Source: Marivita geojedonensis
Lineage (GTDB): Bacteria > Pseudomonadota > Alphaproteobacteria > Rhodobacterales > Rhodobacteraceae
Assembly (NCBI RefSeq): GCF_002115805.1
Contig: NZ_JFKC01000009.1
Location: 1-64,000 of the forward strand
Length of the DNA stretch: 64,000 bases
Reading direction: 5' to 3'
In this document: positions 1 through 64,000 of the stretch, piece after piece
Layout of the letters: each line of letters starts with the position of its first letter
How positions within the stretch are numbered: the first letter of the stretch is position 1
Notes under the pieces: model-generated
Told to the model about the DNA's origin: nothing
What the model saw: only the letters and a program-made list of their open reading frames with translations
Database searches by the model: none
Position numbers and translations under genes: made by a program

Positions 1-432
1 CCCTAACAATTATGTCAGACTGGTGCGGACAAATTGAATCTAAATGAAATCAATGGGTGCCGACCCTCGATCGACCCACGTTGCTGTGCGCCTCGGTACA
101 GTGAGCCTTCAGATCGACGAATTGTCGACTGAACCGCGCGATGGAACATAAGACACAGCTGGCTAACGGCTGGTGTCTGCTTCGGATCCGATCCGGCAAA
201 TCGCTGCATGCAGCACCAATGTCTGTTTCTCTGAGCCACTGTCAGTGAACCTCGTCGAGCTTTGGAGCTTGTCCTGACTTGCGTTAAGGCAAAATGAGCC
301 GCTGTCGGACCCGCCCAATCAACGCCCTTTGCCTGTCGTTGCACGAGGCAGGGTGGTGCAGCCGGTGCCCTGCGCGTATGGTGTGCCAAGCGGGTTCGCT
401 CCGACCATCAGCGGACCCGAGGAGACCTTTGA
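1..432. other. Non-coding start of window
   Basis: I see no convincing gene here. The open frames on both strands have no ribosome-binding site, no recognisable motif and unnatural composition (Arg/Cys/Ser rich). The stretch may hold the promoter of dusA or decayed DNA, but I cannot identify a promoter with confidence. Confidence 0.5.
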
Positions 433-1440
433 ATGCCCAGAAACGCAAATACCGAGGCAGCGCGGTTGTCTGTCGCGCCTATGATGGACTGGACCGACCG
501 TCACTGCAGGTACTTTCACCGGCAGATCAGTCAGAGTGCGCTGCTTTATACCGAGATGGTCACGTCACCGGCCCTGGTGCGGGGTGGGGCGCTGCATTTG
601 CTCGATTACAGCCCGGAAGAACATCCCGTTGCCCTGCAGCTCGGCGGGTCGGATCCGGCAGAGCTGGCGCAGGCCGCCCGGATGGGGGCCGAGGCCGGGT
701 ATGACGAGATCAACCTCAATGTCGGCTGTCCGTCAGACCGTGTGCAATCCGGGACATTTGGCGCCGTCCTGATGAAGACGCCGGAGCTGGTGGCGGACTG
801 CGTCGCGGCGATGAAGGCGGCAGTTGATGTGCCGGTCACGGTCAAATGCCGGATCGGGGTCGACGACCAGACCCCGGAAGAGGTTCTGCCCGACTTCATC
901 GAAAAGGTACGTTCGGCAGGCTGCGACTACCTGATTGTCCACGCGCGCAAGGCGTGGCTGCAGGGGCTGTCGCCCAAGGAGAACCGCGACATCCCTCCGC
1001 TCGACTATGATCTGGTGCTGCGCGTGGCCGCAGAATTCCCGGATCTCCCGATGTCGATCAACGGGGGCATCGAAACGCTGGACGACGCCGAGGCACTCAT
1101 TGCGCGGGGTATGACCGGGGTGATGATCGGGCGGGCGGCATACCATCGGCCCTGGGACATTCTCGCCGAGGCCGATGAACGGATATTTGGCGACAAGCCG
1201 GTGTCTCACAGCCGTGATACCGTGATCGACGCGATGCGCCCCTACATCTCGGATCATCTGGAGAATGGCGGTCGGCTGCACCAGATCACGCGGCACATGC
1301 TGGGGCTTTTTGCCGGACAGCCCGGCGCGCGCACATGGCGTCGCGTCCTGTCGGAAAAGGCGAACCGGCCCGGGGCAGGGCTTGAGGTGCTGGATGAAGC
1401 ACGCGACCTGATGGCCCACCCCGACCGCCTCGCGGGCTGA
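433..1440 (+). CDS. dusA: tRNA-dihydrouridine(20/20a) synthase DusA
   Basis: A 335-residue flavoenzyme that reduces uridine 20/20a in the D-loop of tRNA to dihydrouridine, using FMN and NADPH in the cytoplasm. The N-terminus carries the FMN-barrel signature LSVAPMMDWTDRH (residues 12-24). The active-site cysteine is Cys99 in NVGCPSDRV. The phosphate-binding segments SINGGI and GVMIGRAAYHRPW follow. Length and the DusA-type motifs (YTEMVTS, VKCRIGVDD) fit DusA rather than DusB or DusC. It starts at ATG 433 after a purine-rich GGAGA. The next gene begins 5 bp downstream, so the two are probably cotranscribed. Confidence 0.95.
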   Translation: MPRNANTEAARLSVAPMMDWTDRHCRYFHRQISQSALLYTEMVTSPALVRGGALHLLDYSPEEHPVALQLGGSDPAELAQAARMGAEAGYDEINLNVGCPSDRVQSGTFGAVLMKTPELVADCVAAMKAAVDVPVTVKCRIGVDDQTPEEVLPDFIEKVRSAGCDYLIVHARKAWLQGLSPKENRDIPPLDYDLVLRVAAEFPDLPMSINGGIETLDDAEALIARGMTGVMIGRAAYHRPWDILAEADERIFGDKPVSHSRDTVIDAMRPYISDHLENGGRLHQITRHMLGLFAGQPGARTWRRVLSEKANRPGAGLEVLDEARDLMAHPDRLAG

Positions 1441-1444
1441 TCCG

Positions 1445-2221
1445 ATGGTGCGGGGCTGGCCGGATTGCGGCTATATCCGGTTCGGCTGGAACGCGGACAC
1501 CCATCGCTGGGCTGTAGCCGCACGGCACGTCGCAGAGCGCGTCACCCGCGACCCCGCGATGCGGGCGCAATGGCTGCAATGCGAAGGTACGTGGTTCGTT
1601 GGCGTCGATGCGCTGCGATCGGATCCGCAGGGAACGGTTGCGGGTGTTCCACTGGCTGGCCCTGCGGTGGACCGGATCGGACAACGGCAAGACCTGCACC
1701 CCGCGCAACTGTCGGTGACCTATCCCGGATATCCCCGGCCACGCGCAGGCGAAAGCGATGTCGCCTTTCGCTACCGCCTGAACCGCGATGCCGCGCATAT
1801 GGATGGTCTCTTGGCCGAAGGGTCGCCAAAGCGACGGTTTCTGCGCGAACGGCATGACTGGATCCTCGGCCTGCCTCTGACCGAAACCTCCCCCGGAGCG
1901 AGTCCTCTGGTGGTCTGGGACGGAAGCCACCATATCCTTCAGGCGGCACTCACCGATGCGCTGGGTCATCTACCCGAGGCGGACTGGCCGGTTACCGACA
2001 TCACCGACATCTATCAGGCCGCGCGAAAACGGGTCTTTTCGGAATGCCGGCGCATTTCGCTTTTTTCGCGCCCCGGCGAAGCGGTTCTCCTCAATCCGTT
2101 CTTGCTGCACGGGGTTGCCCCGTGGCAGCATAGCGCCATCGCGCCCGCAGCCGGAAGAATGGTTGCGTATCTGCGTCCTGAATCACCTGAAAAAGGCGGA
2201 ATCTGGCTGCGGCAAAAATAA
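1445..2221 (+). CDS. Putative 2-oxoglutarate/Fe(II) oxygenase-like protein
   Basis: A 258-residue protein of uncertain function. The likely metal facial triad is His118-x-Asp120 (AAHMDGL) with His222 in LLHGVAPW, and Arg238 (GRMVAYLRPE) could hold 2-oxoglutarate. This spacing is typical of phytanoyl-CoA dioxygenase-like folds. WDGSHHI at 158-164 resembles the loop before the distal histidine in that superfamily. No signal peptide or membrane segment is visible, so it should be cytoplasmic. It starts 5 bp after dusA and probably shares its transcript, but no substrate can be inferred. The oxygenase call rests on pattern reading only. Confidence 0.55.
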   Translation: MVRGWPDCGYIRFGWNADTHRWAVAARHVAERVTRDPAMRAQWLQCEGTWFVGVDALRSDPQGTVAGVPLAGPAVDRIGQRQDLHPAQLSVTYPGYPRPRAGESDVAFRYRLNRDAAHMDGLLAEGSPKRRFLRERHDWILGLPLTETSPGASPLVVWDGSHHILQAALTDALGHLPEADWPVTDITDIYQAARKRVFSECRRISLFSRPGEAVLLNPFLLHGVAPWQHSAIAPAAGRMVAYLRPESPEKGGIWLRQK

Positions 2222-2385
2222 GGCGTTGCCACATTCCGGCGGGTGGTTGTGAACAATCGCAGCGGTCGCAAAAAGACTGTCTCGCGATCCCGCACAATTT
2301 TCGTAAATTTGACGATTTTATTATGAGCGCCCCTGCGCGGACAGGTACTTTCAATGCCATTCGGTAATCTTGGGATTAACGTGTT

Positions 2386-3501
2386 ATGGAATATGCAGCG
2401 CTTTTGGCTCTCACGCTTCTGGGCATCACGGCTGGCCTGTTCGTGGATTCGAGTGAAGATGACGACGACACCGATACAGGTGGCGTCGATGGTGATGGTG
2501 GCGACGGGACGGATACCGGCAGTGGCACCGACACGGGTGGTACTGACACGGGTGGTACTGACACAGGTGGGAACACCGGCGACGGGGTGATCACCTCCGA
2601 TGGTGTGACCTTTGGGTCCGAGGGCGGTGACACGCTGACCGCAACGGACGGAGCCGCGACGGTTGTCGGCGGTGATGGCAACGATGCGATCAACGGCAAT
2701 GACGGCGCGAATATTCTCGACGGCCAAACCGGCGATGACAGCGTTCTTGGTGGCGACGGCGACGATCAGGTCTTTGGCAGCGAGGGCAACGATTCCGTTG
2801 AAGGCAATTCTGGCAACGATCTGGTTGCCGGTGGCACCGGCGATGATGAGTTGTATGGCGGCCTTGGCGATGACACGGTCTTCGGCGACGCGGGCAACGA
2901 CATTGTCGATGGCCAGGAAGGCAACGATGAAGTTGTCGGCGGCGACGGCAATGACACGATGTACGGCGGCATCGGCGACGATACCCTGTTCGGCAATGAC
3001 GGCGACGACAGCATCATGGACGGCGGCGGAGCTGATTCGCTGGTCGGTGGTGCGGGCGCGGATACGCTCGACGGTGGCGAAGGCAATGATCAGATCTTCG
3101 GCATCTGGGATGGCAATGATGACGAATTGATCGAAGCGCAGGATATTGTGGATCCGGATCTGCTGTTGGGTGGTGAAGGAGATGACGACATCCAGATGGG
3201 CAGCGGTGACGTGGCCTATGGCGAAGCGGGCAACGACATCTTCTACACCGGCACATGGGTTGATCCGGCCAATGCGCCAACGGTCATGGACCTTGCCAAA
3301 GATGAAGTGGTGATCGTTTCCGTGCCGGTTGGTACCTCTGCCGGAACATCGATTTCGCTCGAAACCGACGATCTGACCGGCGACACGCTGGTTCAGGCCA
3401 ACGGTCAGACGGTTGCTGTTGTGGCCTCCGGTGCAGGGGCGGTCTCGCTTGACCAGATCCTCATCGTGGAAAGCGTCAGCATTGCCCAAGCCGCAGCCTG
3501 A
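2386..3501 (+). CDS. RTX-type calcium-binding repeat protein
   Basis: A 371-residue acidic protein. Residues 2-20 (EYAALLALTLLGITAGLFV) form one hydrophobic segment that could be a membrane anchor. A Thr/Gly/Asp linker with TDTGG repeats follows, then many hemolysin-type nonapeptides of the GGxGxD type (GGDGND, GGLGDD, GGIGDD) from about residue 95 to 240, and a non-repetitive C-terminus. RTX nonapeptides bind calcium and fold as a parallel beta-roll outside the cell, often after type I secretion. No transporter genes are adjacent. The anchored layout suggests a surface protein rather than a toxin; no catalytic domain is visible. Confidence 0.75.
   Translation: MEYAALLALTLLGITAGLFVDSSEDDDDTDTGGVDGDGGDGTDTGSGTDTGGTDTGGTDTGGNTGDGVITSDGVTFGSEGGDTLTATDGAATVVGGDGNDAINGNDGANILDGQTGDDSVLGGDGDDQVFGSEGNDSVEGNSGNDLVAGGTGDDELYGGLGDDTVFGDAGNDIVDGQEGNDEVVGGDGNDTMYGGIGDDTLFGNDGDDSIMDGGGADSLVGGAGADTLDGGEGNDQIFGIWDGNDDELIEAQDIVDPDLLLGGEGDDDIQMGSGDVAYGEAGNDIFYTGTWVDPANAPTVMDLAKDEVVIVSVPVGTSAGTSISLETDDLTGDTLVQANGQTVAVVASGAGAVSLDQILIVESVSIAQAAA
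2668..3096 (+). repeat. RTX nonapeptide-coding repeat region
   Basis: Degenerate 27-bp units, each coding for a Gly/Asp-rich nonapeptide, follow one another with the recurring pattern ggc-rich/gat-aac. They lie wholly inside the RTX protein gene. Confidence 0.8.
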
Positions 3502-3602
3502 CGTGGTTGAAAAAGAGCATCCCGCCCGAGAAGTGAGTTCTCTGAGGCGGGGAGCCATGATAGACATGCCCGCAGTGTAAGCGGTGCCTTGAGGGAAATG
3601 AT

Positions 3603-4088
3603 ATGAGACTTGCCCTGCTGATTTTCGCTCTGATCGCGGCCCCCGCGTTTGCGCGCGATGTTCCTCCGGACGAGCCGACATACGAAAAGCCGACATTCGA
3701 GCGTCCGACAACACCGGAGACACCGGAGACACCGGAGACGCCCGAAACACCGGAGACTCCGGAGACACCGGAAAAGCCGGACGAACCGCGTGAACCGCGG
3801 ATCGCGACCAACATTTCACCGAAACCGGCACCCGCATCCTGCCCCAAGGTGAAATGCGTCACTGACGAAAACGGCAAGCGCCGCGCGATGTTCACGGCAG
3901 ATGTGCAGCCGGACATGTATTACCTGGGGCGGAATTTCTGCGCCACGGCCCCAAAGGATGTCGAAGTGACAGCCTGCTGCCTTGCGAAAGAGGATGACAC
4001 CTACCAGATCCTCTACAACGTCCAGGTCAGCAAGAAGGCGCATTGGAAGGCCAAGCAGTTCTGTACCTGCGTTCTCGAACTGGATTGA
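3603..4088 (+). CDS. Secreted Cys-rich protein with Thr-Pro-Glu repeats
   Basis: A 161-residue protein with a clear Sec signal peptide (MRLALLIFALIAAPAFA, cleavage after residue 17). Residues about 36-60 are tandem Thr-Pro-Glu triplets, a stiff extended linker. The C-terminal ~85 residues hold seven cysteines (ASC, VKC, NFC, ACC, QFCTC), suggesting a disulfide-bonded periplasmic or secreted domain. I do not recognise the family. It starts at ATG 3603, follows the RTX gene on the same strand and is closed by a strong terminator at 4122, so it may be the last gene of a two-gene unit. Confidence 0.6.
   Translation: MRLALLIFALIAAPAFARDVPPDEPTYEKPTFERPTTPETPETPETPETPETPETPEKPDEPREPRIATNISPKPAPASCPKVKCVTDENGKRRAMFTADVQPDMYYLGRNFCATAPKDVEVTACCLAKEDDTYQILYNVQVSKKAHWKAKQFCTCVLELD
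3709..3774 (+). repeat. 9-bp tandem repeat coding Thr-Pro-Glu
   Basis: About seven near-identical copies of acaccggag encode the TPE linker of the secreted protein. Such short in-frame repeats can change copy number by slippage without breaking the frame. Confidence 0.75.
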
Positions 4089-4121
4089 CGCAAAGACTTC
4101 TATCGACGATCAACAAAACCT

Positions 4122-4147
4122 CCGGGGCCAGTGGCCCCGGTTTTTTT
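4122..4147 (+). terminator. Rho-independent terminator
   Basis: Nine-base arms CCGGGGCCA / TGGCCCCGG are followed directly by seven T. This closes the secreted-protein transcript and lies just before the convergent DUF1289 gene. Confidence 0.9.
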
Positions 4148-4175
4148 GTCTCGATCCTGAAGGTCAGAACGGATG

Positions 4176-4406
4176 TCAGCGCGCCAGACGTGCGGCGCGT
4201 CCACCACGCCGCTTGCTCAGTTGGCCCGCTCGGGAAGGCAGCTCCGCCATGATCTGGCGCCGCGCCTCGGGCGACATCTTCGACCACGCGCCAATCTCGT
4301 CGATGGTGCGCAGGCACCCGGTGCACAGACGGCTTTCGGGATGCACGACGCAGATTTTCACGCAGGGGCTTTCGATCTCGTCGCGGGCCCAGATGTCGTC
4401 TTTCAT
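4176..4406 (-). CDS. DUF1289 family protein
   Basis: A 76-residue protein with the family signature PCVKIC-x8-CTGC-x-RTIDEIGAW. Four cysteines (Cys15, Cys19, Cys28, Cys31) likely bind zinc or an iron-sulfur centre. The basic tail (SKRRGGRAARLAR) could contact nucleic acid. The biochemical role of the family is unknown to me. It lies 14 bp downstream of ruvX on the same strand and is probably cotranscribed with it. Confidence 0.8.
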   Translation of the reverse strand: MKDDIWARDEIESPCVKICVVHPESRLCTGCLRTIDEIGAWSKMSPEARRQIMAELPSRAGQLSKRRGGRAARLAR

Positions 4407-4420
4407 TGGCGCGTGTTTCC

Positions 4421-4897
4421 TTATGCTTCGGCCTGAATATGGCGCAGCCGGTCCAGCGCCCCCTGAAGGATATACGACGCAGCGACGTGGTCGATCACCT
4501 CTGCGCGACGTTTTCGGGTCGTATCCGCCTCAAGCAGTGCCCTTTCTGCCGCAACTGTCGACAGCCGTTCGTCCCAAAACGTGATCGGACGGTCCCAGAG
4601 CGCCGAAAAATTCCGCGCAAAAGCCCGTGTCGACTGACAGCGCGGCCCTTCCGAGCCGTCCATGTTGCGCGGCAGGCCCAGAACAAGCCCGGCAATGTCG
4701 CGTTTGGCAAGAATCGCCAGCAGCGCCTCGGCATCCGTTCCGAACTTCTTGCGTTTGACTGTCTCCAGCGGGGTCGCCACGCTGCGCAACCCATCCGATA
4801 CCGCCACGCCAATGGTCTTGGTGCCAAGGTCCAGCCCTGCGATGGCACGCATCGGCGGCAGTTCCGCCGCGAAATCTGAAAACTCTTCGAAGATCAC
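4421..4897 (-). CDS. ruvX: RuvX/YqgF family pre-16S rRNA nuclease
   Basis: A 158-residue RNase H-fold protein. Family motifs are [15 protein letters not shown] (first catalytic Asp), [27 protein letters not shown] and the C-terminal acidic IDHVAAS. Members trim 16S rRNA 5' ends and were first described as putative Holliday junction resolvases. The length is a little above the usual ~140 because of a short N-terminal extension; an internal ATG at residue 16 ([10 protein letters not shown]) is the more usual start. It heads a small unit with the DUF1289 gene and lies downstream of ccmI. Confidence 0.88.
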
Positions 4898-4948
4898 CAG
4901 CCGTGTTTTCCTGTTTTACGTGGCCAAGCGTCGGCCGTTCGTGGCGTT

Positions 4949-6178
4949 CTAAAGCGTCAGACCCGCAGCCCGCGCACCTTCGCGCACGATATCCAGCGCG
5001 TCGGGATTGTCCGCAAACACCTCCTGCGCTTCGTTCCAGATCGCAATGGCCTGCGCTTCGTCGCCAAGAACGCCAAGCGATGAGATCAGACGCGACCATT
5101 CCTCGGGTGTGCCGCCCTCATTGGCCAGCCGGTCCGACAGCCGCGCCACCATGCCCCGGATCATGTCCTGGCGCTCTTCCGCCGTCATCTCGCCAGCCGC
5201 TTCAACATCGTCGGCGCTCGGCCCCGGCATGTTTGCAATCTGCGGTACCTGATAATCGGACACCCCTGCGCGGAATGCCATTTCTTCGATCTGCGCGAGG
5301 ATCGGCGGCAGCCAGCTTGCGTCCGGCGGGCTTTGGCGCAGCAGGCGGTCCCAAAGGCGGAACGCCACGTCGGGCCGGCCGGTCTGCGCCATCATCAGAC
5401 CCATGTAGTAAAGGGCAACGCCATTGTCAGGCTCACGCGCCAGCGCCGCTTCCAGGACGCGCTCCGCTTCGGGGGAAACATAACCTCTGGCAGCCAGAAC
5501 CATCATATCGCCCAGATCGGCGTAATCCTTGCCGGACGCACCATCGCCCTTGATCGACAGCACCTGCTGCTGTGCCTCATAGGCGGCCACGTAATTGCCA
5601 AGCGCCGCCTCGGACCGCGCCAGCAGGATATGGCCCTGCAAATCGCCGGGCCGCTCGGCCACGGCACCGCGCAGGCGCTGCACGAGATCGGCATATTCCG
5701 GTTGAACCTCGGTCTCTCCGGTTGCGGGCATCTGCGATTCCGCTTCCGCCTGCGAGGGACGGTTCTCGCGCGCCAGCTCTGCCATTTCCAGCCGCTGCGA
5801 CAGCCCCAGATCGCCGTAGCCCGGTGCGCCCAGTTGTGAATAGAGCCAATAGCTCCCGCCCACGACCAACGCGCCGATCACCGATGCCACCGCGTAGCCA
5901 AGCGGTCTGGGCTGTATCCCACCGGCCCCCCGTGCCGACGCCTTGGCGTCCGCCGCAAGGATGCGACGCGAAATCTCGGTCCGCAGGCGCTCGGCATCCT
6001 CTTCAGAGATCACACCCCGGGCCAGATCCCGGTCCACTTCCGTCAGTTGGTCGCGATAGACCTGCAGGTCGAACGCCTCGGCAGGGCCAGTGTTGCGCTG
6101 GCCCCGGATCAGGGCCATCACCAGCAGCCCGGCCATGGCAACGGCCAAAGTCACGGTTGCGATCCAGAAAGACGTCAT
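4949..6178 (-). CDS. ccmI: Cytochrome c maturation protein CcmI
   Basis: A 409-residue membrane protein that holds apocytochrome c for the heme ligation complex. The N-terminal membrane segment (FWIATVTLAVAMAGLLVMAL) is followed by the CcmI-1 region with YRDQLTEVDRDLARGVISEEDAERLRTEISRRI. A second membrane segment lies at GYAVASVIGALVVGGSYWLY, then a periplasmic TPR-like domain with IWNEAQEVF near the end. I chose ATG 6178; an in-frame TTG six codons upstream lacks support. The other ccm gene visible, ccmE, is 57 kb away, so the ccm genes are dispersed. Confidence 0.87.
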   Translation of the reverse strand: MTSFWIATVTLAVAMAGLLVMALIRGQRNTGPAEAFDLQVYRDQLTEVDRDLARGVISEEDAERLRTEISRRILAADAKASARGAGGIQPRPLGYAVASVIGALVVGGSYWLYSQLGAPGYGDLGLSQRLEMAELARENRPSQAEAESQMPATGETEVQPEYADLVQRLRGAVAERPGDLQGHILLARSEAALGNYVAAYEAQQQVLSIKGDGASGKDYADLGDMMVLAARGYVSPEAERVLEAALAREPDNGVALYYMGLMMAQTGRPDVAFRLWDRLLRQSPPDASWLPPILAQIEEMAFRAGVSDYQVPQIANMPGPSADDVEAAGEMTAEERQDMIRGMVARLSDRLANEGGTPEEWSRLISSLGVLGDEAQAIAIWNEAQEVFADNPDALDIVREGARAAGLTL

Positions 6179-6363
6179 CGTATGCAAAATCCACAAGCTG
6201 TTTCACAGCCATGTATAGTCGCAGGCCGCTTGAAAAAAGGGCAAATTCCCGTGACAAAGCGCCATGTCGCAAAAACACGGTAATACGACGCTGTGAGTAT
6301 CCGCCTCCGGGCCGGTTCGGTCCACATATCCGTCAAATCCACCCAAGCTTCGAGTCGCGCCTT

Positions 6364-7608
6364 ATGAAACGCTATTCCGCCTTTGCCGTTGCCCGTGAAG
6401 CCCTCCGCTACCACACCGGATGGGAACGGGCCTGGCGCAAGCCCGAGCCGAAGAAGAACTACGATGTGATCATCGTGGGGGCAGGGGGCCACGGCCTCGC
6501 AACTGCCTATTACCTCGGCAAGAATTTCGGCATCACCAACGTTGCGGTGATCGAAAAGGGCTGGCTTGGCGGCGGCAACACTGGCCGCAACACCACGATC
6601 ATCCGCTCCAACTACCTGCAGGATCCATCTGCCGCGATCTACGAAAAGGCGCGCTCGCTCTACGAGACGCTGTCGCAGGATCTCAACTACAACGTCATGT
6701 TCAGCCCGCGCGGCGTGATGATGCTGGCCCAGACCGAGCACGAGATCCGGGGCTACCGCCGCACCGCGCACGCCAACTCCCTGCAGGGCGTCGAGACCCA
6801 GTTCATCGGCCCCGCCCGCGTCAAGGAACTCTGCCCGATCATCGAACTCAACGGCCCACGCTACCCGGTCCTCGGCGCGCTCTGGCAGCCGCGCGGCGGC
6901 ACCGCCCGCCATGACGCCGTGGCCTGGGGCTATGCCCGCGCCTGCTCCGACATGGGCATGGACATCATCCAGCAATGCGAGGTCACCGCGATCCGGCAGG
7001 AGGGTGGCCGCGTCAAAGGCGTGACCACCACCAAGGGCGAGATCGACTGCGACAAGCTGGGCATTGTCGTCGCCGGTCACTCGGGGGTGCTGGCCGAAAT
7101 GGCGGGCTTCCGTCTGCCCATCGAATCCGTCGCGCTTCAGGCGCTGGTCTCCGAGCCGATCAAGCCCTGCATGGACGTGGTCGTGATGGCCAACACAGTC
7201 CACGGCTACATGTCGCAATCCGACAAGGGTGAAATGGTCATCGGCGGCGGCGCCGACGGCTACAACAACTACACCCAGCGCGGGTCGTTCCACCATGTCG
7301 AGGAAACCGTCCGCGCCCTGATCGAGACCTTCCCGATGATCTCGCGCCTCAAGATGCTGCGCTGGTGGGGCGGGATCGTCGACATGACCGGCGACCGCTC
7401 GCCCATCCTGTCGAAAACGCCGCTCGACGGCTGCTTCATCAACTGTGGCTGGGGCACCGGCGGCTTCAAGGCGATCCCCGGTTCCGGCTGGGGCATGGCC
7501 GAACTGATCGCCAAGGGTTACTCACCACTCACCGCCGAGTTCGGCCTCAACCGCTTCCGCGAGGGCCGATTTATTGACGAGAGCGTGGCTGCGGGGGTGG
7601 CGCATTGA
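6364..7608 (+). CDS. soxB: Sarcosine oxidase subunit beta
   Basis: A 414-residue flavoprotein subunit of the heterotetrameric sarcosine oxidase, which oxidatively demethylates sarcosine to glycine, passing the C1 unit to tetrahydrofolate and making H2O2. The FAD dinucleotide fold is at 34-51 (DVIIVGAGGHGLATAYYLG). His183 in GTARHDAVAW is the candidate covalent FMN attachment site. The C-terminus has the DAAO-fold motif NCGWGTGGFKAIPGSG. The length matches the family (about 415). The frame stays open far upstream, but ATG 6364 (MKRYSAFAVAREAL) matches the conserved start. First gene of soxBDAG. Confidence 0.95.
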   Translation: MKRYSAFAVAREALRYHTGWERAWRKPEPKKNYDVIIVGAGGHGLATAYYLGKNFGITNVAVIEKGWLGGGNTGRNTTIIRSNYLQDPSAAIYEKARSLYETLSQDLNYNVMFSPRGVMMLAQTEHEIRGYRRTAHANSLQGVETQFIGPARVKELCPIIELNGPRYPVLGALWQPRGGTARHDAVAWGYARACSDMGMDIIQQCEVTAIRQEGGRVKGVTTTKGEIDCDKLGIVVAGHSGVLAEMAGFRLPIESVALQALVSEPIKPCMDVVVMANTVHGYMSQSDKGEMVIGGGADGYNNYTQRGSFHHVEETVRALIETFPMISRLKMLRWWGGIVDMTGDRSPILSKTPLDGCFINCGWGTGGFKAIPGSGWGMAELIAKGYSPLTAEFGLNRFREGRFIDESVAAGVAH

Positions 7609-7616
7609 TGCACGAT

Positions 7617-7735
7617 GATCTGAGCACTCGCCCGGCGGTACGCCGGGCAGCGCCCGACCGCCCCCATGGGCGGGCGCTTCGCACCCACCCGCGGCCGGGC
7701 GCCGCCCTTGGTTTCCGCGCACAGCGCACGAACTC
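7617..7735. repeat. GC-rich inverted-repeat spacer between soxB and soxD
   Basis: This spacer contains several nested complements: CCGGCGGTACGCCGG (7631-7645), then CGCCCGACCGCC...GGGCGGGCG, then a GCGGCCGGGCGCC run. It has no coding potential. The structure looks like a dispersed intergenic element or an mRNA-stabilising structure between soxB and the rest of the operon. Only one copy was noticed here. Confidence 0.5.
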
Positions 7736-7759
7736 CAGCGTCACTTTGGAGGCATCCTC

Positions 7760-8089
7760 ATGCTCGTGATCACCTGTCCCTATTGCGGCGTGGCCGCTGA
7801 AGAAACCGAACTGCATGGCGGTGGCGAAGCGCATCTGAAACGCTTTGGCCCCGACTCCAGCGATGACGATTTCACCGGCTACCTGTTCCATCGCGAAAAC
7901 CCCAAGGGGGTGCATTTCGAACGCTGGCGGCATGTGAACGGCTGCGGCAAGTGGTTCCACGCGGCGCGCTGCACGAACACGCTCGAAGTCTTCGGCACCT
8001 ACAAGGCCCAGACGACCGAGCCGCCGAAAGACATCCTCGACACCATCCGCGCCAAGCGCCCCGGATTCAAATGGAGGGACATCGCATGA
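7760..8089 (+). CDS. soxD: Sarcosine oxidase subunit delta
   Basis: A 109-residue zinc-binding small subunit. Cys6-x2-Cys9 (CPYCG) and the later NGCGKWFHAARCTNT provide the Cys/His ligands seen in the family. It packs against the alpha subunit in the complex. The Shine-Dalgarno GGAGG stands 8 bp before ATG 7760. Second gene of soxBDAG. Its stop overlaps (ATGA) a 22-codon open frame that runs to just before soxA. Confidence 0.94.
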   Translation: MLVITCPYCGVAAEETELHGGGEAHLKRFGPDSSDDDFTGYLFHRENPKGVHFERWRHVNGCGKWFHAARCTNTLEVFGTYKAQTTEPPKDILDTIRAKRPGFKWRDIA

Positions 8090-8154
8090 CCCTTCATCTT
8101 GCCAAGAAAACTCCTGCCGGAGGCTCCGACGCCTCCGCCAGCGCCAAGGTCTGA
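8086..8154 (+). CDS. Possible 22-aa micro-ORF between soxD and soxA
   Basis: ATG at 8086 overlaps the soxD stop as ATGA and opens 22 codons (MTLHLAKKTPAGG...) ending at 8154, 3 bp before the soxA ATG. The second half contains a GGAGGC/GCCTCC hairpin that would fold in the mRNA. The frame may simply keep ribosomes moving from soxD to soxA, or be chance. No peptide function is implied. Confidence 0.25.
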   Translation: MTLHLAKKTPAGGSDASASAKV

Positions 8155-8157
8155 CTT

Positions 8158-11100
8158 ATGAGCACCCGCGTTCAAACCCAGGGCCGCCTGATCAACCGCA
8201 ACCGGCCTGTGTCCTTCAAGTTCAACGGTGCCCTGATGAAGGGCTACCAGGGCGACACGCTGGCCTCGGCGCTTCTGGCCAATGACCAGATGCTGATGGG
8301 GCGCAGCTTCAAATACCACCGTCCGCGCGGCGTCGTGGCGTCGGGATCCGAGGAACCGAACGCGCTGGTCAATCTGGGCGAGGGCAACCGGTTCGAGCCG
8401 AACCAGCGCGCCACGACTACTGAGATCTTCCACGGGCTGACCGCCACCAGCCAGAACCACTGGCCGTCGCTGGAATACGATGTGGGTGTGGTGAACAACC
8501 TGCTGTCGCGCTTCCTGAGCGCGGGCTTCTACTACAAGATGTTCATCCATCCGCGCCCGTTCTGGAAACACATCTACGAGCCGTTCATCCGCCATTCCGC
8601 CGGTCTGGGCAAAGCCCCCGATGCCGAAGCGCGGGACGAAGACCGGTACGAGCATTTCTACGCCTTCACCGACGTTCTGGTGATCGGTGGCGGGGTCGCC
8701 GGTCTGCAATCGGCGCTGACCGCTGCCCGCGCCGGGGCCAAGGTGCTGCTTCTGGAACAGACTGCTCATCTCGGGGGCCGCGCGCCGGTCGATGGTGGCA
8801 CCATCGACGGCCTGTCGCCCGAGGCCTGGGTCGAAAAGGCCCGTGCAGAACTCGACGCGATGCCCAACGCCCAGATCCGCACCCGCACGATGGGGGCGGG
8901 GGTGTACGATCACGGCTACGTGCTGGGCTACGAACGGCTGACCGACCACGCGCCCGAAGTCGCTGGCCCGCGCCACCGCCTGTGGCGCATCCGTGCGGCC
9001 CAGATCATCACCGCAACCGGGGCCATCGAACGCCCGCTCAGCTTTGCAGGCAACGACATTCCCGGCGTGATGTTGGCCTCTGCCGTGCGCGACTACCTCG
9101 TGAACTACGGCGTCAGCCCCGGTGACCGGACGGTGGTTGTCACCAACAATGACGACGCCTACCGCACCGCGATCGCGCTGGTGCAGGCCGGTCTCAAGGT
9201 GCCCGCGATCCTCGACGCCCGCCCTAAGGGGGGAGGCGCGCTGATGGACGAGGCCAAGGCGCTTGGCATCCGCGTCGAAACCGGCGCGGCGGCGGTCAAG
9301 GTCAAAGGCGCGAAACGTGTGCATTCCGTCTGTCGCGGCGTGCAGGCAGGCGAAGGCGAAGTGCTGGAGGAAATCTTCTGCGACGCTGTCGCAATGTCCG
9401 GCGGCTGGTCGCCAGTGGTGCATCTCTGGTCCCATTGTGGCGGCAAGCTGACATGGGATGCCGATCAAGCGGCCTTCCGCCCCGATCACGACCGCGCGCC
9501 CACAAGCCATGACGGCAACCCGTTTGTCATCGCCTCCGGTGCTGCCGACGGTGCGTTCCACCTGAAGGACGTGCTGCAGAACGCTGCAAACGCAGGAAAA
9601 ACCGCTGCCGGGCGTGTCGGTGTTGAAGAGGCCGACAGCGCCGCGCCAAGCGGCGATGCGCCCGATGAAGCCCCGCTTGTCCCGGTCTGGATGATGCCGC
9701 AGGGTGCGCAGAAGAAACTGCGCATGAAGGCGTGGCTCGACTACCAGAACGACGTCAAGGTTTCCGACGTGCAACTCGCCGCGCAGGAAGGGTTCGAGTC
9801 GGTCGAACATACCAAGCGCTACACCACGCTCGGCATGGCGACCGATCAAGGGAAACTCAGCAACATCAACGGCCTTGCGACCCTTGCTCATGCATTGGAT
9901 GAAGAAATTCCGCGCGTCGGCACGACCACCTTCCGACCGCCCTATACCCCCATCTCGATGGGTGCGATTGCCGGTGAGGCCCGTGGCGAGATTTTCCAGC
10001 CGATCCGCAAGACGCCCATGCACGCCTGGCACGAAGCCAATGGCGCCCATTGGGAACCGGTCGGCCATTGGCGGCGTCCCTATGCCTTCCCGAAATCCGG
10101 CGAAAGCGTGCATGACGCGGTCAAGCGCGAGGTTCTCGCCACGCGCAACAGCCTCGGCCTGCTGGACGCCTCGACCCTCGGCAAGATCATCGTCAAGGGG
10201 CCGGATGCGGGCCGCTTCCTCGACATGCTTTACACCAACATGATGAGCACGCTGAAACCGGGCAAATGCCGCTACGGTCTGATGTGCACCGAAAACGGGT
10301 TTCTGACCGATGACGGCGTGGTGGCGCGGATCGACGAGAACACGTTCCTCTGCCACACCACCACGGGCGGTGCGGACCGTATCCATGCCCATATGGAAGA
10401 GTGGCTGCAAACCGAATGGTGGGACTGGAAGGTCTGGACCGTCAACGCGACCGAACAGTTTGCGCAGGTCGCCGTGGTGGGCCCGAATGCCCGTAAGCTG
10501 TTGGAAAAGCTGGGCGGCATGGATGTGTCCAAAGAGGCGCTGGCCTTCATGGAGTGGAAAGACGGCACCCTTGGCGGTTTCCCTGTTCGGGCCTATCGCA
10601 TCTCGTTCTCGGGTGAACTCAGCTACGAAATCGCCGTGCCCGCCAATCTGGGCCGCGCCTTCTGGGACAAGCTGATCGAGGCCGGCAAGGAGTGGGACAT
10701 CACGCTTTACGGCACCGAGGCGCTGCACATCATGCGGGCCGAAAAGGGCTTCATCATGATCGGTGACGAAACCGACGGCACGGTGATCCCGCAGGATCTG
10801 GGCCTCGACTGGGCGATCTCGAAGAAGAAAGACGATTACATCGGCAAACGCGCTCAGGCCCGGTCGCACATGACCGATCCCAAGCGCTGGAAGCTGGTGG
10901 GTCTCGAAACGCTCGACGGGTCGGTGCTCAAGGACGGGGCCTATGCCATCGCCGAGGGCACCAACGAGAATGGTCAGACCAACACGCAGGGCCGTGTGAC
11001 CTCGACCTATCACAGCCCGACGCTGAACAAGGGCATCGCCATGGGTCTGGTGCTCAATGGCCCCGACCGCATGGGCGAGGTGATCAGCTTTACCAACGGG

Positions 11101-11175
11101 GGTGAACCGGCCAAGAAAGCCCGGATCGTGAGCCCCGTGTTCTTTGATCCCGAGGGGGAGAAGCAGAATGTCTGA
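8158..11175 (+). CDS. soxA: Sarcosine oxidase subunit alpha
   Basis: A 1005-residue subunit, the usual family size. The N-terminal ~100 residues resemble a ferredoxin-like domain (SFKYHRPRGVVASGSEEPNA). A nucleotide-binding fold follows at about 172-185 (DVLVIGGGVAGLQSA). The C-terminal ~380 residues are a GcvT-like folate-binding domain (SLGLLDASTLGKIIVKGPDA, RISFSGELSYEI, GTEALHIMRAEKG) where the C1 unit meets tetrahydrofolate. The last codons overlap the soxG start by 8 bp, implying translational coupling. Together with soxB, soxD and soxG it forms the four-subunit enzyme. Confidence 0.96.
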   Translation: MSTRVQTQGRLINRNRPVSFKFNGALMKGYQGDTLASALLANDQMLMGRSFKYHRPRGVVASGSEEPNALVNLGEGNRFEPNQRATTTEIFHGLTATSQNHWPSLEYDVGVVNNLLSRFLSAGFYYKMFIHPRPFWKHIYEPFIRHSAGLGKAPDAEARDEDRYEHFYAFTDVLVIGGGVAGLQSALTAARAGAKVLLLEQTAHLGGRAPVDGGTIDGLSPEAWVEKARAELDAMPNAQIRTRTMGAGVYDHGYVLGYERLTDHAPEVAGPRHRLWRIRAAQIITATGAIERPLSFAGNDIPGVMLASAVRDYLVNYGVSPGDRTVVVTNNDDAYRTAIALVQAGLKVPAILDARPKGGGALMDEAKALGIRVETGAAAVKVKGAKRVHSVCRGVQAGEGEVLEEIFCDAVAMSGGWSPVVHLWSHCGGKLTWDADQAAFRPDHDRAPTSHDGNPFVIASGAADGAFHLKDVLQNAANAGKTAAGRVGVEEADSAAPSGDAPDEAPLVPVWMMPQGAQKKLRMKAWLDYQNDVKVSDVQLAAQEGFESVEHTKRYTTLGMATDQGKLSNINGLATLAHALDEEIPRVGTTTFRPPYTPISMGAIAGEARGEIFQPIRKTPMHAWHEANGAHWEPVGHWRRPYAFPKSGESVHDAVKREVLATRNSLGLLDASTLGKIIVKGPDAGRFLDMLYTNMMSTLKPGKCRYGLMCTENGFLTDDGVVARIDENTFLCHTTTGGADRIHAHMEEWLQTEWWDWKVWTVNATEQFAQVAVVGPNARKLLEKLGGMDVSKEALAFMEWKDGTLGGFPVRAYRISFSGELSYEIAVPANLGRAFWDKLIEAGKEWDITLYGTEALHIMRAEKGFIMIGDETDGTVIPQDLGLDWAISKKKDDYIGKRAQARSHMTDPKRWKLVGLETLDGSVLKDGAYAIAEGTNENGQTNTQGRVTSTYHSPTLNKGIAMGLVLNGPDRMGEVISFTNGGEPAKKARIVSPVFFDPEGEKQNV

Positions 11176-11740
11176 TGTGGCTTTGGCGCTGGGTGGCGCA
11201 TCTTTCGACGGTCTGGTGAAGATCGAGGAACTGGCCGGGCAGGGCATGGTGACCCTGCGTGGCGATCTTACGGACAAGGCCATCGTCAAAGTGGTCAAGG
11301 ACGTGTTCGGCGTGACCCTGCCGGGCATCCGCGAAACCGTGTTTGCGGGCAGCACTGGCGCGCTCTGGATGTCGCCTGACGAGGCGCTGTTGCTCTGCTC
11401 CTATGACGACGCGCAGGCGAAGGCAGATGACCTGGCGACCAAACTCGCTGACTCGCACGCGCTTGTGGTCAACGTCTCGGACGCCCGCGCGGTGTTCCAG
11501 CTCAAGGGCAGCATGATGCGCGAGGTGATCGCAAAACTGGCTCCGGTCGACATGTCGCCCGACGCATTCAAACCCGGAATGGTCCGCCGGACCCGCATGG
11601 CACAGGTTGCCGCCGCCTTCTGGATGGACGACGCCAGCACGGCACGGGTGGTCTGTTTCCGGTCAGTGGCAGCCTACATGTTTGCGCTTCTCAGCACTGC
11701 AGCGGATGACGCTTCGGCGGTGAACCATTTCACCCGCTGA
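11168..11740 (+). CDS. soxG: Sarcosine oxidase subunit gamma
   Basis: A 190-residue subunit with the GcvT-related small fold typical of SoxG (TVFAGSTGALWMSPDEALLL, VNVSDARAVFQLKG, MRRTRMAQVAAAFW-like region). It starts at ATG 11168 inside the end of soxA. Last gene of the operon; no glyA, purU or fold gene follows, unlike in some bacteria, and sodB comes next after 121 bp. Confidence 0.9.
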   Translation: MSDVALALGGASFDGLVKIEELAGQGMVTLRGDLTDKAIVKVVKDVFGVTLPGIRETVFAGSTGALWMSPDEALLLCSYDDAQAKADDLATKLADSHALVVNVSDARAVFQLKGSMMREVIAKLAPVDMSPDAFKPGMVRRTRMAQVAAAFWMDDASTARVVCFRSVAAYMFALLSTAADDASAVNHFTR

Positions 11741-11861
11741 CGCGTTATCTGACTGACAGGCGGGATTAATCCCGGTTTGGCGTCCCCGTGGGCTTGACCT
11801 TGGCGGGACGTCGCATCACGTATGCCTGTGTAATTTGACGCACCAACGAGGGGACACCACC

Positions 11862-12470
11862 ATGGCTTTCGAACTTCCTGATCTGCCCTACGCCCACGAC
11901 GCGCTGGCCAGCAAAGGCATGTCCAAAGAGACACTCGAATACCACCACGACCTGCACCACAAGGCCTATGTCGACAACGGCAACAAGCTGATCGCCGGCA
12001 CCGAATGGGACGGCAAATCGATGGAAGAGATCATCAAGGGCACCTATGATCCCAAGGCCGTGGCGCAGAACGGCATCTTCAACAACATCAGCCAGCTGTG
12101 GAACCACAACCAGTTCTGGGAAATGATGGGGCCGGGCGACAACAAGATGCCGGGCGAGCTTGAAGCGCGTATCGTCGATGCGTTTGGTTCGGTCGACAAG
12201 TTCAAGGAAGACTTCTCTGCCGCAGGCGCGGGCCAGTTCGGTTCCGGCTGGGCGTGGCTGGTGGTCGACACCGACGGTACGCTGAAGGTCACGAAGACCG
12301 AAAACGGCGTGAACCCGGTCTGCTTTGACCAGACGGCTCTGCTGGGTTGCGACGTGTGGGAACACTCCTACTACATCGACTTCCGCAACAAGCGTCCCGC
12401 GTATCTGGCCAACTTCCTCGACAATCTCGTCAACTGGGAAAACGTGGCCGAGCGCCTGTCGAACGCCTGA
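11862..12470 (+). CDS. sodB: Superoxide dismutase (Fe/Mn family)
   Basis: A 202-residue cytoplasmic enzyme that turns superoxide into oxygen and H2O2. Metal ligands are His28 (EYHHDLHH), His82 (NHNQFW), Asp164 and His168 (CDVWEHSYY). The AGAGQFGSGWAWLV segment with Gln/Gly is typical of iron-type members, so I favour Fe, though cambialism is possible. No signal peptide. It has its own spacer (121 bp after soxG) and a strong downstream terminator, so it is probably transcribed separately. Its position beside a peroxide-producing oxidase may be coincidental. Confidence 0.93.
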   Translation: MAFELPDLPYAHDALASKGMSKETLEYHHDLHHKAYVDNGNKLIAGTEWDGKSMEEIIKGTYDPKAVAQNGIFNNISQLWNHNQFWEMMGPGDNKMPGELEARIVDAFGSVDKFKEDFSAAGAGQFGSGWAWLVVDTDGTLKVTKTENGVNPVCFDQTALLGCDVWEHSYYIDFRNKRPAYLANFLDNLVNWENVAERLSNA

Positions 12471-12491
12471 TCAGGCTGACGTTGAAAATTC

Positions 12492-12520
12492 AAAGCCCTG
12501 TCTTTCCGGCAGGGCTTTTT
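12492..12520 (+). terminator. Rho-independent terminator after sodB
   Basis: Arms AAAGCCCTG and CAGGGCTTT enclose a nine-base loop and run into five T. The GST-like gene begins 22 bp further on. Confidence 0.92.
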
Positions 12521-12542
12521 CAGTTGTAGTACACTGTAACCC

Positions 12543-13190
12543 ATGTTGCGCATCTATACCTCCGATCATTCGCTTTACTGTGCCAAGCTGCGCATTCTGC
12601 TGCGGCACAAGAAACTGGACTTCGAAGAGCAGCCCCCGCCCGGAGGCGGCGGGTCGGCCGATTACCTTTCGATCGTCCCCTCGGGCAACATTCCGGCGCT
12701 GGTCGATGGCGATCTGGTGCTGACCGACAGCGAAGCGATTGCCGAATATCTGGAGGAGCGCCATCCCGATCCCGCGATGTTGCCGGATACAGTCATCGGG
12801 CGCGCGCTGTCGCGGGAACGGTCCCGCTTTTCCGACACCCGCCTGGAACCCGCGTTGCGGCTGACCTTTCCGCATGTTTCCCCGGCCAACCGCGATGCGT
12901 CTGCGATTGCGGCGGCGCACGACATCATCACCAAACGCCTGACGGCCTTGGGTGAAATGCTCACCCGGTCGAGCCTTCCGCGTGACCGGCTCTGGATGGG
13001 CGATTGCGGGACCATCGTGACGCTTGAATGGATCGACCTGTTCGAGGGTCGGGTCATTCCCTATCTCGACTGGCCAGAGGCCGTAACGAGCTATCGCAAT
13101 GACATGCTGCGCCACGCGGCGGTGCGCGATGAGCTGACGGCCTATCGGCCCGAGATGCTGCGCTATATGGTGGACAAGGGCGCGCTCTAG
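12543..13190 (+). CDS. Glutathione S-transferase family protein
   Basis: A 215-residue protein with a thioredoxin-like N-terminal domain (LRIYTSDHSLYCAKLRILLRH, with SLYCAK in the active-site position). The cis-Pro loop GNIPALVD and the GSH-binding DSEAIAEYLEE follow. The C-terminal half is helical. Members conjugate or reduce substrates with glutathione; the actual substrate is not predictable. ATG 12543 lies directly after the sodB terminator. It is followed by rarD on the same strand. Confidence 0.82.
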   Translation: MLRIYTSDHSLYCAKLRILLRHKKLDFEEQPPPGGGGSADYLSIVPSGNIPALVDGDLVLTDSEAIAEYLEERHPDPAMLPDTVIGRALSRERSRFSDTRLEPALRLTFPHVSPANRDASAIAAAHDIITKRLTALGEMLTRSSLPRDRLWMGDCGTIVTLEWIDLFEGRVIPYLDWPEAVTSYRNDMLRHAAVRDELTAYRPEMLRYMVDKGAL

Positions 13191-13266
13191 CCTTTCGCTC
13201 CGGGTCAGCGCGGCCACTTGCGCATCTCTCCGCCGCCGGATACCGCTTTCGGCGGAGGCGCAAACC

Positions 13267-14217
13267 ATGACAGACACTCGCAAAGGCGTTCTGGCGCTGA
13301 TCGCCGCCTGCACGGTCTGGGGCCTGTCTCCGCTGTTTTACAAAGCGCTCGGCAGCGTTGCTCCGCACGAGGTTCTTGCGCATCGCACGGTGTGGTCTCT
13401 GGTGTTCTTTGCCGCGGTTCTCATGCTGCAGGGGCGGCTTGGTCTTCTATGGGGGGCCATGACCACGGCGCATTCCGTGCGTGTGATCCTGACTGCTGCG
13501 CTGCTGATTTCGGTCAACTGGTTTCTGTTCATCTGGTCCATCCAGGTCGGCCGCGCGACGGAATCCTCGATGGGGTATTACATCTTTCCCCTAGTGGCGG
13601 TGCTTCTGGGCCGGGTGTTCTTCGGTGAACGGCTCAGCCCGCCGCAATGGCTGGCCATCGCGCTGGCGGCGACAGCGGTGGTGTCGCTGACCATCGGGTT
13701 GCACATCCTGCCGTGGATCTCGCTGGTGCTGGCGACCACCTTTGGATTGTATGGTCTGCTCAAGAAACGGCTCGATCTGGGACCGGTCGTGTCTGTAACC
13801 GCCGAGGTGCTGATGCTCAGCCCGATTGCCATCGCGTGGCTGGCGCATCTTCATCTGGGGCCGGGCGGCGTGTTAGGGCGGGAGGCCTTGGAGTCCGCGC
13901 TTCTTGTGGCCTCTGGCCCGATGACCGCGCTGCCGCTGATCCTGTTTTCCTATGGCGCACGGCGGCTCACCATGTCGACGGTCGGCGTCGTGCAATACAT
14001 CAACCCGACGCTGCAATTCCTCTGCGCTGTGCTGATCCTGGGTGAACCGTTCACCGCAGTTCACTTGATTGCGTTTGCGCTGATCTGGACCGCGCTCGCG
14101 ATCTATTCGAGCAGCGCCTACACTCAGGACAGGGCGCGCCGCAGGGCCGTGATGGTGTCCGAGGCCGAAGTGGTGGTTTCCACGAACCCGAGCAGCGACC
14201 TGTCGGCGAAGCCCTGA
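13267..14217 (+). CDS. rarD: EamA family transporter RarD
   Basis: A 316-residue inner-membrane protein with ten predicted hydrophobic helices in two EamA halves. RarD-type features are the opening KGVLALIAACTVWGLSPLFY, HRTVWSL, NWFLFIWSIQVGRATESSMGYYI and the C-terminal VGVVQYINPTLQFL. RarD proteins are putative drug/metabolite or chloramphenicol-sensitivity transporters. The gene end overlaps the convergent LOG-family gene by 94 bp, so its last ~30 residues (hydrophilic tail after the final helix) share DNA with the other frame. Confidence 0.9.
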   Translation: MTDTRKGVLALIAACTVWGLSPLFYKALGSVAPHEVLAHRTVWSLVFFAAVLMLQGRLGLLWGAMTTAHSVRVILTAALLISVNWFLFIWSIQVGRATESSMGYYIFPLVAVLLGRVFFGERLSPPQWLAIALAATAVVSLTIGLHILPWISLVLATTFGLYGLLKKRLDLGPVVSVTAEVLMLSPIAIAWLAHLHLGPGGVLGREALESALLVASGPMTALPLILFSYGARRLTMSTVGVVQYINPTLQFLCAVLILGEPFTAVHLIAFALIWTALAIYSSSAYTQDRARRRAVMVSEAEVVVSTNPSSDLSAKP

Positions 14218-14675
14218 TCGACCACGTGATCGAGCAGCGCTGTCAGCGGTGCCCAGTAGTTGTCCACGCTCAGCAGGATGATCGGCTTGCCATGCAGGCC
14301 CAGTTGCCGCCAGGTGAGCACCTCGAAAAACTCGTCAAGCGACCCGGCCCCGCCCGGCAGGACGACGATGGCATCGGCGTTCATCACCATGACCTTTTTG
14401 CGCTCGTGCATCGTTTCGGTGATGATGAAGCGCGTCAGGTCGGTTTTGCCAACCTCAAGGTCCAGCAGATGCGTCGGGATCACCCCGAACGTGTCGCCGC
14501 CCGCATCCTGCGCGGCACGCGCAACGGTCCCCATGAGACCGACATCCCCCGCGCCATAGACAAGGCGCCAGTTTTCGGCGGCAATGGCACGACCAAGAGC
14601 GTCGGCTTCGCGTGCATAGGCCGGATTCCCGCCCGGACGTGAGCCGCAATAGACACAGATGGACTTCGAGATCAT
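14124..14675 (-). CDS. LOG family protein (TIGR00730)
   Basis: A 183-residue Rossmann-fold protein. The diagnostic motif PGGAGSLDE is at 107-115 (usual PGGxGTxxE, with Ser for Thr), and MHERK at 89-93 and YGAGDVGLMG at 40-49 complete the family pattern. Characterised members release free cytokinin bases from nucleotide monophosphates or hydrolyse related nucleotides. It is convergent with rarD and overlaps its 3' end by 94 bp. Confidence 0.88.
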   Translation of the reverse strand: MISKSICVYCGSRPGGNPAYAREADALGRAIAAENWRLVYGAGDVGLMGTVARAAQDAGGDTFGVIPTHLLDLEVGKTDLTRFIITETMHERKKVMVMNADAIVVLPGGAGSLDEFFEVLTWRQLGLHGKPIILLSVDNYWAPLTALLDHVVDQGFADRSLLGFVETTTSASDTITALRRALS

Positions 14676-14787
14676 GGGCAGCGTCCTTGATACGCGGTGG
14701 GAAGTTGCCTCGTGATACCTGCCTTGATAGATACGCTCAACTGCGGGAATGGCTCATGGCCATTCTGTCACGGACACTTGGGGTAAA

Positions 14788-16239
14788 ATGAGCAAATTCG
14801 CATTTGCAAACGGCACGTCCGGATTGGTTCTGGGCGGCGTGGCAGCGGTGGGTGCCGTTGTCGTGGGGCTGTATGCCAGCGGGCGTCTGTTCCCGGCACC
14901 GGATCCCGAAACCCCGGCGGCGCAGGTTGCGGTTCTGCCCGACAGCGATGCGCCGGAAACATCTTCTTCAGAAGCCCCGGTCGCAGACGCCCCGGATGCA
15001 CCGGAGCCTGCTAGTGCGGAACCGGACACCGCCGCGCCTGAGGCCGAAACCGTCGAAGCGGAACCTGCACCGGTGGAGGGGACCGCAGAGGCGCCGGAAG
15101 AAGAAACCGCATCTCCCGAACCCGTTCCCCCGGCCTTCGACATCGTGCGCGTGGCACCGGACGGACAGACCCTCGTGGCAGGCCGTGCACCGGGCGCGCG
15201 CGAGATAATCATCCTTGTCGATGGGGTGGAGGCCGGTCGCGCCGAGGCGGATGGGGCTGGAAAGTTCGTTACCTTTCTCGATCTGCCTGAAAGCGCGGCT
15301 CCACGTGTGGTGAGCCTTGTGTCCGAAGGGGACCTGGGGCGGATCGAAAGCACCGATCAGGTGATCCTTGCGCCGATGGTGTCCGTTGCCGAGGCACCCG
15401 CTCCGGCCACGCGGTCCGAGGCGGAACCAGAAGCGGAAAACGTGCCACCGGTCGAGGTTGCGGCTCTGCCGACTGACGAGGCCACGCCTGAAACGTCCGC
15501 CGTGGAACAGCCTGCGGAAACCGTCGCGCAGACGGAAGAAACGGGGGTCCCATCGGTCGAAACCGAAGCTCCGGTCGAGCCGGACTCGCCTGCGACTCCG
15601 GCAGCACAGGACGAACAAACGGTTGTTGCGGCCGAGGTTGCTGAACAACCTGCCCCAGAAACCGTTGCGCCTGAAACGGTTGTCGCCGAGGCGCCGACCG
15701 CGCCGGCCGTGATCCTGTCGACCGAGGAGGGCATCAACATACTGCAACCGGGCGGAGGGACGCCCGAGGTGCTCGACCAGATCGCGCTGGATGCCATCAC
15801 CTACGAGGATGAGGGCGCTGTGGCCCTGACCGGGCGGGGCACGGCCCAGGAATTCGTTCGGATCTATCTCGACAACCAACCGGTTCTGACGACCGAAATC
15901 GGGGTCGACGGCCAGTGGCGAGTTGAACTGCCCGATGTGGACAGCGGCACCTACACGCTGCGCGTGGATGCGGTTGACGCCGAAGGGGGCGTCACGTCAC
16001 GGGTCGAAAGCCCGTTCCGCCGCGAAGACCCGGAGGCGCTTGCTGCCGCAGCGGACCGGGCCGAAGGGCCGTCGGTGATCAAGGTCGTCACCGTACAGCC
16101 GGGTAACACGCTCTGGGCCATCGCGCGCGACCGCTACGGTGAAGGTCCGGCTTATGTCAAAGTGTTCGAGGCCAACCGCGATCGCATCCGCGACCCGGAC
16201 CTGATCTACCCCGGACAGGTGTTTTCGATCCCCGATTGA
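14788..16239 (+). CDS. LysM-domain envelope protein with Ala/Pro/Glu-rich linker
   Basis: A 483-residue protein. The N-terminal ~30 residues contain a hydrophobic anchor (GLVLGGVAAVGAVVVGLYAS). A long low-complexity Ala/Pro/Glu/Thr region contains small Ig-like segments (VRVAPDGQTLVAGRAPGARE and ALTGRGTAQEFVRIYLDNQP). The C-terminus is a LysM peptidoglycan-binding domain (VTVQPGNTLWAIARDRYGEG to YPGQVFSIPD). It is probably tethered in the inner membrane with LysM in the periplasm. I chose ATG 14788 over the ATG 13 codons upstream because the hydrophobic segment then begins close to the N-terminus. Confidence 0.8.
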   Translation: MSKFAFANGTSGLVLGGVAAVGAVVVGLYASGRLFPAPDPETPAAQVAVLPDSDAPETSSSEAPVADAPDAPEPASAEPDTAAPEAETVEAEPAPVEGTAEAPEEETASPEPVPPAFDIVRVAPDGQTLVAGRAPGAREIIILVDGVEAGRAEADGAGKFVTFLDLPESAAPRVVSLVSEGDLGRIESTDQVILAPMVSVAEAPAPATRSEAEPEAENVPPVEVAALPTDEATPETSAVEQPAETVAQTEETGVPSVETEAPVEPDSPATPAAQDEQTVVAAEVAEQPAPETVAPETVVAEAPTAPAVILSTEEGINILQPGGGTPEVLDQIALDAITYEDEGAVALTGRGTAQEFVRIYLDNQPVLTTEIGVDGQWRVELPDVDSGTYTLRVDAVDAEGGVTSRVESPFRREDPEALAAAADRAEGPSVIKVVTVQPGNTLWAIARDRYGEGPAYVKVFEANRDRIRDPDLIYPGQVFSIPD

Positions 16240-16407
16240 GGGGGCTGTCACAGACCTGTGATTATCCTGCGCTATCGCTGCGACAAACACCGCATATTGC
16301 GGGGGTTGCCGGATGGTTTCCGCGATATATAGTGTTCACCAGAGATCGGGGCGGGGCTCCCGTCCTGACGCTGGTACAGGCAGACAGGGCAGGAGACGAG
16401 TCCCCCG

Positions 16408-16992
16408 ATGGATGGTACTTTCAGAACAGCTTTTGTGCGCGAGCCGGGTGCGCTGCGACACCACCCGGCGCTGGTGCTGAACGCGGATTACAGGCCCTTG
16501 TCCTATTATCCGCTGTCGCTCTGGCCCTGGCAGGATGCGGTCAAGGCGGCGTTTCTCGATAGGGTGGACATCGTCGCCGAATATGACGAGGTGGTCCGAA
16601 GCCCCTCGATGACGCTCCGAATACCGAGCGTCGTGGTGCTCAAGGATTACGTCAAACCGCAAAAGCGCGTGGCCTTCACGCGCTTTAATCTTTTCTTGAG
16701 GGATGAATTCCGCTGCCAATACTGCGGCGCGAAGGGGGAACTGACCTTCGACCACGTGGTGCCCCGTGCGTCGGGGGGAATCACGTCCTGGGAAAATGTC
16801 GTGGCTGCCTGTGCGCCCTGCAACCTGCGCAAAGGCTCGAAAAGCCTGCGGCAAGCGGGTCTGGCCCTGCGCAAGCCGCCGCGTCAGCCGGGGGCGCAGG
16901 AGCTTCTGAACATGGGGCGCAAGTTTCCACCCAACCACCTGCACGACAGCTGGATGGACTTCCTTTACTGGGACGCCGAACTGGAGGCATAA
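16408..16992 (+). CDS. HNH endonuclease family protein
   Basis: A 194-residue protein with an HNH/McrA-type nuclease core: CQYCG, then FDHVVPRASGG (metal/catalytic His), then NVVAACAPCNLRKGSKS. The two CxxC pairs form a structural zinc site. This stand-alone HNH protein is widespread in alphaproteobacteria; its cellular role is unknown and it is not obviously part of a mobile element. The IS element begins 102 bp downstream. Confidence 0.85.
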   Translation: MDGTFRTAFVREPGALRHHPALVLNADYRPLSYYPLSLWPWQDAVKAAFLDRVDIVAEYDEVVRSPSMTLRIPSVVVLKDYVKPQKRVAFTRFNLFLRDEFRCQYCGAKGELTFDHVVPRASGGITSWENVVAACAPCNLRKGSKSLRQAGLALRKPPRQPGAQELLNMGRKFPPNHLHDSWMDFLYWDAELEA

Positions 16993-17093
16993 GCCTTTCG
17001 TAATAGAGGGCAAAACCAAGACCTGCGTTGGAAAGGCGCACACGCACTGGAACCCTCGCAATTTTGGTGGCTATGGAATGACGGCAATGCAAA

Positions 17094-17111
17094 GATGCTG
17101 TTGAAAAAGTC
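17094..17111 (+). repeat. IS left terminal inverted repeat
   Basis: 18 bp, matching the right end at 16 of 18 positions, with the core TGTTGAAAAA typical of this IS group. Preceded by the candidate target duplicate CAAA (17090-17093). Confidence 0.85.
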
Positions 17112-17161
17112 GACCGGGGATTTCGTTTGAATTGATGGTCGAACGGTTTCTGCCAGGCTCT

Positions 17162-18523
17162 TCACACCGGAATTTGTCTGAGCTTGGCAAGTTTGCGGAG
17201 GTTCTGGACTGTTGCTGCGAGGTGGAACTCGTCCTTGGCGCCGTTTGGTCCTCTAAGGCGGAGGCGGTCGAGGCCGATAATGCGTTTGAGGTGGGCGAAG
17301 AGCATCTCTACCTTCTTTCTCGCGTAGCTGGAGGCGACATAGGCATCTGTCTTCGCGATATCCCGTGCTTTTTGGCGGGCGTCTTCATGCCTGGATCGGG
17401 CGATCTTCCGTGTCACCTGTTTCGGCGTGCATCGGGGCTTCAGCTGACACGCCGCGCAATCCTGTTTCCGGGCGTAGTATTTCTTGAAGCCATCCTTGCC
17501 GAACGCCGGGCGCCCCTTTGAGATGTTTCGCCAGTACGGCTTCAGTTCCTTACCGCCGGGACATTTGTATGCATCGATGTCGGGATCATAGTTGAACTCG
17601 GTGGCAGGAAAGGCGCCGTCCTTGCGCTCGGACTTGTCGAAGACCGGGATGTGGGGTTCGATGCCTTGCTCTTTCACAAGCCAGCCAAGCATCTCCGCCG
17701 CACCATAGGCCGTGTCTGCGGCCAGCAGCCATGGGTGTAGGTCGAAACGATCCTGTGTTCTCACCAGCATGTCGCGCACGGCACCAACTTCCGCCTGCCG
17801 TATCGGCGCAGTCGCTTCGACATCCACGATGATCGCATGGTCCAGATCGACGAGGTAGTTGGTGCTGTACGCAAAGAAGGGCCTGTCTCCGTTGGCGCCA
17901 GTCAATCGCGCGGCCGGGTCGGCGGGCGAGATCGCCTTCGGCTTTACCGGTGTCGCCGCGCCGAAGGCCGCATCATCGAGCGTGTCGAGGTATTCCTGCG
18001 TCGCCCGGTTTACCGCATCTGCTGCAGACCAGCCCGAGAAGTCCACCTTCGTATAACGGCTGGCATCAGCCTTGATGAGCGAAGCATCTGCTCCAAAGCT
18101 CTCGCCGCCGACCAGTCCCTCGGCAATGCAGCGCGCCAGTACCTGCTCGAACAGATGCCGGAAGAGGTTGCTGTCCCGGAAACGTCCGTGTCGGTTCTTA
18201 GAAAAGGTGGAGTGATCGGGCACTGCGTCCGTCAGATCGAGACGACAGAACCAGCGATACGCAAGGTTCAGATGCACCTCTTCACAGAGCCGCCGCTCAG
18301 ACCGGATGCCAAAGGCGTAGCCGACGATCAGCATACGGATCATCAACTCGGGATCGACCGAGGGTCGCCCCGTCGAACTGTAGAACGGCGCGAGATGCTC
18401 ACGCATGTCACCAAGCTCGACAAACCGGTCGATCGACCGCAACAGGTGATCAGCAGGAACGTGATCCTCAATGCTGAACTCGTAGAACAAAGCCCTCTGA
18501 GCAACCTGCTTCGGTCCCATCAT
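17162..18523 (-). CDS. IS1182-family transposase
   Basis: A 453-residue DDE transposase. An N-terminal DUF772-like region (GRPSVDPELMIRMLIVGYAF) recognises the ends. The catalytic triad can be read as Asp146 (FGADASLIKADAS), Asp270 (LLAADTAYGAAEM) and Glu406 (KKVEMLFAHLKRI). A Cys-rich insertion before the Glu (Cys321, Cys356, Cys359, Cys365) may bind zinc. No frameshift or stop interrupts the frame, so the enzyme may be active. Right and left ends are 76 and 68 bp from the coding region. Confidence 0.93.
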   Translation of the reverse strand: MMGPKQVAQRALFYEFSIEDHVPADHLLRSIDRFVELGDMREHLAPFYSSTGRPSVDPELMIRMLIVGYAFGIRSERRLCEEVHLNLAYRWFCRLDLTDAVPDHSTFSKNRHGRFRDSNLFRHLFEQVLARCIAEGLVGGESFGADASLIKADASRYTKVDFSGWSAADAVNRATQEYLDTLDDAAFGAATPVKPKAISPADPAARLTGANGDRPFFAYSTNYLVDLDHAIIVDVEATAPIRQAEVGAVRDMLVRTQDRFDLHPWLLAADTAYGAAEMLGWLVKEQGIEPHIPVFDKSERKDGAFPATEFNYDPDIDAYKCPGGKELKPYWRNISKGRPAFGKDGFKKYYARKQDCAACQLKPRCTPKQVTRKIARSRHEDARQKARDIAKTDAYVASSYARKKVEMLFAHLKRIIGLDRLRLRGPNGAKDEFHLAATVQNLRKLAKLRQIPV

Positions 18524-18581
18524 CGCCAGATCTCCCTTGCCTCAGGGCAAGTGAATCAGCCGATCACGCAACGCTCAAGCA

Positions 18582-18599
18582 GAGTTTTTCAACAACATC
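18582..18599 (-). repeat. IS right terminal inverted repeat
   Basis: 18 bp, the partner of 17094-17111. Followed by CAAA at 18600-18603, the second copy of the candidate target duplicate. It lies 24 bp beyond the stop codon of the membrane protein at 18623. Confidence 0.85.
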
Positions 18600-18622
18600 C
18601 AAACAAAGCCGCCATTCTCCAA

Positions 18623-19171
18623 TTATGGACGAACGTCCGCTTCAGAGAGACGTGTCCGGTTAAACCCTACCAGAAGCGTCAGCAGCACAGCCACGGTTGT
18701 TAAAGCGGATTTAAGAATTGTGGCTGAACTCGTGGCATAAACCAGTGGCACGGAAATCTCTGGCCAGCTCCAAATCATGGCCGCGATACCAAGGTTCTCG
18801 ACATAATCGAACAGAGCACTGCCAACCGAAAAGGCAATGCCGAAGTGGACAAGTATTCTGTTTGGCATGCTTTGCCCAAACCAGCAGATCGTTGCGATTA
18901 AAGTCAACGCGAGCATGAATGGATAAACTGTGTCCAAAGCGATCTGGTGACTGAGATAATACGCGCGCCCTTCCACTCCCAACGCTTCGAGAAGCGTCGC
19001 CGCCTCTGCGGGGTCATAGCCGAAAGGACGCATGTCGAATGGGACGTGCCCTGAGGCCGCTTCGATATGGGCGAGCGTGACATTGATCATCAGAAAATAG
19101 ACTGATGCACCTATCAGCCCTGAGACAACCGCAACTTTTCCAATATGTTTTGACAGATTTCTGTTCGTCAT
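18623..19171 (-). CDS. Four-helix membrane protein of unknown function
   Basis: A 182-residue protein with about four membrane segments (VAVVSGLIGASVYFLMINV, VYPFMLALTLIATICWF, LVHFGIAFSVGSALFDYV, TILKSALTTVAVLLTLLVGF). I do not recognise the family. ATG 19171 has a good ribosome site (GGAG, 8 bp upstream). Base composition is poorer in GC than the flanking chromosome. It is divergent from the Crp-like regulator at 19250 across a 78-bp spacer, so that regulator may control it. The IS ends 24 bp beyond its stop, so the gene survived the insertion. Confidence 0.6.
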   Translation of the reverse strand: MTNRNLSKHIGKVAVVSGLIGASVYFLMINVTLAHIEAASGHVPFDMRPFGYDPAEAATLLEALGVEGRAYYLSHQIALDTVYPFMLALTLIATICWFGQSMPNRILVHFGIAFSVGSALFDYVENLGIAAMIWSWPEISVPLVYATSSATILKSALTTVAVLLTLLVGFNRTRLSEADVRP

Positions 19172-19249
19172 TTTGTAAACTCCTTGATCCGTGCCACACA
19201 TGCCCTCAGACGCGGTTACCCGCATTATCATTTGATAAGGCACGCTCGG

Positions 19250-19822
19250 ATGGATTTACGGACGTTTCTGATGCAGTCTCCCGACCTGTCAGATATGGCT
19301 TGCGCGGAGGATTTTGCGTCTGATTGGAAACGAATGCGTTTGGACAAGGGGGCGCACCTTACCCGGCAGGAACAGCCCGAAACAGACGAATTCGTTCTGT
19401 TGGAAGGGTGCTTGGTGAGCAGTATTTGTGACCAAGACGGCAAAGAAGTCTGCGTCGGGTTCTATGTGGGTCCCTGCGTTATCACCCCGAATATCGCTCG
19501 AACGCGCGACGGTGTCTCGCTCGTGTCTATTGCGGCAACGACCGATGCCCTGCTTGCAAGGATCGACAGTGATCTACTTTCAAATCGGATGATTTCATCG
19601 GAACCCATCCGAAATTGGGCCAATGGGGTTCTGCGGGACGCGCTCAGCCGCAAGGTAGATCGAGAGTGGTGCCTCGCCGCTCTTAAAGGGGCTGAGCGGC
19701 TCACTTGGTTTCGCCAGGCATTCCCCGGCTATGAAGACATCTTTCCCCATATGCTGATTGCATCCTTTTTGGGGATCACACCCGTCACAATGAGCCGTTT
19801 ACGCACCAGCGACAAACACTGA
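19250..19822 (+). CDS. Crp/Fnr-like transcriptional regulator
   Basis: A 190-residue protein with a cyclic-nucleotide-binding-type beta-barrel (VLLEGCLVSSICDQDGKEVC, GFYVGPCVITP) and a short C-terminal helix-turn-helix ending in MLIASFLGITPVTMSRLR. That end matches small Crp-family members in which the DNA-binding domain is truncated compared with E. coli Crp. It lacks the FNR iron-sulfur cysteine cluster. ATG 19250 was chosen; an earlier in-frame ATG would run into the divergent promoter. Its likely target is the adjacent divergent membrane protein, or itself. Confidence 0.75.
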   Translation: MDLRTFLMQSPDLSDMACAEDFASDWKRMRLDKGAHLTRQEQPETDEFVLLEGCLVSSICDQDGKEVCVGFYVGPCVITPNIARTRDGVSLVSIAATTDALLARIDSDLLSNRMISSEPIRNWANGVLRDALSRKVDREWCLAALKGAERLTWFRQAFPGYEDIFPHMLIASFLGITPVTMSRLRTSDKH

Positions 19823-20264
19823 CAGAAAGCAGCCAATCGTGCGTCTTGCAGCGCCGGTCAAATAGGGCTCTGTGAAGACATCGCGCCTTCGCCATGGGCT
19901 GCACGAGGTGCTTGGGGTGCGCAGGTGCAACCGCGCGTTGCCTTTGGCTGGGCACGCGTTCATGCGATACATCGTGTGTTCCTCGGGTCGGGTCCCGAAG
20001 CTGTTTCCGAAAAAAGAGGTGACGTCACCTGAGTTGGGTGGACATCCTCTCCCCCGTGCAGAGCCCATGAGGCTCCGAACCTGTACCCCGAAGGGCCTGT
20101 TGAGACGCGTCTCTCATGGTCTGAACGCACATTAAGCGTCCGTAGAGAGAGGGTAGTCGCCTGGGGTGTTCCGCCAAAAGACGGAACGGGTCTCGGATCC
20201 GATGTGCAGGACACTCGGCGCGCTTGGTTAACAAACACGGAATGGATCGTGCGCTTCCCGGGAC
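19823..20264. other. 442-bp non-coding stretch with palindromes
   Basis: No gene can be supported. The stretch has a perfect 14-bp palindrome AGGTGACGTCACCT (20017-20030) and a GTTCCG/CGGAAC hairpin with an eight-base loop (20168-20187). Open frames on both strands lack start signals. It may be decayed mobile DNA or contain an unrecognised structured RNA. Confidence 0.45.
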
Positions 20265-20909
20265 TTACCGCGACAGCTGTGCGGCTTCGCGCGCCAGTTC
20301 TTCGATGGCTTTCCAGTCGCCTTTGGCCACCAGATCCTTGGGTGCCACCCAGCTGCCGCCGCAGCACAGCACGTTGGACAGACCAAGGTAGTCCGGCGCG
20401 TTCTTCATCGAAACGCCGCCGGTCGGGCAGAACCGGACCTGCGGGATCGGTGCGCCGATGGCCTTGAGCGCGGGCGCGCCGCCATTGGCTTCGGCGGGAA
20501 AGAATTTCTGCACGGTGTAGCCGCGCTCAAGCAGTGCCATCGCCTCCGACGCGGTCGCTGCCCCCGGCAGGAGCGGCAGGTCCGCCGCCTCGCAGGCGTC
20601 GAGCAACCGGTCGGTGGCGCCGGGTGACACCCCGAACCAGGCACCAGCGGCAACAGCGTTCTGTACGTCCTCAGGGGTGAGCAGGGTGCCAGCCCCCACG
20701 ACGCCGCCTTCGACCTGCGCCATTTCGCGGATCACGTCCAGCGCCGCTTCGGTGCGCAGGGTGACTTCGAGCACCGGCAAGCCCCCCGCAACAAGCGCTT
20801 CTGCCAGGGGACGGGCGACGCTCGCATCGTCCACCACCAGCACGGGGATGATCGGCGCAAGGCGGCAGAGTTTTTCGCTTTTGACACTGGCTTGAAGAGG
20901 CGTAATCAT
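20265..20909 (-). CDS. eda: KDPG aldolase (2-dehydro-3-deoxy-phosphogluconate aldolase)
   Basis: A 214-residue class I aldolase that splits KDPG into pyruvate and glyceraldehyde 3-phosphate, the last step of the Entner-Doudoroff pathway. Motifs: PVLEVTLRTEAAL (catalytic Glu), GAGTLLTPEDV, and the Schiff-base lysine in VQKFFPAEANGG. PTGGV near the C-terminus binds phosphate. It starts 42 bp after edd on the same strand and is surely cotranscribed with it. Confidence 0.95.
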   Translation of the reverse strand: MITPLQASVKSEKLCRLAPIIPVLVVDDASVARPLAEALVAGGLPVLEVTLRTEAALDVIREMAQVEGGVVGAGTLLTPEDVQNAVAAGAWFGVSPGATDRLLDACEAADLPLLPGAATASEAMALLERGYTVQKFFPAEANGGAPALKAIGAPIPQVRFCPTGGVSMKNAPDYLGLSNVLCCGGSWVAPKDLVAKGDWKAIEELAREAAQLSR

Positions 20910-20951
20910 ATTGTTTTCCTGTTGCTTGTGGCGCTGTCTTGATGTGATGCG

Positions 20952-22763
20952 TTAAACAACGACACCCGCGCCGAATTCTGCCAATCCCACGTTTTCGCGG
21001 AAGGCTGCAAAAAGCTCGCGCCCGACACCGTGACCATTGCCGCTCAGATCGGCTGTCGCCGGTTCGCGCTGGTCGAAATCTTCCGCCAGACAGTCGATCT
21101 TGCCACTGACGGCATCGACACGCAGCACATCACCATCGCGCACCCGCGCCAATGGGCCACCCTTGGCCGCTTCGGGCGAGACATGGATGGCCGAGGGCAC
21201 CTTGCCCGATGCGCCGGACATGCGACCGTCGGTGACAAGAGCCACCTTCAGCCCGCGATCCTGAAGCACCGCGAGAGTGGGGGTCAGGCTGTGCAGTTCC
21301 GGCATTCCGTTGGAGCTGGGGCCCTGGAAGCGGACCACCACAACGGTGTCTTCGGTGAACTCGCCGTTTTTGAACGCGGTTTTCACGTCTTCCTGGTCGT
21401 GGAACACGCGGGCCTTGGCTTCGATCACGTGGCGTTCCGGGGCGACGGCCGAGGTTTTCATCATGCCTTTGCCCAGATTGCCTGCAAGCTGCTTGAGGCC
21501 ACCCGTGGGCTGGAAGGGATCGCTTGCGGGGCGGAGGATCCTGTCGTTCTGCGTCTCGCCTGCGCCGGGGCCGTAGACCACGCGCCCGTCCGCAACTTTG
21601 GGTTCCTGCGTATAAAGGTGCAGCCCGTCACCGGCGACGGTTTTGACCTCTTCGTGCAAGAGACCGTTTTTGAGCAGTTCGCCGATCATGAAGCCCAGAC
21701 CACCCGCAGCGTGGAAGTGATTCACATCGGCCAGACCATTCGGATAGACCTTGGCCATCAGCGGCGTGACCGAGGAGATGTCTTCGAAATCCTCGAGCCG
21801 CAGTTCCACACCCGCCGCCCGTGCCATCGCGGGCAGGTGCAGCACAAGGTTGGTGGAGCCGCCTGTGGCCATGAGGCCGACGATGCCGTTCACAAACGCT
21901 TTCTCATCGAGCACGTCGCAGACTGGGCGGTAGTCGTTGCCAAGCTGGGTGATCTCGAGCGCGCGTTCCGTGCCTGCCACTGTCAGCGCTTCGCGCAGCG
22001 GGGTGCCCGGATTGACAAAGCTGCTGCCGGGCAGGTGCAGGCCCATGAATTCCATCAGCATCTGGTTGGAATTTGCGGTGCCGTAGAAAGTGCAGGTGCC
22101 GGGGCTGTGGTAAGAGGCCATTTCGGCCTTCATCAGCTCATCGCGGCCCACTTCACCGGCAGCGAATTTCTGGCGGACTTTGGCCTTTTCATCGTTCGGC
22201 AGACCAGAGCGCATGGGGCCAGCGGGAATAAAGATGCCCGGCAGGTAACCGAAGGTTCCAGCCGCAATCACGAGGCCCGGCACGATCTTGTCGCAGACAC
22301 CGAGATAGAGCGCGGAATCGAACGTGTTGTGGCTGAGCGCCACCCCGGCGGCCAGCGCGATCACGTCGCGCGAGAAAAGCGACAGTTCCATCCCGACCTG
22401 ACCCTGTGTGACGCCGTCGCACATGGCGGGCACGCCGCCTGCGACCTGTGCCGTCCCACCGGCAGCGCGGGCTGCGTTGCGGATGATGTCGGGGTATTTC
22501 TCGAACGGCTGGTGCGCCGACAGCATGTCATTATAGGCGGTGACGATGCCGATATTCGGGCTGCGTTCAGTTGCCAGCTTGTCCTGATCCTGACCCATAG
22601 CCGCATAGGCATGGGCCTGGTTTCCGCAGCTCAGATGGGCGCGACGCGGGCCTTCCGCAGCGGCCTGGCGCATCCGGTCCATGTAACGGCCGCGGGAGGT
22701 CTCAGAGCGTTCCTGAACACGCTCTGTCACCCGTTTGATCGTGTCGTTCAGCGAGTGTGCCAT
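20952..22763 (-). CDS. edd: Phosphogluconate dehydratase
   Basis: A 603-residue IlvD/Edd-family iron-sulfur dehydratase converting 6-phosphogluconate to KDPG. Cluster cysteines are visible in [30 protein letters not shown] and [31 protein letters not shown] is the C-terminal family signature. ATG 22763 follows GGAGG at 7 bp; an ATG five codons upstream would remove that ribosome site. First gene of edd-eda. A perfect dyad GTTAGCGCTAAC lies about 50 bp upstream of the start. Confidence 0.96.
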
Positions 22764-22811
22764 TTTGCCTCCGCGCAAGATCAGCCATTTCCTTAGGGGT
22801 CATGTAGTGAA

Positions 22812-22823
22812 GTTAGCGCTAAC
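22812..22823. promoter_or_regulatory. LacI-type operator candidate upstream of edd
   Basis: A perfect 12-bp palindrome GTTAGC|GCTAAC with a central CG-containing core, as LacI-family regulators prefer. It lies in the 207-bp divergent spacer between edd-eda and the lipoprotein gene. A sugar-responsive repressor of the Entner-Doudoroff genes is the simplest reading, but no regulator gene is adjacent. Confidence 0.45.
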
Positions 22824-22970
22824 AGTAAACCCCTCCCTGTGCCAGACCTCAGCGGCGGCAAAACAGCAGAATTGCCGTAAATTGTACCGTTTTCGCCCAG
22901 ATACGGTCGATTTGCCGGGGCAGGTTGTACCGTGAGGACAAGAGCACGCGTCCCGGAGAAGGAGGCAAAA

Positions 22971-23606
22971 ATGGGTATCCTGACAAAAACGCTGCTTGGC
23001 GTGATTCTGGCGTTTTCGCTGACCGCCTGTGGCAGTGCGCCGACGGCCAGCCGGTTTGCCACGCCCGACGACACGATGGTGGGGCAGGCTCCGCCGGATG
23101 TGTGGGTCGAGAGTTTTACCGTGTCGGTGCCGCGTTCGCTCAAGGTCAATGAGCGCAACCTGTATTATCCGCGTGGCGATATCGTCTGGCGCGGCGAGCC
23201 GCGTGGTGACCGTCATGCCCAGGTCAAAGCGATCTTCGAAGCGGGCCTGCGCCGGGCTACGCCGCGTGTGAGCGGTGCCACGGCTGTCCGTATGGATGTG
23301 CAGGTTCTGCGGTTCCACGCGCTGTCGGAGAAAGCGCGCTACACGGTGGGCGGGGTGCACGATATCGATTTCCGCTACCGGCTTGTGGATATTGCCACCG
23401 GTCAGCAGATCGGGCCGACCAAAGAGGTCAATGCCGATCTCGACGCGTTGGCCGGACAGGCGGCAATGGCCGCCGAGGGGCGTGGTGACACTCAGAAGGC
23501 GCGGATCACTGCCCATCTTGAACGGGTGTTCGTCGAAGAGCTGACGCGCCCGGGTGGCCATGTGACGGCAAAGCTGGGGCTTTTGCAGCAGATCAACGAT
23601 CTATGA
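22971..23606 (+). CDS. Putative lipoprotein (DUF6778-like)
   Basis: A 211-residue exported protein. The type II signal peptide MGILTKTLLGVILAFSLTAC ends in the lipobox LTAC with Cys20 as the lipidation site. The mature part has RSLKVNERNLYYPRGDIVWRG and a repeat-free C-terminal domain. I do not know a function. GGAGG lies 6 bp before ATG 22971. It is divergent from edd-eda. Confidence 0.72.
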   Translation: MGILTKTLLGVILAFSLTACGSAPTASRFATPDDTMVGQAPPDVWVESFTVSVPRSLKVNERNLYYPRGDIVWRGEPRGDRHAQVKAIFEAGLRRATPRVSGATAVRMDVQVLRFHALSEKARYTVGGVHDIDFRYRLVDIATGQQIGPTKEVNADLDALAGQAAMAAEGRGDTQKARITAHLERVFVEELTRPGGHVTAKLGLLQQINDL

Positions 23607-23657
23607 CATCACCGATCGGGCTTTCCCCTTTGGAGCGAGGGGCGTAAAGGGGGCGGT

Positions 23658-24854
23658 ATGACACCGTCCCCTTTGCCCGTTCTCCGACTCAAACCCAAGA
23701 CCAAGCCGCAGGCGATCCGGCGCGGCTATCCCTGGGTCTATGCCAACGAGGTCGTCACCGACCGCCGCACCCGTGCGATGTCGCCGGGAACGATCGCGCT
23801 GCTGGAGGACGCGGACCGCAGTCCCCTGGCCCTTGTCGGGGTGAACCCGAACTCCAAGATCATCGGCCGCGTGCTGGACGGACCCGACGCGGCACATCCG
23901 GATCAGGCGTGGTTTGCAGCTCGGTTGCGCAAGGCTCTGTCGTTGCGGGAGCGGCTGTTCCCGACTCCGTTCTATCGTCTGGTCCATGCGGAAGCGGATG
24001 GGTTGCCCGGGGTGATCATCGACCGGTTCGGTGACATTGCCGTGGTGCAGCCCAACGCCGCGTGGGCCGATGCCCTGCTGGCCGACCTGGCGGCGGCGCT
24101 TGCCGAGGTGACGGGTGTGACCACGATCCTGAAGAATGCAGGCGGGCGCGGGCGCGCGCTTGAAGGGCTGGACGATGTTGACGCGGTGCTTCTGGGCGCC
24201 GCGCCGTCGGCGCCGGTTCCGGTGGAGATGAACGGTGCCACCTACATGGCCGATCTGATGGGAGGCCAGAAGACCGGTCTGTTCTTCGACCAGCGCCCGA
24301 ACCATGCCTTTGCGTCCGGTCTGGCACAGGATGCGCGGGTGCTCGATGTGTTTTCCCATGTCGGAGGCTTCGGCCTTGCCGCGCTGGCGGGAGGCGCGGT
24401 GTCGGCACAGTGTGTCGATGGGTCTGAGGCCGCGCTCGATCTGGCTGAGCAAGGGGCCGCGCGGATGGGAGCGGCGGACAAGCTGACCACCACCAAGGGC
24501 GATGCCTTTGAAGTTCTGACCGCGCTTGGCGAAGAGACTGCGACGTTCGATCTGGTCGTCTGCGACCCGCCTGCCTTTGCGCCCTCCCACAAAGCGCGAG
24601 AGGCAGGGCTGCGCGCCTATGAGCGGGTGGCGCGTCTGGCCGCGCCGCTGGTGGCCGAGGACGGGTATCTCGTTCTGTGCTCCTGTTCGCACGCGGCAGA
24701 CCTGTCGGCTTTCACCGGCGCATGTCTGCGTGGCATCGGCCGGGCTGGGCGTCGGGCGCAGCTGATCCACACCGGGCAGGCAGGGCCGGATCATCCGCTT
24801 CTGCCGCAGCTGGCAGAATCGGGATACCTTAAAGCGCTGTTCTTCCGGCTGTGA
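23658..24854 (+). CDS. RlmI-like class I SAM-dependent rRNA methyltransferase
   Basis: A 398-residue cytosine-C5 methyltransferase-type protein. An N-terminal PUA-like part (RRGYPWVYANEV) is followed by a linker domain (HAEADGLPGVIIDRFGDIAV). The SAM-binding Rossmann fold has DVFSHVGGFGLAALAGGA and the catalytic-loop motif CDPPAFAPSHK. E. coli RlmI modifies 23S rRNA C1962, but the exact target here is inferred. The stop overlaps the PIN gene start as GTGA, coupling the two. Confidence 0.87.
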   Translation: MTPSPLPVLRLKPKTKPQAIRRGYPWVYANEVVTDRRTRAMSPGTIALLEDADRSPLALVGVNPNSKIIGRVLDGPDAAHPDQAWFAARLRKALSLRERLFPTPFYRLVHAEADGLPGVIIDRFGDIAVVQPNAAWADALLADLAAALAEVTGVTTILKNAGGRGRALEGLDDVDAVLLGAAPSAPVPVEMNGATYMADLMGGQKTGLFFDQRPNHAFASGLAQDARVLDVFSHVGGFGLAALAGGAVSAQCVDGSEAALDLAEQGAARMGAADKLTTTKGDAFEVLTALGEETATFDLVVCDPPAFAPSHKAREAGLRAYERVARLAAPLVAEDGYLVLCSCSHAADLSAFTGACLRGIGRAGRRAQLIHTGQAGPDHPLLPQLAESGYLKALFFRL

Positions 24855-25432
24855 AGGTCTGCCTCGACACCTGCGTTCTGTATCCGACGGTGATGCGCGA
24901 AGTGTTGCTGGGCGTTGCAGCGCAGGGTCTGTTCGAGCCGATCTGGTCCGAGCGCATCCTCGGGGAATGGTCCCGTGCGGCGGCCAAGCTGGGGCCAGCC
25001 GGTCAGGTGCAGGCGGATGCCGAGATTGCCATGGTCACCGCCCGCTGGCCGCGCGCCAAGGTCACGCCACAGGCGGGCCTGCTGGACCGGTTGTGGTTGC
25101 CGGACGCCAATGACGTGCATGTGCTGGCTGCGGCCATCGCAGGTCATGCTGATGTCATCATCACGGTCAATGCCAAGGATTTTCCGCGCAATATTCTGGC
25201 GGAAGAAGGGCTGTCCCGATCCGACCCGGATGCGTTTCTTGTCGGGCTCCATGCCAGTGCGCCGGACGCCGTGGCCCGTGCCGTGGCATTGGTGCATGAG
25301 GAAGCCAACCGCCGGTCCGGCGAGGTGTGGGATCTGCGCAAGCTGATGAAGAAGGCCCGCCTGCCGCGCCTTGGCAAAGCACTTACCGCCGACGGCCGCG
25401 ATTATTCGCAGAATAATCGGGCACCCGTTTAG
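24851..25432 (+). CDS. PIN domain protein
   Basis: A 193-residue protein with a PIN nuclease pattern: Asp6 in CLDTCVLYP, a mid acidic site, then DANDVHVLAAAIAGHADVIITVNAKDF. The start is GTG 24851, overlapping the RlmI-like stop by 4 bp. PIN domains cut RNA; most are toxins of VapBC pairs, but no antitoxin gene is adjacent and the length exceeds VapC (~130), so it is more likely a housekeeping or solitary RNase. Confidence 0.75.
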   Translation: MKVCLDTCVLYPTVMREVLLGVAAQGLFEPIWSERILGEWSRAAAKLGPAGQVQADAEIAMVTARWPRAKVTPQAGLLDRLWLPDANDVHVLAAAIAGHADVIITVNAKDFPRNILAEEGLSRSDPDAFLVGLHASAPDAVARAVALVHEEANRRSGEVWDLRKLMKKARLPRLGKALTADGRDYSQNNRAPV

Positions 25433-25476
25433 GATTTGTTAATGCGTGGATGAAGACAGGCGCGGGGCCGCGATGC

Positions 25477-26664
25477 TCAGCGCAGGTACTCCATCGGATC
25501 GACGCTGTCGAAGCCTTTGCGCACTTCGAAATGCACCCGAGCCGGATCGAAATCGGCCACCTTCGCAATGGATTGACCGCGGCTCACCGCGTCGCCCTTG
25601 CCGACCGAGATGTTGTCCACATGGGTGTAGACCGTCAGCAGGTTGTCCGGGTGACGGATCACAAGAATGTTGATCCCGTCGGTGTTGCGGGTGATCGCCG
25701 CCACTTGGCCGCTGGCCGCAGCCTTGACCGTGGTGCCCACCGATGCGCCGATGTCGATGCCGTCGTTCCGGCCCTTGGCGTATTCCCTGATAATACTGCC
25801 CTGTACCGGGAAGGACATGGCAGCGTCCGGGGCGCTTGCTGCGGTCTGGCTGCCGACATTGGCAACGGGTGCGCTGGGGGCAGAGGGGGCTGCGGCTGCC
25901 GGGGCCGTGTTTTCGTCGGGCAGAGGTTGCGAGGCAGACGGCGGCTCGGGGGTGGGGGAGCCGGTTCCCGGCGGGCGGGGCGTGTCCTCGACCGGTGGCG
26001 CGGCCTGCGTGACCACGGGGATCAGCAGGAACTGGCCTTCGCGCAGGGTGAAGTTGCTGTCGAGCCCGTTCCATTCGGCCAACGACCGTACGGATACGTT
26101 GTAGAGCCGGGAAATCGTGAACGCCGTCTCGCCGCGCTTGACCTGGTGGCGGATCGGCTCGGTGCCGGTCTGTGGGGTTGGCCGGGGCGTCGATGGTGTC
26201 GGGGCCGAGCGGTCGATGGCATCGCTGGCCAGAGTGGTGATGTCGATCTCGGACGCGGGCCGGATCGGCCCGGTGCTGATTGCGCCCGTCGCCGGGGACG
26301 GTTCAGTCACGCGGCGGGGCAGGGCAATGATCTCGCCCGCGCGCAGCGGATCACCGGTCTGGATGCCGTTGTAGCGCGCCAGTTCGTCGGCGGGCAGGCC
26401 GACGCGCGCTGCGAGTTTGGCGAGCGTGTCGCCGCGCTGCGCGACAGCGACCTGGTAATTGGGGTAGGAAATCACGCCGCGATTGTCAGGATCCGGGCGC
26501 GGAGCCGTTGCGGCGCGGGCGGCATCAGCGGTGTTGAAACCACCGTTGAGTTTGCCGCGCAGATCAAGATCGAGCGGTTCGGAACAGGCGGCCAGCAGAG
26601 CCAGAAGAGACAGGCTGGTGCCAACTCGGAAACCGGAACCGCGAAAAATCGTGCAAGTGCCCAT
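25477..26664 (-). CDS. NlpD-like LysM/M23 lipoprotein with degenerate catalytic site
   Basis: A 395-residue envelope protein. The N-terminal signal ends in the lipobox LLAAC (Cys27). Two LysM domains (around 70-115 and 170-218) bind peptidoglycan, a Pro/Ala/Ser linker follows, and residues ~290-395 form an M23/LytM fold. Zinc ligands are not all present: GRNDGIDIGA has Asn where catalytic members have His, and ARVHFEVRKG lacks the first His of HxH. Like E. coli NlpD it is probably a regulator of an amidase rather than a hydrolase. It is followed upstream on the transcript by surE and pcm, the arrangement found in many bacteria. Confidence 0.85.
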   Translation of the reverse strand: MGTCTIFRGSGFRVGTSLSLLALLAACSEPLDLDLRGKLNGGFNTADAARAATAPRPDPDNRGVISYPNYQVAVAQRGDTLAKLAARVGLPADELARYNGIQTGDPLRAGEIIALPRRVTEPSPATGAISTGPIRPASEIDITTLASDAIDRSAPTPSTPRPTPQTGTEPIRHQVKRGETAFTISRLYNVSVRSLAEWNGLDSNFTLREGQFLLIPVVTQAAPPVEDTPRPPGTGSPTPEPPSASQPLPDENTAPAAAAPSAPSAPVANVGSQTAASAPDAAMSFPVQGSIIREYAKGRNDGIDIGASVGTTVKAAASGQVAAITRNTDGINILVIRHPDNLLTVYTHVDNISVGKGDAVSRGQSIAKVADFDPARVHFEVRKGFDSVDPMEYLR

Positions 26665-26724
26665 ATCGATATCCTCAGATGCGCCGGTTGTGCCCCGGTC
26701 GTCATGTGGCGCAGTATGCCCGGT

Positions 26725-27366
26725 TTAGCCGTCGCGGGCCACCCCTTCGACCAGAGGGACGAACCGAACCGGCCTCAATTCGTCGTAATCGAGCCCGCTT
26801 TCCGTGCGCCGGACCCGGATCAGATGCTGTACGGCATCCGACTGACCCACGGGAAGAACCATGATTCCCCCCACCTTGAGCTGCGCCAGAAGCGGCCCCG
26901 GCGGATCTTCTGCGGCGGCGGTGACGAGGATGCGGTCAAACGGCGCCTGATCCGGCAGTCCGAAACTGCCATCGGCGGTGAAGGCGGTCACATTCGTCAG
27001 GCCAAGCTGGTCGAACACCTCGCGCGCCTCGCGGACGAGGCGGGGGTGGCGGTCCACAGTGTAGACCCGTCGGGCCAGCTGGCTCAGGATCGCGGCCTGA
27101 TAGCCCGACCCGGTGCCCACTTCGAGCACGGTGTCGCGCGGCGTGACCTCGAGCGCCTGCGTCATCAGACCCACCACGGAGGGCTGGCTGATCGTCTGGC
27201 CGCAGGCGATGGGGAGCGGCATGTCCTCATAGGCGCGTTCGGCGAAATAGCCGCGAATAAAGGGCGCGCGGTCGATCTGCTCCATCGCGGTCAATACGGC
27301 GGCGTTGGTCACGCCACGCGACCGCAGGGCATAAAGGAACTGCATCTTGCGTTCCGCGTCATCCAT
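26725..27366 (-). CDS. pcm: Protein-L-isoaspartate O-methyltransferase
   Basis: A 213-residue SAM-dependent enzyme that methylates isoaspartyl residues in aged proteins. The SAM-binding motif is [15 protein letters not shown]; substrate-site motifs are [20 protein letters not shown]. The start codon overlaps the surE stop by 1 bp (TGATG), so translation is coupled. It forms surE-pcm-nlpD-like, an order shared with gammaproteobacteria. Confidence 0.94.
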
Positions 27367-28154
27367 CAGTGAAAGGCGTCCTGCATGGCGCGCAGCTGGT
27401 CGGTGGCGGTCAGGTCGGCGCGCATCGGCGTGACGCTGATAAAGCCCGCGAGGTTTTCCGAGGCATCGCTTCCGGGAGCCGTGGGCGCACGCTGGTCGCC
27501 ACCCTTGATCCAGAGAAACCGGCGGCCCGAAGGCGAATTGTGCGGCTCGACCGAAAACCGGGTGCCCTGACGGATGCCCTGCGGCGTGATCCGCGTGCCT
27601 TTGACGGCGGCAGCGGGGACCGGCGGAAAGTTCACATTGTAGAACAGGCGGTAGCCGCCGTTCTGGTCCTTCGGATCATGGGCGATAATCCGCCGGATCA
27701 CCTCGGTCCCGTGCAGGCGGGCGGCCTCGAACGGGTCAATCGCCTGTGCATTGTCGGGGCCATAGTATTGTGAGAGCGCAATTGCAGGGATGCCCTGAAG
27801 CGCGGCTTCCATGGCGCCGCCCAGCGTGCCGGAGTAGAGCGCGTTCTCGGCCGAGTTATTGCCCCGGTTCACGCCCGAGAGCACCAGATCGGGACGCGTG
27901 TCGGACAGGACCTCGTGCAGACCGGCCAGAACGCAATCCGCCGGGCTGCCCTCGGCGGCATACCGGCGCGGACCCATTTCGCTGATCATCATCGGGTGGG
28001 TATAGCTGATGCAATGTCCGACGCCGGATTGTTCAAAGGCGGGGGCGACCGTCCAGACCTCGCCGCCCGGTCCGGCCAGTTGTTCGGCAATCTCGCTGAG
28101 GACCCTGAGGCCCGGTGCGTTGATCCCGTCGTCATTGGTGATGAGTATGCGCAT
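27366..28154 (-). CDS. surE: 5'/3'-nucleotidase SurE
   Basis: A 262-residue metal-dependent survival protein acting on 5'- and 3'-nucleotides and polyphosphate. The N-terminal [15 protein letters not shown] carries the metal-binding Asp pair; [18 protein letters not shown] adds the further ligand region. The frame is open upstream for about 40 codons, but ATG 28154 gives the conserved start [10 protein letters not shown]. First gene of surE-pcm-nlpD-like. Confidence 0.95.
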
Positions 28155-28284
28155 CTGCTCTGCCTTGCTTTGGTCCTGAATAGGCCAAGCCCCGCCCTGC
28201 GGCAAGCTTCCGCCGGTTTTCACGCGGTGTGGATTTTGCGTTGACGCAAAATCGCGGATGCGGGGACGCATCCGCCTGCCCGGA

Positions 28285-28941
28285 TCAATTGGCCAGGATT
28301 TCGGGCAGGAGCCGCGCCGCTTCGTCGGCGGGCAGCGCCAGCGCGCTGCGGTCTTCGCCCGGGAAGAACCGCGCCCGGACGTGGGTGGCCATCGGCTTGG
28401 GCGTCAGGATTTTGACCTTCGGTCCAATCGAGGCGGTTTCCGCCTGCCAGGACCGCGCAAGGTGGATCTGCGCAGCCTTCGTGGTGCCGTAATGACCGAA
28501 GAACTTTTCTCCCCCATGCGGGTCGTCGAAGAACACCGCGCTGCCCTCGCGTTTCAGCAGCGGCGCGATATAGGGCACGAGGTGGGACATCGCATCGAGA
28601 TTGATCGATACCGATTTCTTCCAGTCTTTCTGGTCGAGGTGATCCACGGGTGAGAGCGGTCCGGCATGGATCGCGGTATGGACCCAGAGGCTGATCTGAC
28701 CCCAGCGGTCATGCACCGAGCGGCAGAGCTGTGCCATCGCATCGGGTTTGGTGACATCCATCGGCGCAAGCGTGGCGCTGCCTCCCTTGGACTGGATGCG
28801 GTCATCCAGCTCTTCCAGCCCGCCCACGGTGCGCGCGACGGCGATGATGTGATGCGTGTCGGCCAGCGCCTCTGCCAATGCAAAGCCGAGACCACGGGAG
28901 GCGCCGGTGACCAGCGCGAGGGGGCGAGATGTGTCCGTCAT
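28285..28941 (-). CDS. Short-chain dehydrogenase/reductase lacking the catalytic serine
   Basis: A 218-residue SDR. The N-terminal GASRGLG is the cofactor glycine motif, INLDA supplies the structural Asn, and HYGTTKA is the YxxxK active site. The usual serine 13 residues before the Tyr is missing: the segment reads FFDDPHGG. It may have reduced or altered activity, or bind without reducing. Substrate unknown. It is divergent from bioY (111 bp apart). Confidence 0.8.
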
Positions 28942-29052
28942 GTCGTGTCACTTGCCTTTTTGTCGCTCCGCCCGCAAGGGGGCAGTGCTTGACTCAATGC
29001 TGCATTTGCAGAATTAACAGGGCAAATGACAGTCACACGAGGGACAATCGCC

Positions 29053-29610
29053 ATGACATTGACGCAAGCCGCCTTGGGCAAGACCACATTATTCCGTCAG
29101 GCGCTGCTCGCGCTCGGCGGTGCAGCCTTCATCGCAGCGGCAGCGCAGGTGAGCATCGGCTGGCCTGTCCCGATCACCCTGCAGACGCTGGCGATCCTGA
29201 TGGTCGGGCTGACCTTCGGCTCGCGCCTCGCGCTGGCGACGATGATCGCGTATCTGGGCTACGGCGCGATGGGTCTGCCCGTCTTCGCCAATGGCGGCTC
29301 CGTTGCATCCCTGGTGGGGCCGACCGCAGGCTTCCTCTACGGCTTTGTTGCGATGGCCTGGCTCGCCGGTCTGGCGGTTGAGAAAGGCATCGCACGCGGC
29401 GTGGTGTCCACCGCGCTTGTCGGCATCGCGCTGTCGGCGATGATCTACATCCCAGGCCTTGCCTGGCCGGCAGCGATGCTTGGCAAGACCATGCCGGAGC
29501 TTTGGGCGGGCTGGATGGCACCGTTCCTTCTGGGTGACGCGATCAAGGCCGTGATTGCCGCGCTGCTCGTCACCGGCGCGTGGAAAGTGCTTTCGGGTCG
29601 CAACGCCTGA
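29053..29610 (+). CDS. bioY: Biotin transporter BioY
   Basis: A 185-residue membrane protein, the substrate-binding S component of the ECF biotin uptake system. Family signatures are VPITLQTLAILMVGLTFGSR and YLGYGAMGLPVFANGG. It has about six membrane helices. I saw no bioM or bioN partner, so it acts alone or with a distant energising module. ATG 29053 has GAGG at 10 bp; an upstream ATG at 29026 is less likely. No BioR-type palindrome was found upstream. Confidence 0.93.
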   Translation: MTLTQAALGKTTLFRQALLALGGAAFIAAAAQVSIGWPVPITLQTLAILMVGLTFGSRLALATMIAYLGYGAMGLPVFANGGSVASLVGPTAGFLYGFVAMAWLAGLAVEKGIARGVVSTALVGIALSAMIYIPGLAWPAAMLGKTMPELWAGWMAPFLLGDAIKAVIAALLVTGAWKVLSGRNA

Positions 29611-29630
29611 TCTATTTTACCAAGCGGTAA

Positions 29631-29669
29631 AAAAGCCCCCGTCGAGAGATCGGCGGGGGTTTTCTTTTT
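29631..29669 (+). terminator. Rho-independent terminator after bioY
   Basis: CCCCCG and CGGGGG arms around a 12-base loop are flanked by AAAA and TTTT, then a further T-run. It can work in both directions. Confidence 0.88.
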
Positions 29670-29681
29670 GGAGGCCGGGGT

Positions 29682-29741
29682 GGGGGCGCTGCCCCCGTCG
29701 CGCACGCGCGACTCCCCCGAGGTATTTGTGAAACAGAGAAG
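29682..29741 (+). repeat. Dispersed G/C-rich intergenic repeat, copy 1
   Basis: The core GGGGGCGCTGCCCCC is a hairpin, followed by a second hairpin GTCGCGC-AC-GCGCGAC and the tail TCCCCCGAGGTATTT. The same core and tail recur, inverted, at 49201-49246. No coding role is seen. Confidence 0.7.
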
Positions 29742-29742
29742 A

Positions 29743-30009
29743 TCAGGAGTTGGGCGCGGGCATGGTCAGCCAATGCGCATTGCCACTCCGGGCCAGCGCG
29801 ACGCGGCCCTCTTCGATGGCGACGACGGTCTGGCCGTTCACGGTATCGCCGCGCGACACGGTTTCCGTTTTGCCGCCGCGCAGCTTGAGGAGGGCCTGAG
29901 GGTCGGACTGCGGTCCGAAGGTGCCGAGCAGGATGATGGCGCCGCCAAGGTCATTGGTGGTTTCGGTCGCCTGTCGGGCAACCTGGGGAGGGGTGGTTTC
30001 TTGTGCCAT
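29743..30009 (-). CDS. Small GspC/PilP-like protein
   Basis: An 88-residue protein. The second half (LLGTFGPQSDPQALLKLRGG, then VSRGDTVNGQTVVAIEEGRV) resembles the small beta-domain of type II secretion GspC and pilus PilP proteins, but no other secretion gene is near and there is no signal peptide. It may be a cytoplasmic conserved protein of unknown role. The purF gene lies upstream on the same strand. Confidence 0.5.
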   Translation of the reverse strand: MAQETTPPQVARQATETTNDLGGAIILLGTFGPQSDPQALLKLRGGKTETVSRGDTVNGQTVVAIEEGRVALARSGNAHWLTMPAPNS

Positions 30010-30106
30010 GACTCACGGGTCTGTTGTCTCGCTGACCCGCCACATGGGCGCGATTGCGGGCAAAGAACAGGGGGCGCGTCGTGACTGCGCGGATGGTTGC
30101 CGAGGG

Positions 30107-31579
30107 TTACTCGGCGGCTTTCATCTGGAAGCCTTTTTCGACCATGTCCGACGGTTTCACCGGGTATTCGCCCGAGAAACAGGCGTCGCAATACTGCGGT
30201 GACCTGGCGTCGCGGCCCGAGGCTTCGCCAACGGCGCGGTAAAGGCCGTCGAGCGAGATGAACTTGAGGCTGTCGACACCGAGATGGTCGCGCATTTCCT
30301 CTTCCGACATGGTGGCCGCGAGCAGCTTTTCGCGCTGCGGCGTGTCCACGCCGTAGAAGCAGGGCCATGCGGTGGGTGGGGAGGCGATGCGGAAATGCAC
30401 CTCTGCGGCACCGGCATCGAGGATCATTTCCTTGATCTTGCGGCTGGTGGTGCCGCGCACCACGCTGTCATCGACGAGGATCACCCGCTTGCCCTTGATC
30501 AGCGCGCGGTTGACGTTGAGCTTGAGGCGGACACCCATGTTGCGGATCTGCTCGGTCGGCTCGATGAAGGTGCGGCCCATATACTGGTTGCGGATGATGC
30601 CCATGCCGTAAGGAATGCCGGATTCGTGGGCATAGCCGATGGCGGCAGGGGTGCCGCTGTCGGGCACCGGGCAGACCAGATCGGCCTCGACCGGGGCTTC
30701 GCGGGCCAGTTCCACACCGATCTGGCGGCGGGTCTCATAGACCGAGCGGTCGCCGATGATGCTGTCCGGGCGCGAGAAGTAGACATGTTCGAAAATGCAG
30801 AAGCGCGACTTCTGAGGGCGGAAGGGACGGATCGATTCCACACCCTTGTCGGCAGTGATCACCACCATTTCGCCCGGATCGATCTCGCGCACGTATTCTG
30901 CGCCGATGATGTCTAGCGCACAGGTTTCCGAGCTGAGCGCCCAGCCATCGCCGATCCTGCCGAGCACCAGCGGACGCACGCCCAGCGGGTCGCGGACGCC
31001 GATCAGCTTGGTGCGGGTCATGGCCACAACCGAGAACGCGCCTTCGACGCGGCGCAGCGCGTCTTCCATGCGTTCGGGGATGTTGCGCTGAAGCGAGCGG
31101 GCCATCAGATGGATGATGCATTCGCTGTCGCTGGAGCTCTGGAAGATTGAGCCGCGGTCGATCAGTTCGCGGCGCAGGGCCTCGGCATTGGTGATGTTGC
31201 CGTTATGGGCAATCGCCGCGCCCCCCATGGAAAACTCGCCGAAGAAGGGCTGCACGTCGCGGATCTGGGTCTGGCCTTTGGATCCGGCGGTCGAGTAGCG
31301 CACATGGCCGATGGCGAGATCGCCGGGCAGGGTTTCCATCAGCTTCTGGCTGGTGAAATTGTCGCGCACATAGCCGAAGCGGCGGGCGCTGTTGAAGCCG
31401 TGGTCGGGGTGGTAGCTGACGATCCCGCCCGCTTCCTGACCGCGATGCTGAAGCGCGTGCAGACCAAGCGCCACGAAATTCGCCGCGTCGGTCACACCGA
31501 CAACGCCGAAAATTCCGCATTCTTCCTTGAGCTTATCGTCGTCAAACGGATGAGCGGGGGGCATCTGGGTGTCGGACAA
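30107..31579 (-). CDS. purF: Amidophosphoribosyltransferase
   Basis: A 490-residue enzyme catalysing the first step of purine synthesis from PRPP and glutamine. The glutaminase Cys21 (EECGIFGVVGV) follows a removable propeptide. The PRPP loop is VILVDDSVVRGTTSRK. Cysteines in RFCIFEHVYFSRPDS, AWPCFYGVDTP and YCDACFSGEYP match the four iron-sulfur ligands of the Bacillus-type enzyme. I chose TTG 31579 because GGAG stands 7 bp upstream; ATG 31564 has no ribosome site. The cvpA-purF pair known from many bacteria is split here by two genes. Confidence 0.95.
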   Translation of the reverse strand: MSDTQMPPAHPFDDDKLKEECGIFGVVGVTDAANFVALGLHALQHRGQEAGGIVSYHPDHGFNSARRFGYVRDNFTSQKLMETLPGDLAIGHVRYSTAGSKGQTQIRDVQPFFGEFSMGGAAIAHNGNITNAEALRRELIDRGSIFQSSSDSECIIHLMARSLQRNIPERMEDALRRVEGAFSVVAMTRTKLIGVRDPLGVRPLVLGRIGDGWALSSETCALDIIGAEYVREIDPGEMVVITADKGVESIRPFRPQKSRFCIFEHVYFSRPDSIIGDRSVYETRRQIGVELAREAPVEADLVCPVPDSGTPAAIGYAHESGIPYGMGIIRNQYMGRTFIEPTEQIRNMGVRLKLNVNRALIKGKRVILVDDSVVRGTTSRKIKEMILDAGAAEVHFRIASPPTAWPCFYGVDTPQREKLLAATMSEEEMRDHLGVDSLKFISLDGLYRAVGEASGRDARSPQYCDACFSGEYPVKPSDMVEKGFQMKAAE

Positions 31580-31782
31580 ATCGGGACTCCGAATCCGTGG
31601 CAGCAGAGTTCGGGTTCCTCATAGGGGGTTGTTACACGGCTGTCACGCAAGGATGCGGAAATCTGAAGGCATTGTGACCGGAACGCCCCTTGGTTTTCAG
31701 ATGACCCGGAGACCGGAGAAACCGGAACGGTTTTTCGGAAACCGGGTCGTCGATTGCCCCGGGACAATCGAATGGTCGTGGA

Positions 31783-31950
31783 TCAGCCGAGCGGTGGGGT
31801 CCGGCGGGTCGGTCCGCGTCGGGTGTCGTCTACCGGCGATCCCAGCAATTCATGGGCCTTGCAGCTGCGCAGATGGCGGCCGCGCGCCATGTAGAAAGCG
31901 GTGTCGATTGAACCGTCGGCGCGGTAGCGGATGTCGTTGGAACGGGTCAT
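31783..31950 (-). CDS. Small 55-aa protein
   Basis: A 55-residue basic protein (MTRSNDIRYRADGSIDTAFY at the N-terminus). A strong ribosome site (AAAGGA, about 8 bp upstream) supports ATG 31950. I do not recognise the family. It lies between purF and the divergent winged-helix/hydrolase gene, on the opposite strand to the latter (154-bp spacer). Confidence 0.5.
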   Translation of the reverse strand: MTRSNDIRYRADGSIDTAFYMARGRHLRSCKAHELLGSPVDDTRRGPTRRTPPLG

Positions 31951-32104
31951 GTCGGGTTTCCTTTCGATCTGTGGTGTCATCGTGACATGGCCCGCTGGAG
32001 TGCGCTTGAAGAAGGTCTTTAGAGACCTTTGGGATTTTCCGGTGATTTGCCCGAGACGCGGAAAAAGTCTTGAGAAACCGTGGGACAGCGCGCAGCATGA
32101 TCGG

Positions 32105-33274
32105 ATGAAATACGCCTTTGCGACATGTGTGCTCGACACCGACGCCCATGCGCTCATACGGGACGGAGAGCCTGTTCACGTTGAGCCACAGGTGTTTGAC
32201 CTCCTGCATGTGCTGGTGGAGTCCGGCGGCGATCTGTTGAGCTATGACCAGCTGGTCGAACGGATCTGGCAGGGCCGGCATGTGTCGGATGCGACGATTT
32301 CCGCACGGATCAGCGCGGCGCGTTCGGCTGTGGGCGACAGCGGGCAGCGGCAGGAGGTGATTCAGACGGTGGCGCGCTGCGGGATCCGTTTGGTGGTGCC
32401 GGTTTCCGGACAGAGCCGACCGGCCCGTGCAGAGCGGTCGCTGTCGCAGGTCGTTCGCATGAGCGCGTCCGAGGACGGAACGGTTCTGGCTTGGTCGGAG
32501 ATCGGAGATGGTCCGGCGCTTGTGCGGGCGGGGCACTGGCTGACCCATCTCGACAAGGATCTCACCAGTTCGATCTGGGGTCCTTGGATCACCCGTCTGT
32601 CAGAGGCGCGGACCCTCGTGCGCTACGATCCGCGCGGAACCGGCATGTCATCGCGCGACTGTGGAGAGATCACTGTCGGCAATGCGGTGACGGACCTCAA
32701 GACGGTTGTGGATGCCGCAGGGCATGATCGATTCGACATTCTCGCCTCGTCGCAGAGCGCAGCTGTCGCGTTTCATTTTGCGGCGAGATACCCGGAACGC
32801 GTCAGGCGGATTGTCACTGTCGGGGCGTTCATTCAGGGGTCACGGGTCCGCGAACCATCGTCCGGTTCGGCCCTGACCGAAGCTCTTGGTGTGATGATCC
32901 GCAATGGCTGGGGGCAGCCGGACAGCGGGTATCTGCGGTCTTTGGGAACGCTGTTCATGCCTAGCGCATCGGAAGACGAACTGTCGGAAATCCTTGATCT
33001 ACAGGCGGCGTCGGCAAGTGCGGAGCGGGCGATCGAAATCCGGGAATGCTGTTCGCGCTATGACGAGGTTGCGGTTCTGAAGAATGTCAGCGCGCCGGTG
33101 CTGGTTGCCCATGCGGCGCGGGATAGTATTCATCCGTTCAGCCAGGCCCAGCTGATCGCGGCGCATCTGCCGAATGCGCGGCTGCTGCAACTGGACACGG
33201 CGAACCATCTCATTTCGCCGCGTGATCCGGCGTTCGACGTTCTGTTTGATGAGATCGACGCGTTTCTGACGTGA
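32105..33274 (+). CDS. Fused winged-helix regulator and alpha/beta hydrolase
   Basis: A 389-residue fusion. Residues 1-~100 form an OmpR/CadC-type winged helix without a receiver domain (LLSYDQLVERIWQGRHVSDATISARISAAR type). Residues ~125-389 are an alpha/beta hydrolase: LVRYDPRGTGMSS oxyanion region, candidate nucleophile Ser216 in ASSQSAAVAFHFAARYP (the usual GxSxG glycines are Ala and Ser), Asp340 (AARDSIHPF) and His368 (TANHLIS). No membrane helix is present. It may sense a small molecule or ester through the hydrolase fold. It ends exactly where convergent cvpA ends. Confidence 0.8.
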   Translation: MKYAFATCVLDTDAHALIRDGEPVHVEPQVFDLLHVLVESGGDLLSYDQLVERIWQGRHVSDATISARISAARSAVGDSGQRQEVIQTVARCGIRLVVPVSGQSRPARAERSLSQVVRMSASEDGTVLAWSEIGDGPALVRAGHWLTHLDKDLTSSIWGPWITRLSEARTLVRYDPRGTGMSSRDCGEITVGNAVTDLKTVVDAAGHDRFDILASSQSAAVAFHFAARYPERVRRIVTVGAFIQGSRVREPSSGSALTEALGVMIRNGWGQPDSGYLRSLGTLFMPSASEDELSEILDLQAASASAERAIEIRECCSRYDEVAVLKNVSAPVLVAHAARDSIHPFSQAQLIAAHLPNARLLQLDTANHLISPRDPAFDVLFDEIDAFLT

Positions 33275-33847
33275 TCAGGCGTCGTTTGCGTCCGGAGCGT
33301 CGCAGACACCGACCAGCGCCTCGTACTGGGCGGTGATCCACCCCAGGGCCTGTTCGGGGTTCTGGTCTTCGATCTGGCCGGTGAAACGGCCGAACACGAC
33401 GGCGGAACGGCTGTCATCGATCATGGCGATGTCCTGCGAGGTGATCACCACTTCGTAGACGAAGAAGGCGATTGCCACGAGCAGGATGCCGCGCGCCACG
33501 CCAAAGAGAAACCCAAGGGCCTGATCGAGGCCACCCAATGCAGAGCGCTGCACCAGCGTCGAAAAGAGCGGGGTAAAGAAAGACATGATGACGAGTGCGA
33601 TGGTGAAGACGGCGGCGAAGCCTCCGATCACGCTGAGTTCGCAACTGCCGGTCATGAATTCGCCAATGACCGGGATTTCCGTCATGAGCGGGCGCAGCTG
33701 CGGGCCGAACATGAAACCCAGTACGGCGGCGGCGATCCAGCCGAGGATGGCCATGGCCTCGCGCACAACTCCGCGGGAATAGGCCAGAAGCGCAGACAGA
33801 ACGATGACGACGGCCACAACGCCGTCAATAATGGTGAACCCTTCCAT
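33275..33847 (-). CDS. cvpA: CvpA family membrane protein
   Basis: A 190-residue inner-membrane protein with about four helices (TIIDGVVAVVIVLSALLAYS, REAMAILGWIAAAVLGFMFG and later segments). CvpA was named for colicin V production; its function is still unclear. It lies 32 bp downstream of radA and is probably in one transcript with it. In many bacteria purF follows directly; here the winged-helix/hydrolase gene and the 55-aa gene intervene. Confidence 0.9.
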   Translation of the reverse strand: MEGFTIIDGVVAVVIVLSALLAYSRGVVREAMAILGWIAAAVLGFMFGPQLRPLMTEIPVIGEFMTGSCELSVIGGFAAVFTIALVIMSFFTPLFSTLVQRSALGGLDQALGFLFGVARGILLVAIAFFVYEVVITSQDIAMIDDSRSAVVFGRFTGQIEDQNPEQALGWITAQYEALVGVCDAPDANDA

Positions 33848-33879
33848 CGGTCCTGGCCCTTCTTTTCCATCGGATGGCG

Positions 33880-35247
33880 CTAACCTGCGCCGAACACATC
33901 ACCAACAAAGCTGGCCAAAGCGTCGATCTCGGTGGTGCGAATCCCGTCGCGGGTCACCGAATTTCCACCCTTTGGCACTATCGCGGCGGTAAAACCAAGT
34001 TTTTCCGCCTCTTTCAACCGGTTTTCGGTCTGACCCACCGGACGCAGCGCGCCGGAGAGGCTGATTTCACCGAATACCACGGTTTCGGCGGGCAGGGCCA
34101 CGTCTTCGCGCGCCGAGAGCAGCGCGGCGGCAACGGCAAGGTCGGCGGCGGGTTCGCTGACTTTCATGCCGCCTGCGACATTGAGATAGACATCCATACC
34201 GGCAAAGGGAATCCCGCAGCGCGCTTCCAGAACGGCAAGGATCATCGCAAGGCGGCCACCATCCCATCCAACCACGGTGCGGCGGGGCTGGCTGTGTGGA
34301 GTGGGCGCGACAAGGGCCTGAAACTCGACCAGAACCGGACGCGTGCCTTCGATCCCGGCAAAAACGGCAGAGCCGGGAGAGGGATCACCGCGTTCCGACA
34401 GGAACAGGGCAGAGGGGTTCGCCACCTCGGCCAGACCTGCGCCTGTCATTTCGAACACGCCGATTTCATCGGCCGGGCCGAAGCGGTTCTTGACCGCGCG
34501 CAGGATCCGGAACTGGTGGCCGCGTTCGCCTTCGAAATAGAGCACCGTGTCGACCATGTGTTCGACCACGCGGGGACCGGCGATCTGGCCTTCCTTGGTG
34601 ACGTGACCGACCATGACCACGGATGTTCCGCGCCGTTTGGCAAAGCTGGTCAGCTCGTGTGCCGAGGCGCGCACCTGCGCCACGCTGCCGGGGGCCGAGG
34701 CCACGTTGTCGGCCCACATGGTCTGGATCGAGTCGATGATGGCGAGATCGGGCTTTTCGGTTTCCAGCGTCGTCAGGATGTCGCGCAGGTTGGTCTCTGT
34801 TGCCAGTTTCACTGGAGCATCGCGCAGGCCCAGCCGACCGGCGCGCATCCGTACCTGGGCGCTGGCTTCTTCGCCGGAGATGTAGATCACTTTGAGGCCC
34901 GCATTGGCGAAGGCCGCTGCTGCCTGCAGAAGGAGTGTCGATTTCCCGATGCCCGGGTCGCCGCCGACCAGCAGGGCAGAGGCGGGGACAAGCCCGCCGC
35001 CCAGTACGCGGTCCAGTTCGGTCAGGTTCGACGTGGTCCGGGGGGGCGGGGCTTCGGTGCCCGAGAGGTCGCTGAGGGGCAAGGACCGGCCCTTGGAGGC
35101 GCCAAGCGTCTTGGCTGCCGGGCCGGTTGCCAGCGGCACCTCTTCGACGATCGAATTCCATTCGCCGCAGGGATCACAGCGCCCCGACCACTTGGTTGTG
35201 GTGTTGCCGCAGGACTGACAGACAAAATTCGCCGATGGTTTCGCCAT
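33880..35247 (-). CDS. radA: DNA repair protein RadA
   Basis: A 455-residue RecA-like helicase that promotes branch migration in recombination. The N-terminal zinc finger is Cys10-x2-Cys13...Cys24-x2-Cys27. Walker A is GDPGIGKS (96-103). The RadA-specific KNRFG motif is VKNRFGPADEIGVFEM. The C-terminal third is the Lon-like domain (GGMKVSEPAADLAVAAALLS). ATG 35247 (MAKPSANFVC) begins just before the zinc finger. Confidence 0.95.
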   Translation of the reverse strand: MAKPSANFVCQSCGNTTTKWSGRCDPCGEWNSIVEEVPLATGPAAKTLGASKGRSLPLSDLSGTEAPPPRTTSNLTELDRVLGGGLVPASALLVGGDPGIGKSTLLLQAAAAFANAGLKVIYISGEEASAQVRMRAGRLGLRDAPVKLATETNLRDILTTLETEKPDLAIIDSIQTMWADNVASAPGSVAQVRASAHELTSFAKRRGTSVVMVGHVTKEGQIAGPRVVEHMVDTVLYFEGERGHQFRILRAVKNRFGPADEIGVFEMTGAGLAEVANPSALFLSERGDPSPGSAVFAGIEGTRPVLVEFQALVAPTPHSQPRRTVVGWDGGRLAMILAVLEARCGIPFAGMDVYLNVAGGMKVSEPAADLAVAAALLSAREDVALPAETVVFGEISLSGALRPVGQTENRLKEAEKLGFTAAIVPKGGNSVTRDGIRTTEIDALASFVGDVFGAG

Positions 35248-35304
35248 GCTGCCGCTTGTGGCCCAAGCTGCGCGGGCCTGCAAGCGGCGGTTGCGCAGGG
35301 CAGG

Positions 35305-36150
35305 TTATTCGGCGGCGCGCCGCGCCAGAAGCGCCACGATCCGATTGTCGTCATTGGCGGGCAGGTCTGGCGGTTCGTCCCACTGGTCCGACGGCTCTTG
35401 CAGGGATTGAGGCCTGCGCGCGGGGATCTGTGGCGTGTCCTCAGCGCTGTGCAGCTCGGGCAGAAGTTCGGCCAGCTCTTCGTTCAGACGGCTCAACTGG
35501 GCCTGCGCCACGGTTTCCTCGAGTTCGACCCGGTCGATCCAGACACGCATTTCTGCGGCGGTCGCCTTGGCGGCGTCGAGGCGGGTGTTGAATTCCTCGA
35601 TCTCCTGCTGTCGCTGGATCAGGAAGTCGCGGGCCCGCGCAACGCTGCCGTCTGAATATGTGTCCGCAAGATCGCGCGAGATGTGACTCATCTGGCTGGC
35701 GATCTCGAGAACGGAGGGTTCCAGTTCCGCCAGATCCGGATGATCCCGGAGATAGGCCATGCGTTCGCGGACCGAATCAAATTCCGATTTCAGTTTGAAC
35801 ACGCCATCCCGGTCGGCGGCATGGGAGGCACGATAGGCGCGGGCCACGTCCTCCATGCCAATGTGAAAGCGCCGATGAGAGGTCTCCAGCGCCATGATCC
35901 GCGCATTGGCGGGCAGGAATGCCATGAGACCGAGCAGAAGAGCTGTCACCCCGATCTGTACCACCCATCCGGCCTGCGGATAGGCGACACCCCCAAATGT
36001 AGCGGTCATGTCCAGCCACGGCGCGTAACCAAAGGCGCAGGCCATCGTATACGCCAGCAGGCCGAGCCCCAGAACAGCCACCGCCGCAAACATCAGGCGT
36101 TGCATCAGCCACCCCGTGGCAACCACGAGCGAGCGCATCGCACCAATCAT
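35305..36150 (-). CDS. Membrane-anchored coiled-coil protein of unknown function
   Basis: A 281-residue protein. Two N-terminal hydrophobic segments (MFAAVAVLGLGLLAYTMACA, VVQIGVTALLLGLMAFL) are followed by a long Glu/Arg/Leu-rich region suggestive of coiled coil (RERMAYLRDHPDLAEL, EIEEFNTRLDAAKATAAEMR). It lies upstream of radA on the same strand. Homologues may be called DNA repair proteins, but I see no such domain. ATG 36150 has a purine-rich upstream sequence; ATG 36138 is an alternative. Confidence 0.55.
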   Translation of the reverse strand: MIGAMRSLVVATGWLMQRLMFAAVAVLGLGLLAYTMACAFGYAPWLDMTATFGGVAYPQAGWVVQIGVTALLLGLMAFLPANARIMALETSHRRFHIGMEDVARAYRASHAADRDGVFKLKSEFDSVRERMAYLRDHPDLAELEPSVLEIASQMSHISRDLADTYSDGSVARARDFLIQRQQEIEEFNTRLDAAKATAAEMRVWIDRVELEETVAQAQLSRLNEELAELLPELHSAEDTPQIPARRPQSLQEPSDQWDEPPDLPANDDNRIVALLARRAAE

Positions 36151-36303
36151 CGATAAACCCCCAAAACCACCTAAACTGTTGGCAACATCGGCAACTTTAT
36201 GCCGAACTGGTCTCAGGACATACTGTTTTTTAACGATTTTTCGGACTCGCCCTCGAGGCGTGATCAATCAAGGCGGAAATGTGGCATTGTTTCCGAAGAG
36301 TGA

Positions 36304-36756
36304 TCAATCGGCAGAGTTTGTTTCCGTATCTTTCGGCTCTGCGATCATGACGAGCAAAGACGCCACGATGCAGGCCGTGAAAAGATAAAGCCCCCAGGCC
36401 GTTTCGATGCGCCCGATGCCAATGCCTTTGACGATGGTGATATACAGCGCGATCAGGAAGATGTCGGCCATCGCCAGTTTGCCCAGTATCGCCAGAACGG
36501 GCAGGGTGCGGCGGCTGAGCAGTCCGAACTGGACGAGCGCGACGCCGACGGTCTTCACATAAGGCGCGACCAGCGCAAAGAGCGTCACGACGAGGGCGAG
36601 AAAGATATCCTCGGCCCAGAGCGCCTGCACCCCTGTCAGAACGCTGATTTCACTCAGTCCGAAGAGCGGCAGCAACCCCGCGCGCATGAGCGGCGCGGCC
36701 CAGGCCACCGGGTAGAGCACCAGCAGCGAGAGGTTGATCCATCTGAGCACCTGCAT
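36304..36756 (-). CDS. PqiA-type membrane protein (single domain)
   Basis: A 150-residue protein with about four helices resembling one half of paraquat-inducible protein A (VLYPVAWAAPLM, LSEISVLTGVQALWAEDIFL, LLSRRTLPVLAILGKLAMADIFL). It lacks the N-terminal zinc-ribbon of full-length PqiA. It lies 3 bp after the 128-aa membrane gene, so both are coupled. A role in membrane stress or lipid transport is inferred only from the family. Confidence 0.7.
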   Translation of the reverse strand: MQVLRWINLSLLVLYPVAWAAPLMRAGLLPLFGLSEISVLTGVQALWAEDIFLALVVTLFALVAPYVKTVGVALVQFGLLSRRTLPVLAILGKLAMADIFLIALYITIVKGIGIGRIETAWGLYLFTACIVASLLVMIAEPKDTETNSAD

Positions 36757-36759
36757 CCG

Positions 36760-37146
36760 TCAGATACGCGTTGCGGCCCAAAGGCCGAGAAAGGCCAGCG
36801 CTCCGAAAACATGCACGACATCGATCCAGCGCCAGCGGCGCGCCGGTATGAGGAGACTCAGCGCGAAGATGCTTGAGGCTACGATTGGCAGGGTCATGCC
36901 TCCGCCCATGGCCTGCACGCGGGCGATGTCGGCGTAGAACGGCAGGGTTTGCAGGTTCAGCGCCGGTGCAAATGTCGCAAAGACGGCTGCCGCGCAGATC
37001 AGCAGGGTTGCCAGCGCAGGCAGACGCGCCGCGCCACGTCCGACGATCACCCGCAGCACAGCCAGCAGTCCCAGCAGTTCGAAGAACAGGAAGCGCTGGG
37101 CGAAGATGAAGGCCAGAAGGACGGGGGAGGGTTCGAAGAAGCTCAT
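36760..37146 (-). CDS. Four-helix membrane protein
   Basis: A 128-residue hydrophobic protein with about four membrane segments. I do not recognise it. It lies 13 bp downstream of alr and 3 bp upstream of the PqiA-type gene on the same strand, so the three are likely one transcript. Confidence 0.55.
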   Translation of the reverse strand: MSFFEPSPVLLAFIFAQRFLFFELLGLLAVLRVIVGRGAARLPALATLLICAAAVFATFAPALNLQTLPFYADIARVQAMGGGMTLPIVASSIFALSLLIPARRWRWIDVVHVFGALAFLGLWAATRI

Positions 37147-37159
37147 GACCCTGTTGCCG

Positions 37160-38197
37160 TTACCGGTCGATGTAGCGGCGGGCGTAGCGGGTGCCGAGCG
37201 ACGTCAGGATTTCGTACCCGATGGTGCCAGCGGCGTCGGCTAGAGTATCGACCGATTGGTGCGCCCCCAACAGTTCCACCGTTTCGGGCATGTCCTTGAC
37301 CTGACCGACATCGACACCGATCAGGTCCATGGAAATGCGACCAACGATCTTGCAGCGGGTTTCACCGGCCCAGACGTGGGCTTTCGGCCCCATGGCGCGG
37401 ATGATGCCATCGGCATAGCCCGCCGAGATCGTGGCGATCCGACTGGGCACGCGGGCGACCCAGCTGTTGCCGTAACCGACGGATTCGCCGGGGTTCACGT
37501 CGCGCACCTGAATGACCGGGATCGCAAGAGATACGACAGGCCGCGCATCGACAAAAGGCAATCCGCCGTAAAGACCGATGCCCGGGCGCGTCATGTCAAA
37601 ATGGTAGTCGGGGCCAAGCAGCGTGCCGCCCGTCGCTGACAGAGAACGCGGAACATCGAGGCCGTCGGTCATCTGGCGAAAGGTCTGGAGCTGGAACTCG
37701 TTCATTCCATGTCCGGCCTCATCGGCGCAGGCCAGATGGCTCATCACCAGAACCGGGTTCTGGCTCAGGGCAATGTCGCGCAGGGCGGACCATTCGGCGG
37801 GTTCCATCCCCAGACGGTTCATGCCGCTGTCGAGCTGGATACCGAACGGATGGCCGGGCAGGGCCTCGACATGGCGCAGCATCTGGTCGATGGAGTTGAT
37901 CATCGGGACCAGATTGGCCTGTCGCAGAAGCGCTGCATCGCCTTCCATATGGCCGCCAAAGACGCAGATGGTTGGGCCCGGTCCAAGTGCCTCGCGGACG
38001 GTCACGCCTTCTTCGGCCTGAGCGACGAAAAACGTGCGCGCGCCTTCTTCTGCCAGTGCCCTGGATACGGTTGCCGCTCCGAGGCCATAGGCGTTTGCCT
38101 TCACCACGGCGGCGGTCTCGCCCGCGTTCATAGCTGCGAGTGCCCGCCAGTTGGCGCAAATCGCACCCAGATCAATCGTTAATACTGCCTGTGCCAT
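37160..38197 (-). CDS. alr: Alanine racemase
   Basis: A 345-residue PLP enzyme making D-alanine for peptidoglycan. The PLP lysine is Lys33 ([10 protein letters not shown]) and the second catalytic base is Tyr261 ([10 protein letters not shown]). The C-terminal beta-domain with [17 protein letters not shown] is complete. ATG 38197 was chosen. It lies downstream of dnaB on the same strand, a common alphaproteobacterial arrangement. Confidence 0.95.
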
Positions 38198-38302
38198 GCG
38201 CGGTGTTTGTGCGTGTCTGCGCGGTGGGTCAAGATGGAAAACCCTCGCGCAGTGCTTTGGCTCTGAAGTGCGGCGGAATTGGTAACGCGATGGCGCGCCG
38301 CT

Positions 38303-39793
38303 TTACATCTCGTCCGCGCCCTGCTGCCACGGTTTGATGAGGTTACCGAAGCGGGTGAAGCGGCCTTCGAAGCTGAGTTCCACCGTCCCGATGGGGCCGT
38401 GGCGCTGCTTGCCGATGATCACCTCGGCGCGGCCGTGCAGCCGTTCCATTTCTTCCTGCCACGCGGCCATCTTTTCGAGATCGTGCTCGCCGGGTTTTTC
38501 GCGCTCCTTGTAGTATTCCTCGCGGAACACAAACATCACCACGTCGGCGTCCTGTTCGATGGAGCCGGATTCACGCAGGTCCGACAGCTGGGGACGTTTG
38601 TCGTCGCGGCTTTCCACCTGACGCGACAGCTGCGACAGCGCGATCACCGGAATGTCGAGCTCCTTGGCGATGGCCTTGAGGCCCTGCGAAATCTCGGAGA
38701 TCTCGTTTACCCGGTTGTCACCCTTGCCAGTGCCTTTGACCAGCTGGAGGTAGTCGATGATCAGCACGTCGAGCCCGTGTGTCCGCTTCAGACGGCGGGC
38801 GCGGGCGGCCAACTGGCTGATCGGCAGGGCGGGCGTGTCGTCGATGAAAAGAGGGCAGGCCTCGAGCGATTTGGCAGCATCGACAAAACGGCGGAATTCG
38901 GTTTCCGTCATGTCGCCGCGGCGGATCTGCTCCGACGGCACTTCGGCCGCTTCTGACAGAATCCGCGCGGCCAACTGCTCGGCGCTCATTTCGAGAGAGT
39001 AGAAGCCCACAACACCGCCTTCGACCGTGCCTTCGGTTCCGTCCGGTCGGGTGCCTTTGCGATAGGCTTTGGCAATGTTGAACGCGATGTTGGTGGCCAG
39101 CGAGGTTTTCCCCATCGAGGGGCGTCCGGCAAGGATCAGCAGGTCGGACTTGTGCAGGCCACCAAGCTTGCGGTCCATGTCCACCAGCCCGGTCGAGATG
39201 CCCGCCAGCCCGCCTTCGCGCTGATAGGCGGCGTTTGCGACATTCACGGCGTCCGTTACCGCCTTGAGAAAGCTTTGAAATCCGCTCTCGCTGCGGCCTT
39301 GTTCGGCCAGTTTGTAAAGGGCCTGTTCCGCTTCGACGATCTGTTCGCGCGGCTCTGATGCGACATCGACCTTGGCCGCTTTGGAACTGATGTCGCGGCC
39401 CAGTGAGATGAGATCGCGGCGCACGGCGAGGTCGTAAATCATTTGTGCGTAGTCACGCACCGCGAAAGAGCTGATCGCAGCACCGGCGAGGCGAACGAGA
39501 TAGGCGGGGCCACCCAGTTCCTTCAGTCCTTCATCATCTTCCATGAAGGCCTTGAGAGTCACCGGAGAGGCGAGGTTGTTCTTGGCAATGCGGGCGGAGG
39601 CGATTTCGAAGATGCGGGCATGGACCGGATCGTAGAAATGCTGCGGTCCGATGATCGAAGCCACGCGGTCGAACACGTCATTGTTGGTCAGGATCGCGCC
39701 CAGCAACTGCTGCTCGGCCTCGATCGAGTGCGGCATGGTTTCGGGGTTCTGGATTTCTGCCCCGGTCGGATTGAATGTCGTGATCTCGTTCAT
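38303..39793 (-). CDS. dnaB: Replicative DNA helicase DnaB
   Basis: A 496-residue hexameric helicase at the fork. The N-terminal domain (PHSIEAEQQLLGAILTNNDV) interacts with primase. The RecA-like core has Walker A GRPSMGKTS, Walker B LIIDYLQLV and the C-terminal KQRHGPIGTVELSFEG with the arginine finger region. The length is normal and no intein is present. ATG 39793 was chosen. It starts the dnaB-alr run on the minus strand. Confidence 0.97.
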   Translation of the reverse strand: MNEITTFNPTGAEIQNPETMPHSIEAEQQLLGAILTNNDVFDRVASIIGPQHFYDPVHARIFEIASARIAKNNLASPVTLKAFMEDDEGLKELGGPAYLVRLAGAAISSFAVRDYAQMIYDLAVRRDLISLGRDISSKAAKVDVASEPREQIVEAEQALYKLAEQGRSESGFQSFLKAVTDAVNVANAAYQREGGLAGISTGLVDMDRKLGGLHKSDLLILAGRPSMGKTSLATNIAFNIAKAYRKGTRPDGTEGTVEGGVVGFYSLEMSAEQLAARILSEAAEVPSEQIRRGDMTETEFRRFVDAAKSLEACPLFIDDTPALPISQLAARARRLKRTHGLDVLIIDYLQLVKGTGKGDNRVNEISEISQGLKAIAKELDIPVIALSQLSRQVESRDDKRPQLSDLRESGSIEQDADVVMFVFREEYYKEREKPGEHDLEKMAAWQEEMERLHGRAEVIIGKQRHGPIGTVELSFEGRFTRFGNLIKPWQQGADEM

Positions 39794-40058
39794 GCAGCAC
39801 CCCCAACTGTCCCCGGGACCGAGGTAGCGATATGTCCGGCAAAGGGCAAAATGTATATCCTGTGGAAAAGCTGTGAGTGGCTGATGCCTCCGTATCTTGC
39901 GCGATTTGGCCGCCGTTCGTCAACATATGGTGGCAGCAGCGACTCGCTGTGACCATGCGAACACGCGGCAAGCGGCCGATGAACTTTGTTACACTTCGTT
40001 TACAGACCGCCATCGCGCATGCGACGGTTGGGTGACCCAAAGGAAAGGCGCAGAGAAC

Positions 40059-40778
40059 ATGAGACCGATTCTGACCGCCTTGGTTGTGTTGGGCGTGGGC
40101 CTTGCCCCGGCCCATGCACAGCAGACCTGCACGCGGGATGCGATGGTGGTGTTCGACGGGTCCGGTTCGATGGCCGAGATGGGCTTCAATCTGTTGGACG
40201 AGCCGCGCATCTTTGATGCCCGGCGGGCGGTGCGCACGGTGATGCCGCAGGTCGCCCCGGCGCGGCGGATCGGTTTGGTGACCTATGGCTTCGGACGTCG
40301 CGAAAGTTGTGCCAGCGTTGTGGTGCGGTTTCCACCGGAGCCGGACGCGGCGGATCGGATCATTTCGCAGATCGAGCAGTTGCACCCGGCTGGGGAGACG
40401 CCTTTGACCGAAGCCATCGCGGCGGCGGCGCAGGTGCTGGATTACGAGAACAAACCCGGCGAGATCGTCCTGGTGACAGACGGCAAAGAGACCTGTGGCG
40501 GATCACCGTGCCAGTTGGCCGCCGATCTGGCGGCAGGGGCGGACATGACGGTGCATGTGATCGGCTTCCGGGTGCGCGGCGAACACTTCGCATGGCCCGA
40601 TCAGCCGCAGGACAGCTATATTGAGCCGGTGGCGCGGTGCCTCGCGGATCGCACCGGCGGCATGTATGTCAGCGCGGAAACGCTGGACGACCTTATTGGC
40701 GCGTTGCGGCAGACTCTGGGCTGCCAGATCCTGAGCGGGGTTACTTCCGGGCGTCCTGCCACGCGCGGGGTTCTTTAA
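40059..40778 (+). CDS. Secreted von Willebrand factor A domain protein
   Basis: A 239-residue protein. A signal peptide ([20 protein letters not shown]) precedes a vWA domain with the MIDAS motif [17 protein letters not shown] and [12 protein letters not shown]. The Cys pair in the later part may form a disulfide. It probably acts in the periplasm in metal-dependent protein contacts. The ATG at 40059 has the signal peptide; its 3' end overlaps convergent pyrE by 38 bp. Confidence 0.8.
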
Positions 40779-41415
40779 GGAACGCCTCAACCTCGGTCAG
40801 AGTCGCATCGTCGAACGCGCCCTGAGCGCGGGCCTCGGCCAGCACGTCCCACCATGTGCAGAGATGATGCAGTTGCACCCCGTGATCGCCGAGCGTCTTC
40901 GTCGTTTCCGGGAAGATGTCGTAGTAGAAGATCACCGCCGTATGGCCGCAGGTCGCCCCGGTTTCGCGGATCGCATCGACAAAGCTGAGTTTTGAGCCGC
41001 CATCGGTGGTCAGGTCTTCGACCAGAAGCACGCGCTGGCCTTCGGTCATCGCGCCTTCGATGCGGGCGTTGCGGCCGTAGCCTTTGGGCTTTTTGCGGAC
41101 ATAGGTCATGGGCAGCGCCATGCGTTCCGCGACCATCGCGGCAAAGGGGATGCCCGCCGTTTCGCCACCTGCGATGTTGTCGAAGGCTTCGAACCCGGCG
41201 TTGCGCATGACGGTGACGGTCAGGAAATCCATCAGCGTCGACCGGATGCGCGGGAAGGAGATCAGCTTGCGGCAGTCGATATAGGTAGCCGAGGGCAGGC
41301 CAGAGGCGAGGATGAAGGGGTCCTCGGGCCGGAAGTTGACCGCTCCGATTTCCAGCAGCATCCGCGCGGTCAGGCGGGCGATTTCCTCGGGCGAGGGGTA
41401 GGATGTCGGGATCAT
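40741..41415 (-). CDS. pyrE: Orotate phosphoribosyltransferase
   Basis: A 224-residue enzyme joining orotate to PRPP in pyrimidine synthesis. The PRPP loop is [32 protein letters not shown] is the flexible catalytic loop. It lies downstream of the puc operon on the same strand, with pyrC upstream of that operon, so puc separates two pyrimidine genes. Confidence 0.94.
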
Positions 41416-41524
41416 GGCAGCACTCCGGGGCAGTTTGCGCCGCTCTAGCGGGTTTTGCCGCAGAGGAAAAGGGCGGGCACCCGCGTAGGTCGCCCGCCCT
41501 TTGGTCTGTCTGTTATGTGGTGCT

Positions 41525-42562
41525 TCAGCGGCGCGTTACCGTGGGCAGACCGAGCATACGGGAGAACGACCAGCCCTTGCCTTTGGTCTCTTCGCGGCGG
41601 ACCACCAGCGGCAGGATCATGTTGGCCATGTGCCCATGTCTCGGGATCAGCGATCCGGAATAGGGCTTGCGGCGGCTGATCAGGCCGATGGGAAATTTCG
41701 CCATCCGGGCGTGGCGCGGGAAGATCGACTTGTCGAACGGTTCGCGCTTGCTGAGCAGCGGGATCGGGAAATTCGCCATTCGCGGACCACCCGGCATCAG
41801 CGCGTTGGTGCCCTGCTTGCCGTTGATCAGATGCGGGAAGGGCCAGTTGGCCATTCGCATGTGGCGCGGGAAGGCGAACCTGTCCCAGGGCTTTCGGCGG
41901 CTGATCAGCGGGATCGGCCAATTCGCCATCCGCGCGTGGCGCGGGAAGATGGAGCCGGTATAGGGTTTGCGGCGGCTGATCAGGCGGATCGGGAAGTTCG
42001 CCATGCGGGCATGGCGGGGGAAGATGGAGCCCGTGAACGGTTTGCGGTGGCTGATGAGGCCGATCGGCCAGTTCGCCATGCGCCCATGGCGGTCGATCAC
42101 CATGTCATCATAGGGTTTGCGACGGCTGATCAGCGGGATCGGCCAGTCTGCCATGTGGTGGCGTGTGTCAGACGGGTCTTTGCGACGGCTGAGCATGTAG
42201 GGGTGGTCGCTCATGACGCTCAGTCCACGCCCGTGCTTGTCCTTGACGAACACATCCTCGTTGAGATCACCCATGTCCACCGCGCCTTTGGCGGCGGCGA
42301 CGTTTCGGGCGATCTTGGCCACACCCAGCGGTTTGTATTTGCCGCGCACCATGAGAACGGCCCCGCCGGACTTCATGCGCGATGCATAGGCTTTGGCAGT
42401 GTCGGGCAGCACGTTTGCTTTTTCCAGACGGTCGGCCACGCCCTTCGGCTCTTCGTAGATACGAATGATGTCGGGCGACACTTTGTTCGTGTAGACGAGT
42501 TCGCGTTTTGCGGACCGGGCCTGATCGGCGCTGTCGAAGTACCGAGTGATGATTGTTGTCAT
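41525..42562 (-). CDS. 25-residue tandem-repeat protein coupled to pucC
   Basis: A 345-residue protein I cannot assign to a family. Residues 1-~110 form a small domain ([17 protein letters not shown]...) resembling stress-protein-type alpha/beta sandwich domains. Residues 137-311 are seven exact 25-residue repeats beginning at Met137, 162, 187, 212, 237, 262 and 287, with an eighth partial unit at 312. The consensus is [14 protein letters not shown]....FPRHAR, rich in Arg, Lys, His and Trp/Phe-Pro-Ile. No signal peptide or membrane helix. Its ATG 42562 overlaps the pucC stop as ATGA, so translation is coupled and it is the last gene of the puc operon. A role in LH2 assembly or regulation is inferred. 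Confidence 0.75.
41630..42154 (-). repeat. Seven 75-bp tandem repeats (25-residue units)
   Basis: Exactly 525 bp, seven units with no insertion or deletion between them, coding residues 137-311 of the repeat protein. The second, third and fourth units are the most alike at protein level; the fifth (Met237) has diverged in its second half ([10 protein letters not shown]). Confidence 0.9.
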
Positions 42563-43980
42563 GGTGCCTCCACCGGGTTGGATTGCGCCCGTGCCCCGGT
42601 GCGGGACCCGACGAGCGGGAGAATGATGAGGACAGCCACCACGAGGAACGCCATCTCCATCGAGAATACTACGTTGTAGGGTGTTTCGACCGAAAGGCCA
42701 TTGGCCTCGGACGGCAGGGCCACAACGGTGTCGCGGACCCATCCTGCCAGTGCCATGCCGATACCGGCCGCAGTGGCCTGAACGCTGCCCCAGGCACCCA
42801 GCGCCAGACCGACCTTTTCGCGCGGTGCGGCCCGCATGGTGGCTGTCAGGGTGCTGTGGCCGAAGAGACCCGCGCCAAGACCGATCATCAACGTTCCGGC
42901 AAGGAAGGCGGGTGTGCCGCCGCCATAGGCCGAAAAGATGATCGCGGCAAAGCCGGGGATGCCGATCAGCGCCCCGGTCAGAGACGTGGCCGATGGCGCA
43001 CCGCCATTGCCCAGAATACGGGACGCGACGCCAAAGCCGATGAGCGTTCCGCCTGCAAGCAGGGCAGTCAGCTTGGTGGTGCTGGCGACGGAAAGGCCAA
43101 GGGCCTCGCCGCCATAGGGTTCTAGCAGAACGTCAGCCATGCCGAAGCCGAACGTCCCCAGCGCGATGACCAAGAGAAGGCGCATCATGCCCGCATTCTG
43201 CATCAGCTGTGCCCAGGCATCGCGGAAGGCGATGTCGGGGGCCGCAGCCATCGCCTGAGCCCGGACGCGGTCACGGGCCTCCTGTTTCCACATGGCAAGG
43301 AAATTGACCGCGACGGTGACGACCGCAGAGCCCTGGATCACCTGGATCAAACGTCCGGGTGAGTAGTTTTCAAGCATCAGCCCGTAGATGATGGCGCTGA
43401 TGACCATGCCGAAGAGCAGCATGACATACATCAGGCCGACCACCTTGGGCTGGTCGGCCTCGTCTACAAGATCAGTGGCAAGGGCAAGGCCCACGGTCTG
43501 CACGATGTGCACGCCCGCGCCGACCAGGAGGAAGGACAGTCCGGCGGAACTGTATCCGATCCAGCGCGGGGCGTCGTAGGCTTCGCCATAGCCGGAGAGC
43601 ACCAGCAGAGCGAAGGGCATGATGGCAAAACCGCCGAACTGGTACAGCGTGCCTTTCCAGATATAGGGTAGGCGGCGCAGCCCGAGGGCCGATTTGTAGG
43701 TATCGGATTTGAACCCGATCAGGGCCCGGAAGGGGGCAAAGATGATAGGCAGCGCCAGCATCGTGCCGACAAGGCTGGCCGGAACCGACAGCTCGACGAT
43801 CATCACGCGGTTCAGGGTGCCGACCAGCAGTACCAGCGCCATCCCGACCGTCACCTGAAACAGTGAAAGCCGCAGCAGGCGGGACAGCGGGACCGTGTCC
43901 GATGCCACATCGGCAAAGGGCAGGTAACGCGGACCAATCGAGGCCAGTCGGGTCAGAACGATGCGACGGTAGTCGAACAT
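42559..43980 (-). CDS. pucC: LH2 assembly/BChl delivery protein PucC
   Basis: A 473-residue major-facilitator-like membrane protein of the LhaA/PucC/BchG-associated family needed for normal LH2 formation. About twelve helices are seen. Family signatures include TLNRVMIVELSVPASLVGTML, FAPFRALIGFKSDTYKS and GLRRLPYIWKGTLYQFGG. The protein length is typical. I chose ATG 43980 (MFDYRRIVLTRLA) with AAGG 8 bp upstream; an earlier start would add 33 residues lacking family similarity. The C-terminus overlaps the repeat-protein gene. Confidence 0.93.
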   Translation of the reverse strand: MFDYRRIVLTRLASIGPRYLPFADVASDTVPLSRLLRLSLFQVTVGMALVLLVGTLNRVMIVELSVPASLVGTMLALPIIFAPFRALIGFKSDTYKSALGLRRLPYIWKGTLYQFGGFAIMPFALLVLSGYGEAYDAPRWIGYSSAGLSFLLVGAGVHIVQTVGLALATDLVDEADQPKVVGLMYVMLLFGMVISAIIYGLMLENYSPGRLIQVIQGSAVVTVAVNFLAMWKQEARDRVRAQAMAAAPDIAFRDAWAQLMQNAGMMRLLLVIALGTFGFGMADVLLEPYGGEALGLSVASTTKLTALLAGGTLIGFGVASRILGNGGAPSATSLTGALIGIPGFAAIIFSAYGGGTPAFLAGTLMIGLGAGLFGHSTLTATMRAAPREKVGLALGAWGSVQATAAGIGMALAGWVRDTVVALPSEANGLSVETPYNVVFSMEMAFLVVAVLIILPLVGSRTGARAQSNPVEAP

Positions 43981-44049
43981 CCGGAACACCTTAGTCAACG
44001 CCGGTCGCGCCGTGGTCAGGCCAGCGAACGGCTGAACTCCGGGAACATG

Positions 44050-44078
44050 TGGGCCCGGTCGCGGCGCGTCCGGGTCCA
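44050..44078 (-). promoter_or_regulatory. Intercistronic stem-loop between pucA and pucC
   Basis: On the minus strand, nine-base arms TGGACCCGG and CCGGGCCCA (one mismatch) enclose an eleven-base loop in the 114-bp spacer. Puc operons often carry such a structure that stabilises the pucBA mRNA or lowers readthrough into pucC. No T-run follows, so it is not a classical terminator. Confidence 0.5.
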
Positions 44079-44094
44079 CACTGCTGTGATACGG

Positions 44095-44415
44095 TTACAA
44101 CTCGGGTCGTAACTGTGACGGCTGGATCAATGCCTGCGTCGATGTGCCATCCGGAAGGATGATCGTCACTTCGAGGCTGCCATCCGCCTGCGGAACCACA
44201 TAGCTTGCTTTGGCGGTGTCGGCCTTCGGCGCAATCATCGTTGCCGCTGCCATATCGCCGCTTCCAAGCTCCTGACCGGACAGGAAATCCGCCACCCAGG
44301 AAGTGTTGCTCAGGACGGCGACGTGAACTGCGAAAGAGCCAACGGCCACCGCTCCCAGGAACACCGGAACACCCACGGCGGGCGGTACGACGAGCCACAT
44401 TTTTGCGTTATTCAT
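44095..44415 (-). CDS. pucA: LH2 alpha subunit PucA with C-terminal extension
   Basis: A 106-residue light-harvesting protein; usual PucA is 52-55. The N-terminal 50 residues are classic: MNNAKMWLVVPPAVGVPVFL, with Trp7, Pro12, His31 (AVHVAVL) as the BChl ligand, and Trp40. Positions 44-45 are Phe-Leu (DFLSG) where B800-850 types have Tyr-Tyr or Tyr-Trp. A ~57-residue tail (MAAATMIAPKADTAKASYVV onwards) follows into the periplasm; Rhodobacter sphaeroides puc2A also has a long tail. A ribosome site AAGGAGG overlaps the pucB stop. Confidence 0.93.
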   Translation of the reverse strand: MNNAKMWLVVPPAVGVPVFLGAVAVGSFAVHVAVLSNTSWVADFLSGQELGSGDMAAATMIAPKADTAKASYVVPQADGSLEVTIILPDGTSTQALIQPSQLRPEL

Positions 44416-44427
44416 GTGGAGCCTCCT

Positions 44428-44586
44428 TTACCCAAGCCACGGTGTGGACACGGCAACAAGGAAGTGCGCCAGCAGTGCGATGGCACCGAACACGCGCGTT
44501 CCGTCGATCAGGTAGCTGTGGACCTCCTCAGCTTCCCTCAAGGTCAGACCCGTCGGCCAGACCTTGTCTTCGTCGTCAGTGGACAT
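44428..44586 (-). CDS. pucB: LH2 beta subunit PucB
   Basis: A 52-residue light-harvesting polypeptide. [20 protein letters not shown] is the cytoplasmic head, His23 in EEVHSYL and the BChl ligand His41 in [15 protein letters not shown] are conserved. One membrane helix, ending in the typical PWLG. A strong ribosome site AAGGAGG precedes ATG 44586. First gene of the operon, 12 bp before pucA. Confidence 0.95.
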
Positions 44587-44717
44587 TTTTGAACTCCTCC
44601 TTCGGTTGGTTCAATTTAGGTTCGGAGCGCTCGATTAGCGGGCGAGGTGCCCAGAGCGACCGGCCTGCACCCCTCGAAAGCCGATCTGCAAACGTGAAAC
44701 TGTGTTTGCAGTGAGTG

Positions 44718-44735
44718 TGTAATAAAAATCTGACA
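44718..44735. promoter_or_regulatory. PpsR/CrtJ-type box 1 (TGT-N12-ACA)
   Basis: TGTAATAAAAATCTGACA, exactly TGT-N12-ACA, embedded in wider TGTGT/ACACA arms. It lies 132 bp upstream of the pucB start. PpsR/CrtJ represses puc, bch and crt genes in oxygen. Confidence 0.8.
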
Positions 44736-44743
44736 CACGCAAT

Positions 44744-44761
44744 TGTAATCTTTGGTTTACA
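44744..44761. promoter_or_regulatory. PpsR/CrtJ-type box 2 (TGT-N12-ACA)
   Basis: TGTAATCTTTGGTTTACA, the second TGT-N12-ACA, beginning 8 bp after box 1 ends. This 8-bp spacing permits cooperative PpsR/CrtJ binding as known at bchC-type promoters. Confidence 0.8.
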
Positions 44762-44856
44762 CCCTACAGGGTGATGCAATCTTGCCGTTAACCAGTTTGG
44801 GTTGTTGTTTTTCAATCGGTTAGCGTGCAAGAGCGGGCCCGCCACGCCATACATAA

Positions 44857-44877
44857 CCTGCCTGTTGAACAGGCAGG
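44857..44877. promoter_or_regulatory. Perfect 21-bp dyad CCTGCCTGTT-G-AACAGGCAGG
   Basis: Ten-base arms around one central base, 80 bp downstream of the pyrC stop. No T-run on either strand follows it, so it is either a binding site or a weak hairpin ending the pyrC transcript. Confidence 0.5.
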
Positions 44878-44957
44878 CACAGTGCGGGCAGCCGTAGATC
44901 ACTGATTCCCATGCAGGAAATCAGCCTAAGCAGCGGAGGATTTCTTTGTGGATTGCG

Positions 44958-45998
44958 TCAGTCTGCGACGCGCCAATTGAGCGGCATAAGCGGATCGAAC
45001 ACCGTCACGGGTCCGTCGTCGGTTGCGATGTGGTCGGGATACTCGACCGGCGCGCCCCTGATCAGGGTCACGGTGCTGTCATTCACCGGCAGGCGGTAGA
45101 ATTTCGGCCCATTGATACTGGTAAAGGATTCCAGACGGTCCAGCGCGCCGTCTTCTTCAAAGACCTGCGCAAGGATCGACAGCGTGTTTGTCGCTGTGAA
45201 ACAGCCGGCACAGCCACAGGGCAAGAGCTTGTTCGCATCCGTATGTGGGGCACTGTCCGTGCCAAGAAAGAACGTCGGATCACCGCTCGTTGCCGCACGC
45301 CGCAGGGCGAGACGGTGCTCTTCGCGCTTGGCGACGGGAAGGCAGTAGTAATGCGGTTTGATCCCACCTGCGAGGATGTGGTTCCGGTTGATCACAAGGT
45401 GATGCGTGGTGATCGTCGCACCAAGATCGGGCCCGCCCTCGGACGCGTATTCGACGCCCTGCATTGTGGTGATATGCTCCATCACCACGCGCAGTCCCGG
45501 CGTGGCGCGGCGGATCGGATCGAGCACGCGGTCGATGAACACGGCCTCTCGGTCGAAAATGTCGATGTCGCTGTCCACCACCTCACCATGTACGCAGAGC
45601 GGACAGCCGATCTCGGCCATCCTCTCCAGTACCGGGCGGACGGTGTCGAAATTCCGCACGCCGGAGGCCGAGTTGGTCGTTGCCCCGGCGGGGTAGAGTT
45701 TGACGGCGGTGATGATCCCATCGGCATAGGCGCGGGCCAGATCGTCGGGATCCGTATCTTCCGTCAGGTACAGGGTCATCAGCGGGGTGAAGGACGACCC
45801 CTCCGGCAGGGCGCTGAGGATGCGCTCGCGATACGCTGCTGCGTCAGCTCCGGTCACAACCGGCGGGACAAGGTTCGGCATGATGATCGCACGCGCGAAA
45901 TGGCGTGCGGTTTCGGGTGCCACGGCGCGCAGCATCGCGCCATCGCGCAGGTGCAGGTGCCAGTCGTCGGGTGTGCGGAGCGTGAGCGTATCAGTCAT
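44958..45998 (-). CDS. pyrC: Dihydroorotase (class II)
   Basis: A 346-residue zinc hydrolase closing carbamoyl-aspartate to dihydroorotate. Zinc ligands His14 and His16 (WHLHLRDG), the carboxylated Lys100 ([11 protein letters not shown]), HGEVVD and GTDSAPH are all in place. E. coli-type class II. ATG 45998 was chosen. Same strand as puc and pyrE. Confidence 0.95.
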
Positions 45999-46037
45999 GA
46001 CCGGCGCGTATCACGCGCACTGGTCGTACACCAGAGT

Positions 46038-46985
46038 TCACTCGGTCGCGGGTTCGCCGGTGCGCGTCTCGCGCATCGCCTTCAGCTTGCGCCGATAGCG
46101 CGGTGCGCCGAAGGCATCGACGATGAAGGAACACACCATTTCGGCAAGGTAGGTCCGCTCCTGAGCTTCGAGGTACGCAAAGAGCTTCTTGCAGTAGGCT
46201 GTGTTGGTCCGCCGTCTGCGGTAGAGTTGGGCAAAGAGCTGGTCGTCCAGCGTGCCGTCCGCCGCATGTGTCACCAGAGGCTCCAGCACCTCCATCTGGC
46301 CGAGATAGGACTGCATCCCGGCGCCGAGATGGCGCGCGCGGAATCGCTTCGTGCCGCTGCGCTCGAACAGGGCGGCATGCATGGCATCGAGCGGGCGCTG
46401 GGGGTCATAGACAACGTAGGCGGCTTTCGCCGCTTCAAGCATGTCGGGTGCATAGCCATAGCGGTCCGTGAAATCGACCCGGCGCATATGGGTGAACCGG
46501 TCGTCCCACTCGGTGACGCGCGGATCGAGCGTGGCCTGTGGTTCAAGCGCAATCACGGTAGAGCCCGGTGCGGCAACCGAAAACGCGCAGGCGGCGTAGC
46601 CACACGGCCCGGCGCCAAAGAAAACGACTTGATCGAAATCCTCGAAAAAGCCGTCATCCGTCATCTGGTCGAAAAAGCCGTAAACCTCGGGGTCACGAAA
46701 CCACGTGTCCCGGTTGCTGATCACCGTCAGGCAGGACCAGTCACGCGCCGCGGCAAGGTCGAATCCGACCGGACGGGCATCTTCAGACAGAGCCTGGATC
46801 GCAGGCAGGGATTCGAAGCTGACAAGCAGCGTGTCGCCTTTCTCGATGAAGGCGGCATTGTGATGCTTGCCCAGCGGCTCGAAGAATCCGTGCTCCGTTC
46901 CGAGCGCCTCGAGTTCCTTGTACCACTCTGCGGGACACAGATCGCTTAGCGAAAGGCGATACGGGTCTGTTCCGTCCTGCTTCAT
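46038..46985 (-). CDS. Uncharacterised Rossmann-like protein
   Basis: A 315-residue protein. A nucleotide-fold-like motif VVFFGAGPCGYAACAF lies near the middle, followed by VIALEPQATLDPRVTEWDDR. Related roseobacter proteins are, as I recall, often labelled phosphoadenosine phosphosulfate reductase, but the PAPS reductase motifs are not visible, so I would not use that name. Start at ATG 46985; the gene lies 39 bp upstream of pyrC on the same strand. Confidence 0.5.
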   Translation of the reverse strand: MKQDGTDPYRLSLSDLCPAEWYKELEALGTEHGFFEPLGKHHNAAFIEKGDTLLVSFESLPAIQALSEDARPVGFDLAAARDWSCLTVISNRDTWFRDPEVYGFFDQMTDDGFFEDFDQVVFFGAGPCGYAACAFSVAAPGSTVIALEPQATLDPRVTEWDDRFTHMRRVDFTDRYGYAPDMLEAAKAAYVVYDPQRPLDAMHAALFERSGTKRFRARHLGAGMQSYLGQMEVLEPLVTHAADGTLDDQLFAQLYRRRRTNTAYCKKLFAYLEAQERTYLAEMVCSFIVDAFGAPRYRRKLKAMRETRTGEPATE

Positions 46986-47084
46986 CAAAATGTCCTCATT
47001 GACCTGCGCCCGCTTTCGGGTCGTTATTTTGCAGTCAGGGGTAGAGTGGGATTTAGGCAAAATTGGGCCGAAATGCAGGGGGTT

Positions 47085-48140
47085 CTATGAAGATTCCTCG
47101 CCGGTTTCTGGCCGATACAGGGCGGCGCGGGTCAGACGTTCCACCGCCGGGTCGGAGAGCGGCTGAGAGGGAGGTGTCATCAGAAGCCGGCCATAAAGAT
47201 CGCGGTAGCGGTCTTCGGTCAGAAGGTCCCTGAACCGGTTGCGCCGCCACGCCACAGCGGCCGCATGATATCGGGCAAGCTCCGGATCGGACTCGAGCTC
47301 TGCCCGGATCGGCGCCGCGCGGTCCCACAGCGACAGCGCGCTTGTGTCCTCTTCGGTATTGAGATTGCGCTCCACCCAGTAGTCGAGGCCAAGCATCTCC
47401 GCGCTGTGGACCGCGCGCCCCCGGTCGGCCTTGAGCACATAGCTTTCCACCGCACCCAATGGATAGTGGTTCAGCTGGACCAGACCGTGCTGTGGCAAAC
47501 GGTAATCCGAAAAGATGCGGCCTGTGGCCATGTCGGGGGGCAGCGCGGCCCCGTTCCCATCGTACCAGCGGGCCTCCGAGATCCGGTCTTCCACCGGGTT
47601 GCGCGGACGGTGAACGCCAAGGTTGCGATAGGTTTTGTCGTTTCTATACAGCGTCTTGAACATCGCTGCGCGCCAAGGCCACAGAAGCGGGCGCGGTCCG
47701 GCGCGGGTGAATTGCAGCGGCAGGGGCCGGTCGTCATAGGCCACAAACCCCGCATTGCCGAAATTGCGCCAGGTCAGCGTGATCGCGGTTGCCTCAGGCA
47801 GCGCCCCGATCAGCGCGGGCAGGGTCCGATCACCCACATGCACATTCACAAACTCGTCGATATCCACAGCCACCAGCCAGTCCGCGCGTTTGACCGCTTC
47901 GGTCTTGCCGGCCAGCTTCAACCCGCTGAACTGGATGCCGCCCTTGCCATAGGGGGGCGCGTTGCGGATATGGGTCAGCCAGCCCAACACCTCGAGCCGG
48001 TCCAGCATCGTGTCTGTGCCGTCGTCACATTCGTTCGACACCACAACGAAATCCGAAATGCCGACGCTGCGGTGCCAGGCCAGCCAGTCCAGGAGGAAGG
48101 CCGCCTCGTTGCGGACACACAGAACGGCGGTGATGGACAC
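47085..48140 (-). CDS. Glycosyltransferase (GT2/GT92-like)
   Basis: A 351-residue protein. The opening SITAVLCVRNEAAFLLDWL and the acidic DxD-like VAVDIDEFVNV are typical of glycosyltransferase family 2-like proteins acting on cell-surface sugars. The start is GTG 48140 with no strong ribosome site. No membrane helix. Substrate unknown; no polysaccharide cluster is near. Confidence 0.75.
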   Translation of the reverse strand: MSITAVLCVRNEAAFLLDWLAWHRSVGISDFVVVSNECDDGTDTMLDRLEVLGWLTHIRNAPPYGKGGIQFSGLKLAGKTEAVKRADWLVAVDIDEFVNVHVGDRTLPALIGALPEATAITLTWRNFGNAGFVAYDDRPLPLQFTRAGPRPLLWPWRAAMFKTLYRNDKTYRNLGVHRPRNPVEDRISEARWYDGNGAALPPDMATGRIFSDYRLPQHGLVQLNHYPLGAVESYVLKADRGRAVHSAEMLGLDYWVERNLNTEEDTSALSLWDRAAPIRAELESDPELARYHAAAVAWRRNRFRDLLTEDRYRDLYGRLLMTPPSQPLSDPAVERLTRAALYRPETGEESS

Positions 48141-48289
48141 GGCAACAGGCGCCTTGGCTGAGGAAAATCAATGCTCTAACTCTGTCAGGTCGCGCTGGAG
48201 GCGTCAATTCCGGCCCGTCACGTGCGACCTTGGCGCTATTGACCTTTGGGGCGGGCGCGGGGCAGCAAGTCCCTGAAGAGGAGCACCCC

Positions 48290-49198
48290 ATGCAGACACC
48301 CGACAGTATCGACGCCGTTCAATCCATGCTGGCCGACACCGGCTATGTCTGCGGACGGGCACTGGCCACGGTGGTGTTCCTGTCGCTGAAACTGGGCCGT
48401 CCGCTGTTTCTCGAAGGCGAGGCGGGCGTCGGCAAGACCGAGATCGCCAAGGCGCTGGCGGCGTCCCTGGGCCGCAAGCTGATCCGTCTGCAGTGCTACG
48501 AAGGGCTGGACGCGTCCAGCGCCGTCTACGAATGGAACTTCCCGGCCCAGATGATCGCCATCCGCACGGCCGAGGCGGCGGGCAATGCCGACCGCGAGAT
48601 GCTCCAGCGCGAACTGTTCGGCCCCGATTTCCTCGTCGAACGTCCTCTGCTCGAAGCCATGCGTCCGGATGAGAATGGTCCTCCGGTGCTTCTGATCGAC
48701 GAACTCGACCGTACCGATGAACCGTTTGAGGCATTCCTGCTTGAAGCCCTGTCCGACTTTCAGGTCACAATCCCTGAACTGGGCACGATCAAAGCGCCCG
48801 AGCCCCCCATCGTGATCCTGACCTCCAACCGCACCCGCGAGGTGCATGACGCGCTCAAGCGGCGCTGTCTGTATCACTGGGTCGATTACCCGGATTTTGA
48901 CCGGGAAGTGGAAATCCTGCGCACCCGCGCACCCGAAGCCGCCGAAACCCTCAGCCGCGAAATCGTCGCTTTCGTGCAGCGCCTGCGTACCGAGGATATC
49001 TTCAAGAAACCCGGCGTGGCGGAAACCATCGACTGGGCCAAATGCCTGTTGGCGCTCGACGTGATCGACCTCTCGCCAGAGGTGATTTCGGACACGCTGG
49101 GCGCGATCCTGAAATACCAGGACGACATCCAGAAACTGCAAGGGTCCGAGGCCAAACGCCTGCTCGATGAAGCCAAGGCGTCACTCGAACCGGTATGA
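48290..49198 (+). CDS. MoxR-family AAA+ ATPase
   Basis: A 302-residue ATPase with Walker A GEAGVGKTE, Walker B LLIDELDR and sensor LTSNRTREVHDALKRR. It pairs with the vWA protein at 49260 in a MoxR-vWA chaperone module like CoxD-CoxE, which mature metalloenzymes. No CO dehydrogenase genes are near, so the client is unknown. ATG 48290 has a GAGGAG site. Confidence 0.9.
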   Translation: MQTPDSIDAVQSMLADTGYVCGRALATVVFLSLKLGRPLFLEGEAGVGKTEIAKALAASLGRKLIRLQCYEGLDASSAVYEWNFPAQMIAIRTAEAAGNADREMLQRELFGPDFLVERPLLEAMRPDENGPPVLLIDELDRTDEPFEAFLLEALSDFQVTIPELGTIKAPEPPIVILTSNRTREVHDALKRRCLYHWVDYPDFDREVEILRTRAPEAAETLSREIVAFVQRLRTEDIFKKPGVAETIDWAKCLLALDVIDLSPEVISDTLGAILKYQDDIQKLQGSEAKRLLDEAKASLEPV

Positions 49199-49200
49199 TG

Positions 49201-49246
49201 CTTCTTTGGGCTGAAAACACCTCGGGGGTCCGGGGGCAGCGCCCCC
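49201..49246 (-). repeat. Dispersed G/C-rich intergenic repeat, copy 2
   Basis: Read on the minus strand: GGGGGCGCTGCCCCC, then CCCCCGAGGTGTTTT and an A/G tail with AAAGAAG. It matches copy 1 at 29682 but lacks its GTCGCGC hairpin. It sits between two cotranscribed genes. Confidence 0.7.
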
Positions 49247-49259
49247 GGTCGGCCATGTA

Positions 49260-50510
49260 ATGGCCGAATACATCCCGCTTGAACTGCCTGACAATCCGCG
49301 TCTGGCGCAGAACATCATCCATTTCGCCCGCGCCCTGCGCCGGGCCGGTTTGCCTATCGGTCCGGGCCGGGTGATCGACGCCATCCGCGCGGTCGAGGCG
49401 GCGGGCTTCACCGAGCGGATGGACTTCTTCTGGACGCTGCATGCCTGTTTCGTGAACCGCCCCGAACACCGGGTGATCTTTGCGCAGGTGTTCCGGCTTT
49501 ACTGGCGCGACCCGCGATATCTGGAACACATGATGTCCTTCATGCTGCCCGCGATCCGGGGTGTGCAGGAGGAAAAATCGGCGGCTTCCGGCGAAAAGCG
49601 CGCGGCGCAGGCGCTGCTTGATGATCTCTTGCCCGAGGTGCCGCAGAACGAGCAATCCGAGGAAGGCACCGAGATCGAGATCAAATCGACGCTCACCATG
49701 AGCGCCGAGGAAAAGCTGCGCACGCTCGATTTCGAACAGATGAGCACCGCCGAAGTGGCCGAGGCCAAGCGGATGCTTGCCAAGCTGACCCTGCCGGTAA
49801 AGCCGATCCCGTCACGGCGGGGCAAGGCGTCGGTCCTGGGCAGGCAGGCCGACTACCGGCGCACGCTGATGAAATCCATGCGGCAGGGCGGTGAGATCAG
49901 AGCCATCGCCCGCAAGACGCCGCGTCCGCGCTGGCCCAATCTGGTTGTGCTCTGTGACATCTCCGGCTCCATGAGCCAGTATTCCCGCATGGTGCTGCAT
50001 TTCCTGCACGCCGTTGCCAATGAAAAAGGTGCGGGCTGGGCCAAGGTGCATGCCTTCACCTTTGGCACGCGCCTGACCAACATCACCCGCCATCTGGCGA
50101 CCCGCGATGTGGATGCGGCACTCAAGGCAGCCGGGGCCGAGGCGCAGGATTGGGAAGGCGGCACGCGGATCGGCCAATGCCTTCATGCCTTCAACCGCGA
50201 CTGGTCACGCCGGGTAATGGGGCAGGGCGCGGTGGTGCTGCTCATCACCGACGGTCTGGACCGCGATGATGCGGGTGCGCTTGAGAAAGAGATGGAACGG
50301 CTGCACCTCTCCTCGCGCCGGCTGATCTGGTTGAATCCGCTTCTGCGCTGGGACGGGTTTGCGCCCAAGGCAACAGGCATCCGCGCGATGCTGCCCCATG
50401 TGGACAGCTTCCGCGCCGGGCATTCGATCCAGTCACTGGAAGAACTGGCGGCGGCGATCTCTCGCCCCGACGATCCGGGCGAAAAGGCCCGGCTGATGGC
50501 TATGCTCTAG
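49260..50510 (+). CDS. vWA domain protein, CoxE-like
   Basis: A 416-residue protein with a C-terminal vWA domain; the MIDAS motif is CDISGSMSQYSRM, followed by HAFTFGTRLTNIT and VLLITDGLDRDD. The N-terminal half is all-helical. It likely serves as the substrate adaptor for the MoxR ATPase 61 bp upstream. ATG 49260. Confidence 0.88.
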   Translation: MAEYIPLELPDNPRLAQNIIHFARALRRAGLPIGPGRVIDAIRAVEAAGFTERMDFFWTLHACFVNRPEHRVIFAQVFRLYWRDPRYLEHMMSFMLPAIRGVQEEKSAASGEKRAAQALLDDLLPEVPQNEQSEEGTEIEIKSTLTMSAEEKLRTLDFEQMSTAEVAEAKRMLAKLTLPVKPIPSRRGKASVLGRQADYRRTLMKSMRQGGEIRAIARKTPRPRWPNLVVLCDISGSMSQYSRMVLHFLHAVANEKGAGWAKVHAFTFGTRLTNITRHLATRDVDAALKAAGAEAQDWEGGTRIGQCLHAFNRDWSRRVMGQGAVVLLITDGLDRDDAGALEKEMERLHLSSRRLIWLNPLLRWDGFAPKATGIRAMLPHVDSFRAGHSIQSLEELAAAISRPDDPGEKARLMAML

Positions 50511-50520
50511 ATCGGGGAGG

Positions 50521-50560
50521 CTTTCCATCGATGGAAAGCCCACACGCGTTGACGCGTGTG
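50521..50560. promoter_or_regulatory. Two adjacent palindromes upstream of the YeeE pair
   Basis: A perfect 18-bp palindrome CTTTCCATCGATGGAAAG (50521-50538) is followed by CACACGCGT-TG-ACGCGTGTG (50541-50560). They begin 10 bp after the vWA stop, so they may end that transcript, or form sites for a regulator. Confidence 0.5.
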
Positions 50561-50599
50561 CCGCCCGCTGGGCGTGGCATTCTGCAAGTGGAAATGCGT

Positions 50600-50613
50600 T
50601 TGACATGGATCAA
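50600..50613. promoter_or_regulatory. FNR/FnrL-like box
   Basis: TTGACATGGATCAA matches the FNR consensus TTGAT-N4-ATCAA at all positions but one (C for T). It lies 56 bp upstream of the YeeE start codon, within reach of a promoter. It suggests oxygen-dependent control. Confidence 0.55.
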
Positions 50614-50669
50614 ACAGGGCAGCGCGGCTTTTTGATATTCTGAAAGAGGAATATGAAGGAGCCGAACAG

Positions 50670-51218
50670 ATGGTACTTAATTGGAAAACCGGGGGCCTGC
50701 TGCTGGGGCTGGTGTTTTTCGCCGCCGTGCTGCTGGTCAAACCCATCGGGGTGTCGACGCAGTTTGTGATCCTCGACGGGATCGTGGCCGATGCGGTGAA
50801 CCCTGATTTCATCACCCAGACCGACGAGGGCTATACCTCGACAAACGCCTATATGGCGAAATCGGGCGGCAAATACGCCAATTCCGCAGCCGACCCGCTG
50901 AATTACAGCTTCATCTTCGTGCTGGCGATGGCCGTTGGCGCGTTCCTGTCGGCGCGGTTGCGCGGCGGGATCGATGCGGTGGAACGCGTGGCACCGGCGA
51001 TCTGGCGCGAAAACTTCGGTGACACGCCGATGATGCGCTACGCGGTGGCCTTTCTTGGCGGCTTTATCGTGCTTTACGGCGCGCGTCTCGCCGGGGGCTG
51101 CACATCGGGGCACATGATGTCGGGCATGATGCAGACCGCATTGTCGGGCTACATCTTCGCCGCCGGTGCGTTTGCCGCTGCCATCCCGACCGCCATGCTG
51201 ATCTACAAAAGGGGCTGA
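50670..51218 (+). CDS. YeeE/YedE sulfur transporter, part 1
   Basis: A 182-residue membrane protein forming one half of the YeeE/YedE (TsuA) fold that moves thiosulfate or other sulfur compounds. The conserved cysteine is in RLAGGCTSGHMMSG. About four to five helices. Its stop is 3 bp before the second half, so the two are coupled and work as a pair. Confidence 0.88.
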   Translation: MVLNWKTGGLLLGLVFFAAVLLVKPIGVSTQFVILDGIVADAVNPDFITQTDEGYTSTNAYMAKSGGKYANSAADPLNYSFIFVLAMAVGAFLSARLRGGIDAVERVAPAIWRENFGDTPMMRYAVAFLGGFIVLYGARLAGGCTSGHMMSGMMQTALSGYIFAAGAFAAAIPTAMLIYKRG

Positions 51219-51221
51219 GCC

Positions 51222-51815
51222 ATGACCTCCATTCTTCTTGCGATTGTCATCGGTGCCGCGTTTGGTGCGGTGCTGGACCGGATCGGGGCCACGAACCCCA
51301 ACTGGATCGGCGGGATGCTGACGCTACGGCGGCTGCACCTGATGAAAACCATCCTGCTGGCCATCGGTGTCGGATCGATCCTGATGTTCGGCGGCCAGAT
51401 GATCGGTCTTGTCGATGTCGGCCACATGTCGGTGAAAGCGGCCTACGTGGGCGTGTTCATCGGCGGGCTGATGCTGGGTGCTGGCTGGGCCGCGTCTGGT
51501 TACTGCCCCGGTACAGGCGTCTGCGCGGCAGCCTCTGGGCGCAAGGACGCGCTCTTCTTCATCGCGGGCGGCCTCTTGGGTGCAGCGGCGTATATGGCGA
51601 CCTATCCGGCATGGAAAGCCACCGGTCTGCTCGATGATCTGGCCGGCGGCAAAGTGACCCTCGGCTCCATCCCGGGGTCGTCCTATGACGGGCTGATGTC
51701 CGTCTCGGGTGATCTGTTGGGCATCGCGATCGGCGCTGTCTTTGTTCTGGTGGCTTTTGTCCTGCCCGACAGCCTTGTCGGCGGTGGTGAGACCGCCGAA
51801 ATGCCTGCCGAGTAG
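51222..51815 (+). CDS. YeeE/YedE sulfur transporter, part 2
   Basis: A 197-residue membrane protein, the second half. The conserved ASGYCPGTGVCAA carries the cysteines of the substrate path. About six helices. It ends in a strong terminator at 51839. No rhodanese or BigR-type regulator gene accompanies the pair in the window. Confidence 0.88.
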   Translation: MTSILLAIVIGAAFGAVLDRIGATNPNWIGGMLTLRRLHLMKTILLAIGVGSILMFGGQMIGLVDVGHMSVKAAYVGVFIGGLMLGAGWAASGYCPGTGVCAAASGRKDALFFIAGGLLGAAAYMATYPAWKATGLLDDLAGGKVTLGSIPGSSYDGLMSVSGDLLGIAIGAVFVLVAFVLPDSLVGGGETAEMPAE

Positions 51816-51838
51816 TCCTTTCCTCGGCAGAACGCGAA

Positions 51839-51868
51839 ACGCCCCGGAGTAATCCGGGGCGTTTTTTT
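51839..51868 (+). terminator. Rho-independent terminator after the YeeE pair
   Basis: ACGCCCCGGA-gtaa-TCCGGGGCGT with ten-base arms, then seven T. It lies in the 79-bp gap before convergent purL. Confidence 0.95.
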
Positions 51869-51894
51869 GTGCGACAGTTCTGGCGGATGCGGGA

Positions 51895-54054
<2,160 letters not shown>

Positions 54055-54295
54055 CCGGATGTCCCCGTGGGTTGCGCAGATGCCGGCGGTTTAGGCGAAA
54101 CGAGAGGTGGTGAAAAGACCCGGCGGGGTTTTCGCGGGGCCTGTGACCATTCGACGGGGAAGGGGGCACAGGCTCGGCTTGGACTGTGGCCAATTCACCC
54201 TCGAAGTATCTGCAAACAGGAGAACACACAGGAGCGGCTTCTGTCTGGTCGCTTGGCCCATGCGGAAGGTGCTGTTCAAGCGATGTGCTGCGCGC

Positions 54296-54323
54296 AAAAA
54301 AAAGGCCGAGCAAAAGCTCGGCC
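54296..54323 (-). terminator. Rho-independent terminator (minus strand)
   Basis: GGCCGAGC-TTTT-GCTCGGCC on the minus strand, eight-base perfect arms, followed by eight T (the A-run 54296-54303 of the plus strand). Confidence 0.92.
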
Positions 54324-54378
54324 GAAGTCCAACAGGGAGGTATGAAGATGATGCGCAAATCAGCGTTTCACCTCATAT
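54296..54378 (-). ncRNA. Candidate small RNA or lysR 3' UTR
   Basis: A possible minus-strand promoter, TTGCCA (54407-54412), 17 bp, ATATTT (54384-54389), would start a transcript near 54378. It would run about 80 nt to a perfect hairpin with a U-run ending near 54296. The RNA carries CCUCCCU (minus strand of 54331-54340), a sequence complementary to a ribosome-binding site. The alternative is a long 3' UTR of the LysR-type gene that ends at 54479. Confidence 0.4.
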
Positions 54379-54478
54379 GTGCCAAATATGTCATCGCTCT
54401 GTTGCATGGCAACCCCTATAGCCCATTACACACGTCATTCCCGTTATGCGTGAGGCGCATGGGTCACAGTTTCGCGGC

Positions 54479-55384
54479 TTATTCGCCTTCCAGTGCCTTG
54501 CGAGTCTGCCGATGCGCAAAGATTTCCTCCTGCACGAAGTCGCGGAAGGCGGCGATGCGCTTGGATTGGCGTAACTCCTCGGGATAGGCGAGAAAAACCG
54601 GCACCTCGACCGATTCTACGTCAGGTAGAACGCGGCGTACGCTTGGGAAATCCTCGATGATGTAATCCGGCAGAACGCCGATGCCGAGACCGGACAGAAC
54701 CGACTGCAGCACCCCGAAGTAATTGTTCACCGTCAGGGTGGAGCGGATGTCATAGGTCAACAGCTGTTGCACAAGCATCATACCCGCACTCACCTGTGCG
54801 GCGCGCGGGTTCTGACAGATCAGGCGGTGTTGGGCGATATCCTCGATCGTTTGCGGCTCGCCGTGTGTGGCAAGGTATTCGGGCGACGCGTAAAGCCGCA
54901 TGCGGATCGACATGAGGCGCTTGCGGATCAGGTCGGCCTGGCTCGGTTCCTTCATCCGCACGGCCACGTCGGCTTCGCGCATCGGCAGGTCAAGCACGCG
55001 CTCTTCAAGCATCAGGTCGATATTCAGATCCGGGTATTTCTCATAGAGCTTCGGCAGGCGTGGGGCCAGCCACAGCGATCCGAACCCGATGGTGGTTGTG
55101 ACGCGCAGTTCACCGAAGACTTCTTCTTCGCTGTCGCGGATGCGTGCGGTGGCGGCCTCGATCCGCTTGTTCATCGAGCGCGTGGCATCGAACAGCAACT
55201 CACCCTGTTCGGTCAGAATCAGTCCGCGCGCGTGACGGTGGAACAGCACGGTATTGAGCGATTCCTCGAGTGCCCGGATCTGCCGTGATACCGCAGACTG
55301 GGACAGGTGCAGCGAGTCTCCTGCATGGGTCAGGCTGCCCGCATCGGCGACCGCGTGAAATATTCTGAGTTTGTCCCAGTCCAT
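54479..55384 (-). CDS. LysR-family transcriptional regulator
   Basis: A 301-residue regulator. The N-terminal winged helix-turn-helix (RIFHAVADAGSLTHAGDSLH, SQSAVSRQIRALEE) and the substrate-binding domain are complete. ATG 55384. It is divergent from the indolepyruvate oxidoreductase gene across 165 bp, which holds a CACAA-N5-TTGTG dyad, so it probably controls that gene and itself. Confidence 0.9.
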   Translation of the reverse strand: MDWDKLRIFHAVADAGSLTHAGDSLHLSQSAVSRQIRALEESLNTVLFHRHARGLILTEQGELLFDATRSMNKRIEAATARIRDSEEEVFGELRVTTTIGFGSLWLAPRLPKLYEKYPDLNIDLMLEERVLDLPMREADVAVRMKEPSQADLIRKRLMSIRMRLYASPEYLATHGEPQTIEDIAQHRLICQNPRAAQVSAGMMLVQQLLTYDIRSTLTVNNYFGVLQSVLSGLGIGVLPDYIIEDFPSVRRVLPDVESVEVPVFLAYPEELRQSKRIAAFRDFVQEEIFAHRQTRKALEGE

Positions 55385-55466
55385 GACATACACTTTCAAT
55401 CGTTAAAAACGCTTTACATGACATAAAGGAATATATGAACGACAACTTCACCTATCACTGAAAATT

Positions 55467-55481
55467 CACAAGAATTTTGTG
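55467..55481. promoter_or_regulatory. LysR-type dyad CACAA-N5-TTGTG
   Basis: A 15-bp inverted repeat with five-base arms in the divergent spacer between the LysR-type gene and the oxidoreductase. It fits the loose T-N11-A pattern of LysR-family sites. Confidence 0.45.
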
Positions 55482-55549
55482 GTAAGGTCAGCCTTTATGA
55501 CCTAAATTTGTGTTAAACTGGAGGCACATTTTACGCGGGGAGGCGTTGA

Positions 55550-58500
55550 ATGACCAAAGCCGAGATCACTCTGAATGACCGGTTCGACCTGACGAAATCG
55601 CCCGTTTTGCTGAATGGCACACAGGCGCTGGTGCGCTTGATGCTCATGCAGAAGGCGCGCGACATGGCGGCGGGGCTGAACACGGCGGGTTATGTCACCG
55701 GCTATCGCGGATCGCCTCTGGGCGCGGTCGATATGCAGATGCACCGCGCGGAAAAGTTCCTCAAAGCGGCGGATGTGACCTTCAAGGAAGGTCTGAACGA
55801 AGACCTCGCCGTGACAGCACTTTGGGGCGCGCAGCAGGCCGAACTGCGCGGCGAAGGGCGCTATGACGGTGTCTTTGGTCTTTGGTACGGCAAGGGGCCG
55901 GGGGTGGACCGGTCGGGCGATGCGATGAAGCACGCCAATATGGCAGGCACGTCGCCGCATGGCGGGGTGCTGATGGCGATGGGCGATGACCATACCGGGG
56001 AATCCTCGACCGTGCTGCACCAGTCCGAATGGGCAATGATCGATGCCTATATGCCGGTTGTGTCGCCCGCCGGGGTGCAGGAAATCCTGGATTACGGCCT
56101 TTATGGCTTTGCGCTGTCGCGGTTTTCCGGCCTGTGGGTCGGCCTCAAGACGATGAAGGACACGGTCGAAGTGACCTCTGTGGTCGATGGCCGTCCGGAC
56201 CGGATGTCTTTTGTGACACCGGATTTCGACATGCCCGAAGGCGGGTTGAACATCCGCCTTGTCGATACGCCCCATGCGCAGGAAGCGCGGATGATCGACC
56301 ACAAACGCTTTGCCGCCGAAGCGTTTTCCCATGCCAACAAGATGGACAAACGGATCTGGGGCAAGCCGGGGGCCAAGATCGGCTTTGTGGCGGCTGGCAA
56401 GAACTGGCTCGACCTCGTGCATGCGCTGTCGCTGTTGGGCATCGATGCGGATGAGGCCGAGCGGCTGGGCATCACCACCTACAAGGTGGGCCAGACCTGG
56501 CCGCTGGACATGCGCGGGTTCCACGACTGGGCCGAGGGGCTGGAACTGATCGTGGTGGTCGAGGAAAAGCGCAAGCTGATCGAGGTGCAAATCAAGGAAG
56601 CGCTGTTCGACGATAACCGCGTCCGTGTTTACGGCTGGTACAAGGGCGGTGCGGGTGGCCTGCACCGCGAAGAACTGTTTCCGACACGCGGCGCGCTTGA
56701 CCCGATCCTGATTGCTGAAAAGCTTGGGACCATCCTGATCGAAGAAGGGCGCGACACCGACCGTATCCGGGCCGGGATGCAGGCGATTGATGAGGCGCGA
56801 AAGGCCGACAACGCGGAAGAGATTGCGGCGCGGCTTCCGTATTTCTGTTCCGGCTGTCCGCATAACAGCTCGACCAAGGTGCCCGAGGGCAGCCGCGCCT
56901 ATGCCGGGATCGGCTGTCACTACATGGTGCAGTGGATGGACCGCGAGACACTGGGCTTTACCCATATGGGGGCCGAGGGTGCGAACTGGATTGGGGAGTC
57001 GCTGTTCTCGAAGACGCCGCATGTGTTCCAGAACATCGGTGATGGCACCTACAACCATTCCGGCGTGCAGGCGATCCGCGCGGCCATCGCGGCGGGGACG
57101 ACGATCACCTACAAGATCCTCTTCAACGATGCCGTCGCCATGACCGGCGGTCAGAAAAACGACGGCGGGTTGTCGCCGCAGCAGATCGCGGCAGAACTGA
57201 CCGCGATGGGAGTGAAACACCTTGCCGTCGTCTATGACGAGAAAGAGGATGTGGATCTCACCTCTTTCCCGAAAGGCGTTGAATTTGCGGAACGTGCGGA
57301 TTTGCAGACCGTGCAGGCCAAGCTGGCGAAAATCGAAGGCGTCAGCGCCATTGTCTACATCCAGACCTGTGCCGCCGAAAAACGCCGCCGCCGCAAGCGG
57401 GGCCAGTTTCCCGACCCCGACAAGCGCGTGTTCATCAACACAGATGTCTGCGAAGGCTGCGGCGACTGCGGCGTGCAGTCGAACTGTGTGTCCATCGTGC
57501 CCAAAGAAACCGAACTGGGCCGGAAGCGGGCGATTGATCAGTCGTCCTGCAACAAGGACTTCTCGTGTCTCAAAGGGTTCTGTCCGTCCTTCGTGACGCT
57601 GGAAGGCGCGCAGGTGAAGAAGGCCGCGACCACATCTCTCGACCTGCCGGACCTGCCTGCGCCCGAGTTGCCCAAGATCGACGGCACTTGGAACGTCGTT
57701 GTGACAGGCGTTGGCGGGACCGGCGTCGTCACCATCGGCGCGGTGCTGGCGCAGGCGGCGCAGATCGACGGCAAGGGGGCCGGCATGATGGAGATGGCTG
57801 GCCTCGCCCAGAAGGGCGGTGCGGTGCATATCCATCTGCGGCTGGCCAACACCCCCGCCGACATCAGCGCCATTCGCGTGGCGACCGGCGAGGCGGATGC
57901 GCTCATCGGCGGCGATCTGGTGGTCAGCGCCGGGGCCAAGACCTTGGGTCTCATGCGCACGGGGCGCACGGGCGGGGTGGTCAACAGCCACGAAATCATA
58001 ACCGGCGATTTCACCCGGAACACCGAGTTTGCCCTGCCGACCGACCGGCTGACCGTGTCGCTTCAGGCGCGGTTGCGGGACGGGCTCGATCTGTTCGATG
58101 CCTCCGATCTGGCGAAGGCGACGCTGGGGGATTCGATCTTTTCCAACATGATGATCCTTGGCGCCGCGTGGCAGCGCGGGCTGGTGCCGCTGACCTATGA
58201 CGCCATCGTTCAGGCCATCGAGTTGAACGGTGCGGCGTCCGAGAAAAACATCCGGGCCTTCGAGATCGGCCGCTGGGCGGTACTGCATCCCGAGGACGCA
58301 GCGCGGGTGGCCGAACCCAAGGTGATCCCGCTGCCCAAGACGCTGGACGAGAAGATCGCGTACAGATTTGACCATTTGGTAAAATATCAAAGCACCCGCT
58401 ATGCCAAACGCTACCGAAAGCTGGTGGACGGTGTCTCGGAGCCCCGTCTGAAAGAGGCGGTGGCGAAAGGCTATCACAAGCTCTTGGCCTACAAGGACGA

Positions 58501-58966
58501 ATACGAGGTGTCCCGCCTGCATCTGGAAACCCGCGCCAAGGCGGAAGAGCAGTTTGGCGGTGACTTCAAGATGACCTTCCACCTTGCCCCGCCGATGCTG
58601 TCCAAGACCGGACCGGACGGGCGTCCGGTGAAAAAGCAGTACGGCGAAGGGATGCTGCGCGGCTTTGGTCTCTTGGCGAAACTCAAGTGGTTAAGGGGAA
58701 CGATGTTCGACCCGTTTGGCCGTACCGACGAACGCCGCATGGAGCGCGCGTTGATCAAGCAGTACGAGGCCGACATGCGCGAATGGCTCCCCAAGGCCAA
58801 GCCCGAGATCATGGATGCGCTGGTGGCCCTGGCCGAACTGCCCCTGCAGATCCGGGGCTTCGGTCCGGTCAAGCACGCCAATGCCGCCAAGGCCGAGAAA
58901 CGGCGGGAAGAGCTGCTGGCGGTTCTGCGCTCCGGTGGGGCGGGGTTGAAGCAGGCGGCGGAGTGA
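55550..58966 (+). CDS. Indolepyruvate ferredoxin oxidoreductase (fused alpha/beta)
   Basis: A 1138-residue fusion of the two subunits that oxidise aryl pyruvates from aromatic amino acid breakdown to acyl-CoA, reducing ferredoxin. The thiamine-binding part is N-terminal (NTAGYVTGYRGSPLG, GDGTYNHSGVQAIRAA). Iron-sulfur cysteines lie in CEGCGDCGVQSNC and SCLKGFCPSF. The gamma-like domain begins with VTGVGGTGVVTIGAVLA, and an extra C-terminal region follows. This fused form is typical of alphaproteobacteria. It is divergent from the LysR-type gene. Confidence 0.93.
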   Translation: MTKAEITLNDRFDLTKSPVLLNGTQALVRLMLMQKARDMAAGLNTAGYVTGYRGSPLGAVDMQMHRAEKFLKAADVTFKEGLNEDLAVTALWGAQQAELRGEGRYDGVFGLWYGKGPGVDRSGDAMKHANMAGTSPHGGVLMAMGDDHTGESSTVLHQSEWAMIDAYMPVVSPAGVQEILDYGLYGFALSRFSGLWVGLKTMKDTVEVTSVVDGRPDRMSFVTPDFDMPEGGLNIRLVDTPHAQEARMIDHKRFAAEAFSHANKMDKRIWGKPGAKIGFVAAGKNWLDLVHALSLLGIDADEAERLGITTYKVGQTWPLDMRGFHDWAEGLELIVVVEEKRKLIEVQIKEALFDDNRVRVYGWYKGGAGGLHREELFPTRGALDPILIAEKLGTILIEEGRDTDRIRAGMQAIDEARKADNAEEIAARLPYFCSGCPHNSSTKVPEGSRAYAGIGCHYMVQWMDRETLGFTHMGAEGANWIGESLFSKTPHVFQNIGDGTYNHSGVQAIRAAIAAGTTITYKILFNDAVAMTGGQKNDGGLSPQQIAAELTAMGVKHLAVVYDEKEDVDLTSFPKGVEFAERADLQTVQAKLAKIEGVSAIVYIQTCAAEKRRRRKRGQFPDPDKRVFINTDVCEGCGDCGVQSNCVSIVPKETELGRKRAIDQSSCNKDFSCLKGFCPSFVTLEGAQVKKAATTSLDLPDLPAPELPKIDGTWNVVVTGVGGTGVVTIGAVLAQAAQIDGKGAGMMEMAGLAQKGGAVHIHLRLANTPADISAIRVATGEADALIGGDLVVSAGAKTLGLMRTGRTGGVVNSHEIITGDFTRNTEFALPTDRLTVSLQARLRDGLDLFDASDLAKATLGDSIFSNMMILGAAWQRGLVPLTYDAIVQAIELNGAASEKNIRAFEIGRWAVLHPEDAARVAEPKVIPLPKTLDEKIAYRFDHLVKYQSTRYAKRYRKLVDGVSEPRLKEAVAKGYHKLLAYKDEYEVSRLHLETRAKAEEQFGGDFKMTFHLAPPMLSKTGPDGRPVKKQYGEGMLRGFGLLAKLKWLRGTMFDPFGRTDERRMERALIKQYEADMREWLPKAKPEIMDALVALAELPLQIRGFGPVKHANAAKAEKRREELLAVLRSGGAGLKQAAE

Positions 58967-59059
58967 TGCGTCATAAAGCCGTTAAAGAACTGTTACATCT
59001 TTGCGGATAATCAGACCCGCGCTAGCAGAGCGCGAGTTTGATTGACCGGAGACCTATCG

Positions 59060-59938
59060 GTGCCATCCTCCGCCGCCCGTGACATTTCCTACGCCTATTC
59101 CGCCCGTTCCAAACCCGGTCGCGCGATAATCCGTCTTATGGAAAACGCCACGGGGCGTCTTGCTCTGATCAAGCGCGCGGCGGGTTATCAGGACGAGGTG
59201 GCCCAAGGTCGGGATTTCTGGGAGGTCATGGTCGATCGGTACGGTCTCAGCCTCGACGTGGTGGGCGGGTCGCTTGGCAATATCCCCAAGACCGGTCCGT
59301 TGATCGTGATCGCCAACCATCCCTATGGCATCCTCGACGGGTTGATCCTGGGCCATATCCTGTCGGTCACGCGGGGCGATTTCCGAATTCTGGCGCACAA
59401 GGTCTTCCGCAAGGCCGAAGACCTTGACCGCATCATCCTGCCGGTCAATTTCGATGAGACCAAAGAGGCGGTCGCGCAGAACATCGAGACGCGCAAAGTG
59501 GCGCTGGATTACCTGCGTGATGGCGGCTGCGTGGGCGTGTTCCCCGGGGGGACCGTGTCCACCGCCGTCACCCCCTTTGCCACGCCGATGGACCCCGGCT
59601 GGCGCGGGTTCACCGCCCGTATGATTGCCAAATCCAACGCCGCCGTGGTGCCGATCTATTTCGACGGTCACACCAGCCGTCTGTTCCAGATGGCCAGTCA
59701 CCTGCACAGCACTCTGCGCATGGGGCTTCTGATCAAAGAGTTCCGCAAGCGGGTCGACACGCCGGTGCGGATCGTCATCGGTGCGCCGATCCCAGCGCCG
59801 GAGATCGACACGCGCAAAAAAGACGCGCGAGAGCTGATGGATTTTCTGCGCAAAGCCACGTATGAGCTGTCTCCAACGCCGTACGCGTCTTACGACTACG
59901 GCCTTGAGTTTGAAGAGCGGCACCGGGTGCGCGGCTGA
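59060..59938 (+). CDS. Lysophospholipid acyltransferase family protein
   Basis: A 292-residue glycerolipid acyltransferase-type enzyme. The catalytic block is [11 protein letters not shown] (HX5D form), with the substrate motif VGVFPGGT downstream. It probably adds acyl chains to a lipid in the inner membrane, similar to the OlsA/hemolysin-associated branch. I chose GTG 59060 with GGAG 8 bp upstream; a TTG six codons earlier is the alternative. murI follows after 32 bp. Confidence 0.85.
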
Positions 59939-59970
59939 ACGCCACCCCTTGCCACATGCGCGAGGGCGAT

Positions 59971-60783
59971 ATGGCGGTAGGCGTATTTGACAGCGGTCTG
60001 GGTGGGCTGACGGTGCTGGATGCGGTGTCCAAGCGTCTGCCTGACGTGCCCTTCGTCTATCTGGGTGACAACAAGCACGCGCCTTACGGTGTGCGCGATG
60101 CCGACGACGTCTACACTCTGACCTGCGCCGCAACCGAACGGCTGTGGGAGGCGGGTTGCGATCTGGTGATTCTGGCCTGCAACACCGCCTCTGCGGCGGC
60201 ACTCCGGCGGATGCAGGAAAACTGGATCCCGCGCGACAAGCGTGTGCTGGGCGTGTTCGTGCCCCTGATCGAAGCGCTGACCGAACGGCAATGGGGCGAC
60301 AATTCCCCGCCGCGCGAAGTTGCGGTTCAACACGTGGCGCTGTTTGCAACCCCGGCCACCGTGCGAAGCCGCGCCTTCCAGCGCGAACTGGCCTTCCGCG
60401 CCATCGGTGTCGATGTCGAGGCGCAGGCCTGTGGCGGTCTGGTGGATGCCATCGAAGAGGGCGACATGATCCTGGCCGAAGCATTGGTGCGGTCCCATGT
60501 CGACGCGCTCAAGCGCAAGATGCCCAACCCGCAGGCGGCCATCCTTGGCTGTACGCATTACCCGCTGATGCAGGAGATCTTTCAGGACGCGCTGGGACCG
60601 GAGGTCGCTGTCTACAGCCAGGCCAATCTGGTGGCCGAGTCGCTGGCCGATTACCTTGAGCGCCATCCGAACATGAAAGGGCCGGGGGAGGACTCGATGT
60701 TCCTGACCACGGGCGACCCGAAGCGCGTGTCGGACCATGCAACGCAGTTCCTGCGACGACGGATCACGTTTGAAGCGGCCTGA
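59971..60783 (+). CDS. murI: Glutamate racemase
   Basis: A 270-residue cofactor-free enzyme making D-glutamate for peptidoglycan. Catalytic cysteines Cys70 (LACNTAS) and Cys194 (LGCTHYPL) and the N-terminal [10 protein letters not shown] are present. I chose ATG 59971, which has GAGG 7 bp upstream; ATG 59956 is less likely. It is probably cotranscribed with the acyltransferase. Confidence 0.94.
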
Positions 60784-60837
60784 CGCTAAGAAGCGGTTGA
60801 GCATTCAAACGCTTGTATCTGCATTGGGAGCGGTCTT

Positions 60838-61581
60838 TCAATCTTCGGCTCTTTCGCCTACGTCCCCGGTCCACCACGCCCGTTTCTTTCCTCTGTAAAA
60901 GGCAATTGTCTGCCCGGGTTCGAAATCCTTGATTTCATCATATTCATACAGGCGGCTTTTGTGTTCCTGCCCTGATGAATCCATCCAGATCAAACGGCTT
61001 TGCCAGTCTTTGACACCGCGCACCCAAGTTTTCTGGACTCTGACAACCTTTGCAGTTTCGCGGCGCCCATGATCGCGTGCATGCCGCGCGGCCATCGCCT
61101 GGCGCAAGACATAGCCTGAGATGATTGTCGTGATAACGGCGAGCAATATCGCGATCCGAAGCGCCTCGGCGGCACTTCTTGCGTAGTCATCATCGCCGAT
61201 GCGCGTTTTCTGAGGATTGTCTGGGAGGTATTTTATCTCGAATTCAGAGCCTTCGTCGTAGGCGTAAAAAAGATGCCTTTCCACTCTTCGGTCACTCGAG
61301 ACCGCCATGCCTTGAACGGTCTCGTACCGAAGGGAGAAGTTGTATACGGTTTTGGATCCAACGGTGCCGGTGGTCTTTCGTTTCCGGGTTGTGTAGTTGC
61401 GGACAAGTTCTGCGGTGGCGACCTCTCCATGCAGTGCAAATTCCTGTTCGGACTTAGCTTTCTCGTTGAATATGAGTAGCGTCACTATGACAATGGCTGC
61501 TCCGAAGAGCGTGAAATACCCGCCCATATTCCAAAACAACCGCCAAAGTGGGAGTGGTTTTTTGTCTTTCGCGTAGCCCAT
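60838..61581 (-). CDS. DUF3592-like membrane protein
   Basis: A 247-residue protein with two membrane segments, near residues 16-36 (GGYFTLFGAAIVIVTLLIF) and 136-155 (ALRIAILLAVITTIISGYVL). The loop between them resembles the DUF3592 beta-domain (VYNFSLRYETVQG, FEIKYLPDNPQKTRIG). Base composition is less GC-rich than its neighbours. It sits alone and opposite in strand between murI and argC, like an insertion. Confidence 0.6.
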   Translation of the reverse strand: MGYAKDKKPLPLWRLFWNMGGYFTLFGAAIVIVTLLIFNEKAKSEQEFALHGEVATAELVRNYTTRKRKTTGTVGSKTVYNFSLRYETVQGMAVSSDRRVERHLFYAYDEGSEFEIKYLPDNPQKTRIGDDDYARSAAEALRIAILLAVITTIISGYVLRQAMAARHARDHGRRETAKVVRVQKTWVRGVKDWQSRLIWMDSSGQEHKSRLYEYDEIKDFEPGQTIAFYRGKKRAWWTGDVGERAED

Positions 61582-61816
61582 TTCACTACGGAACCAACTT
61601 TCCTGTTCGGTTGCAAGTTTTGGTGTCAACGTCAAACGGTTGCGCGGCGGGTATTTCGGATGTATCCCGCACGCAGAGAAGGAAACGATGATGACGCTGG
61701 TTGTATTCCGTCTGGTCCGACGATGAACAATCCCGTGGCGCTGCCGGCTGCCACATGAATCGTGTTGCCATGAAGGTAGCAGACGTGTTTCCTCAACTCC
61801 CACCTCAGGAATTCTC

Positions 61817-62845
61817 ATGACCCTTTCGATCGCCATCATCGGTGCCAGCGGCTATACCGGAGCCGAACTTCTGCGCCTCATCGCAACCCATCCCGACATG
61901 GAGATTGCCGCGCTGGCGGCGAATTCCAAGGCGGGTCAGACGATTGCGCAGGTGTTTCCGTTCCTGCGCCATCTCGATCTGCCGCAACTTGTGACATGGG
62001 AAGAAATCGACTTTTCGAGCATCGACCTGTGCTTCTGTGCCTTGCCGCACAAGACCAGCCAGGAGGTGATCTCGAAACTGCCGACGGACCTCAAGATCGT
62101 TGATCTGTCCGCGGATTTCCGGCTGCGCGATCCGGCAGCGTACGAGACGTGGTACGGAAACCCGCATGCGGCGGTCGAGATGCAGAAAGAGGCTGTCTAT
62201 GGCCTGACCGAGTTCTACCGCGATGCGATCCGCGATGCGCGGCTGGTGGCCGGCACGGGCTGCAATGCGGCAACCGGGCAATACATCCTGCGGCCGCTGA
62301 TCGCCGAGAAAGTGATCGGGCTCAAGGACATCATCCTAGACTTGAAATGCGCGGTGTCAGGGGCGGGGCGCTCTCTCAAGGAAAGCCTTCTGCATGCCGA
62401 GCTGTCCGAAGGCTACAACGCCTATTCCGTTGGGGGCACGCACCGGCATCTGGGGGAATTCGATCAGGAATTCAGCGCCTTGGCGGGCGAAGAGGTGCGC
62501 GTCCAGTTCACGCCGCATCTGATCCCGGCAAACCGGGGTATTCTCGCCACCTGCTATGTCAGCGGTGATGCGCAGGCGGTGTATGGTGCGCTGGCCAGCG
62601 CTTATGCGGATGAGCCGTTCATCGAAGTATTGCCGTTCGGGGAAACCCCCTCGACCCACCACGTGCGCGGATCGAACTTCTGTCATATCGGTGTGACGGG
62701 GGACCGGATCGAGGGTCGGGCCATCATTGTCGCGGCGCTCGACAACCTGACGAAAGGCTCCTCGGGGCAGGCGTTGCAGAACGCGAACCTGATGCTGGGT
62801 CTGGAGGAAACGGCTGGCCTGATGCTGGCCCCGTGTTTCCCCTAG
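61817..62845 (+). CDS. argC: N-acetyl-gamma-glutamyl-phosphate reductase
   Basis: A 342-residue NADPH enzyme of arginine synthesis. The cofactor motif [15 protein letters not shown] and the catalytic Cys149 ([12 protein letters not shown]) are present, with ALPHKTSQE and [15 protein letters not shown]. The ATG is at 61817 with AGGA upstream. Confidence 0.95.
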
Positions 62846-62861
62846 AATTTTCTGGGCAGCG

Positions 62862-62889
62862 CCAAGAGTCTTCGTACGAAGACTCTTGG
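62862..62889. terminator. Perfect 28-bp palindrome after argC
   Basis: Fourteen-base arms CCAAGAGTCTTCGT and its complement meet with no spacer, 16 bp downstream of the argC stop. It can form a long hairpin in RNA, but there is no clear T-run, so it may act as a binding site or a repeat unit. Confidence 0.55.
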
Positions 62890-63000
62890 TCCCCATGGGG
62901 TTAAGAAAAAACCAATTCAGACTGCGGCAAATTGATCTGCCGCAGTTTGCGCGCGGCCCATCTGTGTCTATATTGAATTGGGCGCAATCGGGAGGATGCC

Positions 63001-63456
63001 ATGGCTCTGAAATCGCTGAAGAAACAACGCCGCATCCAGGTGATCGCGTTGGCGACGGTCGCGTTGATCCTGTCCACGGCGCTGATCGGCTATGGGATGC
63101 GCGACGGGATCAACTTCTTCCGCTCGCCCAGCCAGGTGATGGCAGAGCCGCCGGCACCGAACGAGGTGTTCCGCATTGGCGGGCTGGTCGAAGAGGGCTC
63201 CATCGTGCGCGGGCAGGGGTCAACCGTGTCCTTCAGCGTGACCGATGGCGGGGCGACTGTCCCCGTGGTCTATTCCGGCGTCCTTCCCGATCTTTTCTCG
63301 GAGAACGAGGGTATGGTCGGCACCGGTCGCTATGTGAATGGCGTGTTCGAAGCCACTGAAATTCTTGCCAAACATGATGAAGAATACATGCCGGCTGAGG
63401 TGGTGGATGCGTTGAAGGAGCAGGGCGTCTACAAAGAACCCGACGCGGGCAGCTAA
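63001..63456 (+). CDS. ccmE: Cytochrome c maturation protein CcmE
   Basis: A 151-residue periplasmic heme chaperone tethered by one N-terminal helix (VIALATVALILSTALIGYG). The heme-binding His125 is in LAKHDEEYMP. It passes heme from CcmC/CcmD to the CcmFH/CcmI ligase. The GGAGG before ATG 63001 is 6 bp away. Confidence 0.95.
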   Translation: MALKSLKKQRRIQVIALATVALILSTALIGYGMRDGINFFRSPSQVMAEPPAPNEVFRIGGLVEEGSIVRGQGSTVSFSVTDGGATVPVVYSGVLPDLFSENEGMVGTGRYVNGVFEATEILAKHDEEYMPAEVVDALKEQGVYKEPDAGS

Positions 63457-63490
63457 GAGACCGCCTGCACGTCTTCTTTTTTCAAATACG

Positions 63491-63517
63491 AAAAAAGCCG
63501 GGCGCGCAACGCCCGGC
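63491..63517 (-). terminator. Rho-independent terminator of eno
   Basis: On the minus strand GCCGGGCG-TTGCG-CGCCCGGC is followed by six T, 34 bp after the eno stop. Confidence 0.92.
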
Positions 63518-63551
63518 CTGTCGGATCTTCCGAAGGAAAATTGGAAGCTGA

Positions 63552-64000
<449 letters not shown>

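Follow-up and report, generated by a model that had tools for sequence, protein, structure and literature searches.

The last gene of the puc operon of Marivita geojedonensis encodes a repeat protein that, as our searches support, represents an undescribed puc-linked family. Across related genomes this protein co-occurs with the light-harvesting complex LH2 rather than with phototrophy. The gene lies in the window, the stretch of 64,000 nucleotides analysed here. We suggest that the protein may be an accessory LH2 subunit, a convergent counterpart of LH2-gamma that would form a disordered ribbon on the cytoplasmic rim of the antenna, perhaps ligating extra pigment. We put the probability of this reading at a little under one half (about 0.48). 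An earlier sequence-only reading had named four partners for the repeats (pigment, lipid, LH polypeptide and RNA); of these, the LH ring is best supported by our data.

The repeat protein gene (41525..42562, minus strand) runs for 345 codons from an ATG at 42562 to a stop codon at 41525-41527. Its ORF and the Pfam assignments of its neighbours agree with the earlier placement of the gene at the end of the puc operon, with the repeats following a small N-terminal domain. The operon begins with pucB (44428..44586, minus strand; LH2 beta, 52 residues) and pucA (44095..44415, minus strand; LH2 alpha, 106 residues), both assigned by the Pfam LHC family; comparison of alpha chains shows F44-L45 and a long C-terminal tail in the latter. 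They are followed by pucC (42559..43980, minus strand), the major-facilitator-type LH2 assembly factor (Pfam PF03209, PUCC, E 7e-144), whose start codon is inferred, the listed ORF extending to 44079. The pucC stop codon and the ATG of the repeat protein gene overlap as ATGA, as had been claimed, and the overlap is preceded by a GGTGGAGG stretch that resembles a ribosome site. The operon is flanked by a phosphoribosyltransferase gene, which we read as pyrE, and an amidohydrolase gene, which we read as pyrC. A VWA-domain protein with a signal-like start (40059-40778, plus strand; Pfam VWA_2, E 4.3e-11) is encoded next to the operon's neighbour gene, and a similar VWA-type ORF is found beside pyrE in the Marivita genome G003.

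A motif scan located two tandem TGT-N12-ACA sites of the PpsR/CrtJ type, 8 bp apart, before pucB (44718..44761). PMC10890935 describes PpsR/CrtJ sites of this form in puc promoters. The window contains 12 TGT-N12-ACA sites against 7.0 expected, and 12 were reached in 7 of 100 shuffles, so that the tandem pair alone is telling. Of 9 related puc promoters picked from the compared loci, 7 have such a pair.

Comparison with four orthologues from the same genus gave dN/dS values of ~0.07 to 0.22 for the repeat protein gene, indicating a working protein gene under purifying selection. The N-terminal domain is 86% identical to the window protein in Marivita cryptomonadis and 60% in M. hallyeonensis.

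The protein consists of four parts. The N-terminal domain (residues 1-110; 42233..42562, minus strand) is followed by a linker (residues 111-136; 42155..42232, minus strand), which includes a degenerate stretch that looks unit-like in our reading of its sequence. Eight tandem 25-residue units, the fifth being a variant, occupy residues 137-336 (41555..42154, minus strand). The last part (41528..41554, minus strand) is the end of a C-terminal tail conserved in the alignments, which we read as the truncated start of a ninth unit. Over residues 137-336 the identity at lag 25 is 0.50, and in 2000 shuffles the best of lags 5-59 never exceeded 0.18. At the DNA level TRF detects a 75-bp array in the window with 4.3 copies above its threshold. 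The sequence-only reading had described seven exact 25-residue units. The spacing is indeed exact, each full unit having exactly 25 residues, but there are eight of them, apart from the short ninth start, and their sequences are only ~50% identical.

The layout of the array is conserved among relatives. From 223 units we derived the 25-residue consensus M-A-N-[WF]-P-I-P-L-[IL]-S-R-R-K-P-x5-[FI]-P-R-H-A-R, in which His23 is kept in 77%, Ser10 in 68% and Ser18 in 45%. Unit 5 is a distinct variant; the remaining 25-residue arrays in alignment A3 have it at the same place, with small changes. In the 22 members of this alignment that carry 25-residue arrays, the fifth-place unit reads [WV]-P-[FI]-P-x-L-[IM]-[ND] and the C-terminal end is GLPT or a near variant. 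The unit number of the 25-residue arrays is near fixed. Among 38 proteins whose array starts with such a unit, strict 25-residue steps chain eight units in 20 and seven in 6, the others for the most part being cut or broken, mixed, or of the 15-residue type. Lengths were compared for the 29 complete proteins of the 25-residue type, a set that excludes broken and contig-cut copies as well as the hybrid and 15-residue forms: 28 have 341-353 residues, and the other has 371.

Two further forms of the protein were found. In some relatives 15-residue units (MAKFPFAHIVPGHKY) replace the 25-residue ones. By our count, about two of these units take the place of one 25-residue unit, giving about 13 units and a total length of ~350-365 residues. 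In 43 such units His8 is present in 100% and His13 in 93%; these units, like those of the short form, were selected with patterns that fix some positions. The short form has ~190-230 residues with ~3 units of the type FWPMPLLS...SVIxGG, and Ser is present in 81% of its 31 pattern-selected FWP units. One locus (L008, the same as L049) encodes a hybrid in which 25-residue units come first, 15-residue units follow and the end is like that of the 15-residue type, which suggests recombination between array types. One short relative (L118 in G094) carries a different unit of ~25 residues (FGDFLFPLISKRKPWGLTVYKGTKR), so that rebuilding of the arrays seems to have happened repeatedly.

Tandem units of near-equal length are also what would be expected of a multi-core peptide precursor, cut in this case at the M-A unit starts. 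We regard this as extremely improbable: the unit number is near fixed, the link to LH2 is strict, and the flanking genes (a DnaB-type helicase, the VWA-domain protein, the phosphoribosyltransferase, the puc genes and the amidohydrolase) include no peptide-modifying enzyme or protease.

Searches of the window protein and its relatives against Pfam, NCBIfam and PHROGs returned nothing above the curated cut-offs, and the repeat protein matches neither PF03209 (PucC/LhaA transporters) nor PF00556 (LHC alpha/beta). Searches of the PDB with the single sequence and with a profile found no significant relative, and the plasmid collection contained no match. The protein had been proposed to be undescribed, and these four family and structure collections bear that out. 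A YflT/DUF1269-like stress domain was considered for the N-terminal domain and is not supported; with 13 members searched to a limit of E 10, no such Pfam match appeared. A literature search, with most subscription papers outside its reach, turned up no report of the repeat protein, nor of its presence in purified LH2.

The distribution of the gene was examined in a family sample of 394 genomes, in which holders were identified with a profile of the N-terminal domain. This profile matched in 48 genomes, PUCC in 168 and LHC in 165. The repeat protein is present in 46 of the 55 genomes with three or more LHC matches, in 2 of the 110 with one or two, and in none of the 229 without any (the first two classes differ with Fisher p 3.5e-29). 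Homologues are thus not common in genomes without puc, which supports the earlier proposal of a puc-linked protein. At least three LHC matches are an imperfect mark of LH2: the third match of G123 reads as LH1-like, and this genome was counted against the association. There are two exceptions. G138 has two LHC matches, the LH2 pair, on the same contig just before the repeat gene, and the genome is 84% complete; in G166 the repeat gene is broken up over different reading frames, and two ORF pieces share the PucC match. Nine LHC-rich genomes lack the repeat protein, namely seven with no relative behind pucC, G405 with pucBAC, and G123. In eight of the nine an LH2-type pucC is present, so the repeat protein is not a general requirement of LH2. 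Outside the family, a class sample of 318 genomes yielded two distant relatives (E 1.8e-10 and 1.7e-5), the third match being the window itself. These relatives (L100 and L101), from two other alphaproteobacterial families, are encoded beside LHC genes on the opposite strand, and pucC follows in one of them.

Adjacency to pucC was read for all 48 holders, using loci of the Marivita and family searches together with 20 regions. In 47 of them a copy of the repeat gene starts -29 to +106 bp from the pucC stop codon on the same strand (the copy in G166 is broken), and the exact ATGA overlap occurs in 26 of the 48. Linkage to puc in relatives, a further point of the sequence-only reading, therefore holds for all holders of the family sample except the 48th, which has a remnant. 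In this genome (G336; L124 4604-5811) the pucC match is shortened and its end overlaps the decayed gene; matches to pucB and pucA lie beside them, and the locus is a decaying puc operon.

Copies without pucC beside them were found in eight genomes (G017, G225, G417 and G433-G437). Two of these, G435 and G437, are additional to the 48 holders, and no copy other than the unlinked one was detected in them. The latter two genomes argue against strict linkage, not against a link to LH2. All eight have LHC matches, four in seven genomes and two in G437, where one of the two is of long-alpha size. A single TGT-N12-ACA site lies within 400 bp of the unlinked copy in 3 of the 8 (0.03-0.09 expected for each by simple shuffling), and the tandem pair in none of the 8.

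Within Marivita, the repeat gene is present in 11 of 17 genomes. Two LHC genes lie upstream of it in ten of the eleven holder loci, the eleventh being the window. The puc block and the repeat gene are absent together in all six non-holders, in which pyrE and pyrC are ~600 bp or less apart with no puc match between them. Two LHC matches remain in five of the six and none in G003. In G003 a C-terminal remnant of the repeat gene (L014 1501-1752) lies between pyrE and pyrC, the scar of a puc operon deletion.

A basic repeat protein with no homologue of known function might also be a regulator or an unrelated passenger of the puc operon, for example an RNA- or DNA-binding protein or a stress protein. 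This is very unlikely in view of the LHC genes in all eight checked genomes that have unlinked copies, the loss of the gene together with puc in Marivita, and the position of both out-of-family relatives beside LHC genes.

The alpha chains show which LH2 the repeat protein accompanies. They were obtained from 21 of 29 holder loci (the chains of L063 and L067 being identical) and from 6 of 7 non-holder loci with LH2-type pucC (L079 gave none). In the 21 holder loci the LH2 alpha chain has 100-123 residues as printed, mostly counted from an inner Met; the six non-holder chains have 52-67 residues from the start Met; the length of the L077 chain and the residue numbers are our own counts. L45 is present in all 21 holder chains, preceded by F44 in 17 and by Y44 in 4, the latter from Marivita-group loci. 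Repeat type and alpha variant did not match up by eye in Marivita, where 25-residue arrays accompany both F44 and Y44 chains. The long alpha chain (44095-44415 in the window) extends ~55 residues past the usual end in a C-terminal tail, which 21 of 21 holder loci and none of the 6 non-holders have. By the usual topology this tail would be on the periplasmic side.

According to PMC12654162, F44L45 is the motif of an 806-nm LH4-like antenna found in Roseobacter denitrificans and others including D. shibae; the single-peak roseobacter antenna near 806 nm is called atypical there, and its variants are said to invite more study. The window antenna is probably such an 806-nm LH4-like LH2. The puc operon of D. 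shibae comprises four locus tags, Dshi_2897-Dshi_2900, regulated with the photosynthesis cluster (PMC10890935). Its fourth gene probably encodes the short form of the repeat protein, because G075 resembles the D. shibae genome and has a short form 48 bp behind pucC.

We then considered the predicted structure. In an AlphaFold2 model, the N-terminal domain (residues 1-110) has pLDDT values mostly near 90 and a ferredoxin-like alpha/beta fold, and it looks like a generic version of this fold. The repeats are predicted to have almost no secondary structure, with ten-residue pLDDT means of 26-50. Foldseek searches with both models against solved structures gave no match at E<=0.001. The 200 residues of the repeat part contain 38 K+R against 9 D+E and 21 aromatic residues, and no TM-like stretch was found in it. 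The predicted disorder, the basic charge and the lack of a TM-like stretch would suit a ribbon in the cytoplasmic headgroup layer.

The same composition (basic, rich in aromatics and free of TM-like stretches) could fit a membrane organiser whose repeats bind phospholipid on the cytoplasmic face and determine the packing or spacing of LH2 rings, or membrane curvature, with no fixed contact to the ring. We consider this unlikely: the number of units and the place of the special unit 5 are conserved beyond what lipid binding needs, and in the loci compared the protein is confined to one LH2 type.

The main rival, to which we give a lower probability than to an accessory subunit and which we find somewhat doubtful, is a transient assembly factor. 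The repeats would hold alpha/beta polypeptides or bacteriochlorophyll while PucC acts, and the protein would be absent from the mature antenna. The gene is translationally coupled directly to pucC, not to pucBA, the folded N-terminal domain could dock to PucC, and disordered multivalent repeats would be apt for such a role. However, eight canonical LH2 genomes have pucC and lack the repeat protein, so it is not a general requirement of PucC. There are unlinked copies as well, and a near-constant unit number points to a structure of set dimensions more than to a loosely acting chaperone.

As an accessory LH2 subunit, the protein could work as follows. The N-terminal domain would be on the cytoplasmic side. 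The repeat part, having no fold of its own, would follow the cytoplasmic rim of the alpha/beta ring as an extended ribbon within the headgroup layer. In each unit, the [WF]-P-[IF]-P-L-[IL] segment may pack on the ring and the interface, and the R-R-K segment may contact phospholipid. The conserved His (Ser in the short relatives) is a candidate ligand of an extra bacteriochlorophyll or a contact of the B800 site. Translational coupling to PucC would put the protein on hand when rings are built. The short relatives are a weak point of the ribbon reading, since ~3 units could not encircle a ring. In addition, the ~13 units of the 15-residue form exceed the alpha/beta pairs of an LH2 ring, so an arrangement of one unit per pair cannot apply to every form.

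A bolder version, which we put forward only tentatively, is that these proteins are a second class of LH2 subunits that girdle the ring, one that evolved independently and was overlooked in a long-studied antenna. The long form would span the whole ring and help to make the 806-nm LH4-like antenna by adding a B800-site pigment, by fixing the ring size, or both. Roseobacters belong to the abundant aerobic phototrophs in the ocean. A widespread repeat protein that tracks LH2 and is encoded in the same operon would, if the accessory subunit reading is true, be a third component of the 806-nm antenna.

Known accessory polypeptides differ from the repeat protein in several respects. PucD and PucE of Rhodobacter capsulatus are small proteins that are not known to contain such repeats. 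They and the repeat protein are alike in being encoded by extra genes behind pucC. None of the eight canonical LH2 genomes has a relative of the repeat protein behind pucC, in line with the earlier claim that Rhodobacter-type puc operons lack it. PufX and the LH1-gamma polypeptides of Blastochloris and others are LH1 accessory polypeptides with transmembrane helices in LH1. They too are small additional chains that modify an antenna ring; theirs is LH1, whereas the repeat protein has no TM-like stretch and is linked to LH2.

The closest parallel is LH2-gamma of Rps. palustris, which has six repeats and lies as an extended ribbon with a serine-ligated BChl on the cytoplasmic side of LH2. Its authors describe it as confined to Rhodopseudomonas and leave its partial length unexplained (PMC9618040). 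They also report that Rps. palustris LH2 produced in a heterologous host lacked gamma (PMC9618040), so a gamma-like subunit is not needed for the ring. With 97 residues, six units of a 16-residue period in our reading (PDB 7ZCU chain S) and no N-terminal domain, LH2-gamma differs from the repeat protein, which has 345 residues, 25- or 15-residue units, an N-terminal domain and a gene behind pucC. Alignment of the two by hhalign gave a probability of 0.4%, a result equalled or surpassed by 7 of 200 shuffled gamma profiles; in PDB sequence searches, neither the window protein nor its profile retrieved 7zcu_S. In the absence of detectable common ancestry, we do not file the repeat protein as a member of the LH2-gamma family. 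Both proteins go with LH2, by genomic co-occurrence in the case of the repeat protein, and both consist of short tandem repeats with a P-L-I core. Both have no secondary structure, as predicted for the repeat protein. A location in the cytoplasmic headgroup layer has been shown for LH2-gamma and would be shared by the repeat protein if it is an LH2 subunit. The pigment ligand is serine in LH2-gamma; the candidate ligands in the repeat protein are His in the 25-residue units (77%) and Ser in the short relatives (81%). The repeat protein may therefore be a longer functional counterpart of the Rps. palustris gamma ribbon by convergence, and if this is true, ribbons of disordered repeats evolved repeatedly as a way of wrapping a light-harvesting ring.
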